Origin: an uncultured Gammaproteobacteria bacterium | Lineage (GTDB): Bacteria; Pseudomonadota; Gammaproteobacteria; Steroidobacterales; Foliamicaceae | Length of the DNA stretch: 64,000 nucleotides | Direction: 5' to 3' | Assembly (NCBI GenBank): GCA_951828235.1 | Contig: OX639965.1 | Location: 2,522,129 to 2,586,128 of the forward strand | In this document: piece by piece, positions 1 to 64,000 of the stretch | How the letters are laid out: each line of letters begins with the position of its first letter | How positions within the stretch are numbered: position 1 is the stretch's first letter | Position numbers and translations under genes: made by a program | Notes under the pieces: generated by a model | The model's input: the letters and a program-made list of their open reading frames with translations, nothing else | What the model was told of the DNA's origin: nothing | Databases searched by the model: none

Positions 1-1437
1 CCAGCAAGGCGCTATCGCCTTCCTTGCGAGCGATCAGCAGCAGGCGCCGCTGCTTGCGCTGCCGGTCGCCCGGCTGATCCAGCAGGGTCAGCAGGGTTTC
101 CTCACTGACCGCCTCAAGGCGATTGGACATAGCTTCGTCCCAGCCGCTGCGAGCCGCCATTTTGCGTAGGAACTTCATGATCAGGGGCAGGGCGGTCACG
201 CCTAGTTCGGACTGCATGCGGAAGCGCCGCGGCGATGTCCATTCCAGGAACAGCGTCATCAGCATGGCCGTCAGTCCGCCGGCGGTCATGCCGTTCTCGA
301 GCATGCCGCCGGCAAATTCCGAGAAGAACCCGGGGGCGATGGCGCCGGCTTGAAAGGCCGTGCCCACCCAGAAGGAAACTCCGCACACAAGGCCGTTGCG
401 GTAGTTCATGCCTTCCTGCAACACCAGCTTGATTCCCACAATGAAGAGCAGGGCCAGCAGGAAGATGATGTAGGCGCCTACCACCGGCGCGGGAATGGCC
501 AGGATCAGCGCCAGCAACTTGGGCAGCAGGGCCGCCACGATGAACACTCCGCCCGCGGCGATTCCTACCCTGCGCGCCGCCACGCCGGTCAGTTCCGTCA
601 CCGAAACGCTGGTGGAGTAAGTTGTGTTGGGAACGGTGCCCGCCAGGCCGGACAGGAGATTGCCCACGCCGTCCGCCGAGACCGCGCCCTGAACCGATCG
701 GAAGTCGGCCGCCTGCGGCTCGCGCCGGGACACCCTCTGTATGGCCAGCGCATCACCAATGGTTTCCGTCGCGCCCACCAGGGTGGCGAAAATAAAGGCC
801 GGCAGCAACGCCCAGAAGGCAGGTCCGAAGCTCAGGTCCAGGCCCGGCCATTGCGCGTCGGGCAGTCCAAACCAACCTGCCGAGGCTACGCGGCCGAAGT
901 CGTACAGCCCGAAGTAAGCGGCCGCCGCTGCCCCGGCGATCACGCCGATTACCGGCGCCCACAGGTGCAATACGGCATTGCCCCGCAGCGCTATCAGGCA
1001 GATCACCCCAATGGTGATGAAGGCGCTCACCGGCGCCGCAACAGCGACAGGCGGCGGGACAGCAGAAACTGGAACAGCGAAGAGACAACCACCAGGGAAG
1101 CCATCAGTCCGGGTCCGCCCCTGGCCAGGGCGGCGATGCACACGGCGATGAATGTTGCGGACGTGCCCATCACAAGGACGTGCCCCGACCCGATCCGCCC
1201 CAGGCGAACGGCCTGCAATATGGTGCAGACTCCGCTGATTCCCACTGCCGCAAACACGGCCCAGGCGAGGTAGGATTCGCTACCGCCGCCGCCTCGTATC
1301 ACGATGGCCGGGGTAAGCACGATGCCGGCCAGGCACAGCACCGCGAATTGCAGACCCAGGCCCAGCGCCAGCGGCGGCGGCAGCTTGTCGTCCGGCTCGT
1401 AAAGAACCCTGGCGGCGTGGCTTGCGTCAGTGGTCAT
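1..1437 (-). pseudogene. NCS2 (xanthine/uracil-type) permease, frameshifted, open at left edge
   Basis: This is an inner-membrane nucleobase:cation symporter of the NCS2 family. Residues 1-136 (start ATG at 1437) give the hydrophobic N-terminal half up to LSRRLSLLRR. That frame stops at 1027-1029, while a frame shifted by one base (from about 1040 leftwards) stays open to the window edge. It continues with AFITIGVICLIAL, the family's ATETIGD-type stretch, VVGAYIIF and a further hydrophobic segment. The two halves fit together as one protein, so a single missing base near 1030-1040 broke the gene, or the assembly has an error there. After the permease core about 65 residues run on (GWDEAMSNRLEAVSEETLLTLL and beyond) that resemble the start of an HATPase_c_2/anti-sigma-type domain; that part is inference. 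The C-terminus is not in the window. Confidence 0.8.
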
Positions 1438-1640
1438 CGCCTGGTCCGGCTAACGCCTACCTGCCCGGCAGCCGCCTGATGGTCAGCGACGCCGACCAGT
1501 TCCGAATGGCGCAGCCGAGCCCGGCAAGGGCAGAAAAATATCGCATGGCCAGCTCCCCCGAAGCGCAGGCCGCAATGTGCGGACAGCGAGGCAATGCTAA
1601 CACTGCTGATCCAGGCTCACAGCGGTCACGCAGGCTGGCT
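1438..1640. other. Gap between smpB and the NCS2 permease
   Basis: This 203-bp stretch upstream of the permease start holds no recognisable RNA gene, riboswitch or terminator. In particular, no tmRNA gene is visible next to smpB. Confidence 0.5.
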
Positions 1641-2120
1641 TCAGGAGCGGCCCTGCGCCGTGTGGCGAGCAAGTCTCTGCTTCTCGCGCGCCCAGTCGCG
1701 TTCCTGATCCAGGCGCCGCTTGTCATACTGTTTGCGGCCCCGTCCCAGGCCCACGCGCAGCTTGGCCTTTGATCCGGCCCAGAAAAGGACCAGCGGCACC
1801 AGTGTCAATCCCCGCTGTTGCACTTTTCCGGCCAGGCGGTCGATCTGGTTGCGGTGCAGGAGGAGCTTGCGGCTGCGGTCTGGTACCGGCGGCGGGTGGG
1901 CGCTGGCGTTCGGCAGCGGCGAAAAGTTGGCGCCGGTGAGCCAGGCTTCGCGGTCGCGGATAGCAACGTAGGCCTCCGCAAGGCTGGCGCGGTTGGCGCG
2001 CAGGGCCTTTACCTCCCATCCCAGCAGCGCGAGCCCGGCGTCGAGTTCCTCGATGATCTCGAAATTGCGGTAGGCCCGCCGATTTGCCGCAATGCGGCCC
2101 GGTTGTGGTTTGCGTGCCAT
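1641..2120 (-). CDS. smpB: SsrA-binding protein SmpB
   Basis: SmpB binds tmRNA and delivers it to stalled ribosomes in trans-translation. The 159-residue product has the family hallmarks: an N-terminal NRRAYRNFEIIEELDAGLAL stretch, GWEVKALRANRASLAEAYV, the HRNQIDRLAGKVQQRGLTLVPL segment, and a basic C-terminal tail (KQYDKRRLDQERDWAREKQR). The frame is open upstream to 2234, but the start at 2120 (MARKPQPGRIA) matches the usual family N-terminus and length. The gene is divergent from ratA, a conserved gammaproteobacterial arrangement. No tmRNA gene was seen beside it. Confidence 0.95.
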   Translation of the reverse strand: MARKPQPGRIAANRRAYRNFEIIEELDAGLALLGWEVKALRANRASLAEAYVAIRDREAWLTGANFSPLPNASAHPPPVPDRSRKLLLHRNQIDRLAGKVQQRGLTLVPLVLFWAGSKAKLRVGLGRGRKQYDKRRLDQERDWAREKQRLARHTAQGRS

Positions 2121-2259
2121 GGTTGTGTGGTCGTGAGTTGCAGGGAGCGCCCCGGCCAGGGCAGTAGAATAACGCGCCAGCGCGCAGATCGCGCGGTTTG
2201 CAGGGCCCTGACGCCGGCTGAAACCACGTGTCATTCAGGTAAAAGACACCAGGTAAGGA

Positions 2260-2697
2260 ATGCGTGAAATCTCCAGAGAGGCCTTGACACCCGGTTCGCC
2301 CGAGACTGTTTTCGACCTGGTGGCCGCGGTGGAGGACTACCCGGGCTTTCTGCGTGGCTGCGCCGGCGCCGAGATTCACCGTCAGGACGAGAAGGAGGCG
2401 CTCGCCAGCCTGGACCTGAAAGGCGGGGTATTCCGGCAGCGCCTGACCACGCTGAACCGCATGGAGCGGCCGCGGCGGCTGGTAATGAAGTTGAGCGACG
2501 GACCGTTTCGCCATTTGCGCGGAGAGTGGCGGTTTGAGCCCGCCGGCAAGGGCTGCCGCGTTTCGCTCCGGATTGAGTTCGAGTTCTCCAGCAGGGCCCA
2601 GGATCTCCTGCTCCGCGGGAGCTTCGAGGCGCTGTGCGACCGCCTGGTTCAGGACTTTCTCCATCGGGCGCGGCAGCTCGCATCGCGGCGTGGCTGA
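2260..2697 (+). CDS. ratA: RatA-family START-domain protein
   Basis: This 145-residue protein belongs to the RatA/Coq10 group of the START/polyketide-cyclase fold. RatA is described in E. coli as a toxin that blocks 70S ribosome assembly, while relatives bind ubiquinone; which role applies here cannot be read from sequence. Visible family marks are SPETVFDLVAAVEDYPGFLRGC near the N-terminus, LRGEWRFEPAGKGCRVSL in the middle, and the C-terminal helix FEALCDRLVQDFLHRA. A short purine-rich stretch (GGTAAGGA) precedes the ATG. It overlaps the next gene (RnfH family) by 8 bases, the usual ratA-ratB/rnfH pairing. Confidence 0.9.
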   Translation: MREISREALTPGSPETVFDLVAAVEDYPGFLRGCAGAEIHRQDEKEALASLDLKGGVFRQRLTTLNRMERPRRLVMKLSDGPFRHLRGEWRFEPAGKGCRVSLRIEFEFSSRAQDLLLRGSFEALCDRLVQDFLHRARQLASRRG

Positions 2698-2965
2698 GGA
2701 AATCGCCGTTGAAGTGAGTTACGCCGTGCCGGGCGCGCAGCGTGTGCTGTCGCTGCGCCTGCCCGCCGGGTGCACAGCCCGCCGCGCGGTCGCGCTTTCC
2801 GGCATCCACGCGCTGTTTCCCGAGATCGACCCTGCGAATTGCCCGCTCGGCGTGTTCGGAACGGTGGTCGGGGATGAATACGGGCTGGCGGAGGGCGACC
2901 GGCTGGAAGTGTACCGGCCGTTGGAAAACGATCCGATGGAGGCACGGCGTCTGGCGGCGAAGTAG
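2690..2965 (+). CDS. rnfH: RnfH (RatB/UPF0125) family protein
   Basis: The product is a 91-residue ubiquitin-like-fold protein of unknown biochemical role that habitually follows ratA. I place the start at GTG 2690 (VAEEIAVEVSYAVPG), overlapping the ratA end by 8 bases; the frame has an ATG further upstream (2534), but that would lie deep inside ratA. The family signature is clear at the C-terminus: GLAEGDRLEVYRPLENDPMEARR. Translational coupling with ratA is likely given the overlap and the absence of an intergenic promoter. Confidence 0.88.
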   Translation: MAEEIAVEVSYAVPGAQRVLSLRLPAGCTARRAVALSGIHALFPEIDPANCPLGVFGTVVGDEYGLAEGDRLEVYRPLENDPMEARRLAAK

Positions 2966-3009
2966 CTCCTGAAAGTGGCGGCACTGCCTCGACGGTGTCC
3001 CGCCTTCCA

Positions 3010-3032
3010 CGAGGGGGGACGCCTTCGCTCCC
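3010..3032 (+). repeat. 22-bp palindromic repeat, copy 1 (diverged)
   Basis: This is the most diverged of four copies of a short GC-rich palindrome. It reads CGAGGGGGGACGCC followed by TTCGCTCCC, one base shorter and one mismatch away from the reverse complement of the copies at 25433 and 26385. It lies in the 246-bp gene-free stretch between rnfH and bamE, just outside the larger inverted-repeat element at 3050-3215. Confidence 0.55.
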
Positions 3033-3049
3033 CGGACGGGTGTTCCGGC

Positions 3050-3215
3050 CTAGCAGCCCGTGGCACAAGCCCCGCTGCATTCGACCGGCGATCCATCCCG
3101 CCTGGACTGCGTTGCTCGTCGCTTGCATATGCCCGATATGCGCGCTCCTCGCGCCTTGCCAGGCGGGCGTCTCGCCAGTCTCGGTGCGACGCGGGGTTTT
3201 GCCACGGGCTGCTAG
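3050..3215. repeat. 166-bp MITE-like inverted-repeat element
   Basis: The two ends are perfect 16-base inverted repeats: CTAGCAGCCCGTGGCA at 3050-3065 and TGCCACGGGCTGCTAG at 3200-3215. Pairing continues inwards with mismatches for roughly 60 bases per arm, each arm containing CCCGCCTGG. The centre (about 3124-3140) is itself a hairpin, GCATAT-GCCCG-ATATGC. No transposase is encoded, so a non-autonomous miniature element or large REP-type sequence fits best. Its right end covers the bamE stop codon (TAG, read on the minus strand at 3212-3214). No second full copy was seen in the window. Confidence 0.75.
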
Positions 3216-3532
3216 CCGCCGGAGATGGGCGTGATTTCTATGGAACTGACGCCTTCTTCGGAGAATTCGATCACGACGATGCGGCGCTCGCTTTCGAGGG
3301 TCCCGGCGGTAAAAACGTAGTCCCAGCGTTCGGCGTGAAACGGGTCGCTGACGGTTGGCGTGCCCAGCAGATAAGCGACCTGCTCGCGGGTCATTCCGAT
3401 CTCGACCTTGTCGATATCGCCGGGGTCCGTGATCCAGCCCTGGTAGATGCTGACCTTGTAGACGCAGCCGGCCAGCAGTGCTCCTGCCGCGGCGATCAGG
3501 ACCAGGCTGCGCCGGAAAATACGAGGCTTCAT
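3212..3532 (-). CDS. bamE: Outer-membrane assembly lipoprotein BamE (SmpA/OmlA)
   Basis: BamE is a small lipoprotein of the BAM complex that folds outer-membrane beta-barrels. The 106-residue product has a lipoprotein signal with lipobox LLAGC (Cys at about residue 23), then KVSIYQGW, a short IDKVEIGMTREQVAYLLGTP motif and WDYVF, all typical of the SmpA/OmlA domain. The gene lies 58 bases downstream of fur at the end of the nadK-recN-fur-bamE series. Its stop codon falls within the terminal repeat of the 3050-3215 element, so the natural C-terminus may have been altered slightly. Confidence 0.93.
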   Translation of the reverse strand: MKPRIFRRSLVLIAAAGALLAGCVYKVSIYQGWITDPGDIDKVEIGMTREQVAYLLGTPTVSDPFHAERWDYVFTAGTLESERRIVVIEFSEEGVSSIEITPISGG

Positions 3533-3590
3533 TGCGGGGGCGGAGTATAGCAGCCGGCCCCTTTCGGCGGCGGCGGCGAAGTCACCGCCG

Positions 3591-3998
3591 TCAACGCCGT
3601 TTTCGCACGTACAGGACCAGGCTGTGGTCGATCAGTTCATATCCCGCCGCGCGCACGACCTCTTCCTGCAGACGCTCGATGTCCTCGTCGACGAACTCCA
3701 TGACCTCGCCGGTATCCACGCAGATCATGTGGTCGTGGTGATCGCCCGAATCGAGCTCGAACACGGAGTGGCCGCTCTCGAAATTGTGTCGCGTTACCAG
3801 TCCCGCCTGTTCGAATTGCGCCAGCACCCGGTAAATCGTCGCCAGCGGAATCTCGTTGTCGTCCGCCGCCAGCTTGAGGTGGATGTCGTCGGCGCTCATG
3901 TGGCGCTCGCTGCTTTGCTCCAGCACCCGAAATATGGCGAGCCGCGGCTGGGTGACCTTTAGCCCCACCGCCTGAAGGTTCTTGCGCGGGATGCTCAC
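3591..3998 (-). CDS. fur: Ferric uptake regulator Fur
   Basis: Fur is an Fe(II)-dependent dimeric repressor of iron-uptake genes. The 135-residue product shows the winged-helix part (GLKVTQPRLAIFRVLEQSS, HMSADDIHLKL, IPLATIYRVLAQFEQAGLV) and the metal-binding hinge (ESGHSVFEL, HHDHMICVDTGEVMEF). Only one cysteine is present in the region where E. coli Fur has a CxxC; the second position is Thr. This single-Cys form is known in other gammaproteobacteria such as Pseudomonas. The start overlaps the recN stop by 4 bases, which implies coupled translation. Sequence alone favours Fur over Zur because of the HHDH motif and missing CxxC pairs. Confidence 0.93.
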   Translation of the reverse strand: MSIPRKNLQAVGLKVTQPRLAIFRVLEQSSERHMSADDIHLKLAADDNEIPLATIYRVLAQFEQAGLVTRHNFESGHSVFELDSGDHHDHMICVDTGEVMEFVDEDIERLQEEVVRAAGYELIDHSLVLYVRKRR

Positions 3999-5704
3999 TT
4001 GCCCGCCCCCTCCGCGCCCGCAGGCAGACCGGTGCCGGCCGGCCCCCGGCCGCGCCCGCGCGCCAGCATTTCTTCGGCATGGGCCAGGGTTCGGGGCGTG
4101 ATTTCCATGCCCCCAAGCATACGCGCAACTTCCCTTATCCGTTCGTTCTCCTTCAATTGAGCGGACAGTGTTCGCGTGCCGCCGTCGCGCACGACCTTGC
4201 TGACCCTGATCTGGCGGTCGGCCTGGCTGGCGACCTGCGGAAGGTGGGTCACGCAGAGCACCTGGCCCCGCTCACCGAGTTCCGCCAGACCGGCGCCCAC
4301 CACTTCGGCCACCCGGCCGCCGATCCCGGAGTCGACCTCATCGAAGATCATGGTCGGCGGCTGTCTGGCGCCGACCGCCGCAAGCTGTATGGCCAGCCCG
4401 ATCCGGGCCAGTTCGCCGCCCGAGGCGCAACTCGCCAGCGGACGGGCGGCCTGTCCGGGATTGAGCGCCACGAGAAACTCCACGCGGTCGCTTCCCCTGC
4501 GCCCGGGCGCCTTTGCTTCGCCGAACCGCACGGAAAGCGATCCGCCTTCCATGGCCAGCCCCTGCATGCGATCGGAAATCGCCTGCTCAAATCCCTTTGC
4601 GGCGCGCTCGCGGGCCCGGGACAGTCCGGCGGCGCCTTTCTTCGTATCCCGCTCCAGTTCCCGCCTGCGCTCCAGCGCGCGCGAAAGCCGGTCATCCAGC
4701 GACTGCAGGCTTTCCTTTTCGGCCTTGAGCTCCGCGGCGAGCTCCGGCAATTCCTCCTGGCTGCGGCCGTGCTTGCGGGCCACGGCCAGCAGCGCCTGCC
4801 GACGTTGCTCCACTTCGTCAAGGTTGCTTTCCCCTTCCTCAAGGTCCATGCCGACGCGCCGGATCGACGCGACCGCTTCTTCCACCAGCACCTCCGATTC
4901 GCTGAGCAGCCGGGCCGCCTCCTTCAGCCCCGGCTCGAAGTCACCGGCGCTCTCCAGCGCCTGGCGGGCGGATGCCAGCGCGCCGCCGGCCGAGTGCTCG
5001 TTCTCGCGTAGCGCGTCAAGGGCGCTGGCCGCGGCCTCAAGCAAACGGGCCCGGTTGGCCAGGCGCATGCGCACACGATCCAGTTCCTCCAGTTCGCCGG
5101 CTTGCGGATTGAGCGCTTCGAGTTCGCCGATCCAGCTGTCCAGCAGGTCCAGGCGGGCGGCGCGTTCCCCGGCGCGCTGCTGCAGGGATTCGCAATCGCG
5201 CTCGGCTTCCCGCAGGGCCGTGTAGCAAGCAGAAAACTCCTCCACGGCTTCGGCGAGCCCGCCGAATTCGTCGAGTATGCGCAGTTGCGCTCCGGTATGA
5301 AGCAACGCCTGGTGCGCCTTCTGCCCGCAAATGTCGACGAGACAGGCGCCCAGTTCGCGCAGGCGACGGGCGGTCACCGGCACGCCGTTCAGGGAGCCGC
5401 GCGAGCGGCCGTCGGCCCGGATGACGCGCCGCATGATGCATTCCTCGGCCAGGTCGTAATCCCCGGCCCAGGATGGCAGCGGCGTTGCGGGCGATATCTC
5501 GAAACAGGCGGTGATGTCCGCCTGCGTTTCGCCGGTGCGAACCTGGTTCGAGTCCGCGCGTTCGCCCGTGGCCAGCGACAGCGCCTCCACGAGTATCGAC
5601 TTTCCTGCCCCGGTCTCCCCGGTCAGCACGGTGAAGCCGGGCTCCATGTCCAGTTCGGCGGTATCCACCACCGCCAGGTTTCGAATGGCCAGGTGGGTCA
5701 GCAC
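3995..5704 (-). CDS. recN: DNA repair protein RecN
   Basis: RecN is a cytoplasmic SMC-like ATPase used in double-strand-break repair. The 569-residue product has Walker A GETGAGKS at residues 29-36, a long Ala/Glu/Arg-rich coiled-coil middle (about 150-370), and near the C-terminus the ABC signature region (LASCASGGELARIGLAI) followed by Walker B IFDEVDSGIGG and the CVTHLPQVAS switch. Length matches the family. It sits 24 bases after nadK and overlaps fur by 4 bases, so all belong to one minus-strand transcription unit. Confidence 0.96.
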   Translation of the reverse strand: MLTHLAIRNLAVVDTAELDMEPGFTVLTGETGAGKSILVEALSLATGERADSNQVRTGETQADITACFEISPATPLPSWAGDYDLAEECIMRRVIRADGRSRGSLNGVPVTARRLRELGACLVDICGQKAHQALLHTGAQLRILDEFGGLAEAVEEFSACYTALREAERDCESLQQRAGERAARLDLLDSWIGELEALNPQAGELEELDRVRMRLANRARLLEAAASALDALRENEHSAGGALASARQALESAGDFEPGLKEAARLLSESEVLVEEAVASIRRVGMDLEEGESNLDEVEQRRQALLAVARKHGRSQEELPELAAELKAEKESLQSLDDRLSRALERRRELERDTKKGAAGLSRARERAAKGFEQAISDRMQGLAMEGGSLSVRFGEAKAPGRRGSDRVEFLVALNPGQAARPLASCASGGELARIGLAIQLAAVGARQPPTMIFDEVDSGIGGRVAEVVGAGLAELGERGQVLCVTHLPQVASQADRQIRVSKVVRDGGTRTLSAQLKENERIREVARMLGGMEITPRTLAHAEEMLARGRGRGPAGTGLPAGAEGAGK

Positions 5705-5728
5705 GGGCGCGGGGTGCGTCTGCCGGCG

Positions 5729-6592
5729 CTAGCCGCCGCCTTGCGTGGCCGGCCCCTTGGCCCAGTTAAGCTTCTCGCGCAGCACCGAGAAATAGTTGTA
5801 ATCCGAAGGATGGATCAGCTTGAGCCGGCGGGAGAAACGGGACACGTGCAGGGTCTGCCCGTATTCGAGCACGCCCAGATCGACGCCATCGCAGCTCACG
5901 GCCGCCGTTATCCCTGTATCCACCGGAATGGCCAGCGTGAGTTTGGCGGCCCCGGGTATCACCAGCGGCCGGTCGTCCAGCTTGTGCGGACAGATCGGCG
6001 CCAGGACCGTGGCGTCAAGGCGCGGATCAACGATGGGGCCTCCGCAGCTCATGGCGTAGGCGGTGGAGCCGGTGGGCGTGGCGGCGATGAATCCGTCGCC
6101 GCGATGGGTGGCGATATGACGCGCGTCGACGGTGGTGGAGAGTTCCAGAATGCGTGCTCCGCCGCTCCGATGCGCCACGACATCGTTTACCGCCGCGGCG
6201 CGCAGGGCCTTGCCCTTTCTGCGGGTCAGCCTGGCGCTCAGCAGCATGCGGCGTTCCGAGAAATACTGGCCGGCGAGCAGCGCCGACAGTTCGGACTCGA
6301 ATCGCTCCTGCCCCAGGTCGGCCAGAAATCCAAGCCGGCCCAGGTTCACGCCGAGCAGGGGCGTGTCCTCCCGCACGGCGACTTGCGCCGCGCGCAGCAT
6401 GGCGCCGTCCCCGCCCATGGCGATGATCAACTGGGCGTCCTGCGCCGCCGTCAGGTTCTGCTGCCCGTGCGCAAGCGTGGCCGAGCATCCCAGTTCCGTC
6501 AGATGGGACGCCAGTTCGCCGGCTGCCCGCGCGATGGCGCCGTGCCCGTCGCGGGCAAGAATCGCCACCCTTTGAAACTGGATTTTCGGCAT
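5729..6592 (-). CDS. nadK: NAD kinase
   Basis: NadK phosphorylates NAD to NADP in the cytoplasm. The 287-residue product carries the GGDG motif at residues 60-63 (AMGGDGAMLRAAQ), the NLGRLGFLADL segment, and the substrate-binding block DGFIAATPTGSTAYAMSCGGPIV, then PICPHKLDDRPLVIP. All are diagnostic. It is the first gene of the nadK-recN-fur-bamE series and is divergent from grpE, sharing a 130-bp upstream region with it. Confidence 0.96.
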   Translation of the reverse strand: MPKIQFQRVAILARDGHGAIARAAGELASHLTELGCSATLAHGQQNLTAAQDAQLIIAMGGDGAMLRAAQVAVREDTPLLGVNLGRLGFLADLGQERFESELSALLAGQYFSERRMLLSARLTRRKGKALRAAAVNDVVAHRSGGARILELSTTVDARHIATHRGDGFIAATPTGSTAYAMSCGGPIVDPRLDATVLAPICPHKLDDRPLVIPGAAKLTLAIPVDTGITAAVSCDGVDLGVLEYGQTLHVSRFSRRLKLIHPSDYNYFSVLREKLNWAKGPATQGGG

Positions 6593-6635
6593 GAGCAGAA
6601 CCTTTGTTCGTCAGCAATCCGGCAGGCTGGTACAG

Positions 6636-6663
6636 CTTGAAAAAGAGGAATAATGCACCATAG
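6636..6663 (+). promoter_or_regulatory. Sigma-32-type heat-shock promoter upstream of grpE
   Basis: A -35 element CTTGAAA (6636-6642) and a -10 element CACCATAG (6656-6663) are separated by 13 bases. Both the sequence and the spacing fit the enterobacterial sigma-32 consensus (CTTGAA, about 13-17 bases, CCCCATNT). It lies 60 bases before the grpE start in the nadK/grpE divergent region. No CIRCE (HrcA) repeat was seen, which agrees with sigma-32 control. Confidence 0.65.
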
Positions 6664-6722
6664 TACCCCCGCATGGAATACGCAAGGGAGCTAGTCTCCG
6701 GAAAGCAAAGGGGAAACTGCCG

Positions 6723-7292
6723 ATGAGCAAGCGCAAGCATTCCGAAGAGCCGCAAGCCGACAGCACGCCGGATGCGGCGGACGCCGCCGAGGCTGCCGAG
6801 CCGCAGGATCCTGCGAAGGAAATCGAGGGCCTGAAGGCGGCGCTGAACCAACAGCATGAGGCGCACTTGCGCGCGGTGGCGGAAGCCGAAAATGTCCGCC
6901 GGCGTGCGCAAAGGGAAATCAGCGACGCCTATGGGCGCGGCCAGCGGCAGATTGCGCGGGAGCTCCTGGCATCAATAGACAGCCTTGAACTCGGGCTGGT
7001 TTCCGCCGAGGGAGCCACGGCCGACAGTCTGCTGGAAGGACAGCAGGCCACGCTGCGCCAGCTGTTGAAGGCCCTGGAGCAGTTCGGCGTGGAGTCGGTG
7101 GACCCTGACGGCGAACCCTTCGATCCCGAGCGTCACGAGGCAGTCGGCTTGCAGCCGTCCGACACGGTGGATGCCGATTGCGTAATGGCCGTCATGCAAA
7201 AGGGCTATCTCATGCAGGGACGGCTGTTGCGTGCCGCCCGGGTCGTGGTCTGTTCCGGGCCGCCCGCCGCGGAGGACCCGGAAAACGGCTAG
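6723..7292 (+). CDS. grpE: Nucleotide exchange factor GrpE
   Basis: GrpE releases ADP from DnaK and acts as a thermosensor. The 189-residue product has an acidic, Ala-rich N-terminus, a long helix (LRAVAEAENVRRRAQREI), the domain core LLASIDSLELGL, and the C-terminal beta domain (FDPERHEAVGLQPS, GYLMQGRLLRAARVVV). AAAGGGGAAAC precedes the ATG as a modest ribosome-binding site. It is the first gene of the grpE-dnaK-dnaJ chaperone set and has its own heat-shock promoter. Confidence 0.95.
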   Translation: MSKRKHSEEPQADSTPDAADAAEAAEPQDPAKEIEGLKAALNQQHEAHLRAVAEAENVRRRAQREISDAYGRGQRQIARELLASIDSLELGLVSAEGATADSLLEGQQATLRQLLKALEQFGVESVDPDGEPFDPERHEAVGLQPSDTVDADCVMAVMQKGYLMQGRLLRAARVVVCSGPPAAEDPENG

Positions 7293-7293
7293 A

Positions 7294-7363
7294 GCGCGGT
7301 GATGCACCCTTCCTGGCAGGAGCGTCGCGAAGTGGCTCCAGAAGGAAGGGTGCATCGCCGCGC
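7294..7363 (+). repeat. Long stem-loop between grpE and dnaK
   Basis: Bases 7294-7314 and 7343-7363 form a 21-bp inverted repeat with one mismatch (arm core GATGCACCCTTCCT against AGGAAGGGTGCATC), around a 28-base loop. It begins two bases after the grpE stop codon and lies about 70 bases before the dnaK promoter. There is no U-tract, so it may reduce read-through, protect the grpE mRNA 3' end or be an inserted palindromic unit. No second copy was seen in the window. Confidence 0.7.
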
Positions 7364-7432
7364 GGAGGGACGCCGCCAAACAGCCTGCTCAGGCTGGTGC
7401 CAGATCGCGCGCCGCCGCGCGTCGCCGGGCCC

Positions 7433-7461
7433 GTTGAATTGCACGGCCTGAATCCTCATAT
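7433..7461 (+). promoter_or_regulatory. Sigma-32-type promoter upstream of dnaK
   Basis: GTTGAAT (7433-7439) and CCTCATAT (7454-7461) are separated by 14 bases and match the sigma-32 consensus at the TTGAA core and at CCNCATAT. The dnaK ATG follows 44 bases downstream with GGAG as ribosome-binding site. Together with the grpE promoter and the stem-loop between the genes, this suggests that dnaK is transcribed separately from grpE as well as by read-through. Confidence 0.55.
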
Positions 7462-7505
7462 CGGGTATTGGCAACGAATGTGTTGAATTTGATGGAGACT
7501 CACGC

Positions 7506-9446
7506 ATGGGCAAGATTATCGGAATAGACCTGGGGACCACCAATTCCTGCGTGGCCGTCATGGACGGCAAGCAGGGCAAAGTGATTGAGAATTCCGAGGG
7601 CGACCGGACGACGCCTTCGATCGTCGCTTTCGCCAAGGACGAACAGGTCCTGGTAGGTCAGTCCGCAAAGCGCCAGGCGATCACCAATCCCACCAACACG
7701 CTGTATGCGATCAAGCGTCTGATCGGGCGCAAGTTCAAGGACGGCGTGGTGCAGCGCGACATCGAAATGGTGCCGTACAAGCTGGTGGAATCGGACAATG
7801 GCGATGCCTGGGTGGAGGTCCAGGGACGCAAGATCGCGCCCCCCGAGATTTCCGCGCGCGTGCTGCAGAAGATGAAGAAGACCGCCGAGGACTTCCTGGG
7901 CGAGGACGTGACCGAAGCCGTCATTACGGTTCCGGCCTACTTCAACGACTCCCAGCGCCAGGCCACCAAGGACGCCGGCAGGATCGCGGGCCTGGAGGTC
8001 AAGCGCATCATCAACGAGCCTACCGCGGCCGCCCTGGCCTACGGCATGGGCCAGAAGCGCGGCGACCGCAAAATCGCCGTCTACGACCTGGGCGGCGGGA
8101 CTTTCGATATCTCCATCATCGAGATTGCCGAGATCGACGGCGAAACGCAGTTCGAAGTGCTGGCCACCAATGGCGACACCTTCCTGGGCGGAGAAGACTT
8201 CGACAACCGGCTGATCAACTACCTGGCCGCCGAGTTCGAAAAGGAGCAGGGCGTGGACATCCGCACCGACCCCCTGGCCATGCAGCGCCTCAAGGAGGCC
8301 GCGGAGAAGGCCAAGATCGAACTGTCCACGCAGCAGCAGACGGAAATCAACCTGCCGTTCATCACCGCCGATGCGGACGGTCCCAAGCACATGAACATCC
8401 GGGTGACCCGCGCCAAGCTCGAGGCACTGGTGGAGGACCTCATCGCCCGCACGATCGAACCCTGCCGCACGGCGCTGTCCGACGCAGGGCTTTCCGTCGG
8501 CGACATCAGCGACGTGATCCTGGTGGGCGGGCAGATCCGCATGCCCAAGGTCCAGGAAGCGGTGCGTGACTTCTTCGGGCGGGATCCGCGCAAGGACGTA
8601 AATCCCGACGAGGCCGTGGCGCTGGGCGCCGCCATACAGGCGGGCGTGCTTTCGGGCAGCGTCAAGGACGTGCTGCTCCTTGACGTGACGCCGCTGTCGC
8701 TGGGCATCGAGACGCTGGGTCAGGTGATGACTCGGCTGATCGACAAGAACACCACGATACCCACCCGCGCCAACCAGGTTTTCTCGACCGCCGACGACGG
8801 GCAATCGGCGGTGACGATTCACGTGCTGCAGGGCGAACGCCAGCGGGCCGGTGACAACAAGTCGCTGGGCCGTTTCGACCTCACCGACATTCCGCCGGCG
8901 CCGCGCGGCGTGCCGCAGATCGAGGTGACCTTCGACATCGACGCCAACGGCATTCTGAATGTGTCGGCCAGGGACAAGGCTACCGGCCGCGAGCAGAAGA
9001 TCGTGATCAAGGCCTCCAGCGGACTGTCCGACAAGGAGATCGACCGCATGGTGCAGGAGGCCGAACAGCATGCCGAGGAAGACCGCAAGTTCCGCGAGCT
9101 GGTGGACGTGCGCAACCAGGCCGACGGTCTGGTGCACTCCAGCGAAAAGGCGCTGTCCGATCTTGGCGAAAAGGTCCAGCCGGACGAGCGGGCCGCCATC
9201 GAATCGGCGATTGCCGACCTGAAGACGGCGCTTACGGGCGACGACAAGTCGGTAATCGAAGCCAAGAGCCGGGCGCTTTCCGAGGCGGCGGCGGGCCTTG
9301 CCCAGCGTGTCTACCAGGAACAGGCCCAGGCCGCGCAGGAGGCAGGCGGCGCGGAACCGGAAATGGACACGGGCGGCGAGGATGTCGACGTCACCGACGC
9401 GGAATTCGAGGACGTTACGCCGGACGATCAGAAGAAGTCCGCCTGA
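7506..9446 (+). CDS. dnaK: Molecular chaperone DnaK (Hsp70)
   Basis: DnaK is the ATP-dependent Hsp70 chaperone. The 646-residue product has the canonical ATPase domain ([16 protein letters not shown] at the N-terminus, [53 protein letters not shown]), the linker [16 protein letters not shown], the substrate-binding beta domain and a helical lid. The C-terminus is acidic ([17 protein letters not shown]), as expected for the co-chaperone-binding tail. It lies between grpE and dnaJ, with the partners adjacent. Confidence 0.98.
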
Positions 9447-9450
9447 CGCC

Positions 9451-9469
9451 AGTGTCGTGACGCGACACT
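9451..9469. repeat. Short palindrome AGTGTCGTGACGCGACACT, copy A
   Basis: This 19-base near-perfect palindrome (arms GTGTCG/CGACAC) starts 4 bases after the dnaK stop codon. A close relative (AGTGTCGTGACATGACAC) occurs at 41131-41148 between two unrelated genes. Position after a stop codon suggests a weak terminator or mRNA-stabilising hairpin, but no T-tract follows. It could also be a dispersed REP-like unit. Confidence 0.6.
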
Positions 9470-9554
9470 AGTATCGGCGGGTAGCGAAACGTTGCCGGGA
9501 GCACGATTCACCCGCCTTGTACGTGCGCGCCGAGTGGGCGCGGGAGGGAAATAG

Positions 9555-10682
9555 GTGGCCGAGCGGGACTACTACGAGGTCCTCGGCGTGGACCGCAACG
9601 CGTCGGAAGCGGATGTCAAGAAGGCATTCCGGCGCCTGGCCATGCGCTACCATCCTGACCGCAACCCGGACCAGGGCGAGGAAGCCGCCAATCGCTTCAA
9701 GGAGGCCAAGCGCGCCTACGAGGTCCTGAGCGACGCGCAGCAGCGCGCCGCCTACGATCAGTTCGGTCACGCCGGGGTCGAAGCGGGCGCGGGCGCCGGT
9801 GCGTCCGCGGACCCTTTCAACACGATTTTCGGCGACATCTTCGGCGATGTGTTCGGCGGCCGGCGCGGCGGCGGCAGTCAGGCCCGCCGGGGCGCCAACC
9901 TGCGCTACCGGCTGGACCTGGACTTTACCCAGGCCATCTTCGGCGCCGAAATGCGGATCACTATTCCGCGCACGGCGGCCTGTTCGACCTGTTCGGGCTC
10001 CGGGGCCCGGGCCGGCACCGGGTTGAGCACCTGCGGGCGCTGCGGAGGCAGCGGGCAGACCCAGGTTCGCCAGGGAATCTTTTCCATCCGGCAGACCTGC
10101 GGCGCGTGCGGAGGCGAGGGGCGGGTCGTGTCGGATCCTTGCGGGGACTGCTCCGGCAACGGCGTGGTCCGCAAGAGCGAGGAAATTTCCCTCAAGGTGC
10201 CGCCGGGCGTTGACACGGGCGACCGTTCCCGCGTGCGCGGCAAGGGCAATGCCGGGAAACGCGGCGGCCCCGCCGGCGACCTGCTGGTGGAAATGAATGT
10301 CCGCCCGCATCCCTTCTTTGAGCGGGACGGCGCCAACCTGCACTGCCGCTTTCCCTTAAGCTTTACCACCGCTGCCCTGGGTGGAGAGGTGGAAGTGCCG
10401 ACACTGAACGGAAATGTGAATCTCAAGGTCCCTGCCGGCACCCAATCCGGGCGCATCTTCCGTCTGCGCCATCGGGGCGTGAAGCCGGCGCGGGGCGGAC
10501 GCAAGGGTGACCTCTTCTGCCATATGGAAGTGGAAACGCCGGTGGAGCTGAACAGGGCGCAGAAGCGGCTGCTCAAGCAGTTCGCCGGCGAAGTCGAGCG
10601 CGAAGGCGACCGGCAGCAGCCCCGCCGGGCGCGGTTGCTCGACTGGGCGAGGGACAAGGGGCGGGAGCGGCGCGCATCATGA
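9555..10682 (+). CDS. dnaJ: Co-chaperone DnaJ (Hsp40)
   Basis: DnaJ stimulates the DnaK ATPase and presents substrates. The 375-residue product starts at GTG 9555 ([17 protein letters not shown]). It has a J domain with HPD inside [10 protein letters not shown], a Gly/Ala-rich linker (about 75-110), four CxxCxGxG-type zinc repeats ([32 protein letters not shown]) and the C-terminal beta-sandwich domain. It overlaps dapB by 4 bases. Confidence 0.97.
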
Positions 10683-11485
10683 AGATCAGTCTGCTGGGAG
10701 CCAGCGGCCGCATGGGCCGCGAACTGATGACGCGGGTGGCCGCGGCCGGCGACCTCAAGCTTGCCGGCGCGCTGGCGGCGCCGGATGACGCCTGGATCGG
10801 CCAGGACGCGGGACTGGCCGCAAACCTGCCTGCCGCCGGCGTGAACGTGACCAGTTCACCGGCGGAAAGCGTCGCCAACGCCGATGTTGCGGTCGACTTT
10901 TCTTCGGCCGGGGTGACCGCGGCGATCGCGGACGCCTGCGCCGACGCCGGCTGCGCGCTGGTGGAGGGCGTGACCGGAATCGGCGAAGAGGGCCAGGCGG
11001 CCCTCGAAAAGGCGGCTGGGCGCATCGCGGTGTTGCAGGCCAGCAATATGAGCCTGGGCGTGTACGTGCTGAAGGAATTACTCCAGGTGGCCGCGGAGCG
11101 GCTGGGCGAGGACTATGACCTTGAAATCGTCGAGACGCACCATCGCGGCAAGGCCGATGCGCCTTCCGGGACCGCGCTGCAACTCGGCAGGACGGCCGCC
11201 GCGGCGCGCGGGCGGGATTTTTCGAAGGTTGCCGTGTTTCAGCGCCACGGCCGGACAGGCGAGCGCGAGAAGGGAACGATCGGCTTCAGCGCGGTGCGCG
11301 GCGGCGGCTATTCCGGGAACCACACGGTACTGCTGGCCGGCAACGACGAGGTGCTCGAATTGCGGCACCAGAGCCTGAACCGCGGGGTGTTCGCCGCCGG
11401 AGCGCTGCGGACCGCGCGCTGGCTTGCCGGACGCCCGCCCGGGCTGTACGATTTGTCTTCCGTAATGGGCAAGAGTTACACCTAG
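10679..11485 (+). CDS. dapB: 4-hydroxy-tetrahydrodipicolinate reductase DapB
   Basis: DapB catalyses the NAD(P)H-dependent reduction step of the diaminopimelate/lysine pathway. The 268-residue product has the Rossmann start [32 protein letters not shown], and the catalytic block [16 protein letters not shown] (His-His and Lys). It overlaps dnaJ by 4 bases and shares one base (TAGTG) with the carA start. The dapA gene that makes its substrate is encoded elsewhere in the window (55833). Confidence 0.97.
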
Positions 11486-12606
11486 TGACTCCAGCGGTGC
11501 TAGCCCTGGCGGGCGGGGCCGTGTTTCGTGGCTGGTCGATCGGCGCTGATGGAGAGACCCACGGCGAGGTGGTGTTCAACACCGCCATGACCGGCTATCA
11601 GGAAATCCTCACCGACCCGTCCTATTGCCGGCAGATCGTCACGCTCACCGTGCCCCACGTGGGCAATACCGGCGCCAACCGCGAAGACTACGAGTCGGAC
11701 CGGGTCTATGCGGCCGGTCTGATCATCCGCGACCTGCCCGTTGTCGAAAGCAACTGGCGCAGGGACACGGCGTTCGGCGATTTCCTGCGTGACGAAGGCA
11801 CGGTAGCGATCACCGGAGTGGACACGCGCCGGCTGACGCGCATACTCAGGGAAGAGGGTGCACAGCAGGGCTGCATACTCACCGGTTCCGACCGTGCCGA
11901 GGAGGCGCTGGCGCAGGCCCGGGCGGCGCCGGGTATGGTAGGCATGGACCTGGCGCGGGTCGTGAGCGTTATTTCGCCGTATGAATGGTCGGCGGAAACC
12001 GGCGACCCGAATCTCGATTGGACCGGCGGGCCCGGGGGCGCCGGATTTGACCGGATCGTCGCGTACGACTACGGCATCAAGCGCAATATCCTCCGCTCGC
12101 TGGCCCGGCTGGCCCGCCACGTTACGGTGCTGCCTGCCGAGGCGCCGGCATCGGAGGCCCTTGCGCTCAAGCCGGACGGCATTTTTCTGTCAAACGGACC
12201 CGGCGATCCGGAACCCTGTACCTACGCGATAGAGGCGGTGAGGGAGATCCTGGAATCGGGAACGCCAGTCCTGGGGATCTGCCTGGGACACCAGATTCTG
12301 GGCCTTGCCTGCGGCGCGCAAACAATGAAGATGAAATTTGGACATCATGGGGCCAATCATCCGATTGTAGATCTGGAAAGCGGCGAGGTGGCCATCAGCA
12401 GCCAGAATCACGGCTTTGCGGTGGAGGAGGAAAGCCTGCCGAATTGCCTGCGGGCCACCCATCGCTCGCTGTTCGACGGAACCCTGCAGGGACTGGCGCA
12501 CCGCAGCCTGCCCGCCATCGGCTTTCAGGGCCATCCCGAGGCCAGCCCGGGCCCCCACGACCTCGGCTACGCCTTCCAGCGCTTCGCCGGATTAATGAGC
12601 GACTAA
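11485..12606 (+). CDS. carA: Carbamoyl-phosphate synthase small subunit CarA
   Basis: CarA is the glutamine amidotransferase subunit that feeds ammonia to CarB for arginine and pyrimidine synthesis. The 373-residue product starts at GTG 11485. It has the N-terminal small-subunit domain ([32 protein letters not shown]) and a C-terminal class I amidotransferase domain with nucleophile Cys in [12 protein letters not shown] (about residue 268) and the His/Glu pair in [13 protein letters not shown]. It precedes carB by 3 bases. Confidence 0.98.
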
Positions 12607-12609
12607 GCG

Positions 12610-15600
12610 ATGCCTCGCAGGGACGATCTTGAAAGCGTGCTGATCATCGGCGCGGGCCCGATCGTGATCGGGCAGGCCTGCGAGTTCGACTATTCCGGCG
12701 TTCAGGCCTGCAAGGCGCTGCGCGAGGAGGGCTACCGGGTGGTGCTGGCGAACTCCAACCCGGCCACCATCATGACCGACCCGGAAACCGCCGACGCCGT
12801 CTATATCGAGCCGGTGAACGCGCGCTCCCTGGCCGCGGTGGTCGAGCGCGAGCGTCCGGACGCCTTGCTGCCGACCATGGGCGGGCAGACCGGACTGAAT
12901 ACCTCGCTGGAACTGGCCCGGGGGGGCGTTCTCGAGAATTTTGGCGTGGAGCTGATCGGGGCCCGCAGCGATGTGATCGACAAGGCGGAGGACCGCGAAC
13001 GCTTTCGCGACGCCATGCTGTCCATAGGACTTGAAACGCCCCGTTCCTGGATGGTGCGCAGCGTTCCCGAGGCGCTGGAGGTGATCGGCGAGATCGGTTA
13101 TCCGGCCATCATCCGCCCTTCGTTTACGCTGGGCGGCGTGGGCGGCGGCATCGCCCGCGACGCGGACGAGTTCAAGAACGCGATGGCGAGGGCGCTGGAC
13201 GCATCGCCAAGCCACTCGGCGCTGGTCGAGGAGTCGGTGCTGGGCTGGAAGGAATTCGAGATGGAGGTTGTCCGCGACCGGCGCGACAACTGCATCATCG
13301 TGTGCTCGATCGAGAACGTCGACCCCATGGGCATACATACCGGCGATTCGATTACCGTTGCGCCGGCGCTGACCCTGACCGACAAGGAGTACCAGCGCAT
13401 GCGCGACGCGTCGATCGCGGTGCTGAGGGAGATCGGCGTGGACACCGGCGGCTCCAACGTGCAGTTCGCCATTCACCCCGACAACGGCCGCATGGTGGTG
13501 ATCGAGATGAATCCCCGGGTCTCCCGCTCGTCGGCGCTGGCGTCCAAGGCCACCGGTTTTCCCATCGCCAAGGTGGCGGCCAAGCTGGCCATCGGCTATA
13601 CCCTGGACGAACTGAGGAACGAGATCACCGCCGGGCTGACGCCGGCATCCTTCGAACCGGCGATCGACTACATCGTGACCAAGGCGCCGCGGTTTGCATT
13701 CGAGAAATTCCCGCGCGCCGATGCGCGGCTGACCACCCAGATGAAATCGGTGGGCGAGGCGATGTCGCTGGGCAGGACCTTCCAGGAGTCGTTGCAGAAG
13801 GCTCTGCGGAGCCTGGAGATCGGCATCGACGGGCTGTGCGAGCGGGTGGACGCGTCCGATCCCGATGCGCGGGCGACCGTCGGCGAGGAATTGCGCTCGG
13901 CGGGCGCGGAACGGCTACTGTACATGGCCGACGCGCTGCGACTGGGGATGGCCGAGCGGGAGGTCTTCGAACTGTCCAGGATCGATCCCTGGTTCATTGG
14001 CCAGATCGCCGACCTGGTGCGCGAGGAAGAGAACGTGAGGGAGTCGGGTTGGGAGGCCCTGAGCGATGACTGGCTCTTGCGGCTGAAGCGCAAGGGCTTT
14101 GCCGACAGCCGCCTGGCGCATTTGCTCGGCGTTGCCGAACAGCAGGTGAGCGAGCGGCGTCGCGCAGCGGGGATAGGACCGGTCTTCAAGCGCGTGGACA
14201 GTTGCGCGGCCGAATTTCCCACCTCCACCGCCTACATGTATTCCAGCTACGAGGAAGAATGCGAGGCGGAGCCGTCCGACCGGGCCAAGATCATGATTCT
14301 GGGCGGCGGGCCCAACCGGATAGGGCAGGGCATAGAGTTCGACTATTGTTGCGTGCACGCGGCTCTGGCGTTGCGCGAGGCCGGTTACGAAACGATCATG
14401 GTCAACTGCAATCCCGAGACCGTCTCCACCGACTACGACACCTCCGACAAGCTGTATTTCGAGCCCCTGACGGTCGAGGACGTCATGGAGATTGTGAAGC
14501 GCGAGAAGCCGGAAGGCGTGATCGTTCAGTACGGCGGCCAGACCCCGCTTCGGATTGCGCGGCCCCTGGATCGCGCCGGCGCCCCGGTCATCGGAACGCC
14601 CCCGGACGCTATCGACCGGGCCGAGGATCGCGAGCGCTTCAAGCACCTGCTCAGCGAACTGGGTCTCAGGCAGCCGGAGAACCGGACCGCCCGTTCGGTT
14701 GAAGAGGCCGTAGAGCTGGCGCGGGAACTCAAGTACCCGCTCATGCTGCGGCCTTCCTACGTCCTGGGCGGCCGGGCGATGGACGTGATGCACGGCGAGG
14801 AGGAACTGCTGCGCTACATGGCCGAGGCCGTTTCCGTGTCGAACGAGAGCCCTGTGCTCCTGGACGAGTTTCTGCCCCGGGCGGTGGAATTCGACGTTGA
14901 CGCGATCTACGACGGCGAACGGGTCCTGATCGGCGGAATCATGGAGCACATCGAGCAGGCGGGCGTCCATTCCGGAGACTCCGCCTGCTGCCTGCCGCCG
15001 GCAACCGCCGGTGAGGAGGTCCAGGAGGAACTGGCCCGGCAGACCGGGCTGCTGGCCGAGGCGCTGGGTGTGCGCGGACTGATGAATGTGCAGTTCGCGA
15101 TCCAGGACGGGGACATCTATGTCCTGGAAGTGAACCCGCGGGCCTCGCGCAGCGTGCCCTATGTTTCCAAGGCGGTGGGCATACAGCTCGCCAAGGTCGC
15201 TGCGCTGGTCATGGTGGGACGCACGCTGGACCGCCAAGGGGTCGAGGATCCTCCGCGGCCCGCTTATTTCTCGGTCAAGCAATCGGTCTTTCCCTTCTCC
15301 CGCTTCCCCGGCGCGGACCCGATACTCGGCCCGGAAATGAAGTCAACGGGCGAGGTCATGGGCATCGGAACCAGCTTTGCCGAAGCGTACGCCCGCGCTC
15401 AGGAAGGCGCCGGCGTGGACCTGAAACGGGGCGGCGCGGCGCTTTTGTCGCTGCGCGATCCGGACAAGCCCGATTCGGTGGACCTGGCGCGCATGCTCCA
15501 GATGAAGGGGTTCGACCTGGTTGCCACGCACGGGACCGCGAGCTTCCTGGCCCGCCACGGGGTGTCCTGCAAGCGCATCAACAAGGTGCGCGAAGGGCGT

Positions 15601-15831
15601 CCGCACATCGTGGACCTGATCCGCAACGGCGAAGTGGACCTGATCGTGAACACCAGCGAGGGCCGCGCCTCTATCCTGGAGTCGCGCGAAATACGCGCCC
15701 AGGCGGTACGCAACAACGTCACCTATTTCACCACCCTGGCGGCCGCCGACGCGGCCTGCCGGGCCATCGACTACTACGGCGCAGGCGCGGTATCGCGATT
15801 ACAGGACTTGCACGAGGCGATGGCGACGTGA
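12610..15831 (+). CDS. carB: Carbamoyl-phosphate synthase large subunit CarB
   Basis: CarB makes carbamoyl phosphate from bicarbonate, ammonia and two ATP. The 1073-residue length is canonical. Two homologous ATP-grasp halves are visible: [20 protein letters not shown] with [13 protein letters not shown] in the first, and [20 protein letters not shown] with [13 protein letters not shown] in the second. An MGS-like allosteric domain ends the protein ([21 protein letters not shown]). The stop overlaps the greA start by 4 bases. Confidence 0.98.
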
Positions 15832-16304
15832 CCCAGGTTCCCATGACCCGCGCCGGTGAACAGGCGCTGCGCGACGAATTGAAGCGGCTCAGGAACGAGG
15901 AACGACCGCGTCTGGCGCGCGCCATAGGTGAGGCGCGCGAGCATGGCGATTTGCGCGAGAACGCCGAATATCACGCCGCCAAGGAGCAACAGGGTCTGGT
16001 CGAGGCCCGCATCCGGGACATCGAAGGCCGGCTGGCCTACGCCCGTGTCATCGATCTGGACCGGATTCCGCATGACGGGCGGGTGGTCTTCGGCGTTACG
16101 GTCGATCTCAGGAGTCTCGACGAAGGTGAGCCGGTCAGTTACCAGATCGTCGGCGAGGACGAGGCCAGGGTGCGGGACGACGCGATTTCCTTTGTCTCGC
16201 CGATGGCCCGTTCGTTGATCGGCAAGTACGAAGGAGACGAGGTCTCGTTCAGCACGCCGGGCGGGGTCCGGCGCTATGAAATCCTGGCCGTGCACTACGA
16301 GTGA
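15828..16304 (+). CDS. greA: Transcription elongation factor GreA
   Basis: GreA rescues backtracked RNA polymerase by stimulating transcript cleavage. The 158-residue product starts at GTG 15828 ([21 protein letters not shown]). It has the N-terminal coiled coil with the acidic tip ([20 protein letters not shown]) and the C-terminal FKBP-like domain ([20 protein letters not shown]). Its position after carB is the standard gammaproteobacterial order; the small yhbY gene often found before rlmE is absent here. Confidence 0.96.
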
Positions 16305-16310
16305 GCGCGG

Positions 16311-16892
16311 ATGAAGGCCGGCGCCTGGGCGGATCACTGGACACGGCGCGCCCGCGCCGAAGGTTGGCGGTCCCGGGCCGTTTACAAGCTTGAGGAACTC
16401 GATCGCCGCGATCGTATCTTCAGCCGTGGCGGGCGAATTGTCGACCTGGGAGCGGCGCCCGGGGGATGGAGCCAGTACGCGGCGCGCAGGGTGGCGCCGG
16501 GCGGATTGGTGCTGGCCATGGACATCGAGCCCATGGAGCCGCTTGCGGGCGTAAGGGTGATTCAGGGGGACATTGCCGATCCGGCTGCAATCGCGGATCT
16601 CAGGCGTATGCTGGATGGGCCGGCGGATGCCGTAATTTCGGACCTGGCGCCGAAACTGAGCGGCAACCGCGTCCGTGACCAGGCCGTGTCCATGGAATTG
16701 GCCGCTATGGCCCTTGAGGCGGCCCTCACGCTGTTGAGTCCGGGCGGAGCATTCGTGACCAAGCTCTTTCAGGGCGCCGGATTCGAGGCGTTCGTCGCTG
16801 CCGCACGCGCCGGCCTGCGCAAGGTGCGGCTGCGGACGCCCGGGGCTTCGAGAAAGGCCAGCCGCGAGACCTACCTGGTGGGGCGCGCCTGA
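16311..16892 (+). CDS. rlmE: 23S rRNA 2'-O-ribose methyltransferase RlmE (RrmJ/FtsJ)
   Basis: RlmE methylates U2552 of 23S rRNA using SAM. The 193-residue product has the SAM-binding motif DLGAAPGGWSQYA and the K-D-K-E catalytic tetrad in context: SRAVYKLEELD, VISDLAPKLSG, FVTKLFQGAGF, SRETYLVGR. It is slightly shorter than E. coli RlmE at the N-terminus (begins MKAGAWADHW), but all catalytic residues are present. It lies 6 bases after greA. Confidence 0.95.
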   Translation: MKAGAWADHWTRRARAEGWRSRAVYKLEELDRRDRIFSRGGRIVDLGAAPGGWSQYAARRVAPGGLVLAMDIEPMEPLAGVRVIQGDIADPAAIADLRRMLDGPADAVISDLAPKLSGNRVRDQAVSMELAAMALEAALTLLSPGGAFVTKLFQGAGFEAFVAAARAGLRKVRLRTPGASRKASRETYLVGRA

Positions 16893-17058
16893 TTTCCTTC
16901 GGAACTTGAAGAATCCCGTTGTTGCCCTCAAATCCGGGTAGAAGAAAACTGTCCGTACGTGTCAACCTTCTGTCTCCTGCAAGAACACCTGTTTGGTACA
17001 ATTCACGGGCCAATCCGGACCTCATAGCAGGGGTCCGTAATCCTCAAGGAGGCACCTG

Positions 17059-17718
17059 ATGAGCTTGAGAATCAACGATGTGGCGCCGGACTTCACGGTC
17101 GAGACGACCGAAGGCGCAATTCGTTTCCACGAGTGGATCGGCGAAGGCTGGGCCATTCTCTTTTCACACCCCAAGGATTTCACGCCGGTGTGTACCACCG
17201 AGCTGGGCTACATGGCCGGGCTCATGCCGGAGTTCTCCAAGCGCAATGCCAAGGTCATCGGGCTGAGTGTCGACCCGGTAAGCGATCACAACGCGTGGGT
17301 CAAGGACATTGAAGAGACGCAGGGACATGCCGTCACCTATCCGCTTATTGGCGATTCGGACCTCGAGATCGCCAAGCTGTACGACATGCTGCCGGCTACT
17401 GCCGGCGATACGTCCGAAGGCCGCACCGCGGTGGACAACCTCACCGTGCGCTCGGTATTCGTCATCGGCCCGGACAAGCGCATCAAGGCCATGCTGACCT
17501 ACCCCATGAGCACCGGGCGAAACTTCGACGAAGTGCTTCGGCTGCTGGATTCCTGCCAGCTGACCGCTTCGCACCAGGTTGCGACCCCGGTAAACTGGAA
17601 GTGGGGCGAGGACGTCATCATCGTTCCCGCGGTCTCAAACGAGCAGGCCAGGGAGAAGTTCCCCGACGGGTGGGAATCTCCCAAGCCCTATCTTCGGATC
17701 GTGCCGCAGCCCGAATGA
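17059..17718 (+). CDS. 1-Cys peroxiredoxin (Prx6 type)
   Basis: This is a thiol peroxidase of the Prx6/AhpC-TSA class, reducing H2O2 and organic peroxides. The 219-residue product has the peroxidatic Cys in HPKDFTPVCTTELGYM (about residue 45), then LSVDPVSDHNAWV, YPLIGDSDLEIAKLYDML, and the long C-terminal domain typical of Prx6 (VNWKWGEDVIIVP, PKPYLRIVPQP). There is a perfect AAGGAGG ribosome-binding site and, in the 166-bp leader, a TACAAT -10-like element (16997-17002) and a small hairpin (CGGACC/GGTCCG, 17016-17037). It separates rlmE from ftsH, which are normally adjacent. Confidence 0.93.
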   Translation: MSLRINDVAPDFTVETTEGAIRFHEWIGEGWAILFSHPKDFTPVCTTELGYMAGLMPEFSKRNAKVIGLSVDPVSDHNAWVKDIEETQGHAVTYPLIGDSDLEIAKLYDMLPATAGDTSEGRTAVDNLTVRSVFVIGPDKRIKAMLTYPMSTGRNFDEVLRLLDSCQLTASHQVATPVNWKWGEDVIIVPAVSNEQAREKFPDGWESPKPYLRIVPQPE

Positions 17719-17818
17719 GTCCCGCGGCGCCCTCATGCTATAAGCCGAAGACCGCCTCGGCGCATTTCTCGCGCCGGGGCCCTTCCTGTATGGTTGTACG
17801 GCCAGACGGCGCCGGGTA

Positions 17819-19747
17819 ATGAACAAATTCACCAAGAATCTCTTCCTGTGGCTGGTCATAGCGCTGGCCCTGATGATGTTGCTGCAGCCCCTGAACAACC
17901 GGGGGACCCAGGCCGAGGAGATCAACTTTTCCCAGTTCCTTGAACTGGTCGGCAACGGCGGGATCAAGGAGGTCGAGATCCTGGAGGACCGCACGATTCG
18001 CGGCGAACAGGTCGGCGGCGGCGAATTCGTAACCTACAGTCCTCCATCCACCGACAATTCCGAACTGGTCCGCGAGCTCACCGCAAGCGGCGCGGAGGTG
18101 CATTCGCCCAAGCCGAAGTCGGAAAGCGCCTGGCTTTCCTTCCTGCTGAACCTGTTGCCGTTCCTGCTGCTGATCGGCATCTGGCTGTACTTCATGCGTC
18201 AGATGCAGGGCGGCGTCGGGGGCCGCGGCGGGGCCATGTCCTTTGGCCGCAGCCGCGCCCGCCTGCTGAATCCGGACCAGACTCCGGTCACTTTCGAGGA
18301 TGTGGCCGGCGTCGAGGAAGCCAAGGAGGAAGTTGCCGAGGTCGTCGAGTTCCTCAAGGACCCTTCCAAGTTCCAGCGGCTGGGCGGAAAGATCCCCAAG
18401 GGCGTGTTGATGGTCGGCCCGCCCGGAACCGGCAAGACCCTGCTGGCGCGCGCCATTGCCGGCGAGGCGGAGGCCCCGTTCTTCACCATCTCCGGGTCGG
18501 ATTTCGTGGAGATGTTCGTGGGCGTGGGCGCATCACGCGTGCGCGACATGTTCGAGCAGGCCAAGAAGCAGGCGCCATGCATCATCTTCATCGATGAGAT
18601 CGATGCGGTGGGGCGCCACCGCGGCGCCGGGCTGGGCGGCGGCCACGACGAGCGAGAGCAGACGCTGAACCAGCTCCTGGTGGAGATGGACGGGTTCGCC
18701 GGAAGCGAAGGCATCATCGTCATCGCCGCCACCAACCGGCCGGACGTGCTCGATCCGGCGCTGCTGCGCCCCGGCCGCTTCGACCGCCAGGTGGTGGTGC
18801 CGCTGCCGGACATTCGCGGGCGCGAGCTGATTCTCAAGGTCCACATGCGCAAGGTTCCGGTACACGAAAGCGTTTCGGCCAGCACCCTGGCCCGTGGAAC
18901 GCCCGGTTTCTCCGGCGCAGACCTCGCCAACCTGGTCAACGAAGCGGCGCTGCTGGCCGGAAGGGTCGGGAACAAGTCAGTGGCAATGGAGGAGTTCGAG
19001 AAGGCCAAGGACAAGATCCTGATGGGCACCGAGCGCAAATCCATGGTGATGAGCGCCGAGGAGCGCAAGCTAACCGCCTACCACGAATCCGGGCATGCCA
19101 TCGTGGGCCTGAACGTGCCCGAACACGATCCGGTGCACAAGGTCACCATCATCCCGCGCGGCCGCGCCCTGGGCGTGACCATGTTCCTGCCGGAAGTCGA
19201 CCGCCACAGCCACTCGAAGCAGCGCCTGATCAGCCAGATTACCAGCCTGTTCGGCGGCCGCGTGGCCGAGGAGCTGATATTCGGCAAGGACGCGGTGACC
19301 ACCGGCGCGGCCAACGATATCGAACGGGCCACCGCGATCGCGCGCAACATGGTCACCAAGTGGGGCTTGTCCAACCGTCTCGGTCCGCTGACCTACAGCG
19401 AGGAGGACGGCGAGGTATTCCTTGGCAGAACCGTCACCCAACACAAGCAGGTGTCGGACGCCACGGTCCATGCGATCGACAAGGAAGTGCGGGAGATCAT
19501 TGATACCGCCTACGAGCAGGCCAGGAAGGTCCTTACCGACCACATGGAGCGCCTGCACGCCATGGCGGACGCGCTGCTCAAGTACGAGACGATCGAACAG
19601 CTCCAGATCAGGGAGATCATGGACGGGCAGGAGCCCAGTCCTCCGCCGGGCTGGGGCAAGACGGGCAAGAAGAAGAAAAAGACCGCAGGCAAGAAACGCA
19701 AGCGACCGCCCGCTGCCGATATCGGCAAGCCTGCTGAACAGCACTAG
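17819..19747 (+). CDS. ftsH: ATP-dependent zinc metalloprotease FtsH
   Basis: FtsH is the membrane-anchored AAA+ protease that degrades misfolded membrane proteins and regulators such as sigma-32 and LpxC. The 642-residue product has two membrane segments (about 7-24 and 105-125) around a periplasmic domain, Walker A GPPGTGKT (about 201-208), Walker [16 protein letters not shown], the second-region-of-homology arginines (RPGRFDRQV) and the zinc site HESGH (about 421). The C-terminus is Lys/Pro-rich. The nearby sigma-32-type promoters suggest FtsH may act on that regulator, as in E. coli. Confidence 0.97.
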
Positions 19748-19940
19748 TCTCGCCACTTGTCCAGTCCGAGCAGCACTCCGCGACCTGCTCATAGAAACGC
19801 TCCGGCCTGCACCGACTTTGCAGCAGCGCCTCTGCGCCTATTGATAGGGGCCGGCAAATTGTGCGTAAAGAGACCTTGCGCAATCCAAGTATTGGTTTTC
19901 CAGTAAAATACCGGAATGAGTTTACATTTGAGAAATTGTA

Positions 19941-20177
19941 ATGATTCAATCAACTATCACTTCAAAAGGGCAAACCACATTGCCTAAATTGATCCGGGAT
20001 ACGCTTGGCGTCGCTCCCGGGGATCAGGTGCGCTATGCCATTCTTGATAACAACGAGGTGCGCATCATCCCTGCGCGGCCACTATCGCGTCTGTTTGGCT
20101 TTCTCAGCTACGATGGGCCGCCGGTGAAGCTGGAGGAAATGGATCAGGCTATTTCTGAAGGAGCTTTGGGCCGTTGA
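19941..20177 (+). CDS. AbrB/SpoVT-family antitoxin
   Basis: The product is a 78-residue swapped-hairpin DNA-binding protein, likely the antitoxin of the PIN-domain toxin that follows. The AbrB motif is clear: SKGQTTLPKLIRDTLGVAPGDQVRYAI, followed by EVRIIPARP and a short toxin-binding tail. It overlaps the toxin start by 4 bases. The upstream stretch (about 19860-19940) is clearly more AT-rich than the surrounding genes, as in horizontally acquired TA loci; no convincing promoter hexamer pair was found. Confidence 0.85.
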   Translation: MIQSTITSKGQTTLPKLIRDTLGVAPGDQVRYAILDNNEVRIIPARPLSRLFGFLSYDGPPVKLEEMDQAISEGALGR

Positions 20178-20581
20178 TCGCGCTCGATACAAACGTTCTT
20201 GTGAGATATCTGGTGGGTGATGACCCACGCCAAGCCGCTGCTGCTCGCGCAATAATGGACAAGCTGACGCCGGGGGAACCAGGCTTTATCTGCCGCGAAG
20301 TAGCTGTGGAGCTGGTCTGGGTGCTGGAGCGGGCCTACGGTTATTTGCGGGACCGGGTTGCCGAAGTTTTGCACGAGCTGGTGGCGACGCGAGAGCTTCA
20401 TGTCGAGGCTGCCCATGATGTGATCAAGGCAGCCGCCGCCTATCGGCGGGGAGGCGCCGGTTTCGCTGATCGCATGATTGCGGCTGCGGCGCGCCGTTCC
20501 GGCGCGAACGCAATCTATACGTTTGATCAGAAGGTTGCGCAAATCGAGGGGGTAACTCTCATTGATACGACAACCTCGTGA
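20174..20581 (+). CDS. VapC-type PIN-domain ribonuclease toxin
   Basis: PIN-domain toxins cleave RNA with Mg2+ bound by conserved acidic residues. The 135-residue product starts at TTG 20174, overlapping the antitoxin stop. Visible PIN marks are IALDTNVLVRYLVGDD (first Asp), REVAVELVWVLERAYGY (Glu), AGFADRMIAAAARRSG (Asp) and IYTFDQKVAQIEGV (last Asp). With the AbrB-type antitoxin it forms a vapBC-like operon. Confidence 0.87.
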   Translation: MIALDTNVLVRYLVGDDPRQAAAARAIMDKLTPGEPGFICREVAVELVWVLERAYGYLRDRVAEVLHELVATRELHVEAAHDVIKAAAAYRRGGAGFADRMIAAAARRSGANAIYTFDQKVAQIEGVTLIDTTTS

Positions 20582-20615
20582 CGGGCCAATGTTACATAGA
20601 GACAAATATTAACAA

Positions 20616-22019
20616 TCAAACAGTTGCAGCAATATCCTGAATACATTTCCAAGCTTGGCGGACGTGCCGCGCCTCGGTTCGCGTCTGGCCGACCGACAAG
20701 CGTATGACTCTGCGTCCGTCCACGGCGCCCGGTGTGAGATACAGGCGTCCATCGTCGTTGATGGCTTTGAGCAGACGCTCGTTGAGCTCGTCCAGTGTGT
20801 CGGGGGCCGCGCCGCGCGGTGCATAGCGCCATGTGATCAGCGCCAGGTTGGGGCCGGTGACCAGTTCGAAGTCTTCCGAGGTTTGAATCGCCTGCGCCAA
20901 TTCCTCCGTCCAGCGGATATGCGAGCGGATCTTTTCCCTTAAGCCCTCGGCGCCGAACGCGCGGATCACGAACCAGAGTTTCAGGGCGCGGAAACGGCGG
21001 CCAAGGGAAATGCCGTAGTCCCGGTATTCGGTAATTCGCTCGTCGCGCGTGTTCTGAAGGTATATCGGGTCGATCGACAGGGACTGCTGGAGCGAAAGGG
21101 GGTTCTTGAGAAAGTGCGCCGAGCATTCGAAGTTGGTGAACATCCACTTGTGCGGATTGAATACGAAGGAATCGGCGTGCTCCATTCCCTCCAGCAGATG
21201 ACGGTATTCCGGCAGAATCAGCGCGCTGCCGGCCCAGGCGGCGTCCACATGCAGATAGATATTCTCCCTCCGGCAGATCGCGCCGATTTCCTCCAGGGGG
21301 TCCATTGCCCCGGTGCCGGTAGTGCCCAGGGTGACGACCACGCAGGCCGGGGTCCGGCCTGCGTGCCGGTCGGCGTCGATCGCCGCCGCCAGGGCGCTAG
21401 CCACCATGCCTTGGTGCGAGTCGGTCTCAATGCTGCGGATGCAATTCATCGGAAATCCGGCAATGCGCGCTCCCTTGTGGACCGAGGAGTTGGCTTCGGT
21501 CGAGGTATAGAAGACCTGCTTGTCGAGACTCGTCTGCTCCCGCGCCTTCTCGCGCGCCGCAAGCATCGCGCACAGCGTCGCTCCCGAGGCCGAATCCTGG
21601 ATCACGCCCCGCCATTCCCGCGGCAATCCCAGCAGGTCGCGCAGCCACTCCATCATGCGGGCTTCCAGCTCGTTGGCCGCAGGCGATGTTTCCCACAGCA
21701 TGCATTGCGCCGCGATTCCCGCGACCAGCATTTCCGCCAGCACCGACGGCGGGCTGGAGTTGGCGGGAAAGTAGGCAAAAAAAGAGGGATGCTGCCAGTG
21801 GGTGATGCCTGGTGGTATCAGCCTTTTGAAGTCCTCAAGAATTCTCCCCATCGGTTCCGCCTGCTCCGGCGCGCGATCAGGCAGGGCCTTGAGCAAATCA
21901 CCCGGCCGCGCCCGAGAACGCACCGGATAGTTCTCCACGGACTCGAAATAGTCGGCGATCCAGTCCACGGCCTCGTGGGCATGGCGGCGAAACGCCACGG
22001 TATCCAGGCAATCAGTCAT
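20616..22019 (-). CDS. PLP-dependent aromatic L-amino-acid decarboxylase family protein
   Basis: This 467-residue enzyme belongs to group II pyridoxal-phosphate decarboxylases (Trp/Tyr/DOPA/Phe type). It has ITHWQHPSFFAYFPANSSPPS near the N-terminus, the cofactor region DSASGATLCAMLAAR, HVDAAWAGSAL (Asp-x-Ala for the pyridine ring) and the Schiff-base Lys in FNPHKWMFTNFEC (about residue 291). The substrate cannot be told from sequence; an aromatic amine product is inferred. It overlaps the small upstream gene by 8 bases. The divergent O-methyltransferase gene on the other side could modify such an amine, but that link is speculative. Confidence 0.88.
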   Translation of the reverse strand: MTDCLDTVAFRRHAHEAVDWIADYFESVENYPVRSRARPGDLLKALPDRAPEQAEPMGRILEDFKRLIPPGITHWQHPSFFAYFPANSSPPSVLAEMLVAGIAAQCMLWETSPAANELEARMMEWLRDLLGLPREWRGVIQDSASGATLCAMLAAREKAREQTSLDKQVFYTSTEANSSVHKGARIAGFPMNCIRSIETDSHQGMVASALAAAIDADRHAGRTPACVVVTLGTTGTGAMDPLEEIGAICRRENIYLHVDAAWAGSALILPEYRHLLEGMEHADSFVFNPHKWMFTNFECSAHFLKNPLSLQQSLSIDPIYLQNTRDERITEYRDYGISLGRRFRALKLWFVIRAFGAEGLREKIRSHIRWTEELAQAIQTSEDFELVTGPNLALITWRYAPRGAAPDTLDELNERLLKAINDDGRLYLTPGAVDGRRVIRLSVGQTRTEARHVRQAWKCIQDIAATV

Positions 22020-22245
22020 CGTCGAACCAGTCGTCGAGCTCGGTGCCCTTCAGTTCCTCGATTGCGTATTCGTTGAAGAAGCGATACGCCACCCAGTGGT
22101 TGATCTTGTCCTGAATGGCAAGTTCCTGTTCCGAGTCCGCGCTGCCCAGGGACGCGCGGTACCTTCGAAGCTTGTTGTCGGAATAGTCGATGCAACGCTT
22201 GAGAAAATCCTCAACGATGCGCTTTTTCTCGTTGGCTAAGGCCAT
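22012..22245 (-). CDS. Small conserved-looking hypothetical protein upstream of the decarboxylase
   Basis: This 77-residue acidic protein (start MALANEKKRIVEDFLKRCID) is not one I recognise. Its start is well supported by a perfect AAGGAGG ribosome-binding site 6 bases upstream. The sequence predicts mostly helix (KKRIVEDFLKRCIDYSDNKLRRYRA; DKINHWVAYRFFNEYAIEEL) and ends in a strongly acidic tail (GTELDDWFDDD). It overlaps the decarboxylase start by 8 bases, so the two are translationally coupled, suggesting a partner or regulator of that enzyme. Confidence 0.7.
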   Translation of the reverse strand: MALANEKKRIVEDFLKRCIDYSDNKLRRYRASLGSADSEQELAIQDKINHWVAYRFFNEYAIEELKGTELDDWFDDD

Positions 22246-22305
22246 TCGGTCCTCCTTTTTCGACTGGCCGATATACTACGCCGTGATGCGCTTTCCTGTC
22301 TGCCC

Positions 22306-22956
22306 ATGACTGCCTATCCCGACCTCGACACCTACCGCCGCAGCCTGTTCGACTACGAGGACGACTTGCTTGCCGGGATCATGCTGGGGGCGGTGGCGCG
22401 CGGCATGCCCGACATTTCCGTGGACGCGGAAACGGGGCAGGCGCTGAATCTCCTCGCGCGGCTGATCGGAGCGCGCAGGATCCTCGAATTCGGCACCCTG
22501 GCGGGCTATTCGGGAATCTGGCTTGCGCGCGCCCTGCCGCCCGGCGGCCTGCTGGTAACGAACGAGTTCGAACCGCTGCACGCCGAAGTCGCCGGTGAGA
22601 ACTTCCGGCGCGCCGGAGTGGCGGACCGGGTTCGCATCGTAATGGGCGGAGCGCTGGACGTGCTGCCGGAACTGGCGGGACACGGTCCGTACGACCTGGT
22701 GTTTATCGACACCGCCAAGGAAATTTACAGCGATGTCCTGGACTTCGCTCTTGAACACACCCGGCCCGGCGGCCTGATCCTGGGGGATAACACCAATTGC
22801 TTCGGTCAGGGCCACGAGGAGCTGGCGCCGGACCATCCAGCCTACGGCATCCAGGTCTTCAATCGGCGCATCGCCACCGAAAAAAGGCTGCAATCGATGA
22901 TCATTCCGGTTGGCTCCTGGCTTTCCGTTTCCCGCGTGCTCGAAAGCCCAGAATGA
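22306..22956 (+). CDS. SAM-dependent O-methyltransferase (catechol-OMT/CCoAOMT-like)
   Basis: The 216-residue product is a class I methyltransferase of the O-methyltransferase family 3. It has the SAM-binding motif ILEFGTLAGYSGIWLARALP, the acidic loop VTNEFEPLHAEVA, and the metal/substrate region YDLVFIDTAKEIYSDVLDFAL with RPGGLILGDNTNCFG. Such enzymes methylate catechol-like hydroxyls with a divalent metal; the actual substrate is unknown. The stop overlaps the start of the next gene (ATGA). It is divergent from the decarboxylase pair. Confidence 0.88.
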   Translation: MTAYPDLDTYRRSLFDYEDDLLAGIMLGAVARGMPDISVDAETGQALNLLARLIGARRILEFGTLAGYSGIWLARALPPGGLLVTNEFEPLHAEVAGENFRRAGVADRVRIVMGGALDVLPELAGHGPYDLVFIDTAKEIYSDVLDFALEHTRPGGLILGDNTNCFGQGHEELAPDHPAYGIQVFNRRIATEKRLQSMIIPVGSWLSVSRVLESPE

Positions 22957-24311
22957 CCGACGTGCGTGCGCGGGCGCGCCTCAAGCCGTGGCGTACCGCA
23001 ACAGAGTTTCCAGGCGGGCGGTCTAAGGCGCGCCGCCGGGGCTTTGCCGCCACGGCTGTGGCGCTTGCATTCCTTGTCGCCCCGCGCGCATGGGCCGGGG
23101 AGGTTCTTGAGGTCGCCGGAGGCGTCTATCTGGCGACCGGCTTCGGCCCGTCAAACTCCACCCTGATCGCCGGGGACGACGCGGCCATCCTGGTCGATGC
23201 GCACCACTCCGGGACCGCGGCGGAAAGGGCCGCCGCAGCCTACCGGCAAGCAGTGGAGCTGCCCTTTGCCGCCGTGATCTACACCCACGGCGATCAGTCT
23301 CACGTGGCCGGCGCGGCTGCCTTTGCCGGTCGTTACTTTGTTCCCAACGTCTACGCGCGCTCCAACTTCAGGCTCAGGCGCAGCGTGATCGGCGTGGAGG
23401 CGCGAAAACGGCGCCAGCGGCAGAAGGGCCTGCTTCTCGGAGATCGGCAACGCACTGCAACGATGATCGACCCGCTGCCGGAAGAGGAGGATACAGGGGA
23501 TCGCTACCTGCCTCCCGACCGCCTGTTTTACGGCGACCGCTATCGGCTGCGGATTTCCGGCGTAATGCTGGAGCTGGTAGCCGCTCCCGGCGAGAGCCAG
23601 GATCAGCTCTACGTCTGGCTTCCCGAACGCAAGGTGCTGATCACCGGAGGAAATTTCTACCAGGCCTTCCCCGGCGACCTGGACAGTATCGGGGACCAGG
23701 CGGCCGATTTCGAGCAATGGGCGCGCAGCCTGGACCGGATGCGGGCGGAGAAGGCCGAAGTGCTGATTGCCGGCCATCTTCAGCCCGTGTTCGGTGCGGC
23801 TGCGATTGACCGGGCGCTGGCCGACTATGCGGCGGCGCTTCGTTTCGTCCTCGACGAGACCCTGCGGGGAATCGACGCGGGCCTGGGTCCCGGGGAACTG
23901 GCCGCTGCGATACGCCTGCCCCCGGAACTGGCCTCAAGCCCGGTCCTGGCGCAGGCCCACGGCACCCTGGGCTGGGCGGTGCGCTCCGTCTACGCTCGCC
24001 ACATGGGCTGGTTCGACGGCAAGCCCGGCAGCCTGGCGCCGCTCGCTCCGCGCACGCTGGCCTGGCGATTGCACGAACTGGCCGCCGGCGGCATCTCGCT
24101 GGACGCGGCGCTGGACAATGCGCTGCTGCTGACGGATTATCGCTGGGCGGCATATCTCGCGGACCAGCTTCTGCTGATCGAGCCTCGGGAGCGGCGTCAC
24201 GCTGAGCGCAAGGCCCTGGCGCTTGAAGGCATGGCCCGGGGACTGGAAAACCCCCAGGCGCGCAACTACCTGCTGTCCGCCGCCAGGGAGCTCCGCCTAA
24301 CCACGCCGTAG
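22953..24311 (+). CDS. Secreted MBL-fold protein related to alkyl sulfatases, metal site degraded
   Basis: The 452-residue product (start MTDVRARARLKPW, overlapping the methyltransferase stop) has an N-terminal export signal preceded by arginines (about 28-48, ending PRAWAGE). The fold follows BDS1/SdsA1-type alkyl sulfatases: an early strand FGPSNSTLIAGDDAAILVDA, then AVIYTHGDQSHVAGAAAF, PGESQDQLYVWLPERKVLITGGNFYQAFP, AEVLIAGHLQPVFG, and a helical dimerisation region. However, the usual HxHxDH metal motif reads HGDQSH, and the bridging Asp of the GDNFY block is Gly. It may be a non-hydrolytic or differently liganded relative. Sulfatase activity should not be assumed. Confidence 0.72.
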   Translation: MTDVRARARLKPWRTATEFPGGRSKARRRGFAATAVALAFLVAPRAWAGEVLEVAGGVYLATGFGPSNSTLIAGDDAAILVDAHHSGTAAERAAAAYRQAVELPFAAVIYTHGDQSHVAGAAAFAGRYFVPNVYARSNFRLRRSVIGVEARKRRQRQKGLLLGDRQRTATMIDPLPEEEDTGDRYLPPDRLFYGDRYRLRISGVMLELVAAPGESQDQLYVWLPERKVLITGGNFYQAFPGDLDSIGDQAADFEQWARSLDRMRAEKAEVLIAGHLQPVFGAAAIDRALADYAAALRFVLDETLRGIDAGLGPGELAAAIRLPPELASSPVLAQAHGTLGWAVRSVYARHMGWFDGKPGSLAPLAPRTLAWRLHELAAGGISLDAALDNALLLTDYRWAAYLADQLLLIEPRERRHAERKALALEGMARGLENPQARNYLLSAARELRLTTP

Positions 24312-24344
24312 GCAGCGCCTGGTAACCAGGGTGCTTCGATCCCG

Positions 24345-24462
24345 CCGTTATGTGCCTCCTTACTTTCGGGAGGCGCTGTGAGCGCCGGGTCATCGGCTGT
24401 GAGCGCCGGGTCATCGGCGCCCACTGGCTTCAACACTCCCGCAAGAAGGAGGCACACAACGG
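24345..24462. repeat. 118-bp inverted-repeat element with an internal 21-bp tandem duplication
   Basis: Arms 24345-24372 and 24436-24462 are imperfect inverted repeats sharing TGTGCCTCCTT and CGGGAG. Between them a 21-base unit is repeated exactly twice in tandem (24375-24395 and 24396-24416; core GTGAGCGCCGGGTCATC). The element fills most of the 211-bp gap between the MBL-fold gene and the SDR gene. It encodes nothing recognisable and fits a miniature inverted-repeat element. No second copy was found in the window. Confidence 0.7.
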
Positions 24463-24522
24463 CTACGGTGGCAGCATCCTTGCGGCGCTAAACTTGGCAG
24501 TCCCGCTGAGAGAAGTACGAAG

Positions 24523-25404
24523 ATGGTTGAACGGACCCTGCGCGATAAGACCTGCCTCATAACGGGCACGGCTCGCGGCATGGGCCGGATCGCCGCGCGC
24601 GAGCTCGCGAAGCTGGGAGCGCGGCTGATCCTGGTTGACATCAAGGGCCAAGAGGGCCGCGAGGCGCGCGATGAAATCGTCGAACTGACCGGCAACGATC
24701 AGCTGGAATTCCTGCACTGCGACATTTCTTCGTTTTCGCAGGTGCGCTCGCTCGCAAACCATGTGCTTGAGCGCTACGACCGGCTTCACGTGCTGATCAA
24801 CAACGCCGGGGTCGTGAATCCCGTCTACCGGCTCAGCGAGGACGGCTTTGAACAGCATATGGCGGTGCATCATCTCGGACATTTCCTGTTGACCCGGCTG
24901 CTGCTGGACCGCATGAAGGAATCGGCCCCGGCCCGGGTAGTGATGATTTCCTCGGACGGGCACAAGGCCGGCGGCCCCCTGGACTGGGACGACATGGAGA
25001 TCAGAAAGCCCTGGGGGCGCGGTTTGATCTCCAATCGCGGCGCCTTTGCCGGCTACCAGAAGTCCAAGCTGGCCATGACGCTGATCACCTATGAAATGGC
25101 CCGGCGCCTGGAGGGCAGCGGCGTTACGGTGAACGCGGTTTCTCCCGGCTATTTCGTCAAGACCACCGTGTACGACAACATGCGCGGGCTGTTCGGGCTG
25201 GGCTGCAAGCTGCTGCGGCCGTTCTTCAACGACCCGGAGCGCTCGGTGAAGACCTACGTGTACCTCGCGGCTTCGTCGATGGTGGAAAAGGAAAGCGGCA
25301 AGTACTGGGAGCACCTGGCCACCAAGGAAAGTTCGGCGGCGTCCTACGACCGTTCGGAGATGAAGCGCCTGTGGGACTGGAGCGAGCGGGCCGTGGGGTT
25401 GTAG
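24523..25404 (+). CDS. Short-chain dehydrogenase/reductase (retinol-dehydrogenase-like)
   Basis: The 293-residue product is an NAD(P)-dependent SDR. It has the cofactor motif TGTARGMG (residues 14-21), the acidic residue after beta-2 (LVDIKGQEG), the structural NNAG motif, MISSDG for the catalytic Ser, and the YQKSK catalytic Tyr/Lys. The overall layout (HHLGHFLLTRLLLDRM, PGYFVKTTVYDNM) is closest to the retinol-dehydrogenase/WW-domain oxidoreductase branch. Substrate unknown. It ends 5 bases before the imuA-like gene. Confidence 0.87.
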   Translation: MVERTLRDKTCLITGTARGMGRIAARELAKLGARLILVDIKGQEGREARDEIVELTGNDQLEFLHCDISSFSQVRSLANHVLERYDRLHVLINNAGVVNPVYRLSEDGFEQHMAVHHLGHFLLTRLLLDRMKESAPARVVMISSDGHKAGGPLDWDDMEIRKPWGRGLISNRGAFAGYQKSKLAMTLITYEMARRLEGSGVTVNAVSPGYFVKTTVYDNMRGLFGLGCKLLRPFFNDPERSVKTYVYLAASSMVEKESGKYWEHLATKESSAASYDRSEMKRLWDWSERAVGL

Positions 25405-25409
25405 CCGTG

Positions 25410-26135
25410 ATGGAATACGCCGAAAACCTTGCGAGCGGGGGCGTCCCGCCCTCGAAAAGTCCGCGCCGCGGCCGGGGACGGGACTGGCCGCTTGCGGTGC
25501 TGGAACGGCCCGGCGTTCACGAGTTTCTGGGGGAGCGGGGCGCGGACCGGGCGGCGGCGCTGTCGCTGCTTCTGTGCGCCGCCGCGGGCCTGCCGGGCGC
25601 CGCCGAGAGGCGCCTGCTGTGGGTGCAGTCTCTCGCCGCCTCGCGCCGCTGGGGGCTGCCCTGCGGCGAGGGACTGGATGCCATCGGGCTGAACCCCCGC
25701 AGCGTGCTTATCGTGGAGCCGGAGACCGAACGCGAGTTGCTCTGGGTGCTGGAGCAGGCGCTGGATTGCTCCGGCCTGCTGGCGGTGGTGGGCTGCCTGC
25801 CCGGGGTGGAGCGGCATTATGGCTTCACCGCCTCTCGGCGGCTGTCGCTGCGCGCCCTGCGTAAGGGATCACGGCTTTTCCTGGCGCGCGGCGCCCGCAT
25901 CCGCGAAGCCACGTCGGCACAGACCCGCTGGCAGGTGGAACCCGCGCCCAGCGCGCCCATGGAACTTGCCTGGAGGGGGTTTGAACTGCCCGGCGCGCGA
26001 AGCTGGCGCCTGAACCTGCTGCGTGCCCCCGGCTGGACCCCCGCATCGTGGAATATTGAATGGAGCGAGCATGAGAATCGCCTGCGTATGGCTGCATCGT
26101 CTGCTGAGCCAAGCGCCGTCCGCGCCGCCGGCTGA
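25410..26135 (+). CDS. imuA: ImuA-like translesion synthesis accessory protein
   Basis: ImuA is a RecA/SulA-related accessory factor of the ImuA-ImuB-DnaE2 mutasome. The 241-residue product (start MEYAENLASGG) has LLLCAAAGL, RLLWVQSLAASRRWGLPCGEGLDAIGLNPRSVLIVEPETERELLWVLEQAL and RRLSLRALRKGSRLFL, the recognisable RecA-like core of this family, although conservation is low. Identification rests also on the adjacent imuB and dnaE2. Residues about 9-16 come from an inserted palindromic repeat (25433-25454), so the native start could be downstream, for example GTG 25496. It overlaps imuB by 65 bases. No LexA box was recognised upstream. Confidence 0.8.
   Translation: MEYAENLASGGVPPSKSPRRGRGRDWPLAVLERPGVHEFLGERGADRAAALSLLLCAAAGLPGAAERRLLWVQSLAASRRWGLPCGEGLDAIGLNPRSVLIVEPETERELLWVLEQALDCSGLLAVVGCLPGVERHYGFTASRRLSLRALRKGSRLFLARGARIREATSAQTRWQVEPAPSAPMELAWRGFELPGARSWRLNLLRAPGWTPASWNIEWSEHENRLRMAASSAEPSAVRAAG
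25433..25454 (-). repeat. 22-bp palindromic repeat, copy 2 (inside imuA)
   Basis: On the plus strand the copy contains GGGGGCGTCCCGCCCTCG, one base different from the copy at 26385-26406. It is translated in the imuA frame as SGGVPPSK. The palindrome core folds as a 6-7-bp GC stem. Confidence 0.75.
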
Positions 26136-27516
26136 ATCGGCGGTGCGGCTGCGCGCGCAGCGCCTCGAGCGCCTGGCGCAGGCGTGCTGGCGGTTTACGC
26201 CGAAGATCGCGCTTGCTCCCCCGGATGGTTTCTTCCTGGACGTTTCCGGCTCCATCGGCCTTTTCGGCGGGGAGGAAAAGCTGCTGGAAGAATTGCTGGC
26301 CGAACTCAGGCTGAGCGGCGAGCCCGTTCGGGTCTGCCTTGCGGATACGCCCGCCGCCGCCTGGGCCGGCGCCCGCGCCGCCCGGAGCGAGGGCGTCCCG
26401 CCCTCGAAGACGGATACGCGTGCCGCCTCACGTGTCGAGGCATGCACTGGTTTCGGGCAATTGCCTGTCATTCCGCCCGGCGCCGGTCTTGCGGCCATGA
26501 GCACTTGGCCAGTTGAAGCGCTGCGGCTTGATGCGGAGACCTGCGCGACCTTGCGGGAACTGGGACTGGACAGCATCGGCGCACTCGATCGCCTGCCGCC
26601 GGAATCGCTGCAGGCGCGATTCGGGGCCGAAACCGCACTGCGGCTCAAGCAGGCCGCCGGCCGGGCTCCCGAGCCTTTGGATTACCTGCCGCCGCCCCGC
26701 GATTTCCGGGCCCGGCTGGAGTTCGACAGCCCCGTCGTGCTGCAGCAACCCCTGCAGGCGGCGATCGGCGAGTTGACTGTTCGGCTTGGCGATCAATTAG
26801 CGGCTGCGGGCCTGGGCTCACGGCGCTTTGAGTTGCGCCTGCACCGTTCCGACGGCAAGCGCATCCGGCATGGCCTGCGCACGGCGCGGCTTATTCAGCC
26901 GGCCCCGCAGCTTGCCGAGCTTCTGGATGAAAAGATGCAGGCGAACGGGCCCGCGCCGGACCGCGGAGTGGGTGTAGATGCCGTCAGTCTGGTGGCTTAC
27001 GACACCGAACCGGTGTCCGCCGAGCAGGCCGACTGGCTGTCCGGCGCTTCATCGGGGATCCTCAAGGGCGACCTGGCCCGCCTGGTGGACCGGCTCTGCA
27101 GCCGCCTGGGCGCCGAAGCGGTCCGCACCCCGGTTCCGCAGGCCAGCTACCTGCCCGAGAGGCGCTGGCGGCTTGTTTCCGCCCTGGATTGCCCGCCGCC
27201 GGAGTCCTTCGTCGAGGAGCAGGGAAATTCACCCCGTGCGCCGCTCCTGCTGCTGGAACAGGCCGAGCCCGTGGACGCGGCGGCCACGACGGCCGGAGGA
27301 CCGCCGGCCTGGGTACGCTGGAGAAGCAGCGCTTACCCGCTGCGGCGTGCCCAGGGTCCCAGGCGGGTGGCGCCGGAATGGTGGCTGAGCGGCGAGCAGC
27401 CGGGGCGGGAATACTGGCTGATGGAGGATGAACGCGGCCGGCGCTTCCACCTGTACCGTGAGCTTGAGGGCGGCGCAGAGCCCTGCCGCTGGTACGTTCA
27501 GGCCCTGGCGGCCTGA
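26071..27516 (+). CDS. imuB: ImuB, Y-family polymerase-like mutasome subunit
   Basis: ImuB is a catalytically inactive Y-family polymerase relative that links the beta clamp, ImuA and DnaE2. I take the ATG at 26071 (MRIACVWLHRLLSQ), within the imuA overlap, giving 481 residues. Visible regions are RFTPKIALAPPDGFFLDVSGSIGLFGGEE (palm, lacking the DE metal residues of active polymerases), ELGLDSIGALDRLPPESLQARFG (thumb helix-hairpin-helix), the little-finger domain, and a C-terminal tail. Residues near 106-113 (SEGVPPSK) are encoded by an inserted copy of the 22-bp palindrome in the palm/thumb linker. Confidence 0.88.
   Translation: MRIACVWLHRLLSQAPSAPPAESAVRLRAQRLERLAQACWRFTPKIALAPPDGFFLDVSGSIGLFGGEEKLLEELLAELRLSGEPVRVCLADTPAAAWAGARAARSEGVPPSKTDTRAASRVEACTGFGQLPVIPPGAGLAAMSTWPVEALRLDAETCATLRELGLDSIGALDRLPPESLQARFGAETALRLKQAAGRAPEPLDYLPPPRDFRARLEFDSPVVLQQPLQAAIGELTVRLGDQLAAAGLGSRRFELRLHRSDGKRIRHGLRTARLIQPAPQLAELLDEKMQANGPAPDRGVGVDAVSLVAYDTEPVSAEQADWLSGASSGILKGDLARLVDRLCSRLGAEAVRTPVPQASYLPERRWRLVSALDCPPPESFVEEQGNSPRAPLLLLEQAEPVDAAATTAGGPPAWVRWRSSAYPLRRAQGPRRVAPEWWLSGEQPGREYWLMEDERGRRFHLYRELEGGAEPCRWYVQALAA
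26385..26406 (-). repeat. 22-bp palindromic repeat, copy 3 (inside imuB)
   Basis: The core GAGGGCGTCCCGCCCTC is a perfect 7-bp inverted repeat around a 3-base loop. It is read in the imuB frame as SEGVPPSK and begins a stretch of about 20 residues (to TGFGQLP) that looks unlike the family. It differs from copy 2 at a single base in the shared 22. Confidence 0.78.
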
Positions 27517-27542
27517 AATCCTTTCCACAGGCTGCGGACGGA

Positions 27543-30500
27543 ATGACACAGGCCTACGCCGAACTGGCGGCGGCAAGCAACTTCTCCTTTCTGCGCGGCG
27601 CCTCTCACCCGGCGGAAATGATCGACCGGGCCGCGGAACTGGGGCTGGCGGCTATCGGGCTGGCCGATTGCAACAGCGTGTCCGGCCTGGTAAGGGGCCA
27701 TGTCGCGGCGCGCGAGGCCGGTATCCGCTTTCTTCCGGGCGCGCGCCTTCAGCCCCGTGACGGACCGGAAGTCATCTGCTATCCGCGCGACCGCGCCGCA
27801 TGGGGCCGCCTGTGCCGCCTGCTCACCCTTGGAAAGAGGCGGGCCGCAAAGGGTCAATGCGAATTCAGCCTGACGGAACTCTGCGCGCATGCCCGGGGGC
27901 AGGTGCTGCTGGTCGTCCCGCCCCGCGCCCTGCGGGAGATATCCGGTCTGGCGCGCCTGACCAACGCCGGCGCTCACCGGGTGGCGCTGGCCGCGCCGCT
28001 GTTGTTCGACGGCGGCGACGCGGTGCGCCTCAAGTGGCTGGAGGAACGGGCCGAGCAATGGTCCATCCCGATGGTGGCCGTGGCCGATGCGTGGATGCAT
28101 GCGCCGGAGCGCAAGTCGATCGCCGACGTTCTGGTCTGTGTGCGCGAGGGCGTGACTATCGATAGCGCGGGTTTCCGGCTTGAGGCCAATGCCGAGCGGC
28201 ATTTGCGCGCGCCGCAGGACATGTTGCGGCTGTACGAGGGCCACGAGCAAGCCGTGGCGCGCAGCGTCGAGTTCGCGGAGGAGTGCCGCTTTAGCCTGGA
28301 AGAACTCCGTTACGAATACCCGGACGAACAGGCCCCCAAAGGCTATACCCGCCAGCAATGGCTGGAGCAACTGACCTGGGAATCGGCCGGGAAGCGCTAC
28401 CCGGAGGGCATTCCCGGGCGGGTCCGCAAGATGGTCGAACACGAACTCGAGCTGATCCGGGAACTGGATTACGCACCGTACTTCCTGACCATCTACGACC
28501 TGGTCCGCTACGCGAGAGAGCAGGGAATCCTGTGCCAGGGTCGGGGCAGCGCCGCCAATTCCGCGGTTTGCTTTTGTCTGGGCATTACCGCCGTGGACCC
28601 GGAAAAGATCGACCTGCTGTTCGAACGGTTCATCTCCAGCGATCGTGGCGAACCTCCCGATATCGACGTGGATTTCGAGCACGAGCGGCGCGAGGAAGTC
28701 ATTCAATATCTATACGAACGCTATGGCCGCGAACGCGCCGGTCTGACCGCCACGGTCATTCACTACCGGCCGCGCAGCGCGTTGCGCGAGCTGGGCAAGG
28801 CGCTGGGACTGCCGCACGCGACCCGGGACGCGCTGGCCGGGCGCATCTGGGGACGCGAGGGGGGCTGGCCCGACGAAGCGCGGGTGAGGGCGCTGGGCCT
28901 GGATCCGGAGCACCCGCGGCTGAAGCGGACCATCGAAATGGCCGCCGAACTGGTCGGGTTTCCCCGTCATCTGTCCCAGCATCCGGGCGGCATGGTGCTG
29001 ACCAGCGGGCGTCTGGACGAGGTGGTGCCGATCGCCAACGCGGCGATGGCGGGGCGCACCATGATCGAGTGGGACAAGAACGACCTGGACGACCTCAAGA
29101 TGCTGAAGGTGGACGTGCTGGCTCTGGGCATGCTGACCTGCCTCAGAAAGTGCCTGGACCTGCTTGGCCGGCACCATGGCCGCAAGCTGACGCTGGCTTC
29201 CATCCCCGCGGAAGACCCGGCGGTTTACGACATGCTGTGCAAGGCGGACTCGATCGGCGTGTTCCAGGTTGAGAGCCGGGCGCAGATGAGCTTTCTCCCG
29301 CGCATGCGCCCGCGCTGCTTCTACGACCTGGTTATCGAGGTGGCGATCGTGCGGCCCGGGCCGATACAGGGCGACATGGTCCACCCGTATCTGCGCCGCC
29401 GGCACGGCGAAGAGCCGGTGTCCTATCCCTCCCCGGAGCTTAGGCGGGTCCTGGCCAACACGCTGGGCGTGCCACTGTTCCAGGAACAGGCGATGCGCAT
29501 TGCGGTAGTGGCGGCCGGGTTCAGCCCCGCGCAGGCGGACGCGCTGCGCCGCTCCATGGCGACTTTCCGGCATGCCGGCACGGTGAAGGATTTTCGCGAG
29601 AAGTTCGTGGGCGGCATGATCCGGCGCGGTTATTCCACGGAGTTCGCGGAGCGCTGCTTCAGCCAGATCGAGGGATTCGGCGAGTATGGATTTCCCGAGA
29701 GCCACGCCGCGTCTTTCGCAATCCTGGTCTACGCGTCGGCGTGGTTCAAGCGCCACTATCCGGAGGTTTTTGCCTGCGCGCTTCTCAACAGCCAGCCCAT
29801 GGGGTTCTATGCGCCGGCACAGATCGTGCGCGACGCCCGCGAGCATGGCGTGACCGTGTTGCCGGTGGATGTTAATGAGAGCGAAATGGACTCGATCCTG
29901 GCCCCGGACGGCGCCGGCGGGCTGGCCGTGCGCCTGGGATTGCGGCAGGTGCGGGGGCTGAGTGGGCGGACGGCGAAACGCCTGGTCAGCGAGCGTGAAC
30001 ACGGCTACGAAGACATCCCCGGCTTGCGCCGCCGGGCGAGGCTGGACAAGGGCGCTTTGCGCCGCCTGGCGCGCGCCGATGCATTCGAATCGATGGGGCT
30101 TGGCGGTCGGCGCGCCCTGTGGGAAGTCGAGCGGCTGCCCGTGGGCGGCCCACTGCCGCTGTTTTCGGCGGCCGGCGTGGACGACCTTCCCGATGAATTG
30201 GCGGCTGAACTGCCGGTGGAGCCGCCCGGGGAGCGCGTGCTACGCGACTACGGTGCAGTGGGCCTGAGTCTCAAGGGGCACCCGCTGACCTTTGTGCGCG
30301 CGCAATTGGGGGCATTGGGGTACTGGACCGCGGCTGCGGTCTCGGAGGCGGTTTCCGGTGAGCTGTGCGCCGCGGCCGGCCTGGTGCTCGTGCGCCAGGC
30401 CCCGCAAAGCGCCGAAGGCGTGGTTTTTCTGACCCTGGAAGACGAGACCGGCGTGGTCAACGTGGTGAACTGGCCCGGCGTTTTCCGGCGTTATCGCGAT

Positions 30501-30677
30501 ACGCTGATGTCGTCGGTTTTGCTGGGCGTAAGGGGCGAGATTCAGCGCGAGAACGACGTCATACACCTGGTGGCCCGCCGCCTGGAGAACCTTTCGGACC
30601 TGCTCGGAACGCTGGCCGCTGCGCCCGTTGCGGCGCCACATACGGCCCGCCTGACTCCGCGCCTCGGCCGCGCCTGA
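27543..30677 (+). CDS. dnaE2: Error-prone DNA polymerase DnaE2
   Basis: DnaE2 is the damage-tolerant C-family polymerase of the ImuA/ImuB/DnaE2 system. The 1044-residue product starts with the PHP domain (YAELAAASNFSFLRGASHPAEMIDRA), then the polymerase core with catalytic acidic residues in EPPDIDVDFEHERREEVIQYLYERYG and CQGRGSAANSAVCF, the EWDKNDLDDLKMLKVDVLALGML block, finger and helix-hairpin-helix regions, and a C-terminal OB fold (LVLVRQAPQSAEGVVFLTLEDETG). It is shorter than replicative DnaE, as expected. It lies 26 bases after imuB. Confidence 0.95.
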   Translation: MTQAYAELAAASNFSFLRGASHPAEMIDRAAELGLAAIGLADCNSVSGLVRGHVAAREAGIRFLPGARLQPRDGPEVICYPRDRAAWGRLCRLLTLGKRRAAKGQCEFSLTELCAHARGQVLLVVPPRALREISGLARLTNAGAHRVALAAPLLFDGGDAVRLKWLEERAEQWSIPMVAVADAWMHAPERKSIADVLVCVREGVTIDSAGFRLEANAERHLRAPQDMLRLYEGHEQAVARSVEFAEECRFSLEELRYEYPDEQAPKGYTRQQWLEQLTWESAGKRYPEGIPGRVRKMVEHELELIRELDYAPYFLTIYDLVRYAREQGILCQGRGSAANSAVCFCLGITAVDPEKIDLLFERFISSDRGEPPDIDVDFEHERREEVIQYLYERYGRERAGLTATVIHYRPRSALRELGKALGLPHATRDALAGRIWGREGGWPDEARVRALGLDPEHPRLKRTIEMAAELVGFPRHLSQHPGGMVLTSGRLDEVVPIANAAMAGRTMIEWDKNDLDDLKMLKVDVLALGMLTCLRKCLDLLGRHHGRKLTLASIPAEDPAVYDMLCKADSIGVFQVESRAQMSFLPRMRPRCFYDLVIEVAIVRPGPIQGDMVHPYLRRRHGEEPVSYPSPELRRVLANTLGVPLFQEQAMRIAVVAAGFSPAQADALRRSMATFRHAGTVKDFREKFVGGMIRRGYSTEFAERCFSQIEGFGEYGFPESHAASFAILVYASAWFKRHYPEVFACALLNSQPMGFYAPAQIVRDAREHGVTVLPVDVNESEMDSILAPDGAGGLAVRLGLRQVRGLSGRTAKRLVSEREHGYEDIPGLRRRARLDKGALRRLARADAFESMGLGGRRALWEVERLPVGGPLPLFSAAGVDDLPDELAAELPVEPPGERVLRDYGAVGLSLKGHPLTFVRAQLGALGYWTAAAVSEAVSGELCAAAGLVLVRQAPQSAEGVVFLTLEDETGVVNVVNWPGVFRRYRDTLMSSVLLGVRGEIQRENDVIHLVARRLENLSDLLGTLAAAPVAAPHTARLTPRLGRA

Positions 30678-30774
30678 CGCTGCGGACTGCCATTGCGCGG
30701 GGGCATTGCGGAATACGTTATGATGAGGCTACGAACGGATGCTGCATTTCAGCGAACAGGGAGGTACGCGTTCC

Positions 30775-31077
30775 ATGGCCGGATACATGATCGACACCGC
30801 CGCCGCCATTGACGGGCTCACCGCCGAGGGCATTCCAGCCAATCAGGCTCGCGCCATTGTGCGAACGGTCGCGCATCGCAACGAGGAGATCGCAACGAAG
30901 AGCGATATCCTGGCCTTGAAGAGTGACATCCGGGGGCTGGAGGCTGACATCCGTGCCCTGGAATCCCGGTTTGATGGGAAGATGAGCGCCTTGGAGTCCA
31001 GACTGAACATGAAAATCTATCTGATGGCCGCCAGCGTTGTTGCTGCCCTCAAGGCTCTTGAGTATCTGGGAATATAA
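30775..31077 (+). CDS. Small coiled-coil protein with C-terminal membrane segment
   Basis: The 100-residue product resembles the DUF1640/CCDC90-like group of short coiled-coil membrane proteins of unknown role. After MAGYMIDTAAAIDGLTAEGIPANQARAIV comes a heptad-like region with near repeats (KSDILALKSDIRGLEADIRALESRFDGKMSALESRL) and a hydrophobic C-terminal helix (IYLMAASVVAALKALEYLGI). I chose ATG 30775 because AGGGAGG lies 10 bases upstream; an in-frame ATG at 30739 would add 12 residues. It stands alone between dnaE2 and the rpsP operon. Confidence 0.72.
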   Translation: MAGYMIDTAAAIDGLTAEGIPANQARAIVRTVAHRNEEIATKSDILALKSDIRGLEADIRALESRFDGKMSALESRLNMKIYLMAASVVAALKALEYLGI

Positions 31078-31220
31078 GGCCGCGAACCGCCGGCTCCAGA
31101 CCAGTCAACCCGGGCGGCGAATTTGTCCGTCCTGTATGCTGGCGTCGTGGCGAGCGGCTCGCGGAATATGACAAATCGCCCAGCGGCTGAGACTCGAGAA
31201 GCGGGCGCGACGCCATATTT

Positions 31221-31229
31221 TGCTACAAT
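31221..31229 (+). promoter_or_regulatory. Extended -10 promoter element upstream of rpsP
   Basis: TGCTACAAT is an extended -10 (TG-n-TACAAT) 45 bases before the rpsP ATG, in the 197-bp gap after the coiled-coil gene. No good -35 hexamer is seen 16-18 bases upstream, which extended -10 promoters can do without. It would drive rpsP-rimM-trmD-rplS. Confidence 0.5.
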
Positions 31230-31274
31230 GCGCGGTTTTCCAGCGAGCGGCCTTGTGCCGCGGGACCACTCTGC

Positions 31275-31922
31275 ATGGTAGGCATAAGGCTTTCCCGTCA
31301 CGGGGCCAAGAAAAGACCCTTTTATCACATCGTCGTTACCGACCGGCGCAACAAGCGCAACGGCCGGTTTATCGAGCGCCTGGGATTCTACAACCCGATC
31401 GCGACCGGCGGGGAGCTGCATCTGAAGCTGGCCCTGGACCGGGTCGATTACTGGCTGGGACAGGGCGCGCAGCCCTCCGAGCGGGTGCGGCGATTGATTC
31501 GCCGCCGGCGCATGGAGGGGGACCAGGCGGCCACTGCGGCGCAGGAGACTGCCGTTGCGGACGAGGCCCCGGAGAATGTGGCTGCCGAGGCTGCTGCGGA
31601 GGCGGCTCCGGTGGAAGAAGCCAAGGCCGAGGAGGCTTCTGAGGAAGAGGCTGTGGCCGAGGAAGCTGCCGAAGAAGAGGCGGCCCAGGTCGAGACGGAC
31701 AGCAAGCCTGCGGCTGACGCCGCCGAAGCTGAAGAGGCTGCCGCGGACGAGTCGCAAGAGGAAGCAGCGGCGGCGTCCGAGGAAGCTGCGGCGGAAGGAG
31801 AGGGCGAAACCGAACAGGCCGCGGCGGAAGCCGGGGGAGAATCAGACGAGGACGCGCCGGATGACGACGGCGCGCAGGAAGATGGCGAAGGCGCCACCGC
31901 GACCGACAAGGACTCAGGCTGA
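31275..31922 (+). CDS. rpsP: Ribosomal protein bS16 with long acidic C-terminal extension
   Basis: bS16 is a small-subunit ribosomal protein. Residues 1-82 are the normal protein ([55 protein letters not shown]). After RRRRMEG the frame continues for about 130 residues made almost only of Ala, Glu, Asp and Gly, for a total of 215 against the usual 80-90. The tail has no stop and is read through to 31922, where it overlaps rimM by about 41 bases. Short tails occur on some bS16 proteins; one this long and acidic is unusual. Confidence 0.93.
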
Positions 31923-32451
31923 GCCGGAACAGCCGGAGAACCAGACGCCGGAAACAATACTGATTCCCATGGGCCGGCTGGGCGCCGCCCGGGGACTGAA
32001 GGGCTGGCTCAGGGTGAAATCCTTTGCCGACCCGCCCGCACAACTTCAGAACTACCGTATTTGGAATCTGCTCGTGAACGGCCAGTGCAGGGAAATGACC
32101 TTGCAGCGCTTTCGGATCACTCCCCGGGGCCTGGAATGCCTGCTGGAAGGGATAGATACGCGCGATGCGGCGGAAGCACTGCGCGGCGCGGAGATTCGGG
32201 TGAATCGCGCGGATTTGGCGCCGGCCGGTGAGGATGAATGGTATTGGGCCGACCTGGAAGGCCTCGAAGTGCGAAACCTCAAGGGCGAGCCTCTGGGCCG
32301 GGTCAGCGGCCTGATGGCCACCGGCGCCAATGACGTGCTGATCGTGGAGGGCAGGCGCAGGCGGCTGATCCCCTTCGCGCCGGGAAGCCGGGTGCGCGAG
32401 GTCAACCTTCAGAAACGCCGGCTGATCGTGGACTGGGACCCGGCGGACTAG
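31882..32451 (+). CDS. rimM: Ribosome maturation factor RimM
   Basis: RimM assists 30S head assembly and binds uS19. The core is [23 protein letters not shown] (RimM N-terminal barrel) followed by [39 protein letters not shown] (PRC-barrel) and [11 protein letters not shown] at the end. I place the start at ATG 31882 because the ILIPMG strand must be included and no other start codon lies between; ATG 31969 would cut that strand. This start lies inside the rpsP tail in another frame, so 41 bases are dual-coding. Confidence 0.88.
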
Positions 32452-32463
32452 GGCAGGCCCCGG

Positions 32464-33237
32464 ATGCATATCACTACCGTATGCCTGCACCCGGAAATGG
32501 TGCTGGGCGCCTTCAAGGGCGGTGTTTGCGGCCGTGCGCTGGAAGCCGGCACGGCCAGCCTGCGATGCGTGAACCCGCGCGACTTCGCCGCCGAGCCCCA
32601 CCGCAGCGTGGATGACCGCCCCTACGGCGGAGGCCCCGGCATGGTCTTGAGCCCCGCGCCCATGCTGGCGGCGGTCAGGTCGGCACGCGCCGAGGCGCCC
32701 GGCGGCGCGCCGGTCATCTTTCTCACTCCCCAGGGCGAGCGCTTCAGCCAGCAACGTGCGCGGCAACTGGCGTCCGGCCCCGGCATGGTGCTGGTGGCGG
32801 GCCGCTACGAGGGGATCGACGAACGCGTGGTGGAACTGGAAGCCGACGAAGAACTGTCGCTGGGAGACTTTGTCCTGAGCGGCGGCGAACTGGCCGCTTG
32901 CGTGGTTATCGACGCTGTGGTGCGGCTGCTGCCCGGCGCGCTGGGCGATGATCGCTCGGCCGAGGAGGACTCGTTCTCCGTTGGCGTTCTGGATTTTCCG
33001 CAGTACACTCGGCCCGCCGTGGTGGAAGGCCGGGCGGCGCCGGAAGTGCTGCTGGGCGGCGATCACGAGCAGGTGCGGACCTGGCGCCTCAAGCAGTCGC
33101 TGGGGCGCACCTGGAAGCGCCGGCCGGATTTGTTCACGGCTCTTGACCTGAATGAGCAGGAACGGCGGCTGCTGGCGGAATTCCAGGCGGAATACGACAT
33201 TAAAATACGAGACGCGAAAGATGACCAACATCATTGA
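32464..33237 (+). CDS. trmD: tRNA (guanine-37-N1)-methyltransferase TrmD
   Basis: TrmD methylates G37 of tRNAs reading C-starting codons, preventing frameshifts. The 257-residue product shows the trefoil-knot SAM site ([33 protein letters not shown]), the [17 protein letters not shown] loop and the C-terminal helical domain ([22 protein letters not shown]). It is 12 bases after rimM and overlaps rplS by 17 bases. Confidence 0.97.
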
Positions 33238-33565
33238 ACAACTTGAAGCGGAACAACTCCGCACCGACCTTCCGGACTTCTCTCCGGGAGACACGGTCGT
33301 GGTGCAGGTGCGGGTGCGCGAGGGGCAACGCCAGCGTTTGCAGGCCTTCGAAGGCGTCGTAATCGCCAAGCGCAACCGCGGGCTCAATTCCTCGTTTACG
33401 GTGCGCAAGATTTCGCACGGCGAAGGGGTCGAGCGGGTTTTTCAGACCCACAGCCCGATGATTGCCGGGATCACGGTGAAGCGCCGCGGCGACGTGCGGC
33501 GGGCAAAGCTCTATTACCTCCGGCAGCGGCGCGGCCGGAGCGCGAGAATTCGCGAGAAGCTATGA
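33221..33565 (+). CDS. rplS: Ribosomal protein bL19
   Basis: bL19 lies at the subunit interface of the ribosome. The 114-residue product starts at ATG 33221 ([20 protein letters not shown]). Family blocks are [57 protein letters not shown] and [19 protein letters not shown]. The frame is open upstream, but the chosen start gives the standard N-terminus. It overlaps trmD by 17 bases and the next lipoprotein gene by 4. Confidence 0.97.
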
Positions 33566-34407
33566 GGCGAAAGGGCCTGGCGCTTGCTCTCGCGGCGATA
33601 GGCCTTTCCGGCTGCGGGTCGCTGATTCAATCCGCAACCGGCAGCCTGACCGAACAGCTCGGTGAGGCCGTACTCGGCCACGACGATCCCGAACTCGTTC
33701 GCGAGGCCACCCCTACGCTGCTCATCCTGATCGACAGCCTGGCCGGTGATAATGCAGGCCCGGCGGTCCTGGGCTCCGCCGCCCAGCTTTATGCCGCCTA
33801 CGGCGTGGTCTTCGTCAACGATCCCGTACGGGCTCTCAAGCTGACTGAGCGGGCCTATGGTTACGGCCGCAGGGCCCTCTGCGCCGCCGACCGGGCAGGC
33901 TGCGGAGTGCAGCAGCTGGGTTTCGATGAATACGAGGCCCGGATGGGCGCGTATCCGGCCGCCAGGGCGCAAGCCCTGTATGACTACGTGATCGGCTTTC
34001 TTTCCTGGATCCAGGCCCGGGGCGACTACGAGGCGCTGGCCCGGCTGCCGCGGCTGCAGGTGGCGCTGGAACGGCTGCTGGACGTCGCGCCGCCGGACAT
34101 TCGCGGGCGCGCGCACATGTACATGGGCGTCCTGCAATGCCTGCGCCCGGCGTCGCTGGGCGGCGCGCCGGAAGAGGGCATGCGGAACTTCGATGAGGCT
34201 TTGCGCCTGACACGGCGCCAGGACCTGAGCGTGCTGGTGGAATACGCGAGAAACTGCGCCCGGTTGCTCTATGATCGTGAGTTGCATGACAGGCTGCTTG
34301 AAGAGGCGGTCGACGCCCCGGCCGATCAGCCGGGCCTGACGCTTTTCAACATCCTGGCCAAGGCCGACGCGAGGGAATTGCTGAGTACTGCCGATGAATA
34401 TTTTTAA
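33562..34407 (+). CDS. TRAP transporter TatT component family lipoprotein
   Basis: TatT/T-component proteins are TPR-like lipoproteins that associate with TRAP substrate-binding proteins, best known from Treponema. The 281-residue product has a lipoprotein signal with lipobox LSGC (Cys about residue 18), then [39 protein letters not shown] and a run of helical repeats including [25 protein letters not shown], the family signature. It overlaps the DctP gene by 14 bases and heads a four-gene TRAP operon. It also overlaps rplS, so it may be co-transcribed with the ribosomal operon. Confidence 0.88.
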
Positions 34408-35419
34408 GTCCGTTCCGCCCAAGCCCGCCGCGCTGATGCTGACGGCCCTGCTGGCGGCCGGGCCGCTTTGGGCGGAGACGATCAAGATCGCAACCGTTAC
34501 GCCTGAAGGGTCGGCCTGGATGCGCGACATGCGGGCCGCGGCCGCGGAGATTGGCGAACGCACCGGGGGCGAGGTGCAGGTGAAATTCTATGGCGGCGGT
34601 GTGATGGGTGACGACCTCAGGGTGCTGCGCAAGATTCGCACAGGCCAACTGCAGGGAGCGGTGCTGACTTCCAGCGCATTGACCGGGAGGTATCCGAACG
34701 TGCTGCAGTACGGCCTTCCGCTGATGTTCCGTTCGCGCGAGGAAATGCTTTTCATTCGCCGGCGGTTTGATCCCGTGCTGGAGCAGGGCCTGCGCGATAG
34801 CGGATACGAGACCTTCGGCTTCGGCAGTCTGGGCTTCGCGCGCATCATGTCGGGCAGGAAGCCGGTGGTTCGGCTCGAAGACGCGCGCGGGCTCAAGATC
34901 TGGGTGCCCGACGGCGATGACATCGGTCTGCGCGCAATGCGTTCGGTGGGCCTGGCCCCCGTCCAGCTGCCGATATCCGACGTGCTGGTGGGCCTGCAGA
35001 CGGGGCTGGTGGAGGTCATCGTCACACCACCGTCCGGCGCGATCCTGCTGCAGTGGCACACCCGTTTGCGCTACGTCACGGACTTTCCCGTGGTATTCGC
35101 CTTCGGACTGCTGGCAATGGACAGAAGGGCTTTCGACCGGCTTTCGGAGCCCAACCAGGCGATAGTCCGCGAGGAATTCGGCGCGCTGGCGGCCCGGCTT
35201 GACCTCCGGGACGCCCAGGACAACATGGAAGCCGCGCAGGCGCTGAAGAATTCCGGGCTTGAATATCTGGCTCTTACGGCCGAAGAAATTCTCCGCTGGC
35301 GCCAGGCATTCACTGAGATCTACCCCGAACTGGTGCGCGAAGCGGGGATGTCGCGCGGCATGCATGAAGAAATCATGCAGGCGCTTTACGACTTCCGCGG
35401 CGAATCGGGATCCGGCTGA
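34394..35419 (+). CDS. dctP: TRAP transporter substrate-binding protein DctP
   Basis: This periplasmic solute receptor feeds the DctQM membrane pair. The 341-residue product has a Sec signal (LMLTALLAAGPLWAE, cleavage about residue 27), then ETIKIATVTPEGSAWMRDMRAAAAEIGERTGGEVQVKFYGGGVMGDD typical of DctP, and LKIWVPDGDD with SDVLVGLQTGLVEVIVTPPS at the ligand-site arginine/helix region. The ligand is unknown. Family members move organic acids, sugar acids or, with TatT partners, possibly hydrophobic ligands. Confidence 0.9.
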   Translation: MNIFKSVPPKPAALMLTALLAAGPLWAETIKIATVTPEGSAWMRDMRAAAAEIGERTGGEVQVKFYGGGVMGDDLRVLRKIRTGQLQGAVLTSSALTGRYPNVLQYGLPLMFRSREEMLFIRRRFDPVLEQGLRDSGYETFGFGSLGFARIMSGRKPVVRLEDARGLKIWVPDGDDIGLRAMRSVGLAPVQLPISDVLVGLQTGLVEVIVTPPSGAILLQWHTRLRYVTDFPVVFAFGLLAMDRRAFDRLSEPNQAIVREEFGALAARLDLRDAQDNMEAAQALKNSGLEYLALTAEEILRWRQAFTEIYPELVREAGMSRGMHEEIMQALYDFRGESGSG

Positions 35420-35454
35420 TCCACGTGCCGCGCTGCCGCTAGAGGGAGCCCCCG

Positions 35455-35970
35455 GTGCCGGACTGGGCGGGAAGGATTGCCGGGCGGCTGCTGACCGGCC
35501 TGCTGTCTTCCTCTCTGGCCGCAATGCTGGTCCTGGCGGCGGCGCAGATTCTCTGGCGCAACGTGTTTCGAATGTCGATTCCGTACAGCGAGCAATTGCT
35601 GGAATGGCTGGTGCTTTGGATCGCCATGCTGGGTGCGATGGCCGCCAGCGTCGGCAGCCGCCACATCACGATAGACGCGCTTTCGCAGGTGCTTTCGGAA
35701 TCGGCCCGCAGGTGGGCCGGCGTCGCGGCCCAGTTCTTCGCGATGCTTGCCTGCGTGGCGCTGTTGCTGATCTGCGGGTCGTACTGGCTGGACACGATGA
35801 GCTACGGCGAAACCACCCTGGGCGGCCTGCCGCGCTGGGTGTTCGAGGCCATCCTGCCGGCCGCCTTTGCCGTGATGGCCGGCGCTCACCTGGCTCACAT
35901 GATCTCGCTGCTGCGTCACGGTCGGCTTGCCGGGGGCGCGGGAACGGCGGGCGCCCCCAAGGTGGGTTAA
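35455..35970 (+). CDS. dctQ: TRAP transporter small permease DctQ
   Basis: DctQ is the small four-helix membrane subunit of a TRAP transporter. The 171-residue product starts at GTG 35455 with GAGGGAGCC upstream. Four hydrophobic segments are visible (about 10-35, 45-68, 90-112, 130-150) and the DctQ pattern RNVFRMSIPYSEQLLEWLVLWIAMLGAMAASVGSRHITIDAL. It lies 35 bases after dctP and 4 before dctM. Confidence 0.88.
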   Translation: MPDWAGRIAGRLLTGLLSSSLAAMLVLAAAQILWRNVFRMSIPYSEQLLEWLVLWIAMLGAMAASVGSRHITIDALSQVLSESARRWAGVAAQFFAMLACVALLLICGSYWLDTMSYGETTLGGLPRWVFEAILPAAFAVMAGAHLAHMISLLRHGRLAGGAGTAGAPKVG

Positions 35971-35974
35971 GGCC

Positions 35975-37228
35975 ATGCACTGGATCGTACTCGGACTGCT
36001 GGCCGTTCTGGGCGTGCCGCTTTTCGCGGTCATTTCGGGCGGCGCCATGCTCGGATACCTTCGCGCAGACATTCCCCTGGCCTCGATCGCCGTTGAAATC
36101 CTGGGCGTGGCGACCCTGCCGGCGCTGGTCGCCATTCCGCTGTTCTGCTTCGCCGGTTACGTGTTGGCGGAAAGCCCGGCGCCCAGGCTGCTGGTGCGCT
36201 TGAGCGAGGCCCTGGTGGGGTGGATGCCCGGAGGACTGGCGGTCTTCGCATTGGCCGTCTGCGCGCTGTTTACCGCGTTTACGGGCGCATCCGGAATCAC
36301 CATTATCGCAATGGGCGCACTGCTCTATCCGGCCCTGAAGCAGGCGCGCTACTCCGAGCGGTTCTCCCTCGGGCTGGTCACCACCGGCGGCAGCCTGGGA
36401 CTGCTGTTCGCACCTTCGCTGCCGCTGATTCTCTACGGCGTGGTTTCCGAAACCCGCATCGACTCGCTGTTCCGGGCCGGAGTACTGCCTGGCCTGGTCA
36501 TGATCGTTCTCCTTGCGGCCTACTGCCTCTGGGTCAACCGCAGCGAGCGCCGGCCGCTTTCCAGCTTCGACTGGCGCGAAGTGGCCGGCGCGGTCAAGGC
36601 CGCGGGATGGGAACTGCCGCTGCCCGTCATTGTGCTGGGCGGCATCTATTCCGGCTACTTCGCGATTTCCGAGGCGGCGGCGGTCACGGCGCTCTACGTC
36701 GTGGTCGTTGAAGTGTTCATCCGCCGCGCGATACCGCTTGCGCGGCTGCCCGTGATCATGCGCGACTCAATGACGCTGGTGGGCGGCATACTGCTGATCC
36801 TGGCGGTATCGCTCGCTTCCACCAACCTGATGATCGATGCCGAAGTGCCCCAGCGGCTGTTGGCGGTGGTGGGCGAGGTGGTCAGCGGGCCGCTGACCTT
36901 CATGCTGGCGCTGCTCGTCTTCCTGCTGATCCTGGGCGCTTTTCTGGACATCTTTTCCGCCATCGTGTTGGTAGTGCCGCTGATCCTCCCGATTGCCGCC
37001 CAGTTCGGCGTGCACCCGGTTCATCTGGGAGTCATTTTCCTGGCAACCATGCAGCTGGGTTACCTTACGCCCCCGGTAGGGCTTAACCTGTTTATTGCGA
37101 GCTATAGGTTCGAGCAGCCGATCGTACGCGTTTACCTGGCCAGCCTGCCGTTTCTGCTGGTGCTCATGGCGGCGGTGCTGCTGATTGCATTCTGGCCCAC
37201 GCTTTCACTTTGGATGATTGGAACATGA
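35975..37228 (+). CDS. dctM: TRAP transporter large permease DctM
   Basis: DctM is the 12-helix sodium-coupled transport subunit. The 417-residue product (start MHWIVLGLLAVLGVPLFAV) shows FAVCALFTAFTGASGITIIAMGALLYPAL, GSLGLLFAPSLPLILYG, GIYSGYFAISEAAAVTALY and the C-terminal LGVIFLATMQLGYLTPPVGLNLFIAS, all typical of the family. An in-frame ATG further upstream lies inside dctQ and is less likely. The stop overlaps the next gene's start (ATGA). Confidence 0.92.
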   Translation: MHWIVLGLLAVLGVPLFAVISGGAMLGYLRADIPLASIAVEILGVATLPALVAIPLFCFAGYVLAESPAPRLLVRLSEALVGWMPGGLAVFALAVCALFTAFTGASGITIIAMGALLYPALKQARYSERFSLGLVTTGGSLGLLFAPSLPLILYGVVSETRIDSLFRAGVLPGLVMIVLLAAYCLWVNRSERRPLSSFDWREVAGAVKAAGWELPLPVIVLGGIYSGYFAISEAAAVTALYVVVVEVFIRRAIPLARLPVIMRDSMTLVGGILLILAVSLASTNLMIDAEVPQRLLAVVGEVVSGPLTFMLALLVFLLILGAFLDIFSAIVLVVPLILPIAAQFGVHPVHLGVIFLATMQLGYLTPPVGLNLFIASYRFEQPIVRVYLASLPFLLVLMAAVLLIAFWPTLSLWMIGT

Positions 37229-38319
37229 AACTGAAAACCACCCTCTCCCTTCTGGTATTGATGTTCGCAGGCGCCGGCCAGCTGCGGGCGGATTTCGATC
37301 TCGGCGATATTGAATTGCCGGACGGTTTTGCGATCGAGGAGTACGTGAGCGGAGTCAGCAACGCGCGCGGGCTGGCGATCGGCGAGAACGGCACGCTGTT
37401 CATCGGGACCCGGCGCCTGGGCAAGGTCTATGCGGTACGCGATCCGGGCGGCCCGGACCAGGAAGTCCTCGAATTCGCTTCGGGCCTGATCGATCCGAAC
37501 GGCGTGGCGGTGCGCGGGTCCTCGCTGTTCGTGGCCGAGATACACCGGGTCCTGGAGTACGAGAACGTCGAGGAGCGCCTGGGACAATCCAATCCGCCCA
37601 GGGTGTTCCATGACGGCATGCCCACGGCCCGCCACCATGGCTGGCGCGCCATCGGTTTTGCGCCCGACGGCTGGCTCTATGTAGCCCAGGGCGCGCCCTG
37701 CAACGTCTGCGACAGCTATGCCACGATCGACCGGATTCCGCCGCAGGGCGGCGAGCGTGAAGTGTGGGCGCGAGGCGTGCGCAACAGCGTGGGCCTGGAC
37801 TGGCACCCCGAAACCGGCGAATTGTGGTTTACCGAGAACGGCCGCGACCTGATGGGCGACGACATCCCTCCCTGTGAGCTCAATCACGCGCCCCGCGCCG
37901 GCATGCATTTCGGATTTCCTTTCTGCCACGGAAAGGATATTCCCGATCCGGATTCCAAATGGGCCGGCCTGGGCGACTGCGCCTCGGCGACGCCTCCGGC
38001 CCAGGAACTGGGTCCGCACGTGGCGCCGGTGGGGCTGGCCTTCTACACGGGCGAGGCTTTTCCCGATGAATACAGGGGGCGGCTATTCGTCGCCGAGCAC
38101 GGCAGCTGGAACCGCAGCAGGAAGATTGGCTACCGGGTGATGATGCTCGACATTGACGGCAATGAAGTCGTGAGCTACGAGCCTTTCGCCGAGGGCTGGC
38201 TCCGGGACGAGGAGACGCTGGGACGGCCTGCTTACGTCATCGTTGACCGCGACGGCAGCCTGCTGATCAGCGATGACCACCGCGGCGTCGTGTACCGCGT
38301 GCGTTATATCGGCTCCTGA
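37225..38319 (+). CDS. PQQ-type soluble sugar dehydrogenase (sorbosone-dehydrogenase family), exported
   Basis: This 364-residue periplasmic beta-propeller protein belongs to the glucose/sorbosone dehydrogenase group. It has a signal peptide (LKTTLSLLVLMFAGAGQLRA), then DGFAIEEYVSGVSNARGLAI, HHGWRAIGFAPDGWLYVAQGAPC, RGVRNSVGLDWHPETGELWFTENGRD and APVGLAFYTGEAFPDEYRGRLFVAEHGSW. These include the His/Arg positions used for PQQ in the family. The start overlaps dctM (ATGA), so it is coupled to the TRAP operon. A natural reading is that it oxidises a sugar or aldehyde in the periplasm before uptake of the acid. Confidence 0.86.
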   Translation: MKLKTTLSLLVLMFAGAGQLRADFDLGDIELPDGFAIEEYVSGVSNARGLAIGENGTLFIGTRRLGKVYAVRDPGGPDQEVLEFASGLIDPNGVAVRGSSLFVAEIHRVLEYENVEERLGQSNPPRVFHDGMPTARHHGWRAIGFAPDGWLYVAQGAPCNVCDSYATIDRIPPQGGEREVWARGVRNSVGLDWHPETGELWFTENGRDLMGDDIPPCELNHAPRAGMHFGFPFCHGKDIPDPDSKWAGLGDCASATPPAQELGPHVAPVGLAFYTGEAFPDEYRGRLFVAEHGSWNRSRKIGYRVMMLDIDGNEVVSYEPFAEGWLRDEETLGRPAYVIVDRDGSLLISDDHRGVVYRVRYIGS

Positions 38320-38414
38320 CCCTTCGCGAGTCCCCGGCATGCCGCACCGGAGACAGTTTTCTGGCGGGTCGAATCCGGTACACTAGGCGCCGCAATTCTC
38401 AGGAGTAAATGCTC

Positions 38415-40268
38415 ATGCTAAGGAAGTTATTTCGTGCTATCTGGACGGGTGTCGACGGCTTTCGCAAGGTCATCCACCTGGTCCTGATGATCTTTGTGTT
38501 CATTGCGATGCTGGCGGCCCTTGGGTCGGGTACGGCTGCCGTCAAGATCAAGGACGGCGCCGTCCTGCTTTTGAATCCTTCGGGGGTGCTGGTGCACGAA
38601 CTCAGCGCCGGGGAGCTTGACCTGGAATTGCTTCGCATGAGCGATGAGCCGCCGGCGGAGACGCTGGTCAGGGACGTGGTCCGGGCGCTCAGGCACGCCG
38701 CCGAGGATGAGCGGATCGCGGCGGTGCTGGTGGACGTCGACGCGCTGGCAGGGGGCGGATTCACCAAGTTGCAGGACATCGCCGCGGCAATGCGCCAGTT
38801 TCGCGAATCCGGCAAACCGGTGGTCAGCTACTCCAGCTGGTACGGGCAAAACGGCTACCTGCTGGCGTCCCAGGCGGACGAGGTGTTCGTGCATGACTAC
38901 GGCGGAGTGGATATCCGGGGCATGGGCCGCTGGAGGATGTACTACGCCGAAATGTTCAATAAACTCGGTATCGACCCGCACGTTTTCCGGATAGGCGAGT
39001 ACAAGTCCTTTGTCGAGCCGTTCTTCCGCAACAACATGTCCGACGAGGACCGGCAGAGCGCGCAGCAGTGGCTGGGCGCGCTGTGGGGCGAGTACCAGCG
39101 CGAGGTTACCGAAGCCCGTGGGCTGGCAGCGGACGCGCTTGACCAATATGCGGCGAGCCTGACCGAAGCCCTGGAGGCTGCAGGGGGTGACCTCGCGCGG
39201 GTTAACCTCGAGGCGGGACTGATCGATGCGATACACAACGACGAGACGTTCAAGGAATATATGAAGGAACACTTCGGCGATTCGGAGGACGGCGAATACC
39301 AGAAGGTAGGATTCGCTGACTACCTGACCGTGGCCGACCGTGAGAACCCGCCGCAATCCGACGACGAAAAAAAGGTAGGCGTGGTTGTGGTTGCCGGCTC
39401 CATCATTGACGGCAGCGCCGGGCCAGGCGCCGCCGCCGGCGACAGCATCGCCAAGCTGGTCCGCCATGCCGCCGAAGAGGAAGACATAAAGGCCCTGGTG
39501 CTGCAGGTGGACAGCCCCGGAGGCAGTGCGTTCGCTTCCGAAGTGATTTCCGGCGCGGTCGCGACCGTCTCCGAGGCGGGCAAGCCGGTTGTGGTCTCCA
39601 TGAGCAGCGTGGCGGCCTCCGGCGGATACTACGTCGCCGCGGAGGCCGACGAGATCTGGGCCTATTCGGGAACCATTACCGGGTCGATCGGAGTGGGCGC
39701 TGTGTTCTTTACCGCTCCGAAGCTGCTGGAGCGCATCGGCTTCACCGAGGACGGCCTGGGAACGACGCCGCTGTCGGAACAGGGCCGCGTCGGTGCGGAC
39801 CTGGCCGACGGTTTCCGCCGCCAGGTGGATGCGCAGATCGACAGGGTGTATGAGCGCTTTGTGGGCCATGTCTCGCAAGGGCGGGGCATGACCTTTGCAG
39901 AGGTGGACGATATCGGCCGTGGCCGCGTGTGGATCGGTTCCGACGCCGCGACCATCAACCTGGTGGACAATATCGGCACCGTCGAAGACGCGGCCGAGAG
40001 CGCCGCTGCGCTGGCGGGCCTGGAAGAGGGCCAGTACAGCGTGGAGCGCATCAAACGCAAGCGGCCGTTCTTTACCGGCCTGAACGAATTCTTCCAGTTG
40101 CGCTGGGCCAGGCTCCAGCAGCGGTTGGGCATTCGTTCGGAGCCGGACCGTTTCATGGACGCGGTGCAGCAGGCGAGAAAGATATTGAATGCCGAGCTGG
40201 ACCAGTTGGCGCAACTCAATGATCCGCGGGGCTTTTACTACCATTGCGGAGTCTGCGCCGCCTATTGA
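38415..40268 (+). CDS. sppA: Signal peptide peptidase SppA, 67K type
   Basis: SppA is an inner-membrane serine protease that degrades cleaved signal peptides. The product (617 residues from ATG 38415) has an N-terminal membrane anchor (LVLMIFVFIAMLAALGSG) and two tandem protease domains. The catalytic Lys lies in the N-terminal half (RIGEYKSFVEPFFRNNMS) and the Ser in the C-terminal half (VVSMSSVAASGGYYVAAEADEI). The end (GFYYHCGVCAAY) matches the E. coli type. ATG 38409 is also in frame, but AGGAG at 38401-38405 is better spaced for 38415. Confidence 0.94.
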   Translation: MLRKLFRAIWTGVDGFRKVIHLVLMIFVFIAMLAALGSGTAAVKIKDGAVLLLNPSGVLVHELSAGELDLELLRMSDEPPAETLVRDVVRALRHAAEDERIAAVLVDVDALAGGGFTKLQDIAAAMRQFRESGKPVVSYSSWYGQNGYLLASQADEVFVHDYGGVDIRGMGRWRMYYAEMFNKLGIDPHVFRIGEYKSFVEPFFRNNMSDEDRQSAQQWLGALWGEYQREVTEARGLAADALDQYAASLTEALEAAGGDLARVNLEAGLIDAIHNDETFKEYMKEHFGDSEDGEYQKVGFADYLTVADRENPPQSDDEKKVGVVVVAGSIIDGSAGPGAAAGDSIAKLVRHAAEEEDIKALVLQVDSPGGSAFASEVISGAVATVSEAGKPVVVSMSSVAASGGYYVAAEADEIWAYSGTITGSIGVGAVFFTAPKLLERIGFTEDGLGTTPLSEQGRVGADLADGFRRQVDAQIDRVYERFVGHVSQGRGMTFAEVDDIGRGRVWIGSDAATINLVDNIGTVEDAAESAAALAGLEEGQYSVERIKRKRPFFTGLNEFFQLRWARLQQRLGIRSEPDRFMDAVQQARKILNAELDQLAQLNDPRGFYYHCGVCAAY

Positions 40269-40301
40269 TCCGGCGCCGCCGGGCGCAAGGGAGAAGGAGA
40301 C

Positions 40302-41132
40302 ATGCCGAAAGCAACGCGTAGGACCTTTATCGGGGGTGCCGTAGCCGCCGCCGGATTGCAGGGCGCGGGGGCGCATGAGCGACCGGAGGACAGTGTGCTG
40401 TTCGTTCTGGTGCACGGCACCGGCCACGGCGGCTGGTGCTGGAAATTCGTGCGCGACATTCTCCACGAGCAGGGACACCGGGTGTATACGCCCACCCTGA
40501 CCGGCTGCGGCGAGCGCTCGCACCTGCTGCATCCCGACATCGGGCTTGACCTGCATATTCAGGACATCCTCAACGTGCTTGAATGGGAAGAGCTTGAAGA
40601 TGTGGTGCTGGTGGGCCATTCCTACGCCGGGCTGGTGATTTCCGGAGTGGCGGACCGGGCAAAGGACAGGCTGCGCCATCTGGTCTATCTCGATGCGATC
40701 ATCCCGCGCGACGGCGACAGCCTGCTGTCGGCGCGCCGGGACATCAGCGCGGAGGAAATGGCGGCCAACAAGGATCAGTTGCGCCGGATTGCACCGGACG
40801 GCAACTATGTCGTCGGGTTTTCCGCCCAGCGTTTCGGAATTCCTCCGGAGCCGCCGGAAGTCGTGGCCTGGGTGGAGCGCCGGCTGACCCCGCACCCGCT
40901 CAAGAGCTGGCTGGACCCGGTCAGGTTCGAGAGCGGCGGCGAAGAAGGCGTGCCCTGCACCTTCATCGAATGCACCGAACCGGCCATGCCGGGCAGCGGG
41001 CTGAACAGCCACGCCCGATATGCGCAGGAGCACCCGGACTGGCGATATGTGGAGCTCAAGACCGGCCACGACGCCATGGTGACCGAGCCGCAAGCCTGCG
41101 CCGACCTGTTCCTGGCCGCCGCCCGCTCCTAG
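40302..41132 (+). CDS. Alpha/beta hydrolase (EstC/salicylate-esterase-like), Tat-exported, copy 1
   Basis: The 276-residue product has a twin-arginine signal (TRRTFIGGAVAAAGLQGAGA), then a small alpha/beta hydrolase of the plant-MES/EstC-like group: oxyanion loop FVLVHGTGHGGWCW, nucleophile Ser in VLVGHSYAGLVISG, and the catalytic His in KTGHDAMVTEPQA. Substrate unknown; relatives hydrolyse small carboxyl esters. It is 33 bases after sppA and is followed directly by a close paralogue. Confidence 0.85.
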   Translation: MPKATRRTFIGGAVAAAGLQGAGAHERPEDSVLFVLVHGTGHGGWCWKFVRDILHEQGHRVYTPTLTGCGERSHLLHPDIGLDLHIQDILNVLEWEELEDVVLVGHSYAGLVISGVADRAKDRLRHLVYLDAIIPRDGDSLLSARRDISAEEMAANKDQLRRIAPDGNYVVGFSAQRFGIPPEPPEVVAWVERRLTPHPLKSWLDPVRFESGGEEGVPCTFIECTEPAMPGSGLNSHARYAQEHPDWRYVELKTGHDAMVTEPQACADLFLAAARS

Positions 41133-41148
41133 TGTCGTGACATGACAC
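41131..41148. repeat. Short palindrome AGTGTCGTGACATGACAC, copy B
   Basis: This copy differs at two bases from the one after dnaK (9451-9469). It begins at the stop codon of hydrolase copy 1, repeating the post-stop position of copy A. The shared 10-base block AGTGTCGTGA and the dyad GTGTC/GACAC argue for a dispersed unit rather than chance. Confidence 0.55.
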
Positions 41149-41200
41149 CAGGAACGACGGCGTCTTCTTCCTCGAAGCCGGCGATCAAGCTCTACGCACC

Positions 41201-41956
41201 CTGGACGCAGTAACGTTTGTCCTGGTTCACGGCACCGGCCACGGCGGCTGGTGCTGGAGATTCGTTCGCGGAATCCTGGAAGGGAAGGGGCATCGGGTGT
41301 ATACGCCCACGCTTACCGGATGCGGCGAGCGGTCCCACCTGCTTCGCCCTGACATCGGGCTCGATACGCACATTACCGACATCGTCAACCTGCTCAAGTG
41401 GGAGGAGTTGGCGGACGTGGTGCTGGTGGGTCATTCCTACGGCGGATGCGTCGTCTCCGGCGTTGCGGACCGGGCCAAGAAACGACTGCGGCACCTGGTG
41501 TACCTGGACACGGTTGTCTTGCGCGATGGCGAGAGCCTGGTCGGTTCGCGCCGGCAGATGAGCGATGCGGAAAGCGATGCGGATATTGAGCGAAGGCGCA
41601 GCATGGCGCCCGACGGAAAATACATCGTGGCGCGCTCGGGAGAGCTGTACGGGATTCCACGCGAGCCCGCGGAAATCCTTGCGTGGGTGGATCGAAGGCT
41701 GACTCCCCATCCCCTGAAGAGTTGGCTGGACCCGGTCAAATTCGAGAACGGCGGCGAGGAGGGCGTGCCCAGGACCTTCATCCGCTGCACCGATCCTGAA
41801 ATGCCCTACAGCGGAATCAGGGACCACGCGATGTTTGCGAGGGAGCACCCGCAATGGCGGTACGAGGAACTGGCCACCGGTCACGACGCCATGGTGACCG
41901 CACCCCGGGCCCTCGCGGACCTGATACTGGCCGCCGCGCAGTCTGTTTCGCAGTGA
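41201..41956 (+). CDS. Alpha/beta hydrolase, copy 2, start codon unresolved
   Basis: This is a tandem paralogue of the preceding hydrolase, with matching blocks HGTGHGGWCW, VYTPTLTGCGERSHLL, LVGHSYGGCVVSGVADRAK (nucleophile Ser), RRLTPHPLKSWLDPV and ATGHDAMVTAP (His). The coding frame is open back to a stop at 41138-41140, but contains no ATG, GTG or TTG before 41297, and starting there would delete the oxyanion HG loop. CTG at 41201 (LDAVTFVLVHGTG) is the only plausible near-cognate start; I use it provisionally. A frameshift from ATG 41142 is the alternative. No export signal is present, unlike copy 1. Confidence 0.65.
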   Translation: MDAVTFVLVHGTGHGGWCWRFVRGILEGKGHRVYTPTLTGCGERSHLLRPDIGLDTHITDIVNLLKWEELADVVLVGHSYGGCVVSGVADRAKKRLRHLVYLDTVVLRDGESLVGSRRQMSDAESDADIERRRSMAPDGKYIVARSGELYGIPREPAEILAWVDRRLTPHPLKSWLDPVKFENGGEEGVPRTFIRCTDPEMPYSGIRDHAMFAREHPQWRYEELATGHDAMVTAPRALADLILAAAQSVSQ

Positions 41957-41976
41957 GGGCGGGACCGCCCTCGCTC
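41955..41976 (+). repeat. 22-bp palindromic repeat, copy 4
   Basis: GAGGGCGG and CCGCCCTC form an 8-bp stem around GA, followed by GCTC as in the other copies. It starts at the stop codon of hydrolase copy 2 and lies in the 37-bp gap facing the convergent sufT stop, so it may also act as a bidirectional terminator. A partial second unit (CGCCCTCGCTC) follows at about 41986-41996. Confidence 0.7.
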
Positions 41977-41993
41977 CCGGGAAACGCCCTCGC

Positions 41994-42545
41994 TCAGAGG
42001 AGGCCGGCCTCCAGCTGGGCGGCCTCGGACATCATGCTCTGGTTCCAGGGGGGGTCGAAGACGAGCTCGACGGCGACCTCGTTGATCGTGGGGATGATGG
42101 CGATCTTCTCGCGCACGTCCTCCACCAGGATTTCGCCCATGCCGCAGCCGGGGGCGGTAAGCGTCATTTCCACGGCAACGTCGCGTTTGCCGTCGGCGCG
42201 GCGCTGGACCTCGCAGAGATACACGAGTCCGAGGTCGACGATGTTGACCGGGATTTCCGGGTCGTAGCAGGTCTTCATCTGCTCCCACACCACCGCTTCC
42301 ACGTCGGCATCGCCCGCGCCCGCAGGCAGTCTGGGCGGTTCGGGCGGCTTTTTGCCGAGTGCGTCGGCATCGGCGCCGGCAATGCGGTAAAGCCAGCCGT
42401 CCACATAAACCGTGAAACTGCCGCCCAGCGACTGGGTGATGAAGACCAACTGTCCGGCGTTCAGTTGCGCCTCTTCGCCCGCCGGAATGATGACGGCCTT
42501 GCAGTTGCGGGTCAGCGTGACGGGCTCGCTCTGGTTTCCGAACAT
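41994..42545 (-). CDS. sufT: Fe-S assembly protein SufT (MIP18/DUF59 family)
   Basis: SufT helps deliver or mature Fe-S clusters. The 183-residue product (start MFGNQSEPVTLTRNCKAV) has the SufT-specific N-terminal region (IIPAGEEAQLNAGQLVFITQSLGGSFTV) and the DUF59/PaaD domain (MKTCYDPEIPVNIVDLGLVYLCEV, LTAPGCGMGEILVEDV), with the conserved Cys in the latter. It is the last gene of the suf operon, 5 bases after sufU. Confidence 0.92.
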   Translation of the reverse strand: MFGNQSEPVTLTRNCKAVIIPAGEEAQLNAGQLVFITQSLGGSFTVYVDGWLYRIAGADADALGKKPPEPPRLPAGAGDADVEAVVWEQMKTCYDPEIPVNIVDLGLVYLCEVQRRADGKRDVAVEMTLTAPGCGMGEILVEDVREKIAIIPTINEVAVELVFDPPWNQSMMSEAAQLEAGLL

Positions 42546-42550
42546 GGCGC

Positions 42551-43012
42551 TTACTCGGTGCTCACGGTATTCGCGTCGCGGTCCAGCGCGGCTTTGAACG
42601 TTCGCCACGGCAGCGTGACGCAGCGAATCCGGGAGGGGTAGGCGCGGACGCTGCCCAGGGCGACGATTTCGCCGAGGTCCGCCAGGCCGTTCTCCGCTCC
42701 GGGCTTGAAAGCCTCCAGGACCTTTGCCGCCTGCTGCCTCGCTTCACGCGCGTCTTCGCCGCTGAGCAGTTCCGTCATCATGGAAGCCGAAGCCAGGCAG
42801 ATGGCGCAGCCGGTGGCCTCGAAGCTGATTCCCGCAATGGACGCCGCGCGGCCCTCTCTCCCGACGCGCAAATATACGGTCACCTTGTCGCCGCACAGGG
42901 GATTGAATCCTTCGGCCATCCGGTCGGGCCGGTCCATGGCGTGAAAGTTGCGCGGCGAGCGGCAGTGCTCCAGCACCGTTCGCTGATAGAGGCTTTGCAG
43001 CTCTTCACCCAT
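42551..43012 (-). CDS. sufU: Fe-S assembly sulfur acceptor/scaffold SufU
   Basis: SufU accepts sulfur from SufS (zinc-dependent sulfurtransferase) or acts as scaffold. The 153-residue product has the three Cys regions of the IscU/SufU fold: NPLCGDKVTVYL, TGCAICLASASMMTELL and RIRCVTLPWRTF. The insertion before the third Cys is the SufU type. It lies 3 bases after sufS. No sufE or sufA gene is present in the operon, so SufU is the likely SufS partner. Confidence 0.92.
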   Translation of the reverse strand: MGEELQSLYQRTVLEHCRSPRNFHAMDRPDRMAEGFNPLCGDKVTVYLRVGREGRAASIAGISFEATGCAICLASASMMTELLSGEDAREARQQAAKVLEAFKPGAENGLADLGEIVALGSVRAYPSRIRCVTLPWRTFKAALDRDANTVSTE

Positions 43013-43015
43013 GCC

Positions 43016-44269
43016 CTACGCGAACAGTTTGCGCGCGGTGCCGATTCCGCTCACAAGCCGGTCCACCTCTTCAAGTGTGTTGTAGAAGGCAAACGAAGCG
43101 CGCGCCGTGCCCGGGAGGCCGAAGCGGTCCATCAGCGGCATCGCGCAGTGGTGACCGGCCCGAATCGCGACGCCCTCGTGATCCAGCACCGTACCGAGAT
43201 CGTGCGGATGGATGCCGTCGATCACGAACGAAATCACGGCGGATTTGGGGGACGCCGTGCCGATGATCCGAAGACCCGGGACGTCCAGCAGGCGCCCGGT
43301 GGCGTATTCCAGCAGTTCATGCTCCAGGGCCGCAAGCCGGGCAAGTCCGTGACCGGCCAGGTAGTCCATGGCTGCGCCCAGCGCGATGGCGCCCGCAATA
43401 TTGGGTGTTCCGGCCTCGAACTTGTGCGGCGGCGTGTTGTAGGTGGTGCCGTCGAAACGCACTTCCAGGATCATCTCGCCGCCGCCCAGGAACGGGGGCA
43501 GGTCGTCCAGCCACGGAGCGCGTGCGTAGAGCGCCCCGATGCCGGTTGGCGCGTACATCTTGTGGCCGGAGAACGCATAGAAATCGCAGCCCAGTTCCTG
43601 TACGTCCAGTGGAACGTGGCCCGCGGCCTGGGCGCCGTCGATCAGGACGGGAACACCCGCCTGTCGGGCCATGCGGCAGATGTCGTCCACCGGGTTGATC
43701 ACGCCCATCGCGTTCGATACATGGGTCACTGCGATCAGGCCGAGCCCCGGGGTGACAAGGCCGCGGAAGGCGTCCAAATCCAGCGCTCCCGAGTCCAGCA
43801 CCGGTGCGACCTTCAGGCGCGCGCCGGTTCGTTGGCAAAGCTGCTGCCACGGCACGATATTCGAATGGTGCTCCATGCCGGTCAACAGGATCTCCGAGCC
43901 GGAATCCATGCGGTGGTCCAGGCAGCGCGCCACTAGGTTGATCGATTCGGTGGCTCCGCGCGTAAAGACCAATTCATCGCCGGAAGCCGCGTTCAGCCAG
44001 GCCCGGGCACGCTCTCGCGCCCCCTCGAAGGCGGCCGTGGCCTTGTCCGAGCGCGCATGTACGCCGCGGTGTACGTTGGCGTGCATTTCAACCTCGTATT
44101 CGGTCAGGGCGTCCATTACCGCCTGCGGCCGCTGGGTGGAAGCGGCGTTGTCCAGGTAGGCCAGCGGCTTGTCATGTACACGGGTCGCCAGGCTGGGGAA
44201 ATCGGCGCGCAGGCTTTCGGCCGACAGCGGCGCCTGGACTTCGGCGAGTTGGGCGGTAACGCGGCTCAT
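43016..44269 (-). CDS. sufS: Cysteine desulfurase SufS
   Basis: SufS is a PLP enzyme that extracts sulfur from cysteine for Fe-S cluster assembly. The 417-residue product starts at 44269 (MSRVTAQLAEVQAPLSAESLRADFP). Motifs are LDNAASTQRPQAVMDAL, ANVHRGVHARSDKATAAFEG, TRGATESINLVA, VLIDGAQAAGHVPLD, the PLP Lys in YAFSGHKMYAPTGIGALY and the active-site Cys in IRAGHHCAMPLM. These are group II (SufS) features. It is 5 bases after sufD. Confidence 0.96.
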   Translation of the reverse strand: MSRVTAQLAEVQAPLSAESLRADFPSLATRVHDKPLAYLDNAASTQRPQAVMDALTEYEVEMHANVHRGVHARSDKATAAFEGARERARAWLNAASGDELVFTRGATESINLVARCLDHRMDSGSEILLTGMEHHSNIVPWQQLCQRTGARLKVAPVLDSGALDLDAFRGLVTPGLGLIAVTHVSNAMGVINPVDDICRMARQAGVPVLIDGAQAAGHVPLDVQELGCDFYAFSGHKMYAPTGIGALYARAPWLDDLPPFLGGGEMILEVRFDGTTYNTPPHKFEAGTPNIAGAIALGAAMDYLAGHGLARLAALEHELLEYATGRLLDVPGLRIIGTASPKSAVISFVIDGIHPHDLGTVLDHEGVAIRAGHHCAMPLMDRFGLPGTARASFAFYNTLEEVDRLVSGIGTARKLFA

Positions 44270-44274
44270 CGCTT

Positions 44275-45138
44275 TCAGGCAGCCAGCTCCAGCGGAGCGG
44301 CGACGTTCAGGTCCCGCTTGAGCATGCCATCGGCCATTTCCGCAGCTTCGGGGAAATCGATGGCTGCGGTAATGCGCGACGCAAAGGCCCGCACCAGCAT
44401 TGCCCGGGCCTGGTCCGGCGACATGCCGCGGGTCCTGAGGTAGAACAGGGCGGCCTCGTCCAGGGCGCCGGTGGCCGCTCCGTGGGCGCATTGCACTTCG
44501 TCGGCGTACACCTCGAGTTCCGGGCGGGTTTCCATTTGTGCCGATTCGTCCAGCAGCAGATTGTCGTTCCGCAGCCGAGCGTCGGCTCCCTGGCCTTCCG
44601 GCACGATCAGGATCTTTCCCGCAAAGCGGCCATTTCCTCCGGGGCCCAGCACGCAGCGGCAGAGGCTGTCGCTCTCGGCGTTTCTTGCATGGTGGGCGAT
44701 TTCCAGGTCCAGTTCGGCCCGCCGGCCCGCATCCATCATCATCAGCGCGTTATGCCGGAACCGCGCGCGGGCGCCCTCAATGCGGGTGCGCAGGAACTCA
44801 CGGTCGCTGGCGGCGCCGGATCCCACGCGGGTGTAATCCAGTTCCGCATCACCGGCCAGACGCACCTGGCGGTGGATTTCGAAACGGCCTTCTCCGGCAT
44901 CGTCCACTACGGCCGCGTGGCGCATTCTGGCGCCGCTGCCGATTTCCAGATCCACCTCCAGTCGCATGTCGCACCGGCCGCTGCCCTGGTGGAGTTCCTG
45001 CAGCTCAAGGTTGGCGCTGGGCTCAAGCCGTATGCGCAAGACCTGCGCATGCCGTTCTCCCGCCCGATGATCGATGCGGAGCACTTCCGAGCGCCGTGCG
45101 CCGGCGGCAACGACGATTTCCGACAACGCTTCGGTCAT
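44275..45138 (-). CDS. sufD: Fe-S assembly protein SufD (short form)
   Basis: SufD partners SufB and SufC in the cluster scaffold. The 287-residue product covers the beta-helix core (ELQELHQGSGRCDMRLEVDLEIGSGARMRHAAVV, RIEGARARFRHNALMMMDAG) and the conserved C-terminal block (MSPDQARAMLVRAFASRITAAI). It lacks about 130 N-terminal residues usual in SufD of about 420. The upstream frame is cut by the sufC gene it overlaps by 4 bases, so the short form looks genuine rather than a wrong start. Confidence 0.88.
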   Translation of the reverse strand: MTEALSEIVVAAGARRSEVLRIDHRAGERHAQVLRIRLEPSANLELQELHQGSGRCDMRLEVDLEIGSGARMRHAAVVDDAGEGRFEIHRQVRLAGDAELDYTRVGSGAASDREFLRTRIEGARARFRHNALMMMDAGRRAELDLEIAHHARNAESDSLCRCVLGPGGNGRFAGKILIVPEGQGADARLRNDNLLLDESAQMETRPELEVYADEVQCAHGAATGALDEAALFYLRTRGMSPDQARAMLVRAFASRITAAIDFPEAAEMADGMLKRDLNVAAPLELAA

Positions 45139-45896
45139 GCCGCTGCCGGCAGGAAGGCTTCGTATCCGGAAGCCTCCAGTTCGCTCACAAGTTCGGCCCC
45201 TCCGGTACGGGCGATTCGTCCTCCCGCCAGCACATGCACCCGGTCCGGCGATATCAGGTTCAGGATCCGTTCGTAGTGCGTAATCAGAACGAAGGCGCGT
45301 TGCCCGTCCCGCAGCGCGCGGATGCCCGCCGCCACCACCTTGAGCGCGTCGATGTCCAGCCCCGAGTCGGTCTCGTCCAGCACCGCCAGCCTGGGCTGCA
45401 GCACGGCAAGTTGCAGGATCTCATTGCGCTTCTTTTCGCCGCCGGAGAAGCCTTCGTTGACGCCGCGCTTGAGCAGTTCCGGCTTCAGCTTGAGACGGGC
45501 CGCTTCCCCGCGGGCCTGCTTCAGGAAGGCCGCGGCGTTGATTTCTTCCTGTCCCGCTGCCTTGCGTTGCGCGTTCACGGCCGAGCGCAGCAGGTACATG
45601 TTGCTTACGCCGGGGATTTCCACCGGGTACTGGAACCCGAGGAAAAGGCCCTTGCAGGCCCGTTCTTCCGGGCTCATTTCCAGCAGATCCTCGCCTTCCA
45701 TCAGCACGCTGCCGCCGGTGACCTCATAGCCGTCGCGGCCCGCCAGCGTCTGCGCCAGAGTACTCTTTCCGGCGCCGTTCGGCCCCATGATGGCGTGCAC
45801 TTCGCCGACCCGCACTTCAAGCGAGAGGCCGCTTAAGATTTCCTTTTCCTCGACGCGGACTCTGAGTTCGCGAATGTCCAGAAGCGGCGCGCTCAT
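45135..45896 (-). CDS. sufC: Fe-S assembly ATPase SufC
   Basis: SufC is the ABC-type ATPase of the SufBCD scaffold. The 253-residue product (start [13 protein letters not shown]) has Walker [10 protein letters not shown], the Q-loop [14 protein letters not shown], the signature [16 protein letters not shown], Walker [21 protein letters not shown] and the switch His in ITHYERIL. It overlaps both sufB and sufD by 4 bases, which fits tightly coupled complex subunits. Confidence 0.97.
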
Positions 45897-47350
45897 CCGA
45901 TCGCTCCTTCCAGGCTTACGTTCATCAGCGCCTGGGCCTCGACCGCGAATTCCATCGGCAGCATATTGAAGACCTGTTTGCAGAAACCGTTGACGATCAG
46001 GTTGACGGCGTCTTCCTCGTCCAGGCCGCGCTGGCGGCAATAGAACAACTGGTCCTCGGAGATCCGAGAGGTCGTGGCTTCATGCTCCACCACAGCCCGC
46101 GGGTGCGCGATGTCCATGTGCGGGAAGGTGTGGGCGCCGCAGTCGCGTCCGATCAGCAGCGAGTCGCACTGGGTGCGGTTGCGCGCTCCCTCGGCCCGCG
46201 GGAACACCTTCACGAGCCCGCGGTAGGTGTTCTGCGCGTGGCCGGCGGAGATACCCTTGCTCAGGATGTTGCTGCTGGTGTTGCGGCCGATGTGGATCAT
46301 CTTGGTGCCGGTATCTGCCTGCTGGAAGTTGTTGGTTACGGCCACCGAGTAGAACTCGCCGGTGGAGTTGTCGCCGCGCAGGATGCAGCTCGGATATTTC
46401 CACGTGATCGCCGAGCCCGCTTCCACCTGGGTCCAGGAAATCGCCGAATTCTCGCCGCGGCAATCGCCCCGTTTCGTGACGAAGTTGTAGATTCCGCCGC
46501 GTCCTTCTTCATCGCCGGGATACCAGTTCTGGACCGTCGAGTACTTGATCCGGGCGTCCTTGAGCGCCACCAGTTCCACGACCGCGGCATGCAGCTGGTT
46601 CTCGTCGCGCATCGGCGCGGTGCAGCCCTCCAGGTAGCTGACCTCGCTGCCCTCTTCGGCGACGATCAGGGTGCGTTCGAACTGCCCCGTGTTCTGCTCG
46701 TTGATGCGGAAATACGTCGAGAGTTCCATCGGGCAGCGGGTGTTCTTCGGAATGTAGACGAACGAACCGTCGGTGAATACGGCCGAATTCAGCGCTGCGA
46801 AGTAGTTGTCGCGGTACGGCACCACGCTGCCCAGGTACTTGCGCACCAGTTCCGGGTGTTCGCGCACAGCTTCGGAGAACGGGCAGAAGATGACGCCGGC
46901 CTCGGCCAGGCGGCTCTTGAAGGTTGTGGCCACGGACACGCTGTCAAACACGGCGTCCACCGCCACGCCCGCCAGACGTGCGCGTTCGTGCAGGGGAATG
47001 CCGAGTTTGTCGTACGTTTCCAGCAGCCGCGGGTCAACCTCGTCGAGGCTCTTTGGCGCGTCCTTGGCCGCACCGGGCGCCGAGTAATACGAAATCGCCT
47101 GGTAGTCGATCGGCGGGATGTTCAGCTTGGCCCAGGAAGGCTCCTGTGCCTCCCGCCAGTAACGGTAGGCCCTGAGCCGCCAGTCGAGCAGGAACTCCGG
47201 CTCCTCCTTGCGCGCGGAGATCACCCGGATCACGTCTTCATCCAGCCCTGGGGGCAGGGTGTCGGACTCGATGTCGGTAACGAAGCCGTGGCGGTACTTG
47301 CGTTCAAGCAGCTGCCTGACTTCGGGGTTGCGTTCGGCGGTGCGGCTCAT
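45893..47350 (-). CDS. sufB: Fe-S assembly scaffold SufB
   Basis: SufB is the main scaffold subunit. The 485-residue length is standard. Family blocks include [86 protein letters not shown], the Cys in [13 protein letters not shown]-like context ([19 protein letters not shown]), and [16 protein letters not shown]. It overlaps the sufR stop by 4 bases. Confidence 0.97.
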
Positions 47351-47805
47351 CGCCCCATCCTCGCGTTCAAGTCGGCCGAAAGCGTGTGGGCCCGGAAGCC
47401 GGGAGCGGATCGCCGCAGGTCAGCCAGCGTAACCTCGGTGAGCGCGCCACGAATCGCGCGATTGATCTGCCGCCACGCGCCGCCCACTGTGCAGAACGAT
47501 TCCAGTTCGCATTGTCCTTCCGCGTGGCTGCATTCCGTCAGCGCCATCGGTCCTTCCAGCGCTTCCAGGATCTCCGCAGCGTTGATATCGTGGGGCACGC
47601 GCGCCAGCTGATAACCTCCCAGGGCGCCACGCTCGGAGCGCACCAGACCGCGATTCGCGAGCTGTTTGAGCAGCTTCTGGGCCGTCGGCAAGCGGAGCCG
47701 GGTGGCAGCAGCAATTTTCTTGGCGGACAGCGACCGCCCTTCGGCCTGCGCCAGGCAGCCAAGGATCATCGTCCCATAGTCCGTAAGCCGGCTGACTCTG
47801 AGCAT
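47347..47805 (-). CDS. sufR: Rrf2-family regulator of the suf operon
   Basis: The 152-residue product is a winged-helix Rrf2 regulator of the gammaproteobacterial 'SUF system regulator' group, probably sensing Fe-S status through a bound cluster. It has [50 protein letters not shown] and the three-Cys loop [15 protein letters not shown] with the downstream helix. AAGGAG lies 7 bases before the ATG. It is the first gene of the operon and is overlapped by sufB; a palindrome in its promoter (47828-47842) is the probable operator. Confidence 0.9.
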
Positions 47806-47827
47806 TTTCGAGCTCCTTGTCGAAACA

Positions 47828-47842
47828 GGACTATTTTAGTCC
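47828..47842 (-). promoter_or_regulatory. Palindromic operator candidate for the suf operon
   Basis: GGACTATTTTAGTCC is a perfect dyad (6-bp arms, 3-bp centre) 23 bases upstream of the sufR start. Read on the minus strand it contains TAAAAT, a plausible -10 hexamer, so a bound repressor would occlude the promoter. Autoregulation by the Rrf2 protein is the usual mode for this family; binding here is inferred. Confidence 0.6.
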
Positions 47843-47889
47843 AAAATGAACCAGAATCAGTTCATCTCCATGAATTGCGTCGAGATCGC

Positions 47890-48180
47890 TCAACGCAATT
47901 GTTGAGTTGGCGGCTCACGATTCTCATAACCGCCGTTGAGGGCGGGTTCGACAGAATAGCCCGAAGCGATGGAGTCATTCTTGATTACAAACAATTCCGC
48001 CATTTCAGGAAGCCGGATGAATTCATACCTTCGGTGCTCGGTATCGAAGTAGCCTAACCTTCCCACTCCCGTATAGCCTTCGCCGTCATAGAAGCTCGTG
48101 CCGAACCACAGGCGGGTGTCGTGTGGAGTTGTTGACGGATCAAGAAGACTCCCGCCTCCGACAGTATTGACGAGGGGGCC
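47890..48180 (-). pseudogene. C-terminal remnant of an unidentified protein
   Basis: In the 418-bp gap between sufR and the next gene, the minus strand keeps an open, protein-like frame of about 96 codons. It includes DTRLWFGTSFYDGEGYTGVGRLGYFDTEHRRYEFIRLPEM and ends ENREPPTQQLR-stop at 47890. It looks like the end of a propeller- or ligand-binding-type secreted protein. The frame hits a stop (TAA, 48181-48183) immediately upstream and has no start codon, so it is a 5'-deleted remnant. I do not recognise the family. Confidence 0.5.
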
Positions 48181-48223
48181 TTATATGGTAATTTAGGCCC
48201 GTAAGTATCTATTGTTGGGCCTG

Positions 48224-49069
48224 ATGGACACACTTGAGCTATTGGAAGACCTGATCAGGGACCCTTTTGGGGCCGCCGCCGCCCGCGAGTTGTGCCGCGG
48301 AAGGGGCCTGTTTGAGCCGGGCCGGCTGTACAGGCGCATCGAAATCACCGAGAGGCTGCGAAGAGAATTTGTCCGGCGGGGCGGGACCTCCGGCACCACG
48401 AACGCCGCCGTGGCTACCGTGTTGAAGAAGTGGCTCCTGACGCGCGCCAGCCCCTTTCGCAGAGAAACGCGGGGGCGCTACCGGTACCTTGGTCTTGAAA
48501 GAGACGCGATGCAAAACCAGGGCATGGGTGTTGGAGGATACGCTGTGCGTGATGCTCCCGTGGATGACGGGCTGACTCCGGAACTCGAAATCGGCGCTGG
48601 CCCCTGCGAGGTCTACGCCTGGTGTATACCCGGGTACAGGGTAAGCGGTGGCGGTGACCGCTGGCCGACAAAAATCGGCAGGGCCGGTACCGAAGGATTC
48701 AACGGTCTGTTGCGCGATTTTCACGAAAACCTTCCGGAACGGCCCCGGTACCTGCTGCGCCTGGGTTGCGCCGACGATGCCGAAGCGCGCAGAAGGGAGA
48801 GGCTGTTGCATGCGTGGTTCATGGATCGCGGGCAACAGCTTGAGGAGGCACCGGGGAATGAATGGTTTATCACCAATCCCGGCGAGATCGACGAAGCGAT
48901 ACAACACCTCATGGGGGCGGAGTTGCATGTCGGCAGCACAAATCTTCATGAAGAGGAAAAGAAATTTGCGGAAGCGTTCAAGGACGTCACGGACGAGGGC
49001 TGGGCAAGCCTTCCAGACGACTTGATCGACCGGCTTGACGAGTATCTGTACGGCGTCCATCGCAAATGA
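48224..49069 (+). CDS. Winged-helix + GIY-YIG-like domain protein
   Basis: The 281-residue product has two parts. Residues about 1-95 look like a helical/winged-helix region (ELLEDLIRDPF, TNAAVATVLKKWLL, RGRYRYLGLE). Residues about 128-225 resemble a GIY-YIG/T5orf172-type nuclease: VYAWCIP (130-136), WPTKIGRAG (147-155), RRERLLHAWF with a candidate catalytic Glu (about 192), and APGNEWFITNPGEI (209-222). The tail is acidic. TTG 48212 is an alternative start. It overlaps the PIN gene by 4 bases, suggesting a two-gene module in which it could be antitoxin, partner nuclease or DNA-binding regulator. Confidence 0.7.
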   Translation: MDTLELLEDLIRDPFGAAAARELCRGRGLFEPGRLYRRIEITERLRREFVRRGGTSGTTNAAVATVLKKWLLTRASPFRRETRGRYRYLGLERDAMQNQGMGVGGYAVRDAPVDDGLTPELEIGAGPCEVYAWCIPGYRVSGGGDRWPTKIGRAGTEGFNGLLRDFHENLPERPRYLLRLGCADDAEARRRERLLHAWFMDRGQQLEEAPGNEWFITNPGEIDEAIQHLMGAELHVGSTNLHEEEKKFAEAFKDVTDEGWASLPDDLIDRLDEYLYGVHRK

Positions 49070-49500
49070 AGACCGTTTTCGCTGACACGGCCTACTGGGT
49101 CGCGATGGCCCGGCCGCGCGATCAATGGCGCTCGGCGGCCCGGAGTGCGCTGCGGCAGTTGGGACGAGTCAGGATCGTCACCACGGACGAAGTCCTGACC
49201 GAGTTCCTAACCGGTTTGTCGCGGGGAGATCCACGAGTTCGTCTGGCCGCCGCTCGCTGGGTGCGGGCGCTGCAGTCCGATCCCGGCGTGCGCGTCATGC
49301 CGCAATCCAGAGCGTCTTTTCGCAAGGCGCTGGATCGCTACGAGGCGCGTGGCGACAAGGGCTACAGTCTTCAGGATTGCGTGTCGATGAACGTCATGGA
49401 GGCCTGTTCGATTACGGAAATTCTCACCAGCGATCACCATTTCGAACAGGAAGGATTCACCGTGCTCATGAAACGGGACAACGCCGGTTCCAGCGATTAG
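49066..49500 (+). CDS. PIN-domain protein coupled to the GIY-YIG-like gene
   Basis: The 144-residue product is a PIN-domain RNase of the COG2405/5573-like kind: VFADTAYWVAMARPRDQW (first Asp), TTDEVLTEFLTGL (Glu), and YSLQDCVSMNVMEACSITEILTSDHHFEQEGF (Asp pair near the C-terminus). Its start overlaps the preceding gene's stop (ATGA). No classical small antitoxin is present, so the GIY-YIG-like protein takes the position an antitoxin would have. It converges on the amidohydrolase gene with a 4-base tail overlap. Confidence 0.82.
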   Translation: MKTVFADTAYWVAMARPRDQWRSAARSALRQLGRVRIVTTDEVLTEFLTGLSRGDPRVRLAAARWVRALQSDPGVRVMPQSRASFRKALDRYEARGDKGYSLQDCVSMNVMEACSITEILTSDHHFEQEGFTVLMKRDNAGSSD

Positions 49501-50735
49501 AGCGGAGCGCGGCGGACGAATTCGCCCGCTTTCATGATGATCGGGATGTTGCTTGCGTCCCCGAACAGGCTAAGGTCCTTCATCGGGTCGCCTTCCAGCA
49601 CCAGCAGGTCGGCGTGCGCGCTCGGCGCGATGCAGCCGAGATTGCCTTCCTCGCGCAGGATCTCGGCGTTGACGGAAGTGGCTGAGCGCAGCACCTCCAG
49701 GGGTGGGTGGACCTCGCCGCGATAGCCGAACTCCCTGCCCTGCAGCTTCATGTACTCGTGGCCCAGGAGGTCCGACCCCAGGCCCAGCTTGACCCCGTGG
49801 CGCGCGCAGGTCTCCATCGCGGCGAGCATGGTCTCGTGGACCCGCAGAATCTTGCCGTGGCTGCTCGACGGCAGGCCAAGCTGCCCGGAGTAGTCTTTGA
49901 TCACGTGCATTACGGACAGGGTCGGGACCACGTACGCTCCCGCCTTGACGATGGCCTTTGCGGTGTCGTCGAGAATCTCCGAGCCGTGCTCGATGGTGCG
50001 AACGCCCAGTTCCACGCAACGGCGCGCCCCGTCGTCGGTATGGCAGTGCGCCATCACGTAGGTGCGCCGGGTCGCCGCTTCCTCGACGGCCGCGCGAACC
50101 TCTTCATCGGAAAACTGCGGCATCCACAGCGGATCGGTAGGCGAGACCACGCCGCCTGATATGAAGATCTTGATCTGGTGCGCGCCCTTGCGCAGCTCCT
50201 CGCGAACGGCCTTGCGCACTTCGTCCGGGCCGTCGGCGGTGACGGTGAGGCTCCCCATGTAGCCGCAGGCGCAGGCGGAGGCCTCGATCTGGTCGCCGGG
50301 GCGCATGTCGCCATGGCCGCCCGTTTGCGAGAGCGCCCGGCCCGGATAGAACAGGCGCGGCCCTTCGATCAATCCCTGTTCCAGCGCCAGCCACAAGCCG
50401 ATGTCGGCGCCGGCCGCGTCGCGAATCGTGGTGAAGCCGCGATGCAGGGTGTCGCGCATGGTCTTGGCGCCGTGTTGCGCCAGCAGCTCGCGCGGCATGC
50501 GGTCGAGCTCGTAGAAGCTGAAGCTTACCCCGTAGGCATGGAAATGGCAGTCGATCAGCCCCGGCATCAGCACCCGCCCGCCGCAATCAACGATTTCGGC
50601 GTCTTGCGGCGGCTTGCCGCTCATCGGCTCCAGCGCCTGTATCCGGCCCTCGGCAACGATCACTCGATGGTCTTCGATGTACTCGGGTCCGTGGCCGTCG
50701 AATATGCGGCAGTTTTCGAATGCGGTAATGGTCAT
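49497..50735 (-). CDS. Amidohydrolase (imidazolonepropionase/Xaa-Pro dipeptidase-like)
   Basis: The 412-residue product is a metal-dependent amidohydrolase with a TIM barrel. Visible ligands are LIDCHFHAYG (HxH after the first strand), the probable carboxylated Lys in HQIKIFISGG, the His of MAHCHTDDGAR, RTIEHGSEI, and the Asp in LGLGSDLLGHEYM. The C-terminal composite domain (ADLLVLEGDPMKDLSLF) is present. It is a cytoplasmic enzyme with no signal peptide. Substrate unknown; relatives cleave prolyl dipeptides or cyclic amides. Confidence 0.88.
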   Translation of the reverse strand: MTITAFENCRIFDGHGPEYIEDHRVIVAEGRIQALEPMSGKPPQDAEIVDCGGRVLMPGLIDCHFHAYGVSFSFYELDRMPRELLAQHGAKTMRDTLHRGFTTIRDAAGADIGLWLALEQGLIEGPRLFYPGRALSQTGGHGDMRPGDQIEASACACGYMGSLTVTADGPDEVRKAVREELRKGAHQIKIFISGGVVSPTDPLWMPQFSDEEVRAAVEEAATRRTYVMAHCHTDDGARRCVELGVRTIEHGSEILDDTAKAIVKAGAYVVPTLSVMHVIKDYSGQLGLPSSSHGKILRVHETMLAAMETCARHGVKLGLGSDLLGHEYMKLQGREFGYRGEVHPPLEVLRSATSVNAEILREEGNLGCIAPSAHADLLVLEGDPMKDLSLFGDASNIPIIMKAGEFVRRAPL

Positions 50736-50880
50736 GGTTACTGTTCCGGCTGCAGAAATCAGGTGTTGTGGAGGACTCCGGGAAACCCGGATTATCGCCT
50801 ACGGGGAAAGGAGGTGGCGGATGGGCAAGGGTATGAATACACTACACGCCAGAGACGACCAAAAGGGGAGAAATCGGAGG

Positions 50881-51897
50881 ATGACGAACGCAAACCTGAG
50901 CGAAACGGCACAAGCCATGGTGGCGCCCGGCAAGGGTATTCTGGCGGCTGACGAGAGCACTCCCACGATCGGCAAGCGCTTTGCCGGCATCGGCGTGGAA
51001 TCGACCGAGCCGCTGCGCCGCGACTACCGCTCCATGCTGTTTTCCGCGCCTTCCGCGGAGCAGTACATCGGCGGCGTGATCCTGTTCGAGGAAACCTTAA
51101 GGCAATCGATGCCGGATGGCGAACCGATCCCGCAATACCTGGCCGGCCGCGGCATGATTCCGGGAATCAAGGTGGACAAGGGAGCCAAGCCCCTGGCCGG
51201 TTGCCCGGGAGAAAAGGTGACGGAAGGGCTTGACGGGCTGCGCGAGCGGCTGGCGGAATATCGTGGTCTTGGCGCGCGCTTCGCCAAGTGGCGAGCGGTT
51301 ATCGCTATCGGCGAGGGCGCGCCCAGCGACTGCTGCGTGCACGCCAATGCCCATGCACTGGCGCGCTATGCGGCGCTATGCCAGGAGGGCGGGCTGGTAC
51401 CTATCGTGGAGCCGGAGGTGCTGATGGACGGGCCGCACCCCATATCCCGCTGCGAGCAGGTGACCGGGGCGGTGCTCGACGAAGTCTTCGACCAGCTGGA
51501 GCGCCACCGCGTGGAGCTGGAAGGCATCGTGCTTAAGCCCAACATGGTGGTGTCCGGCAGCGAATGTCCAGCGCAGGCGGGAGTGGAAGAGGTGGCGGAG
51601 GCCACCCTGAGGACGCTGAAGGCGCATGTGCCTGCCGCCGTGCCGGGAATCGCCTTCCTTTCCGGGGGCCAGTCGGCGGAAGATGCGACCGCGCACCTGA
51701 GCGCAATGAACGCGCGGGCTCCCCACCCCTGGGAGGTGTCGTTCTCCTATGGGCGCGCGCTGCAGGCGCCGGCCCTGGCGGCCTGGCAGGGCAAAACGGA
51801 CCAGCTGGTCGATGCCCAGCGCGCGTTCGGCGAGCGCGCCCGGCTCAATGGCCTCGCCCGAACCGGCGACTACCGCCCGGAACTGGAGGCGGCGTAG
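50881..51897 (+). CDS. Class I fructose-bisphosphate aldolase
   Basis: The 338-residue product is a Schiff-base aldolase of glycolysis/gluconeogenesis. It has NLSETAQAMVAPGKGILAADESTPTIGKRF, the Lys in FAKWRAVI, the Schiff-base Lys in GIVLKPNMVVSG (about residue 219) and IAFLSGGQSAEDAT. I use the ATG at 50881 because it matches the family N-terminus. However, an in-frame ATG at 50821 has a perfect AAAGGAGGT site 5 bases upstream and would add 20 residues (MGKGMNTLHARDD...), so the longer form is possible. It ends inside the convergent NCS1 permease gene (28-base overlap). Confidence 0.92.
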   Translation: MTNANLSETAQAMVAPGKGILAADESTPTIGKRFAGIGVESTEPLRRDYRSMLFSAPSAEQYIGGVILFEETLRQSMPDGEPIPQYLAGRGMIPGIKVDKGAKPLAGCPGEKVTEGLDGLRERLAEYRGLGARFAKWRAVIAIGEGAPSDCCVHANAHALARYAALCQEGGLVPIVEPEVLMDGPHPISRCEQVTGAVLDEVFDQLERHRVELEGIVLKPNMVVSGSECPAQAGVEEVAEATLRTLKAHVPAAVPGIAFLSGGQSAEDATAHLSAMNARAPHPWEVSFSYGRALQAPALAAWQGKTDQLVDAQRAFGERARLNGLARTGDYRPELEAA

Positions 51898-53204
51898 CCG
51901 CGCAGCGGCGGGACCAGGTGGTACAGGATCAGGTACGCGACCATCGAGCCTGCGAGGCCGGACAGCGCAGGCACCAGCCATTCGGGCGCGTAGTAATAGC
52001 TCAACAGCCCCAGCGGGTAGGCGAGCAGCGCTGCCCAGTTCACGACCGGTAAACGGGCGCCTTCGCCCGCGTCCATCCTGCCGCGGGCCACGAAGTAGTA
52101 GTGCGCGATGACCGGCCCGATCAGGGGCGGCACCCAGATCGCCAGCGCTCCGATCCAGAACAGGAATTGCTGATAGATCCCGAGGCCCAGAAGGGTTCCC
52201 AGCAGGCCGCAGATCACGGTCATGACCCGCCGTGGCCGGCGCATTATGCTTGAGGTCTGGATTACCGGGAGGTACAGGTTCGCGTCGCCGGTGGTCCACA
52301 GCGCGACGCTCATTCCGATGACGCCCAGCCAGGCGATCAGCCCCGCCTGCTCGCGCAGGTAGGAAGTGAAATCGCCGTCGCCGCCGTAAACGACGCCGCC
52401 GAGGGCGCCGACGATCTGCAGGAACCACTGCGCGATGATCAGGACGATGAACGGTATCGCGATGGCCACCCAGGCGCGTTTGGCGAAGCGGGTGTATTCG
52501 GCCATCACCACCGCCCCGACGATCCAGGAACCGATGACGACGTTGACTCCGTTGAGCACGCTCAGGGGTGATTCCGCATTGGCGGCCTTGTCCGCCGAGA
52601 GCGCCAGGAAGGCGTCCCAGCCGCCGGCCTGTCCCACATTCAGGTCGATGGAATACAGTCCCACCGCCACCAGAATCACCACCGAAGGCACGCTGACCCA
52701 TTCCAGTGCCCTAACCCCGAAATAGGTCGTTGCGGTGAACAGCAGGCCGGCGAGCAGTGCAACGACATAGAACGTAGTGCTGTCGAAGTCCTGCGCCCAG
52801 GCAAAACCGAAGGCGCCCACCACGATGCCCTGCCAGCCGATGGTCAACAGGGCGATAAAGAGCACCGGGATATACGCGCCGAAGCGTCCGTAGACAAGCC
52901 GATACAAAAGGCCGCTGTTGCAGGCGGTCTTGTAACCCATGTAGCCGACCACGGCGCCGATCGCGAAGTTGGCCAGGTTGCCGTAGAACGAAGCCTGAAC
53001 GGCGTCGGGCCAGAACGTCATGCCCTTGCCCAGGGCGCCGCCGGTCAGCAGGCCGGTCACCAGAAAACCCCATCCGAAGGCGAGCGTAAGCAGCGGCAGC
53101 GTGTTGCGCCGCTGCGCGTCGCTGAGCGGCGTCAGCGGGTTGTCCGCGCTCTGCTGCTCCTCCTCGGCCTGCAAGGTCCACCATTCCTGTAGTCGATTTG
53201 CCAT
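51870..53204 (-). CDS. NCS1-family purine/cytosine-type permease
   Basis: This inner-membrane transporter of the nucleobase:cation symporter-1 family has 444 residues and about 12 hydrophobic segments. Typical stretches are PLLTLAFGWGFLVTGLLTGGALGKG, ANFAIGAVVGYMGYKTACNSGLLYRLVYGRFGAYIPVLF and VVIGSWIVGAVVMAEYTRFAKRAW. The N-terminus is hydrophilic (EEEQQSADNPLTPL), as in CodB-like proteins. The substrate is probably a nucleobase or related compound but is not determined. It lies 15 bases after bepA. Confidence 0.87.
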   Translation of the reverse strand: MANRLQEWWTLQAEEEQQSADNPLTPLSDAQRRNTLPLLTLAFGWGFLVTGLLTGGALGKGMTFWPDAVQASFYGNLANFAIGAVVGYMGYKTACNSGLLYRLVYGRFGAYIPVLFIALLTIGWQGIVVGAFGFAWAQDFDSTTFYVVALLAGLLFTATTYFGVRALEWVSVPSVVILVAVGLYSIDLNVGQAGGWDAFLALSADKAANAESPLSVLNGVNVVIGSWIVGAVVMAEYTRFAKRAWVAIAIPFIVLIIAQWFLQIVGALGGVVYGGDGDFTSYLREQAGLIAWLGVIGMSVALWTTGDANLYLPVIQTSSIMRRPRRVMTVICGLLGTLLGLGIYQQFLFWIGALAIWVPPLIGPVIAHYYFVARGRMDAGEGARLPVVNWAALLAYPLGLLSYYYAPEWLVPALSGLAGSMVAYLILYHLVPPLRGYAASSSGR

Positions 53205-53219
53205 GGTCAGGGTCCCCTT

Positions 53220-54725
53220 CTATCCGCGTTGCTCCGATGGTTCCTCATCGGAATCCTCGTCTTTCCTCTCGCGCCTGCCGCCGTCCTCGGCCATCAGCTC
53301 GACCTGCTCAAGGCGCGCCTCGATACGGCTGCGCCGCACGTCGTCGACTTGTTCGGCAGCCTTCAGCGCGAGCTGGAGCTGGGTGTGCGCGCTGTTCAGG
53401 TTGCGGCGCATGAGCTGGTACTCGGCCATGTAGTAGTGCGCGTCGGCCATTCGGCCGGACTCGCCGCTGGCCTGGGCCAAAAGACGCATCGTCTCGAGAT
53501 TCATCCTGTCATCAAGCAGGTAGTCCATCAGCAGGTCGCGGGCCATCGGCGCCTGTCCCTCGGCCAGCAAGGCCTCCGCATAACGATGACCCAGGCTCAT
53601 GTTGCCCGGAAAAAGCGCCAATGCGTCCTCGAATATCTTCCGCGCCGAGCGTGTTTCGCCGGCGGCCGCGCTGGCCCGCGCAACCGCGATCCGCAGCGGT
53701 ATCGAGTCCGGATAATCGGCAAGCAGGCTGTTCAGGACCGACCGCGCTTCGTCGGCGCGGCCCATTCCGAGAAGGGCCAGTCCCTGTCCGTAGAACCTGC
53801 CAACGTCCGCCTCGGTCTCCGTCAACGGCTGCGAGCGGAAAGCCCGCAAGGCTTCTTCGGGGCTCTCGCTCCCCAGCAACTGGGCCTGGGCGCGGGCCAG
53901 GTAGTAGTTGAGGCTGTTGTCGACATTTCGAATCATGTCCGGAGCAATTCGCGCGCGCGCTTCGGCGATTCGGTTGACGTTTACGGGGTGCGTGCGAAGG
54001 ATTTCCGGTATGGCCTTGACGGACAGCGATTCCGCGCGCGACATGGTCTCGAAGAAAGAGGGCAGGCCGCGGGGATCGAAACCGGCGGCGTAGAGAGTCC
54101 CGATGCCGATGCGGTCGGCTTCGTGCTCGTGCGCCCGGGTGAAATTGATCTGCTGCTGTTGCGCCAGTCCCGTGCCTGCCATCAGGGCGCCCTGCATGAA
54201 GTCGCCACCGCCCCCCATGAGTCCTCCCACCAGCAGGGCGGCGAGCATCGTGGCCATGGTCATGATCGAGGTTCCGCGCATGGCCTGGATCTGCCGCGAA
54301 ATGTGGTTCTGGGTCACGTGCGCGATCTCATGCGCCAGCACCCCGGCCAGCTCGCTTTCGTTGGCGGTCGCCTCAAGCAGGCCCGTGTGCACGCCGATAA
54401 AGCCCCCTGGAAGCGCAAATGCGTTGATGGATGGGGCCTTGACGACGAAAAAGTGGAACTGGTGGTCCCCGTTCTGCGCCCGGTAGGCAAGTCGCCGGCC
54501 CAGGTTGGCTACGTATTCATTGATTTCCGGGTCTGTAACAAGTCTGCCGGCGTTGCGAAACTGCTCGATGACGCTCAGCGCGATTTCCCGCTCCTGCTCG
54601 CGCGTCAAGACCGTATCCGCAGCGCTGCCCATGTCCGGCAATTCGGTCCCGCCGCGCACCTGTGCGCCGGCCGGCAGCGTCTGCACGGTAAAGGCCAGCA
54701 TTAGCGCTGCGCTGGCCGCACGCAT
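53220..54725 (-). CDS. bepA: Periplasmic M48 metalloprotease/chaperone BepA (YfgC)
   Basis: BepA maintains outer-membrane proteins such as LptD by assisting or degrading assembly intermediates. The 501-residue product (start MRAASAALMLAFTVQTLPAGAQ, a Sec signal) has the zinc motif HEIAH in VLAHEIAHVTQNH, the third ligand in HEHEADRIGIGTL, and TPR-like repeats from about 300 to the end, finishing in a charged tail. The frame is open further upstream but would overrun the bcp gene. It is 32 bases after bcp. Confidence 0.92.
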   Translation of the reverse strand: MRAASAALMLAFTVQTLPAGAQVRGGTELPDMGSAADTVLTREQEREIALSVIEQFRNAGRLVTDPEINEYVANLGRRLAYRAQNGDHQFHFFVVKAPSINAFALPGGFIGVHTGLLEATANESELAGVLAHEIAHVTQNHISRQIQAMRGTSIMTMATMLAALLVGGLMGGGGDFMQGALMAGTGLAQQQQINFTRAHEHEADRIGIGTLYAAGFDPRGLPSFFETMSRAESLSVKAIPEILRTHPVNVNRIAEARARIAPDMIRNVDNSLNYYLARAQAQLLGSESPEEALRAFRSQPLTETEADVGRFYGQGLALLGMGRADEARSVLNSLLADYPDSIPLRIAVARASAAAGETRSARKIFEDALALFPGNMSLGHRYAEALLAEGQAPMARDLLMDYLLDDRMNLETMRLLAQASGESGRMADAHYYMAEYQLMRRNLNSAHTQLQLALKAAEQVDDVRRSRIEARLEQVELMAEDGGRRERKDEDSDEEPSEQRG

Positions 54726-54757
54726 GAAAGGTGTCCGCTGCGCTGGCGGGGCGGCGT

Positions 54758-55225
54758 TCACAACGAGCGTACGGCCTCCAGCACTTCTTCGGCGTGTCCC
54801 TTCACCTTTACCTTGCGCCACTCGCGCCGCAGCACGCCGTCTTCGTCGATCAGGAAGGTGCTGCGTTCGATACCCATGTACTTGCGCCCGTACATGCTTT
54901 TTTCCTTGATCACGCCATAGGCGTTGCAAAGCGTTTCCTCCGGGTCGGACAGCAGGTGGAAAGGGAAATCGTGCTTGGCGCGAAAGTTGTCGTGCGAGCG
55001 AATGGACTCGCGTGAAACGCCCAGTATGACGGCATTGGCGGCGGAGAATTCGTCGTGCAGGTCCCGGAAGTTCTGGCCTTCCAGCGTGCATCCGGACGTG
55101 TTGTCCTTGGGATAGAAATAAAGCACCAGCCTGCTGCCCCTGAGATCGCCCAGCGTCTGCCGGCCTCCGGCGGTGCTGGCGGATTCGAACTCCGGCGCCG
55201 CTGCGCCCACTTCGGTTGTGCTCAT
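54758..55225 (-). CDS. bcp: Thioredoxin-dependent peroxiredoxin Bcp
   Basis: Bcp reduces hydrogen and organic peroxides. The 155-residue product has LVLYFYPKDNTSGCTLEGQNFRDLHDEF (peroxidatic Cys, usually PGCT, here SGCT), VSRESIRSHDNFRAKHDFPFHLLSDPEETLCNAYGV and RSTFLIDEDG. It lies between gcvR and bepA in the conserved cluster divergent from dapA. Confidence 0.95.
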   Translation of the reverse strand: MSTTEVGAAAPEFESASTAGGRQTLGDLRGSRLVLYFYPKDNTSGCTLEGQNFRDLHDEFSAANAVILGVSRESIRSHDNFRAKHDFPFHLLSDPEETLCNAYGVIKEKSMYGRKYMGIERSTFLIDEDGVLRREWRKVKVKGHAEEVLEAVRSL

Positions 55226-55257
55226 TCCCGTTCTCCTCAGGTGTCCTCTGTTGCCAA

Positions 55258-55788
55258 CTAGCCGTGAATCGGTTCGATCACCGCGTCCAGATTGTTCTTG
55301 TCGCAGAAATCATGAAAGTCCTCGCGCAGCACGGCAATGCCTACCTCCCGCGGCACATGCACCTCAATTCGCACCGCCAGCATGGCCGCTCCGGTACTCG
55401 GAGCATTGTAGCGCCGCGCATGGACCTCGGCGACGGACAGCTCGCGGCGGGCAAAGAAACTGACCAGCGCCAGGACGAGATTGTCCCGCTCCAGCGCCAC
55501 GGCCTCGACGTGATAGGGCGCCGCGGGAGCGTTTGTTTCCCGCGACGCCGTTTCGCTTAATGAAATCTGGCAGCCGGTTCGCTTGCTGTAGCGCTCCAGC
55601 GCCGTGCGCACCTTGTTCATTGCATGCCAGTTGCCGTTGACCAGCAGCAGAGCCCCGAAGCTGTTTCCCAGCTGGGTCATGCGGGCGTCGCGGATGTCTC
55701 CGCCCGCCTCGCTGACGACTTCGCTGAGCTCGCGCGCGGACGTCTCTTCATGCGGGCCCAGGGCCGATATCGCCAGTAGTTTCTCCAT
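55258..55788 (-). CDS. GcvR-like ACT-domain regulatory protein
   Basis: The 176-residue product has two ACT domains, as in GcvR, which restrains GcvA in the glycine-cleavage system. The first starts KLLAISALGPHEETSARELSEVVSEAGGDI and includes MTQLGNSFGALLLVNGNW; the second starts YHVEAVALERDNLVLALVSFFARRELSV. Position (divergent from dapA, upstream of bcp) is the one GcvR has in other gammaproteobacteria. The exact regulatory target cannot be read from here. Confidence 0.85.
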   Translation of the reverse strand: MEKLLAISALGPHEETSARELSEVVSEAGGDIRDARMTQLGNSFGALLLVNGNWHAMNKVRTALERYSKRTGCQISLSETASRETNAPAAPYHVEAVALERDNLVLALVSFFARRELSVAEVHARRYNAPSTGAAMLAVRIEVHVPREVGIAVLREDFHDFCDKNNLDAVIEPIHG

Positions 55789-55832
55789 CTTCGGCTAGCT
55801 TACACGCCGAAGAGATAAAATGCGGCGCCGTT

Positions 55833-56708
55833 ATGCGCGGAAGTCTGGTAGCTCTGGTCACGCCCATGGACGCCGGGGGCGCCGTGGACTATTCGGCCGT
55901 GGACCGCTTGATCGACTGGCACGTGGAATCCGGCACTACCGCCCTGGTCGTGGCCGGGACCACGGGCGAATCGGCAACGCTTACGCATGATGAGCATGCG
56001 GAACTCATTCGTTACGCCGCGACACAGGCCGGCGGCAGGATCCCGGTCGTGGCCGGCACCGGGTCCAACTCCACGGCGCAAACGATTGCCTTGTCCCAGG
56101 CGGTGGCCGACGCCGGGATCGTCGCCTACCTGGTCGTGACGCCGTACTACAACAAGCCCACCCAGGAAGGGATGATCCGGCACTTCACCGCCATTGCGGA
56201 CGCCGTGGAACAGCCCCTGATCCTCTACAATGTGCCGGTCAGGACGGCGGTGGACCTGTTGCCCGAGACGGTGGGCCGCCTGGCGGAACATCCCCGGATC
56301 GGCGCCCTGAAGGAAGCAACCGGCGAGGTCGAACGGGTAGGGCGGCTGAGAACGCTCTGCGGAGAGGAGTTTTCCTTGTACAGCGGCGATGATGCAACGG
56401 CGAGGGCCTTCATGCTGGCCGGCGGTGACGGCGTAATTTCGGTGACCGCCAATGTCTCACCCCAGGGCATGGCGGAGATGTGCAACGCAGCGCTGACCGG
56501 CGATTCCGCGCTCGCCGGCAAACGTGACGCGCCATTGGCTGCATTGCATGATGCGCTTTTCGTGGAGTCCAACCCGATTCCGGTGAAATGGGCCCTCAAT
56601 CGCATGAACAGGATAGGCGGCGGCATCCGGCTGCCGCTGACCCGGCTTTCCGAACCGCATCACGCGCGCTTACAGGGGGCGCTTAAGGAAGCGGGGGCTT
56701 TGCCGTGA
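55833..56708 (+). CDS. dapA: 4-hydroxy-tetrahydrodipicolinate synthase DapA
   Basis: DapA condenses pyruvate and aspartate semialdehyde in the lysine/diaminopimelate pathway. The 291-residue product has GSLVALVTPMDAGGAVDY, VVAGTTGESATLTHDEH, GTGSNSTAQTIALSQ, TPYYNKPTQEGMIRHF, the Tyr in LILYNVPVRTAVDL and the Schiff-base Lys in GALKEATGEV (about residue 160). It is divergent from gcvR with a 44-base spacer and overlaps the lipoprotein gene by 4 bases. Confidence 0.97.
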   Translation: MRGSLVALVTPMDAGGAVDYSAVDRLIDWHVESGTTALVVAGTTGESATLTHDEHAELIRYAATQAGGRIPVVAGTGSNSTAQTIALSQAVADAGIVAYLVVTPYYNKPTQEGMIRHFTAIADAVEQPLILYNVPVRTAVDLLPETVGRLAEHPRIGALKEATGEVERVGRLRTLCGEEFSLYSGDDATARAFMLAGGDGVISVTANVSPQGMAEMCNAALTGDSALAGKRDAPLAALHDALFVESNPIPVKWALNRMNRIGGGIRLPLTRLSEPHHARLQGALKEAGALP

Positions 56709-56983
56709 AGACCGGGGTTCTCGCCGCGGGACTGACGGCGCTCGCCCTGGCCCTGCAGGGATGCGGGCTGTTCGGCGGCGGAACGCCTCCGTGCGAGAGT
56801 CCGCAGGAGTACCTGGATGCCGAAGCCGCCGACCCGCTGGTCGCACCCGAGGGACTGGAAACTCCCCGGGCCTTCGGCAATCTCGAGATTCCCGAGGGCG
56901 AGGTTCTCGAGGGTCAGGCCCGCCGGAACAACGGCGCCTGCCTGGAAGAGCCTCCGGTGATTGAACAGCCGGGTGCGGGATAA
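56705..56983 (+). CDS. Small lipoprotein, BamC-like N-terminal region
   Basis: The 92-residue product starts at GTG 56705, overlapping dapA. It has a lipoprotein signal with lipobox LQGC (Cys about residue 20) and a proline-rich body including DPLVAPEGLETPRAFGNLEIPEG, which resembles the unstructured N-terminal segment of BamC. The position directly after dapA is where bamC (nlpB) lies in gammaproteobacteria. The helix-grip domains of full BamC are missing, so this may be a reduced BamC. Confidence 0.72.
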   Translation: MKTGVLAAGLTALALALQGCGLFGGGTPPCESPQEYLDAEAADPLVAPEGLETPRAFGNLEIPEGEVLEGQARRNNGACLEEPPVIEQPGAG

Positions 56984-56995
56984 TGGCGCATCGCC

Positions 56996-57083
56996 GGAGA
57001 GGTGGCCGAGTGGACGAAGGCGCCTGATTGGAGATCAGGTATACGGTCATACCGTATCGTGGGTTCGAATCCCACCCTCTCCG
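56996..57083 (+). tRNA. tRNA-Ser (anticodon GGA)
   Basis: An 88-base class II tRNA is clear. The acceptor stem GGAGAGG (56996-57002) pairs with CCTCTCC (57076-57082), followed by discriminator G. The anticodon arm CCTGA-TTGGAGA-TCAGG gives anticodon GGA. A long variable arm (TACGGTCATACCGTA) and a T arm with GGTTCGAATCC follow. CCA is not encoded. It lies 12 bases after the small lipoprotein gene. Confidence 0.97.
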
Positions 57084-57132
57084 TGCCCATGAATCCGGTT
57101 CTAGCGGTGTAGTGCGCCGCGGGCAGCGACCG

Positions 57133-57744
57133 CTACAAAGACGGATTCAGCAGACGCGTCAGCGCCCGGGGGCGGTATTTCTCCAGCAGCGCAAACACGA
57201 TGGCGGCCGTCTCGGCATCCGGCCCTCCGGACCAGTCCGATGGCCTGAAATGCATCTGAAACGCCCTGAGTGCGACCTGCGTCCGCGGATCGTTCTCGCC
57301 GGTATCGTCCACGTCGTAACCGTAAGCCCTTAGCCCTCGCTGAAGCAGCGCCAAGGTCGGCGGCTGCGCCTCGAAGCGTTGGCGGTATCGGTCGACGGTG
57401 TCGTCGTCGTACCAGGCTCCGATGCCATGTTCGTAAAGCCGTCGCCAGGGAAATTTCGGCCCGGGGTCCAGTCTGCGATCGGGTGCGATGTCGGAATGGG
57501 CGACGATGTCGACCGGATCGATACGGGGATGGCGTTGAAGGATGTCGAGCATGAGCTCGATGAGGAGCTCAATCTGTTCTTCGTCGAAATCGCGAAACTC
57601 GCAGCGAACCTCCGGCGAGCCCGGTTCATTGCCCGTAGCCGCGTCGTGGCAGGCCGACCGATTCACGATCTCGATGCCGATGGAACTCCGGTTGAGGGCT
57701 TCGTCGCCGTTCCAATGGCTCCGGCCGGCATGCCAGGCGCGCCA
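57133..57744 (-). pseudogene. 5'-truncated N-acetylmuramoyl-L-alanine amidase (AmiD-like)
   Basis: The frame encodes most of an Amidase_2 protein with a C-terminal peptidoglycan-binding domain: AWHAGRSHWNG, RSSIGIEIVN, the zinc/catalytic region IVAHSDIAPDRRLDPGPKFPWRRL, then LLQRGLRAYGYDVDDTGENDPRTQVALRAFQMHFRP. Homology begins abruptly at about 57744. Upstream the frame runs into the end of the SnoaL-like gene and has no start codon before a stop, so the N-terminal strand with the first zinc His is missing. A GTG at 57666 would start a still shorter product. Probably inactive. Confidence 0.75.
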
Positions 57745-57754
57745 TCGCGCGGCT

Positions 57755-58405
57755 CTACTCGGCGGCGGCTTTCTCCGCTGCCTCGGCTCTCCAAGCTTCC
57801 TTTACCGCACGCGAGCGCGCGATCAGGGGCGTGAACTTTTCGTGGTCCACGTCCCGCTGGAAGAGCTTGTCGATATAAACCAGGGGCGCCATGGGGGACT
57901 CCGCCCAATGGATATAGCGCCAGCCCTCCGGCTTCCTGCGCAACACCGCGCTTACCCGGACATCCTCTCCTATGGGGTTCCTGCCGCGAATTTTCATTTC
58001 AAAATGCATGTTCCACGCGGCGATGGCCAGATCGTCGGCGATGAGCTTGACCGAAATGTCGTACATCTCCTCGCGCAGGCCTTCTACCGCCGGGCTCGGC
58101 ATCGGCGGAGTGAGGTATGCCCGTAACGCCTCCCAGCCGATGAACCAGTCATCCTGCTCCTCGGCAAGATAAAAGGGTACCTCCTGGTCTGGATCCCAAA
58201 GCTCCAGGACCGTACGGAAATCCTGAGAGTTCCATCGTTCCGCAGTCTCGTGAATTACTGCCTCTATGGCAGCGATGTCGTCCTGCTCGGCAGCGCGGAC
58301 CGAGTCAATGGCAAGTGCGGTCATGGTCAATGCCACCCCCAAGAGAAAAATCGCCCGAAGCGACGCTAACACGGTTGAAGGCACGATTCCCTCCCTCTCA
58401 GGCAC
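57755..58405 (-). CDS. Exported SnoaL/NTF2-like protein
   Basis: The 216-residue product has an N-terminal signal segment (STVLASLRAIFLLGVALTMTALAIDSVRA) and then an NTF2-like fold of the SnoaL/ketosteroid-isomerase group: DDIAAIEAVIHETAERWNSQDFRTVLELWDPD, IGWEALRAYL, and SAVLRRKPEGWRYIHWAESP. Such proteins bind or isomerise small molecules; no catalytic assignment is possible. It shares one base with the unknown gene upstream, so the pair is co-transcribed. Confidence 0.75.
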   Translation of the reverse strand: MPEREGIVPSTVLASLRAIFLLGVALTMTALAIDSVRAAEQDDIAAIEAVIHETAERWNSQDFRTVLELWDPDQEVPFYLAEEQDDWFIGWEALRAYLTPPMPSPAVEGLREEMYDISVKLIADDLAIAAWNMHFEMKIRGRNPIGEDVRVSAVLRRKPEGWRYIHWAESPMAPLVYIDKLFQRDVDHEKFTPLIARSRAVKEAWRAEAAEKAAAE

Positions 58406-59112
58406 TAATACTGCTCATCGTACTCGACGAGATCGAAATGGGCATTCATGTATCCGCCAACTGTGATCTTGACGAACAGAAATCCGTCGGTCGTGCACCA
58501 CACGTCTTCGGCAGGATGATGGTCGAGCAGGAAGCGGTAATGGTCGGTTTCGAAGGTACCGGCCGGCACGGTGACCTCTTCGCGTCCCAGGTACTCCAGG
58601 TCGAATTGAATGGAGCACAAGTTGGGCCCGGAGCATCCGTCATGCTCGGGCGAAGACATCAGCACGCCGCGGCACGGTTGCGGATTCTCTTTCCGGGCAT
58701 GCTCGAAGCGGGCGCAGTGCAGCACGTCGCAGGACACGGGATGCGCTCCGAAGGAAAGCGGCGGCGCCTGAAGATCCATGCGCTGGCTTGTTCGCCCGGC
58801 CGTGACATTCACGGCTTCGCACTCGGCGCCGCCATCGGTAAAGCGGAACCAGCCGCTGCCGAGAAACCTGCCGCTTTCGTGCAAACGCACGAAGCAGTCC
58901 AGCGGGCGGTAATCACGGTCCGTTGTGTAGACCGTTTCCCTAAGTACGGAGCGATCCGCGACCACACCGGGTTCGATCTCGCAATGCGCCCTGAGGGTGC
59001 GCTGGCCGTCCTCGTGGAAGGTGACCGACCACCATTCCCGTCCGAAATCACGCCGTTCTCCCTCCGGATCGTGGATATAGGCGATCTTGCCGCGAACGTT
59101 TCGATGTTTCAT
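58405..59112 (-). CDS. Hypothetical protein (DUF3108-like beta-rich)
   Basis: The 235-residue product (start MKHRNVRGKIAYIHDPEGERRDFGREWW) is not one I can name. It is predicted beta-rich, with no signal peptide or membrane segment. The C-terminal part (LEYLGREEVTVPAGTFETDHYRFLLD, DVWCTTDGFLFVKITVGGYM) has the 'modified by tag/ester then read-out' look of DUF3108-type proteins. Several Cys residues lie in the middle (SCDVLHCARF, DGCSGPNLCSI). It shares one base with the SnoaL-like gene. Confidence 0.65.
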   Translation of the reverse strand: MKHRNVRGKIAYIHDPEGERRDFGREWWSVTFHEDGQRTLRAHCEIEPGVVADRSVLRETVYTTDRDYRPLDCFVRLHESGRFLGSGWFRFTDGGAECEAVNVTAGRTSQRMDLQAPPLSFGAHPVSCDVLHCARFEHARKENPQPCRGVLMSSPEHDGCSGPNLCSIQFDLEYLGREEVTVPAGTFETDHYRFLLDHHPAEDVWCTTDGFLFVKITVGGYMNAHFDLVEYDEQY

Positions 59113-59260
59113 ATTGATACCGGTGTTTGTAAAGCAAATCTGCTCACTGTCTCAGGGAGCATACGAAGCAAACATATCGTATCGCAGCAAGATTATGGGT
59201 TGCGTCGGGGATGCGAGGTGTGCCCTGAAGTTGGCGGTCCATGACTCAACTGTAGAATAG

Positions 59261-59273
59261 ACATATTATATGT
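59261..59273 (+). promoter_or_regulatory. Palindromic operator candidate for the RHH/PIN operon
   Basis: ACATATTATATGT is a dyad with 5-bp arms (ACATA/TATGT) in an AT-rich stretch 21 bases before the antitoxin ATG. Ribbon-helix-helix antitoxins usually repress their own operon at such short palindromes. Binding is inferred. Confidence 0.5.
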
Positions 59274-59293
59274 ATGTTTGAAGGCCATAGGTT

Positions 59294-59548
59294 ATGCAAA
59301 AACGAACGACAATTCTGCTTGATGACGAGGCGCAAGCTGCGGCCCGCGAACTTGCTCATCGCTATGGATGCTCAGCATCCGAGGCGATCCGCCGCTCTGT
59401 CCTGCGCCATCGCGAGGCTGTAATGGGCGTTTCGCCAGCACGGCGGAGAGAGCGTGTTCAAGTGCTTAATCGCTTGATTGACCTGTTTGAGGGTCACGAC
59501 GTCGAAGACGAAATCCGCCGGCTCAAGGAACAGGATGAGGGCTTTTGA
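59294..59548 (+). CDS. Ribbon-helix-helix (CopG-type) antitoxin
   Basis: The 84-residue product starts QKRTTILLDDEAQAAARELAHRYGCSASEAIRRSVLRHRE, a CopG/VapB-type ribbon-helix-helix DNA-binding domain, followed by a helical toxin-binding tail (RERVQVLNRLIDLFEGHDVEDEIRRLKEQDEGF). It is followed at once by a PIN-domain gene (TGATG overlap), forming a type II toxin-antitoxin pair. Confidence 0.85.
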   Translation: MQKRTTILLDDEAQAAARELAHRYGCSASEAIRRSVLRHREAVMGVSPARRRERVQVLNRLIDLFEGHDVEDEIRRLKEQDEGF

Positions 59549-59943
59549 TGACGGTTCATCTGGACACGGACTTCCTGATTCACGCATTGGGAGAGGCGGG
59601 AGCCGAGCAGCGGCGCTTAATGGAAATAGCGGAGTCCGACGCGGTTATCGAGATGAGCGCCGTTGCCTGGTACGAATTCTCACGCGGCCCGAGAACCCCG
59701 GAGCAATTGGCTACCGGGCGTGCTTTCCTGGCGGATGATGGCGTCATACCTTTGTCGGAACATTTTGCTTCCGCAGCAGGGGAGGTGTTTCGTCAATTGG
59801 GATCTCCAAGACGCCGCGCGGCGGATATCGCCATTGGAGTCACCGCAGCCTTGCGTGGCGCAACACTGCTGAGTTCCAACGCAAGGGACTTTGCCGGCAT
59901 TCCCGATCTTGCCGTTGAAGGCTATCGCCAACGCGCTTCATGA
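59548..59943 (+). CDS. VapC-type PIN-domain ribonuclease toxin
   Basis: The 131-residue product carries PIN residues in VHLDTDFLIHALG (Asp), MSAVAWYEFSRGP (Glu), RAADIAIGVTAALRG (Asp) and LLSSNARDFAGIPDL (last acidic). ATG 59548 overlaps the antitoxin stop by one base; TTG 59545 is an alternative. The end overlaps the start of the flavoprotein gene by 4 bases, so the next metabolic gene is joined to the TA operon. Confidence 0.85.
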   Translation: MTVHLDTDFLIHALGEAGAEQRRLMEIAESDAVIEMSAVAWYEFSRGPRTPEQLATGRAFLADDGVIPLSEHFASAAGEVFRQLGSPRRRAADIAIGVTAALRGATLLSSNARDFAGIPDLAVEGYRQRAS

Positions 59944-61919
59944 TTGGGCCGAACGGGGACTTCCGGAGCAAGGTAGCGTCGCAAGTGCGAAGTAAGCCGC
60001 GGCAGGCCCGGTTCCGTGGGCCGATTACGCGGCGCGACTTCGTGAATGGCGTGGCGGCAGGCGCGGGCGCGGCATTGACTGCCGGCCCTGTTTCCGCCCT
60101 TGGCCAGGCGGCATCGCGTGCGCCTCTGCTGGCGCCTGGCGCCGATTGGTACGGGTACGGCGGCGTTGGGCCGTACAGACACTCACACGGCAATACCCCG
60201 GAAGTGGTCGAGTCGGCTCACCGCATTCTCGACGGCCAGGTGCCGCTTGATCCTGATCAACTGGAATCGGTAGAGGAAACCGATCTCGCCATCGTTGGCG
60301 GCGGGATGGCCGGCCTGGGCGTGGCGCTCGAGTTCTCGCTCCGGCGGCGGGACGGACAGAGCTGCGTCCTGCTGGACAACCATCCCATGATCGGCGGCGA
60401 AGCCAAGGAAAACGAGTTTCTGGTGAACGGCGAACGGCTGATCGCGCCGCAGGGCGCAAACGGCTTCTTCGTGCCGGAGGCGCCCCGCGACTTGAGCGAA
60501 GCGCGAGGCGATCCGTACTACTATGCCGAACTCGGCATTCCGCGGGAGTTCACTTTTGCCGCATGGCCCCAGGACAGGAAGCCGCTGCGCTTTTGCCGCG
60601 ACAATTACGGTTACCTGGTGGCCGGGTTGCAGCAGCACGCCAGCGTCGCACACTTCTTCGACGGCGGTGGCGGTGGGGCCGGGTCATGGGCGGTCGACAT
60701 GTTCCGCAATCAGCTTGCCGATACGCCGCTTGCCGAGTCGTCGCGAAGAAACCTGCTGGCTTGGTTCGAGTCAGGCGCCGCCCGCCATTTCGATTCGCCG
60801 GAGCAGGCGCGTCGATTGCTCGATACCATGTCCTACGAGGAGTTCCTGCGCAACGAATTGAAACTCGGCGATGCGGGAGCACGCTATGCGGACCTGTTTC
60901 TGGCGTCCGCCTGCGGCCTGGGGAGCGACTGTGTGTCGGCCTATGCTGCATACCAGATGCCCATGCCGGGCCTCTTCGGCCCCATGCCGGCCGGCATGCG
61001 GCGCGTCTCCTTTCCCGGCGGCAATTCCGGGTTTGTCCGGTACTTCCTGAAACGCCTGATCCCGGACTCAATCCAGGGCGGCGCCAGCTTCGAGGACATC
61101 ATTACCCGCCCGGTCAACACGGCTGCACTGGATCGGCCGGGCCGGCCGATACGCATGCGGACGAGCTCCACGGCAGTTCATGTTTCGCATGACGGCGCCC
61201 CGGGCCAGGCGGGTTCCGTGTCGGTAATCTATCAGCGCAACGGGCGCTACCACGCGATCCGGGCGAAGGCGGTCGTGATGGCCACGGGGAGCTGGATCAA
61301 CCCGTATATCGTGCGCGATCTGCCGCCCGCGTACAGGGAAGCCTGCGCGAGCTTCCTGCACGCACCCTTCCTGGTCGCGAACGTGGCCTTGACGAACTGG
61401 CGTTTTCTCTACCGGCTCGGCATTACGGCCGCGATCTGGGACCGGCAGGAGGACGGTTTCGGCTTCACCTGCAACATCCGCAGCCCCATGCATGTGGGGG
61501 ACTACCGGCCGCCGCTGGACCCGGACAAGCCGGCCGTGCTGTCCTTCTATACGCCATACCATTCGCCGGGTCTGGATCCGAAGGCCCAGGTCACGCTGGG
61601 TCGCGCGGAACTGCTGGCCCGGTCGTACCCGGAGTACGAGTCAAGGATTTACCGGCAGATGATGCGGCTGTTCGGCGCCGCCGGTTTCGATCCGGCCGTC
61701 GATGTGGCAGGACTCGTACTCAATCGTTGGGGGCACGCCTATTCCGTGCCGTACCCCGGCTTCTACGGCGGCGCCAACGGCACGGCGCCGCGCGATACGC
61801 TGCGGAACAACTACGGCCGAATCGCGTTCGCGCATTCGGAACTCGACGGCAACCAGCATTACGGGCCGGCCGCGGACGAAGGCCGCAGGGCCTACCGGCA
61901 GTTGGCGGACGCGCTTTGA
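59940..61919 (+). CDS. Tat-exported FAD oxidoreductase, spermidine-dehydrogenase-like
   Basis: The 659-residue product starts with a twin-arginine signal (GPITRRDFVNGVAAGAGAALTAGPVSA). A FAD-binding Rossmann fold follows (DLAIVGGGMAGLGVALEF, about 115-132), then LLDNHPMIGGEAKENEF and VVMATGSWINPYIV. The layout (WYGYGGVGPYRHSHGNTPEVVESAHRI before the Rossmann fold) matches SpdH-type spermidine dehydrogenases. The polyamine substrate is a family-based guess. The start overlaps the PIN toxin stop by 4 bases. Confidence 0.82.
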   Translation: MIGPNGDFRSKVASQVRSKPRQARFRGPITRRDFVNGVAAGAGAALTAGPVSALGQAASRAPLLAPGADWYGYGGVGPYRHSHGNTPEVVESAHRILDGQVPLDPDQLESVEETDLAIVGGGMAGLGVALEFSLRRRDGQSCVLLDNHPMIGGEAKENEFLVNGERLIAPQGANGFFVPEAPRDLSEARGDPYYYAELGIPREFTFAAWPQDRKPLRFCRDNYGYLVAGLQQHASVAHFFDGGGGGAGSWAVDMFRNQLADTPLAESSRRNLLAWFESGAARHFDSPEQARRLLDTMSYEEFLRNELKLGDAGARYADLFLASACGLGSDCVSAYAAYQMPMPGLFGPMPAGMRRVSFPGGNSGFVRYFLKRLIPDSIQGGASFEDIITRPVNTAALDRPGRPIRMRTSSTAVHVSHDGAPGQAGSVSVIYQRNGRYHAIRAKAVVMATGSWINPYIVRDLPPAYREACASFLHAPFLVANVALTNWRFLYRLGITAAIWDRQEDGFGFTCNIRSPMHVGDYRPPLDPDKPAVLSFYTPYHSPGLDPKAQVTLGRAELLARSYPEYESRIYRQMMRLFGAAGFDPAVDVAGLVLNRWGHAYSVPYPGFYGGANGTAPRDTLRNNYGRIAFAHSELDGNQHYGPAADEGRRAYRQLADAL

Positions 61920-61940
61920 CCTAGCCAGATGCGATCCGAC

Positions 61941-62003
61941 CGTTCTTGAGCCCAAGCACATTAAGATGCGTGTCAATCCCCTACGTTCTTGAGCGCGAGC
62001 ACA
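61941..62003 (+). repeat. Direct repeat pair upstream of the esterase gene
   Basis: CGTTCTTGAGCCCAAGCACA (61941-61960) recurs as CGTTCTTGAGCGCGAGCACA (61984-62003), 18 of 20 bases identical and 43 bases apart start to start. They lie in the 100-bp gap between the flavoprotein and esterase genes. A regulator-binding pair or a small local duplication is possible. Confidence 0.55.
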
Positions 62004-62019
62004 CCAGGAGGTTGACGTA

Positions 62020-62967
62020 GTGAGCATTAACGCGGAACTGTTGCCTTTTCTCGACCAATTCCCGCAGCTGGAGTTGACGAAAGAAAATCTCAGGCAGACG
62101 CGACGTGAATTGAACCGGATGTCGCTGGAGGCCGTGGCCGTGATTGAGGGATACAATCACGTCAGCGTGGCTGACGAGAATATTGCCGGACCATCCCCCA
62201 ATCAGACCCTGCGACTTCGACTGTATTCGGGCCCTGATGCGCCCGGATCGCGGCCGTGCCTGTTGTGGATCCACGGTGGCGGCTACATTCTGGGTTGTCC
62301 CGAGATGGACGAGTTGCTCTTGTGCCGCATGGTCGATGAGCTCGGCTGTCTGATCGTTTCGGTCGACTATCGCTTGGCGCCCGAGCACCCTTATCCGGCG
62401 GCTCTCGACGACTGCGATGCTGCGTTGGGCTGGATTCTTGAGAATGCCGCCGCGCTTTCCATAGACACGCAATCGCTAGCACTCGGCGGCGCCAGCGCCG
62501 GCGGTGGCCTGGCGGCTGCGCTGGCCCTGCGGTGCCGGGACCAGCGCCCGGGCGCCATTACGTATCAATGCCTCATTTATCCGATGCTCGATCACCGCAA
62601 CGTAAGAGCCGCGCGAGAAGCTGGTACCAGCTATTGGCTGTGGGGCCCTGACCACAACCGATTCGCATGGGAAGTCTATTTGAGTCCCAACGACTTCTCT
62701 CAAAGCGTCTCCCCGTTCGCATCGCCGGCGAGAGCGCAAAATCTCGATGGCCTGCCACCAACTTACCTGTGCATAGGCGATCAGGACCTGTTCTACGAAG
62801 AATCTCTCGAGTACGCAAGCCGCCTGCGCGCGAGCGACGTGCCCGTTGACCTGCACAAAGTCCCGGGCGCGCCACATGGCTTCGACAGGCTACCGACCCG
62901 TTTAGGCGAACAGGAGTTGCGCCGCCGCTTCAAAGCACTCGCCCAACATTTTGCGGCACACGGCTGA
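62020..62967 (+). CDS. Alpha/beta hydrolase, HSL/esterase family IV
   Basis: The 315-residue product (GTG start, AGGAGG about 9 bases upstream) is an esterase of the hormone-sensitive-lipase group. It has the oxyanion motif in LLWIHGGGYILG, VSVDYRLAPEHPYPAALDDC, nucleophile Ser in LALGGASAGGGLAAALAL, the Asp in CIGDQDLFYEESLEYA and the His in GAPHGFDRL. Cytoplasmic; acts on short acyl esters. It lies between the SpdH-like and PQQ-dehydrogenase genes. Confidence 0.9.
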   Translation: MSINAELLPFLDQFPQLELTKENLRQTRRELNRMSLEAVAVIEGYNHVSVADENIAGPSPNQTLRLRLYSGPDAPGSRPCLLWIHGGGYILGCPEMDELLLCRMVDELGCLIVSVDYRLAPEHPYPAALDDCDAALGWILENAAALSIDTQSLALGGASAGGGLAAALALRCRDQRPGAITYQCLIYPMLDHRNVRAAREAGTSYWLWGPDHNRFAWEVYLSPNDFSQSVSPFASPARAQNLDGLPPTYLCIGDQDLFYEESLEYASRLRASDVPVDLHKVPGAPHGFDRLPTRLGEQELRRRFKALAQHFAAHG

Positions 62968-62992
62968 ACCGCCCCCGGGGAACGAGGACACC

Positions 62993-64000
62993 ATGCGCAA
63001 GATACCCGGAGTCAGGCTCCCGCTGTTCGTACTGCTCGTGGGTGTTTTTGTACTCGGAGCGTGTGAGAACAGGGACGAACAGGTGGTCACGGAGTATACC
63101 CATGTTGGCGACCCGGGCTGGCCTACTTATGCGGGCCAGGAGGGCGGCACGCGTTATTCGCCGTTGAGCCAGATCAACCGCACGAACGTGCGCGATCTCG
63201 AGATCGCCTGGATCCACAACACAGGCCACCTGGAACGGGCGCCGCAACTCTACGGCGCGGTGGGCTTTCAGGTTACGCCCATACTCCTGCCGGAGGAGGC
63301 GGGGCGCCATCTGGTGCTATGCGATCCGCTCAACCGGATCATCGCCCTGGACCCGGCTACGGGCGAACAGCGCTGGGACTTCGACCCCGAAATCGACCTC
63401 ACGCCCTATGCCGGGCGTTTCAATTGCCGCGGCGTGACCTACTGGCGCGATCCGCAGGCGGCCGAGAACGACGCATGCGCCCACCGCATAATGCTGGCCA
63501 CCAACGACCGGCGTCTGGCGGCCATCGACGCCAGGGACGGCTCCTCCTGTGCGGACTTCGGCGAAAACGGCTTTGTCGACGTGACGCCCGTCATCATGCA
63601 ACTCAAGCCCGCCAATCAGCTGCTCACGATGCAGTTGAACTCGCCGGTGGCGGTGGTCAATGGCGTGCTCATCGTTGGCGGGACCGCCGACAAGTTCAAG
63701 GACGCCAGTTCCATGAATGGCGCGGTGCGGGCCTTCAGCGCGAGAACCGGCGAGCATTTGTGGACCTTCGACACCCTGATCCGCGAACCCGCGGACGACC
63801 CCCAGAGCACGGCTTACCACGTCGGCGGCGCCAACGCATGGATCAATTTCACCTGGGACAGCGAGCACGACCTGGTGTTCATTCCAACCGCCAGCCCGGC
63901 GCCCAATTTCTATGGCGGCAAGCGTCCCGGCAACAACCTGTATGCGAACTCGCTCATTGTGCTGCGCGCGGCAACGGGCGAACTGGTCTGGCACTACCAG
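62993..64000 (+). CDS. PQQ-dependent dehydrogenase lipoprotein, 3' end outside window
   Basis: The frame is open from ATG 62993 to the window edge (336 codons). It starts with a lipoprotein signal (VLLVGVFVLGACENRD, Cys about residue 26). A quinoprotein beta-propeller follows: WPTYAGQEGGTRYSPLSQINRTNV, RIIALDPATGEQRWDFDPEID, RGVTYWRD, LAAIDARDGSSCADFGENG and GGANAWINFTWDSEHDLVFIP. This matches the glucose/alcohol quinoprotein dehydrogenase group, anchored on the periplasmic side. The C-terminus, including any cytochrome domain, is not visible. Confidence 0.88.
   Translation, partial: MRKIPGVRLPLFVLLVGVFVLGACENRDEQVVTEYTHVGDPGWPTYAGQEGGTRYSPLSQINRTNVRDLEIAWIHNTGHLERAPQLYGAVGFQVTPILLPEEAGRHLVLCDPLNRIIALDPATGEQRWDFDPEIDLTPYAGRFNCRGVTYWRDPQAAENDACAHRIMLATNDRRLAAIDARDGSSCADFGENGFVDVTPVIMQLKPANQLLTMQLNSPVAVVNGVLIVGGTADKFKDASSMNGAVRAFSARTGEHLWTFDTLIREPADDPQSTAYHVGGANAWINFTWDSEHDLVFIPTASPAPNFYGGKRPGNNLYANSLIVLRAATGELVWHYQ

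Follow-up and report, generated by a model that had tools for sequence, protein, structure and literature searches.

Genes at the locus

The window analyzed here, a stretch of 64,000 nucleotides (G000:C1:2522129-2586128), lies in the 3.11-Mb, single-contig genome of an uncultured gammaproteobacterium. It harbors a gene for an alkyl-sulfatase-like MBL protein (P0001) next to genes for an O-methyltransferase and a PLP decarboxylase (Table 1). Two Pfam families were recognized in the MBL protein, Lactamase_B at residues 63-275 (67.6 bits, curated cut-off 22.7) and Alkyl_sulf_dimr (PF14863) at residues 314-448 (104.1 bits, cut-off 26). The latter ends four residues before the C-terminus, and no third Pfam family matched the 452 amino acids at E <= 0.001. 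The closest solved structures are those of Pisa1, SdsA1, YjcS and SdsAP (6.6e-36 to 2.4e-28), with Pisa1 (2yhe) at 6.6e-36 and SdsA1 (2cfu) at 4.6e-33. Based on its signal-peptide-like N-terminus, which was read by eye, the protein is presumably exported. In the signal-peptide region the window's copy carries an insertion, with 43 codons ahead of residue 44 (window positions 22953-23081) versus 20-25 in the other seven genomes.

Table 1. Positions of genes and protein features in the window.
Feature	Position	Strand	Basis or remark
PLP decarboxylase, divergent	20616..22019	-	nearest solved structures are DOPA and tyrosine decarboxylases
O-methyltransferase, Methyltransf_3	22306..22956	+	TGA overlaps ATG of MBL gene
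MBL protein CDS (alkyl-sulfatase-like)	22953..24311	+	452 codons, open frame
Putative signal peptide, residues 1-48 (...LAFLVAPRAWA/GEV)	22953..23096	+	read by eye
H84/H85, His pair newly fixed behind VDA strand	23202..23207	+	His in 8/8 genomes
HGDQSH, degenerate HxHxDH (H112, H117 kept; D114, S116 replaced)	23286..23303	+	alignment
E214, Glu ligand position kept (SdsAP E303)	23592..23594	+	alignment
G233, bridging ligand lost (SdsAP E322)	23649..23651	+	Asp in 15/15 canonical rows
Loop 241-251, N241, Y243, R246, R251 to G, L, I, A	23673..23705	+	alignment
H275, late His ligand position kept (SdsAP H367)	23775..23777	+	alignment
Alkyl sulfatase dimerisation domain PF14863	23892..24296	+	1e-29

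In all seven genomes in which both genes are adjacent, the stop codon of the O-methyltransferase gene and the start codon of the MBL gene overlap by 4 bp (ATGA). The methyltransferase is best matched by solved bacterial O-methyltransferases and more weakly by caffeoyl-CoA and catechol types. The decarboxylase gene adjoins the MBL gene, or the methyltransferase-MBL pair, in all eight genomes that harbor the MBL gene. The coupling to an O-methyltransferase named in the original prediction is reflected in the overlap, but the pairing is not obligatory. No match to the methyltransferase was found in genome G004, which possesses the MBL and decarboxylase genes, and neither of these two was found in G008, which possesses the methyltransferase. 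An obligate operon is ruled out by these genomes, and because the genes are separable a functional link between methyltransferase and MBL protein is unproven.

The methyltransferase gene of G008 is flanked by two similar ORFs of 127-135 amino acids on opposite strands (L126:4613-5020 and 6211-6594), and its locus suggests a rearranged site. Directly downstream of the MBL gene a short-chain dehydrogenase is encoded (24523-25404), which occurs only in the window's genome and in G007 among the stretches examined from the eight genomes. It is followed by three genes resembling an ImuA/ImuB/DnaE2 mutasome (25371-30677, named by eye).

Loss of metal ligands and of a conserved loop

In SdsAP, zinc one is coordinated by D196, H197, E322 and H367 and zinc two by H192, H194, E303 and E322 (PMC5426288). 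The corresponding positions in the window protein are S116, H117, G233 and H275 for zinc one and H112, D114, E214 and G233 for zinc two. According to the alignment with SdsA1 and Pisa1, the seven zinc ligands of the SdsA type have been reduced to four: H112, H117, E214 and H275 are kept, while H114 has become Asp, D116 Ser and the bridging D/E233 Gly. This agrees with the original prediction, which had deduced the loss of three usual ligands from the motifs HGDQSH and GGNFY and had recognized the later His, now aligned with H367 of SdsAP. The HxHxDH motif is degraded as described there, yet two of its four residues survive, and the retained E214 had been omitted. A proper HxHxDH elsewhere in the same strand-loop position, which would have spoken against the degeneration, does not occur, as the alignment is free of gaps in this region.

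Further losses had been overlooked. They affect N241, Y243, R246 and R251, which align with N307, Y309, R312 and R317 of SdsA1; R312 presumably contacts the sulfate. At positions 84 and 85 a His is present in none and one, respectively, of the 15 canonical rows of the alignment.

The His preceding N307 of SdsA1 and N318 of Pisa1, which we take to be the one that protonates the sulfate in Pisa1, is replaced by Pro in the window protein and in all 15 canonical GDN rows. Because of this Pro, the canonical GDN relatives themselves may not be alkyl sulfatases. To our knowledge no activity has been assigned to them, nor a function to the closest of them (L048 and L049). Protonation of the sulfate by a His has been described for Pisa1 (PMC3920027).

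A clade found in one genus

The gene is present in eight of the nine genomes of the genus. Position by position, all eight copies read H-G-D, followed by Q (window) or R (the other seven) and S-H, so that the clade sharing HGDQSH, for which a search had been proposed, exists in the form HGD(Q/R)SH. The recurrence of the motif in eight of eight genomes rules out a sequencing error. Three features of type III alkylsulfatases are not seen: instead of an intact HxHxDH the proteins contain HGDQSH or HGDRSH (8/8), the Glu bridging two zinc ions is replaced by Gly in six and by Ala in two genomes (position 233), and in the window protein Pfam detects no C-terminal SCP2-like domain. The latter is included in the domain list of SdsA1 and Pisa1 (PMC5426288). 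Residues H112, D114, H117, E214 and H275 are fixed in all eight genomes, as are H84, H85, D244 and D248, which are newly fixed in the clade and belong to about 40 positions with a newly fixed charged, His or aromatic residue. Two allele types that share approximately 72% identity can be distinguished (A in six genomes, B in two), and the ligand replacements fall at the same three positions in both.

Outside the genus the degenerate motif was not encountered in the genomes sampled. The pattern T-H-G-D-x-S-H-V-A-G, searched at the DNA level, was detected in eight of 396 genomes of the order, every one belonging to this genus; the backwards-pattern control gave none among the matches listed for the order genomes. 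In protein searches of the order (396 genomes), class (369) and phylum (398), the nearest outsiders were 34-43% identical; as these are samples in which at most four candidates were scored per genome, a copy outside the genus could be missed. Motifs were read in 12 outsiders (L048-L055 and L216-L219), all of which possess HxHxDH and the GD dipeptide. PF14863 was sought in 185 genomes of the class and matched in 39, with scores above the cut-off in 22. Thirty loci were fetched; 18 matched the profile of alignment A1, and 15 of the 18 keep HxHxDH. The remaining three are the window's own protein and two proteins with TQGHVDH (L106 and L107). A contig search with the window protein as single query yielded one relative, on a contig of G007, and a plasmid search yielded 11 records of 32-35% identity.

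The proteins with TQGHVDH (L020, L025/L107 and L106) represent a second PF14863-type branch, in which the first His is replaced by Gln and GD by GN. Their three rows form a clade of their own (100/99), and L020 harbors an Arg in place of the late His. In addition, 34 IMG/VR contigs (L056-L089) carry alkyl-sulfatase-family genes of 24-26% identity to the query, which are probably host DNA around prophages.

The phylogenetic tree comprises 42 rows, including a subset of the SdsA-long rows, and was midpoint-rooted for drawing only. All degenerate rows form one branch (100/100), nested in a set of 15 rows that also contains eight canonical GDN rows (98/96). L048 and L049 are the sister rows (94/89, just under the starring threshold). 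The stem of the degenerate clade measures 1.23 changes per column, versus 0.45 for the sister pair. As a clade, these proteins lack catalytic residues while being clear homologues of metalloenzymes.

Conservation was assessed with alignment A1, which omits the copy of G002 (a near copy of that of G001), a duplicate of the G007 copy, L015 (cut short) and L018 (nearly a duplicate of L017). Rows of the SdsA-long, TQGH and paralogue groups were excluded by design. Near-invariant positions, defined as conserved in at least 14 of 15 canonical rows, number 71. The degenerate clade keeps 58 of them and has lost 13 (77, 108, 114, 116, 171, 233, 241, 243, 246, 251, 336, 357 and 378). The loss tests cover 72 positions, 15 of them lost, scored against the window row alone. 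Added to the losses are S215 and a terminal column where the canonical rows have a gap; as both are counted outside ligands and loop, the loop test becomes more cautious. Taken alone, loss of the ligands (3/7) does not differ significantly from that of other conserved positions (Fisher p 0.15). For ligands and loop together, 7 of 15 positions are lost versus 8 of 57 elsewhere (p 0.011, with the loop chosen post hoc). Within the clade, 14 of the 15 residues in segment 110-124 around the motif are invariant, a value tied for the highest of any 15-residue segment, and the clustering of invariant positions along the protein is not unusual (longest run 12, shuffle p 0.60).

Selection

Pairwise dN/dS ratios (NG86) relative to the window's copy range from 0.17 to 0.23, and from 0.05 to 0.28 among the 15 pairs listed of 28. 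Control values relative to the window's genome were 0.11-0.15 for a canonical paralogue (five pairs), 0.10-0.12 for the O-methyltransferase, 0.15-0.16 for the decarboxylase and 0.05-0.08 for ftsH. The MBL gene is clearly under purifying selection, which is somewhat looser than in the controls.

Genome G005 carries an MBL gene of the G004 type (L038, dS 0.35), while its ftsH (dS 0.48) and O-methyltransferase (0.42) genes are about as near to those of the window as other genomes' are. This points to an exchange of alleles within the genus.

Structure prediction

A first AF2 model from 11 rows (pLDDT 46.6) was discarded. The second, from 14 rows, reached a mean pLDDT of 72.7 and a pTM of 0.65 but is poor at residues 142-183 and 241-248 (model residues 99-140 and 198-205), the latter being the altered loop. 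It matched Pisa1 with Z 30.8 and an rmsd of 2.7 over 305 residues. The match to SdsA1 also gave Z 30.8, with an rmsd of 9.7 over 369-375 residues, which leaves the position of the helical part uncertain. The model supports an MBL fold of the MBL domain, a match that is not independent, as the underlying alignment was built from SdsA-type sequences. Together with the Lactamase_B match this is in line with the original statement that the fold remains.

Comparison with known MBL proteins

The closest canonical relatives, L048 and L049, are GDN-type MBL proteins with PF14863. They share the two domains and a similar length with the window protein at 42-43% identity, but retain THGHVDH and GDNFY as well as the PNLYPIRG loop. 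SdsA1, Pisa1 and SdsAP share the MBL and dimerisation domains, the fold of the MBL domain (Z ~30) and the positions of H112, H117, E214 and H275. They are about 24-28% identical, however, and the window protein lacks three of their ligands and the equivalent of R312 and shows no SCP2-like domain in Pfam.

MBL folds without a functional metal site are already known from eukaryotic RNA processing and from cyanobacterial flavodiiron proteins. In INTS9 the mutated HxHxDH reads NYHC and three of four ligands are gone (PMC7980224). INTS9 and CPSF100 are MBL/beta-CASP pseudoenzymes; unlike the window protein, they belong to another MBL family and are subunits of eukaryotic heterodimeric RNA-processing nucleases. 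The MBL domains of flavodiiron proteins of the Flv1/Flv2 type lack the canonical metal ligands as well (PMC4390876, PMC7785958); these proteins are bacterial like the window protein, but belong to a redox family. A metal-dead member of the alkyl-sulfatase branch was not seen among the matches listed in the limited open-license full-text literature. PqsE has a non-hydrolytic role and, unlike the window protein, keeps its metal site. Its MBL fold matched with Z ~20, aligned to residues of the MBL part of the model only, and it has been solved together with RhlR (8dq0, by entry title).

Possible function and alternatives

The interpretation that we favor, with some reserve, is that the protein represents a genus-specific exported pseudoenzyme of the PF14863 alkyl-sulfatase branch of the MBL superfamily. 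The original prediction had left the choice between a pseudoenzyme and a different metal site. The former is the best reading because ligands and loop residues were lost together in a single clade that is under purifying selection. The exported protein would combine the MBL and dimerisation domains and probably work as a homodimer, which is the simplest assumption. With three of seven ligands lost, including the bridging carboxylate, the dizinc-bound attacking water could not be set up, and loss of the Asn/Tyr/Arg/Arg loop would remove part of the probable anion-binding wall. For Pisa1 a binuclear zinc cluster has been described as necessary to activate water (PMC3920027). Sulfate esters would probably no longer be cleaved, and the retained pocket may now bind a partner or a small ligand, possibly an aromatic one, without hydrolyzing it. 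As relatives of O-methyltransferases and aromatic decarboxylases are encoded beside the MBL gene, a methoxylated aromatic amine is a possible ligand. The clade and its canonical sisters would then form a before-and-after pair of an exported metallohydrolase that loses catalysis and keeps a job, and a match to PF14863 does not imply sulfatase activity. Against a pseudoenzyme speak the four ligand positions and the carboxylate D114, which are fixed in all eight genomes beyond the need of a dead site, the lack of significance for ligand loss alone, and the dN/dS values slightly above those of the paralogue and the neighboring genes.

The same fixed residues speak for the main alternative, a rebuilt metalloenzyme that would hold one metal in half of the old site and perform different chemistry, which we consider unlikely but credible. 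Such a site could consist of H112, D114 and E214 (one His and two carboxylates), perhaps together with H117/H275 or H84/H85, and all of these, as well as D244 and D248, are invariant in the eight genomes. Furthermore, Ser116 is encoded by TCT in all six alleles of type A but by AGC in both alleles of type B. Conservation across this codon-box switch, which occurs at two of eight conserved serines, is a weak hint that Ser116 itself is selected. On the other hand, the bridging ligand is lost, two His are all that is left in the other half of the site, and in view of the approximately 40 newly fixed charged, His or aromatic positions these few residues are not special by number. A more specific version is rather improbable. 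In it, a mononuclear carboxylate-rich site would turn the protein into a secreted enzyme of MBL fold whose activity is non-hydrolytic, possibly oxidative, and directed at an aromatic product connected with the decarboxylase and methyltransferase.

Instead of forming the homodimer assumed for the pseudoenzyme, the protein might be a regulatory or stabilizing subunit in a heterodimer with an intact paralogue, like dead MBL subunits elsewhere; this appears very unlikely. The genome does encode such a paralogue (L047:6879-8192; G000:C1:1591878-1593191), an exported-looking protein with intact MBL and PF14863 domains, HAHEDH and GDN. Both proteins thus share the two domains and signal-peptide-like N-termini, and the paralogue occurs in six of nine genomes (hits 87-100% identical), exactly the carriers of A-type alleles. 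However, the two genes are unlinked, their products are only 25-27% identical, and no copy of the paralogue was detected in G004 or G005, two drafts of about 94% completeness. Because the degenerate copy is the only PF14863 protein found there, a partner of the same family does not seem to be required in these two genomes, and an obligate heterodimer can be rejected for them with the reservation that they are drafts.

It is highly improbable that the protein still acts as a dizinc hydrolase in which Asp substitutes for the second His and some other residue forms the bridge. The MBL fold and four ligands are retained, but D116 and D233 are both lost, Gly or Ala at position 233 offers no metal-binding side chain, and the Asn, Tyr and two Arg of the loop have disappeared. 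A decaying pseudogene or an assembly error, in favor of which only the long stem branch speaks, can be dismissed, since the reading frame is open and free of internal stops in eight of eight genomes, the same motif recurs in each of them and dN/dS is low throughout.

Beside the canonical paralogue and divergent from it, a pair of genes for an efflux-pump-like adaptor and a transporter is located (named by eye).

Follow-up and report, generated by a model that had tools for sequence, protein, structure and literature searches.

The window analysed here, a 64-kb stretch of DNA from a 3.11-Mb gammaproteobacterial genome, contains the mutasome operon imuA-imuB-dnaE2 together with copies of a short palindromic repeat, two of them within the first two genes of the operon and two in gaps between genes (Table 1). 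No REP was seen in dnaE2. The copies at 25433-25454 and 26385-26406, on the plus strand, exist as originally predicted, and each is read as (S)xGVPPSK in the frame of its gene, ImuA or ImuB; their 19-bp cores (CGAGGGCGTCCCGCCCTCG) differ at a single base. This core occurs in the window once with one mismatch and once with none, the chance value being 0.15 at ≤3 mismatches. The sister copies assigned to gaps, at 3010-3032 and 41955-41976, are likewise real, but they are not near-identical as had been claimed, both being minus-oriented and decayed. At the latter, the TGA stop (41954-41956) of a hydrolase-like ORF (41297-41956) overlaps the first REP bases. The same part of the window holds two direct repeats of 300 bp each (40400-41514), 78% identical and 815 bp apart, perhaps representing tandem duplicated hydrolase-like ORFs.

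Table 1. Features of the mutasome operon and of the REP copies in the 64-kb window, with the sequence of the REP unit.
Feature	Coordinates	Strand	Evidence or comment
imuA	25410..26135	+	NCBIfam NF033429 ImuA, E 4.9e-11, below curated cut-off; position in imuA-imuB-dnaE2 operon
REP unit, imuA N-terminus region	25430..25454	+	decayed head; reads ASGGVPPSK
imuB, Y-family-like	26071..27516	+	weak DNA polymerase IV matches; Pol IV structure profile match, E 1.6e-11; orthologues in order
REP unit in imuB	26381..26406	+	head (C)CCGGAGC and hairpin GAGGGCG-TCC-CGCCCTC(G); reads RSEGVPPSK
Whole in-frame insertion, 69 bp, +23 residues	26385..26453	+	DNA and protein alignments; both ends ambiguous by several bases
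dnaE2, third mutasome operon gene	27543..30677	+	NF004225 error-prone DNA polymerase, 1399 bits
Degenerate REP doublet, includes 3010-3032	2994..3041	-	gap separating convergent genes
REP with one-base insertion	41955..41980	-	overlaps upstream ORF stop codon; convergent ORFs either side
REP unit, head and core			CCTGGGAGC-GAGGGCGTCCCGCCCTC

The genome-wide count proposed alongside the original prediction confirmed a dispersed, high-copy repeat: exact matches to the 17-bp core GAGGGCGTCCCGCCCTC number 36, and copies at ≤2 mismatches 123, compared with 3 for a reversed-pattern control (statements for the whole genome derive from such pattern counts and from ~311 kb of stretches around the matches). 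Flank alignment of 100 copies defined a unit that opens with a 9-nt head, CCYGGGARC, and continues into a hairpin, whose 7-bp stem encloses a 3-nt TCC loop. The repeat is thus a palindrome, as first described, but the 22-bp length given for it was too short, as the head precedes the hairpin. An inverted partner copy lies 2-4 nt downstream in 30 of the 100 matches, at a spacing of exactly 3 nt in 25, and the resulting head-to-head doublet forms a unit of ~54 bp with a head at each end and a longer hairpin, as in REPINs. Measured against the consensus, the partner stems carry 17 two-sided compensatory, 3 two-sided non-compensatory and 33 one-sided changes, a count that is indicative, since partners were chosen by their resemblance to the consensus. 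A dispersed, high-copy palindrome within the 20-50 nt range is characteristic of REPs. A conserved head stands at the 5' foot of the present unit, but it reads GGGAR and not the canonical tetranucleotide, described as 'most often GTAG' (PMC8266576). Its head, stem, loop and inverted doublets place the family among REP/REPIN elements (PMC3116915, PMC8266576), with an atypical head. A literature search found no published description of the repeat sequence.

Within imuB, the REP forms the left part of a larger insertion. A protein search of the genus with ImuB gave alignments that break at query residues 121/145-149 in every congener with the gene, and DNA alignment revealed 69 bp (23 codons) in the imuB of the window that are absent from five congeners. 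The corresponding 23 residues are missing from these congeners and from nine ImuBs of other families, identifying the insertion as derived; none of these relatives, which lack the DNA repeat, has GVPPSK at this site. The left edge of the insert falls at the REP head, give or take a few bases, and the REP itself folds into an 8-bp stem with a 3-nt loop (-10.1 kcal/mol, z -3.0). Of the insert, only the first ~28 bases are repeated elsewhere; the ~45 bp downstream of the REP form a tail that has no match elsewhere in the genus, so a REP or REPIN was not simply copied into this site. The tail might represent the second half of a doublet in decayed form, or have arisen separately. The profile alignment of ImuB to a solved DNA polymerase IV starts directly after the insertion site, which, viewed against the general architecture of Y-family polymerases, places the insert in a loop at the palm-thumb junction. 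A literature search found no report of ImuB together with REPs. Separately, three congeners (G004, G005, G008) gave no ImuB match at E≤0.001 in genomes that are 91-94% complete, suggesting that the mutasome has been lost in part of the genus.

In imuA the REP encodes residues ~9-17, in a tail ahead of the conserved WPLAVLERPG, and is probably translated. The ImuA tails of congeners upstream of this motif have other lengths, sequences and start codons, and in DNA alignments with congeners the tail is unalignable and the boundary of an insert not resolvable. The proposal that the repeat was inserted in both genes therefore stands for ImuB, where the 69-bp insertion is derived, and for ImuA is limited to the presence of the sequence, in a tail lacking a clean empty site.

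Approximately 10 of the 89 loci, as placed by gene calling with a simple hexamer model, lie inside a gene or at its N-terminus, and most of the loci are extragenic, as is usual for REPs. Beyond the mutasome, in-gene hosts, named by their Pfam domains, are CysS, a TonB receptor, a hydantoinase, BirA, an ABC auxiliary protein, YchF, an acyltransferase E2 and TsaB, and the encoded peptides include EGVSPS, GGRPAL-HEGGTPS, GRASRP, EGGTPS and QGETPS. The repeat had been suggested to be tolerated in the operon because its one frame is open in that orientation. However, head and core together are stop-free in all six frames and in-gene copies use at least four combinations of frame and orientation, at least three of them different from that of the mutasome copies; the argument from a shared frame thereby falls, and the common frame of the two copies needs no explanation. 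A single ychF loop provides a graded series across congeners, holding no recognisable REP, one, a doublet or a cluster, in frame (L018 1481-1560, L280-L289). The single-copy form has a compensated stem, GAGGACG/CGTCCTC, and the doublet folds with a z of -5.05.

The core is found at ≤1 mismatch in seven of eight congeners, in 3 to 109 copies, with 0 in the remaining one, and 30 other genomes of the order gave a single chance-level match. A scan of 84,980 species for exact matches to a 23-mer of the repeat reached well beyond the genus: among the matches listed were many Chloroflexales (Chloroploca, Viridilinea, Oscillochloris), several gammaproteobacterial MAGs, Thiocystis, a betaproteobacterial MAG, Azoarcus and a Porphyromonadaceae MAG (Bacteroidota). 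Several of these carriers are MAGs, for which a binning error is possible in single cases, and the Chloroflexales matches are numerous and agree with one another. An inverted partner often follows the 23-mer in genomes beyond the genus as well.

Searches of the genome and its eight congeners with Pfam Y1_Tnp, NCBIfam NF047646 and the RAYT protein of L224 as queries detected no Y1 transposase or RAYT above threshold. Of the hallmarks of a REPtron, a RAYT in the same genome is thus not detected here, and two other genomes have a RAYT gene with this REP on both sides. One of these, a gammaproteobacterial MAG (L224), encodes an intact RAYT of 201 aa (NF047646, 104 bits against a cut-off of 80), with a REP upstream and a degraded inverted copy downstream, each with a GATTGGAAT tail (L224 1079-1850). 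In the other, a betaproteobacterial MAG, two head-out REPs exactly enclose an internally deleted RAYT (L252 1310-1700; same place in L171), which is a MITE-like remnant. Furthermore, one REP sits directly downstream of a sub-cut-off RAYT in L225. In the other genomes that carry the REP, most Y1 transposase loci lie away from any copy of it, L224 and L252 being the only bracketed cases. As the genus has no detectable RAYT, we infer the mobiliser from these other taxa: the family would be RAYT-mobilised and now orphaned in the genus, following past mobilisation in the lineage.

We therefore consider it very likely that the repeat is a REP/REPIN family, a RAYT-type miniature mobile DNA that is an orphan in this genus, and that its ImuB and ImuA copies are tolerated passengers. 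The biochemistry of RAYTs and the definition of REPINs are taken from earlier work (PMC8266576, PMC3116915). In the proposed course of events, RAYT (TnpA-REP) transposases would move non-autonomous hairpin REPs and REPINs via single-stranded DNA, and in the genus the REP population would persist as orphans with no detectable RAYT. Most copies lie between genes and a minority would have landed in protein loops, linkers and termini, where they may survive because the unit is stop-free in every frame. A single event would have brought the REP together with a further ~45 bp, a total of 69 bp, into the reading frame of ImuB at its palm-thumb junction, and the imuA REP would have been incorporated into the N-terminal tail. 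The resulting peptides are most likely passengers rather than functional peptides. The idea of a small mobile palindrome adding peptide linkers is consequently supported for the dispersed palindrome and the in-frame ImuB peptide, and not for an ImuA linker gained by insertion.

The strand distribution of the copies may bear on how they arrived. In the genome of the window, isolated REPs between 1.6 and 2.8 Mb, a region of positive GC-skew, are oriented 25:1 on the plus strand, and those between 0 and 1.0 Mb show no bias (13:16; Fisher P 3e-5 between regions). The bias could reflect single-strand, replication-linked insertion. It might also be taken as the mark of a site-recognition motif maintained by selection, such as a nucleoid or chromosome-organisation site, rather than a mobile element, but this is highly improbable: bias is missing from 0 to 1.0 Mb, copy number ranges from 0 to 109 among congeners, doublets and the RAYT association indicate mobility, and single-stranded DNA transposition can yield strand bias too. 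A broader scenario, in which one and the same REP moves from phylum to phylum (Chloroflexi, Gamma- and Betaproteobacteria, Bacteroidota), amplifies in RAYT-less genera, inserts via single-stranded DNA during replication with a strong bias for one strand and repeatedly decorates DNA-repair proteins of the mutasome, appears rather unlikely.

Other explanations concern the two mutasome copies themselves. An ancestral protein origin of GVPPSK, with the likeness of the two sites a coincidence, has a probability close to nil: short palindromes can arise in GC-rich coding sequence, but the excess over the control count is large and the peptide is absent at the ImuB site in all relatives compared, which rules out ancestry in ImuB (five congeners, nine genomes of other families). 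Adaptive inserts that tune mutasome activity or mutation rate would fit the placement of two in-gene copies 952 bp apart in one operon, as chance would give 0.03 pairs this close for 10 in-gene loci (a post hoc calculation), and REPs in DnaE2, UvrABD and RecBCD of other species have prompted speculation on a mutator role (Di Nocera et al. 2013, PMC3733652). Among all 89 loci, however, 2.4 pairs within 952 bp are expected by chance, making proximity alone ordinary; moreover, the ImuA copy lies in a non-conserved tail, the remaining in-gene copies occur in unrelated proteins and congener ImuBs lack the insert. Such tuning is accordingly very unlikely, and the present data neither establish nor exclude a functional effect of the inserts. 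Also unlikely, though less so, is that the repeats act primarily as RNA-level hairpins, that is, as terminators or mRNA stabilisers, with the in-gene copies affecting how stable the transcript is between imuA and imuB. In its favour, convergent genes flank both gap copies, the hairpins are strong and REPs are known as RNA elements (PMC3733652), but no T-run follows the two mutasome hairpins, in-gene copies are inside ORFs, and dispersal and the RAYT bracket would be left unexplained, so that an RNA role is at most a secondary effect.

The family resembles RAYT-mobilised REP/REPINs, in the style of the perfect palindromes of group 3 (PMC3116915, PMC8266576), in several respects: a short head precedes a hairpin with a 3-nt loop, copies form inverted doublets, stem changes are compensatory, most copies are extragenic and the REP brackets a RAYT gene in two genomes. 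Unlike these, its head is CCYGGGARC rather than GTAG, its genus is without detectable RAYT and near-identical sequence recurs across several phyla. REPs inside genes, error-prone polymerases included, are already known: Di Nocera et al. 2013 (PMC3733652) described intragenic GTAG and CGTC REPs, in frame within CDSs, in DnaE2, Uvr, RecBCD and other repair genes at varied positions and termini, and advanced a mutator hypothesis. The present family is a different one, and its hosts are ImuB and probably the ImuA N-terminus. The placement of such an element in an error-prone repair system is borne out by the ImuB insertion, but the link between REPs and repair genes was already published in 2013. 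The comparison drawn earlier with the RPE elements of Rickettsia is apt, since RPE-4 and RPE-6 belong to REP super-families (PMC3733652) and are likewise palindromic selfish DNA that contributes peptides to unrelated proteins; they differ in being CGTC-tagged and of other sequence, whereas the present copies are mostly intergenic. Membership of the CGTC type itself was rejected: CGTC REPs have CGTC at one end, an 8-9 bp stem starting with A/T pairs and a CCA tail (PMC3733652), whereas the present unit has a 7-bp stem (GAGGGCG), with CGTC where stem and loop meet, and shows no conserved CCA tail.

ImuB thus offers a clean case of occupied and empty sites in which a REP has lengthened a translesion-synthesis protein, and the YchF allelic series, with none, one, two or many REPs in one loop among sister species, makes the dynamics of intragenic REPs measurable. 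Cross-phylum sharing, RAYT-less amplification, the ychF series and the strand bias are the main points of note. A GGGAR-headed REP family common to several phyla, with a RAYT in only some of its carriers, bears on whether REPs can be maintained, or can move, in a genome that lacks a dedicated transposase.
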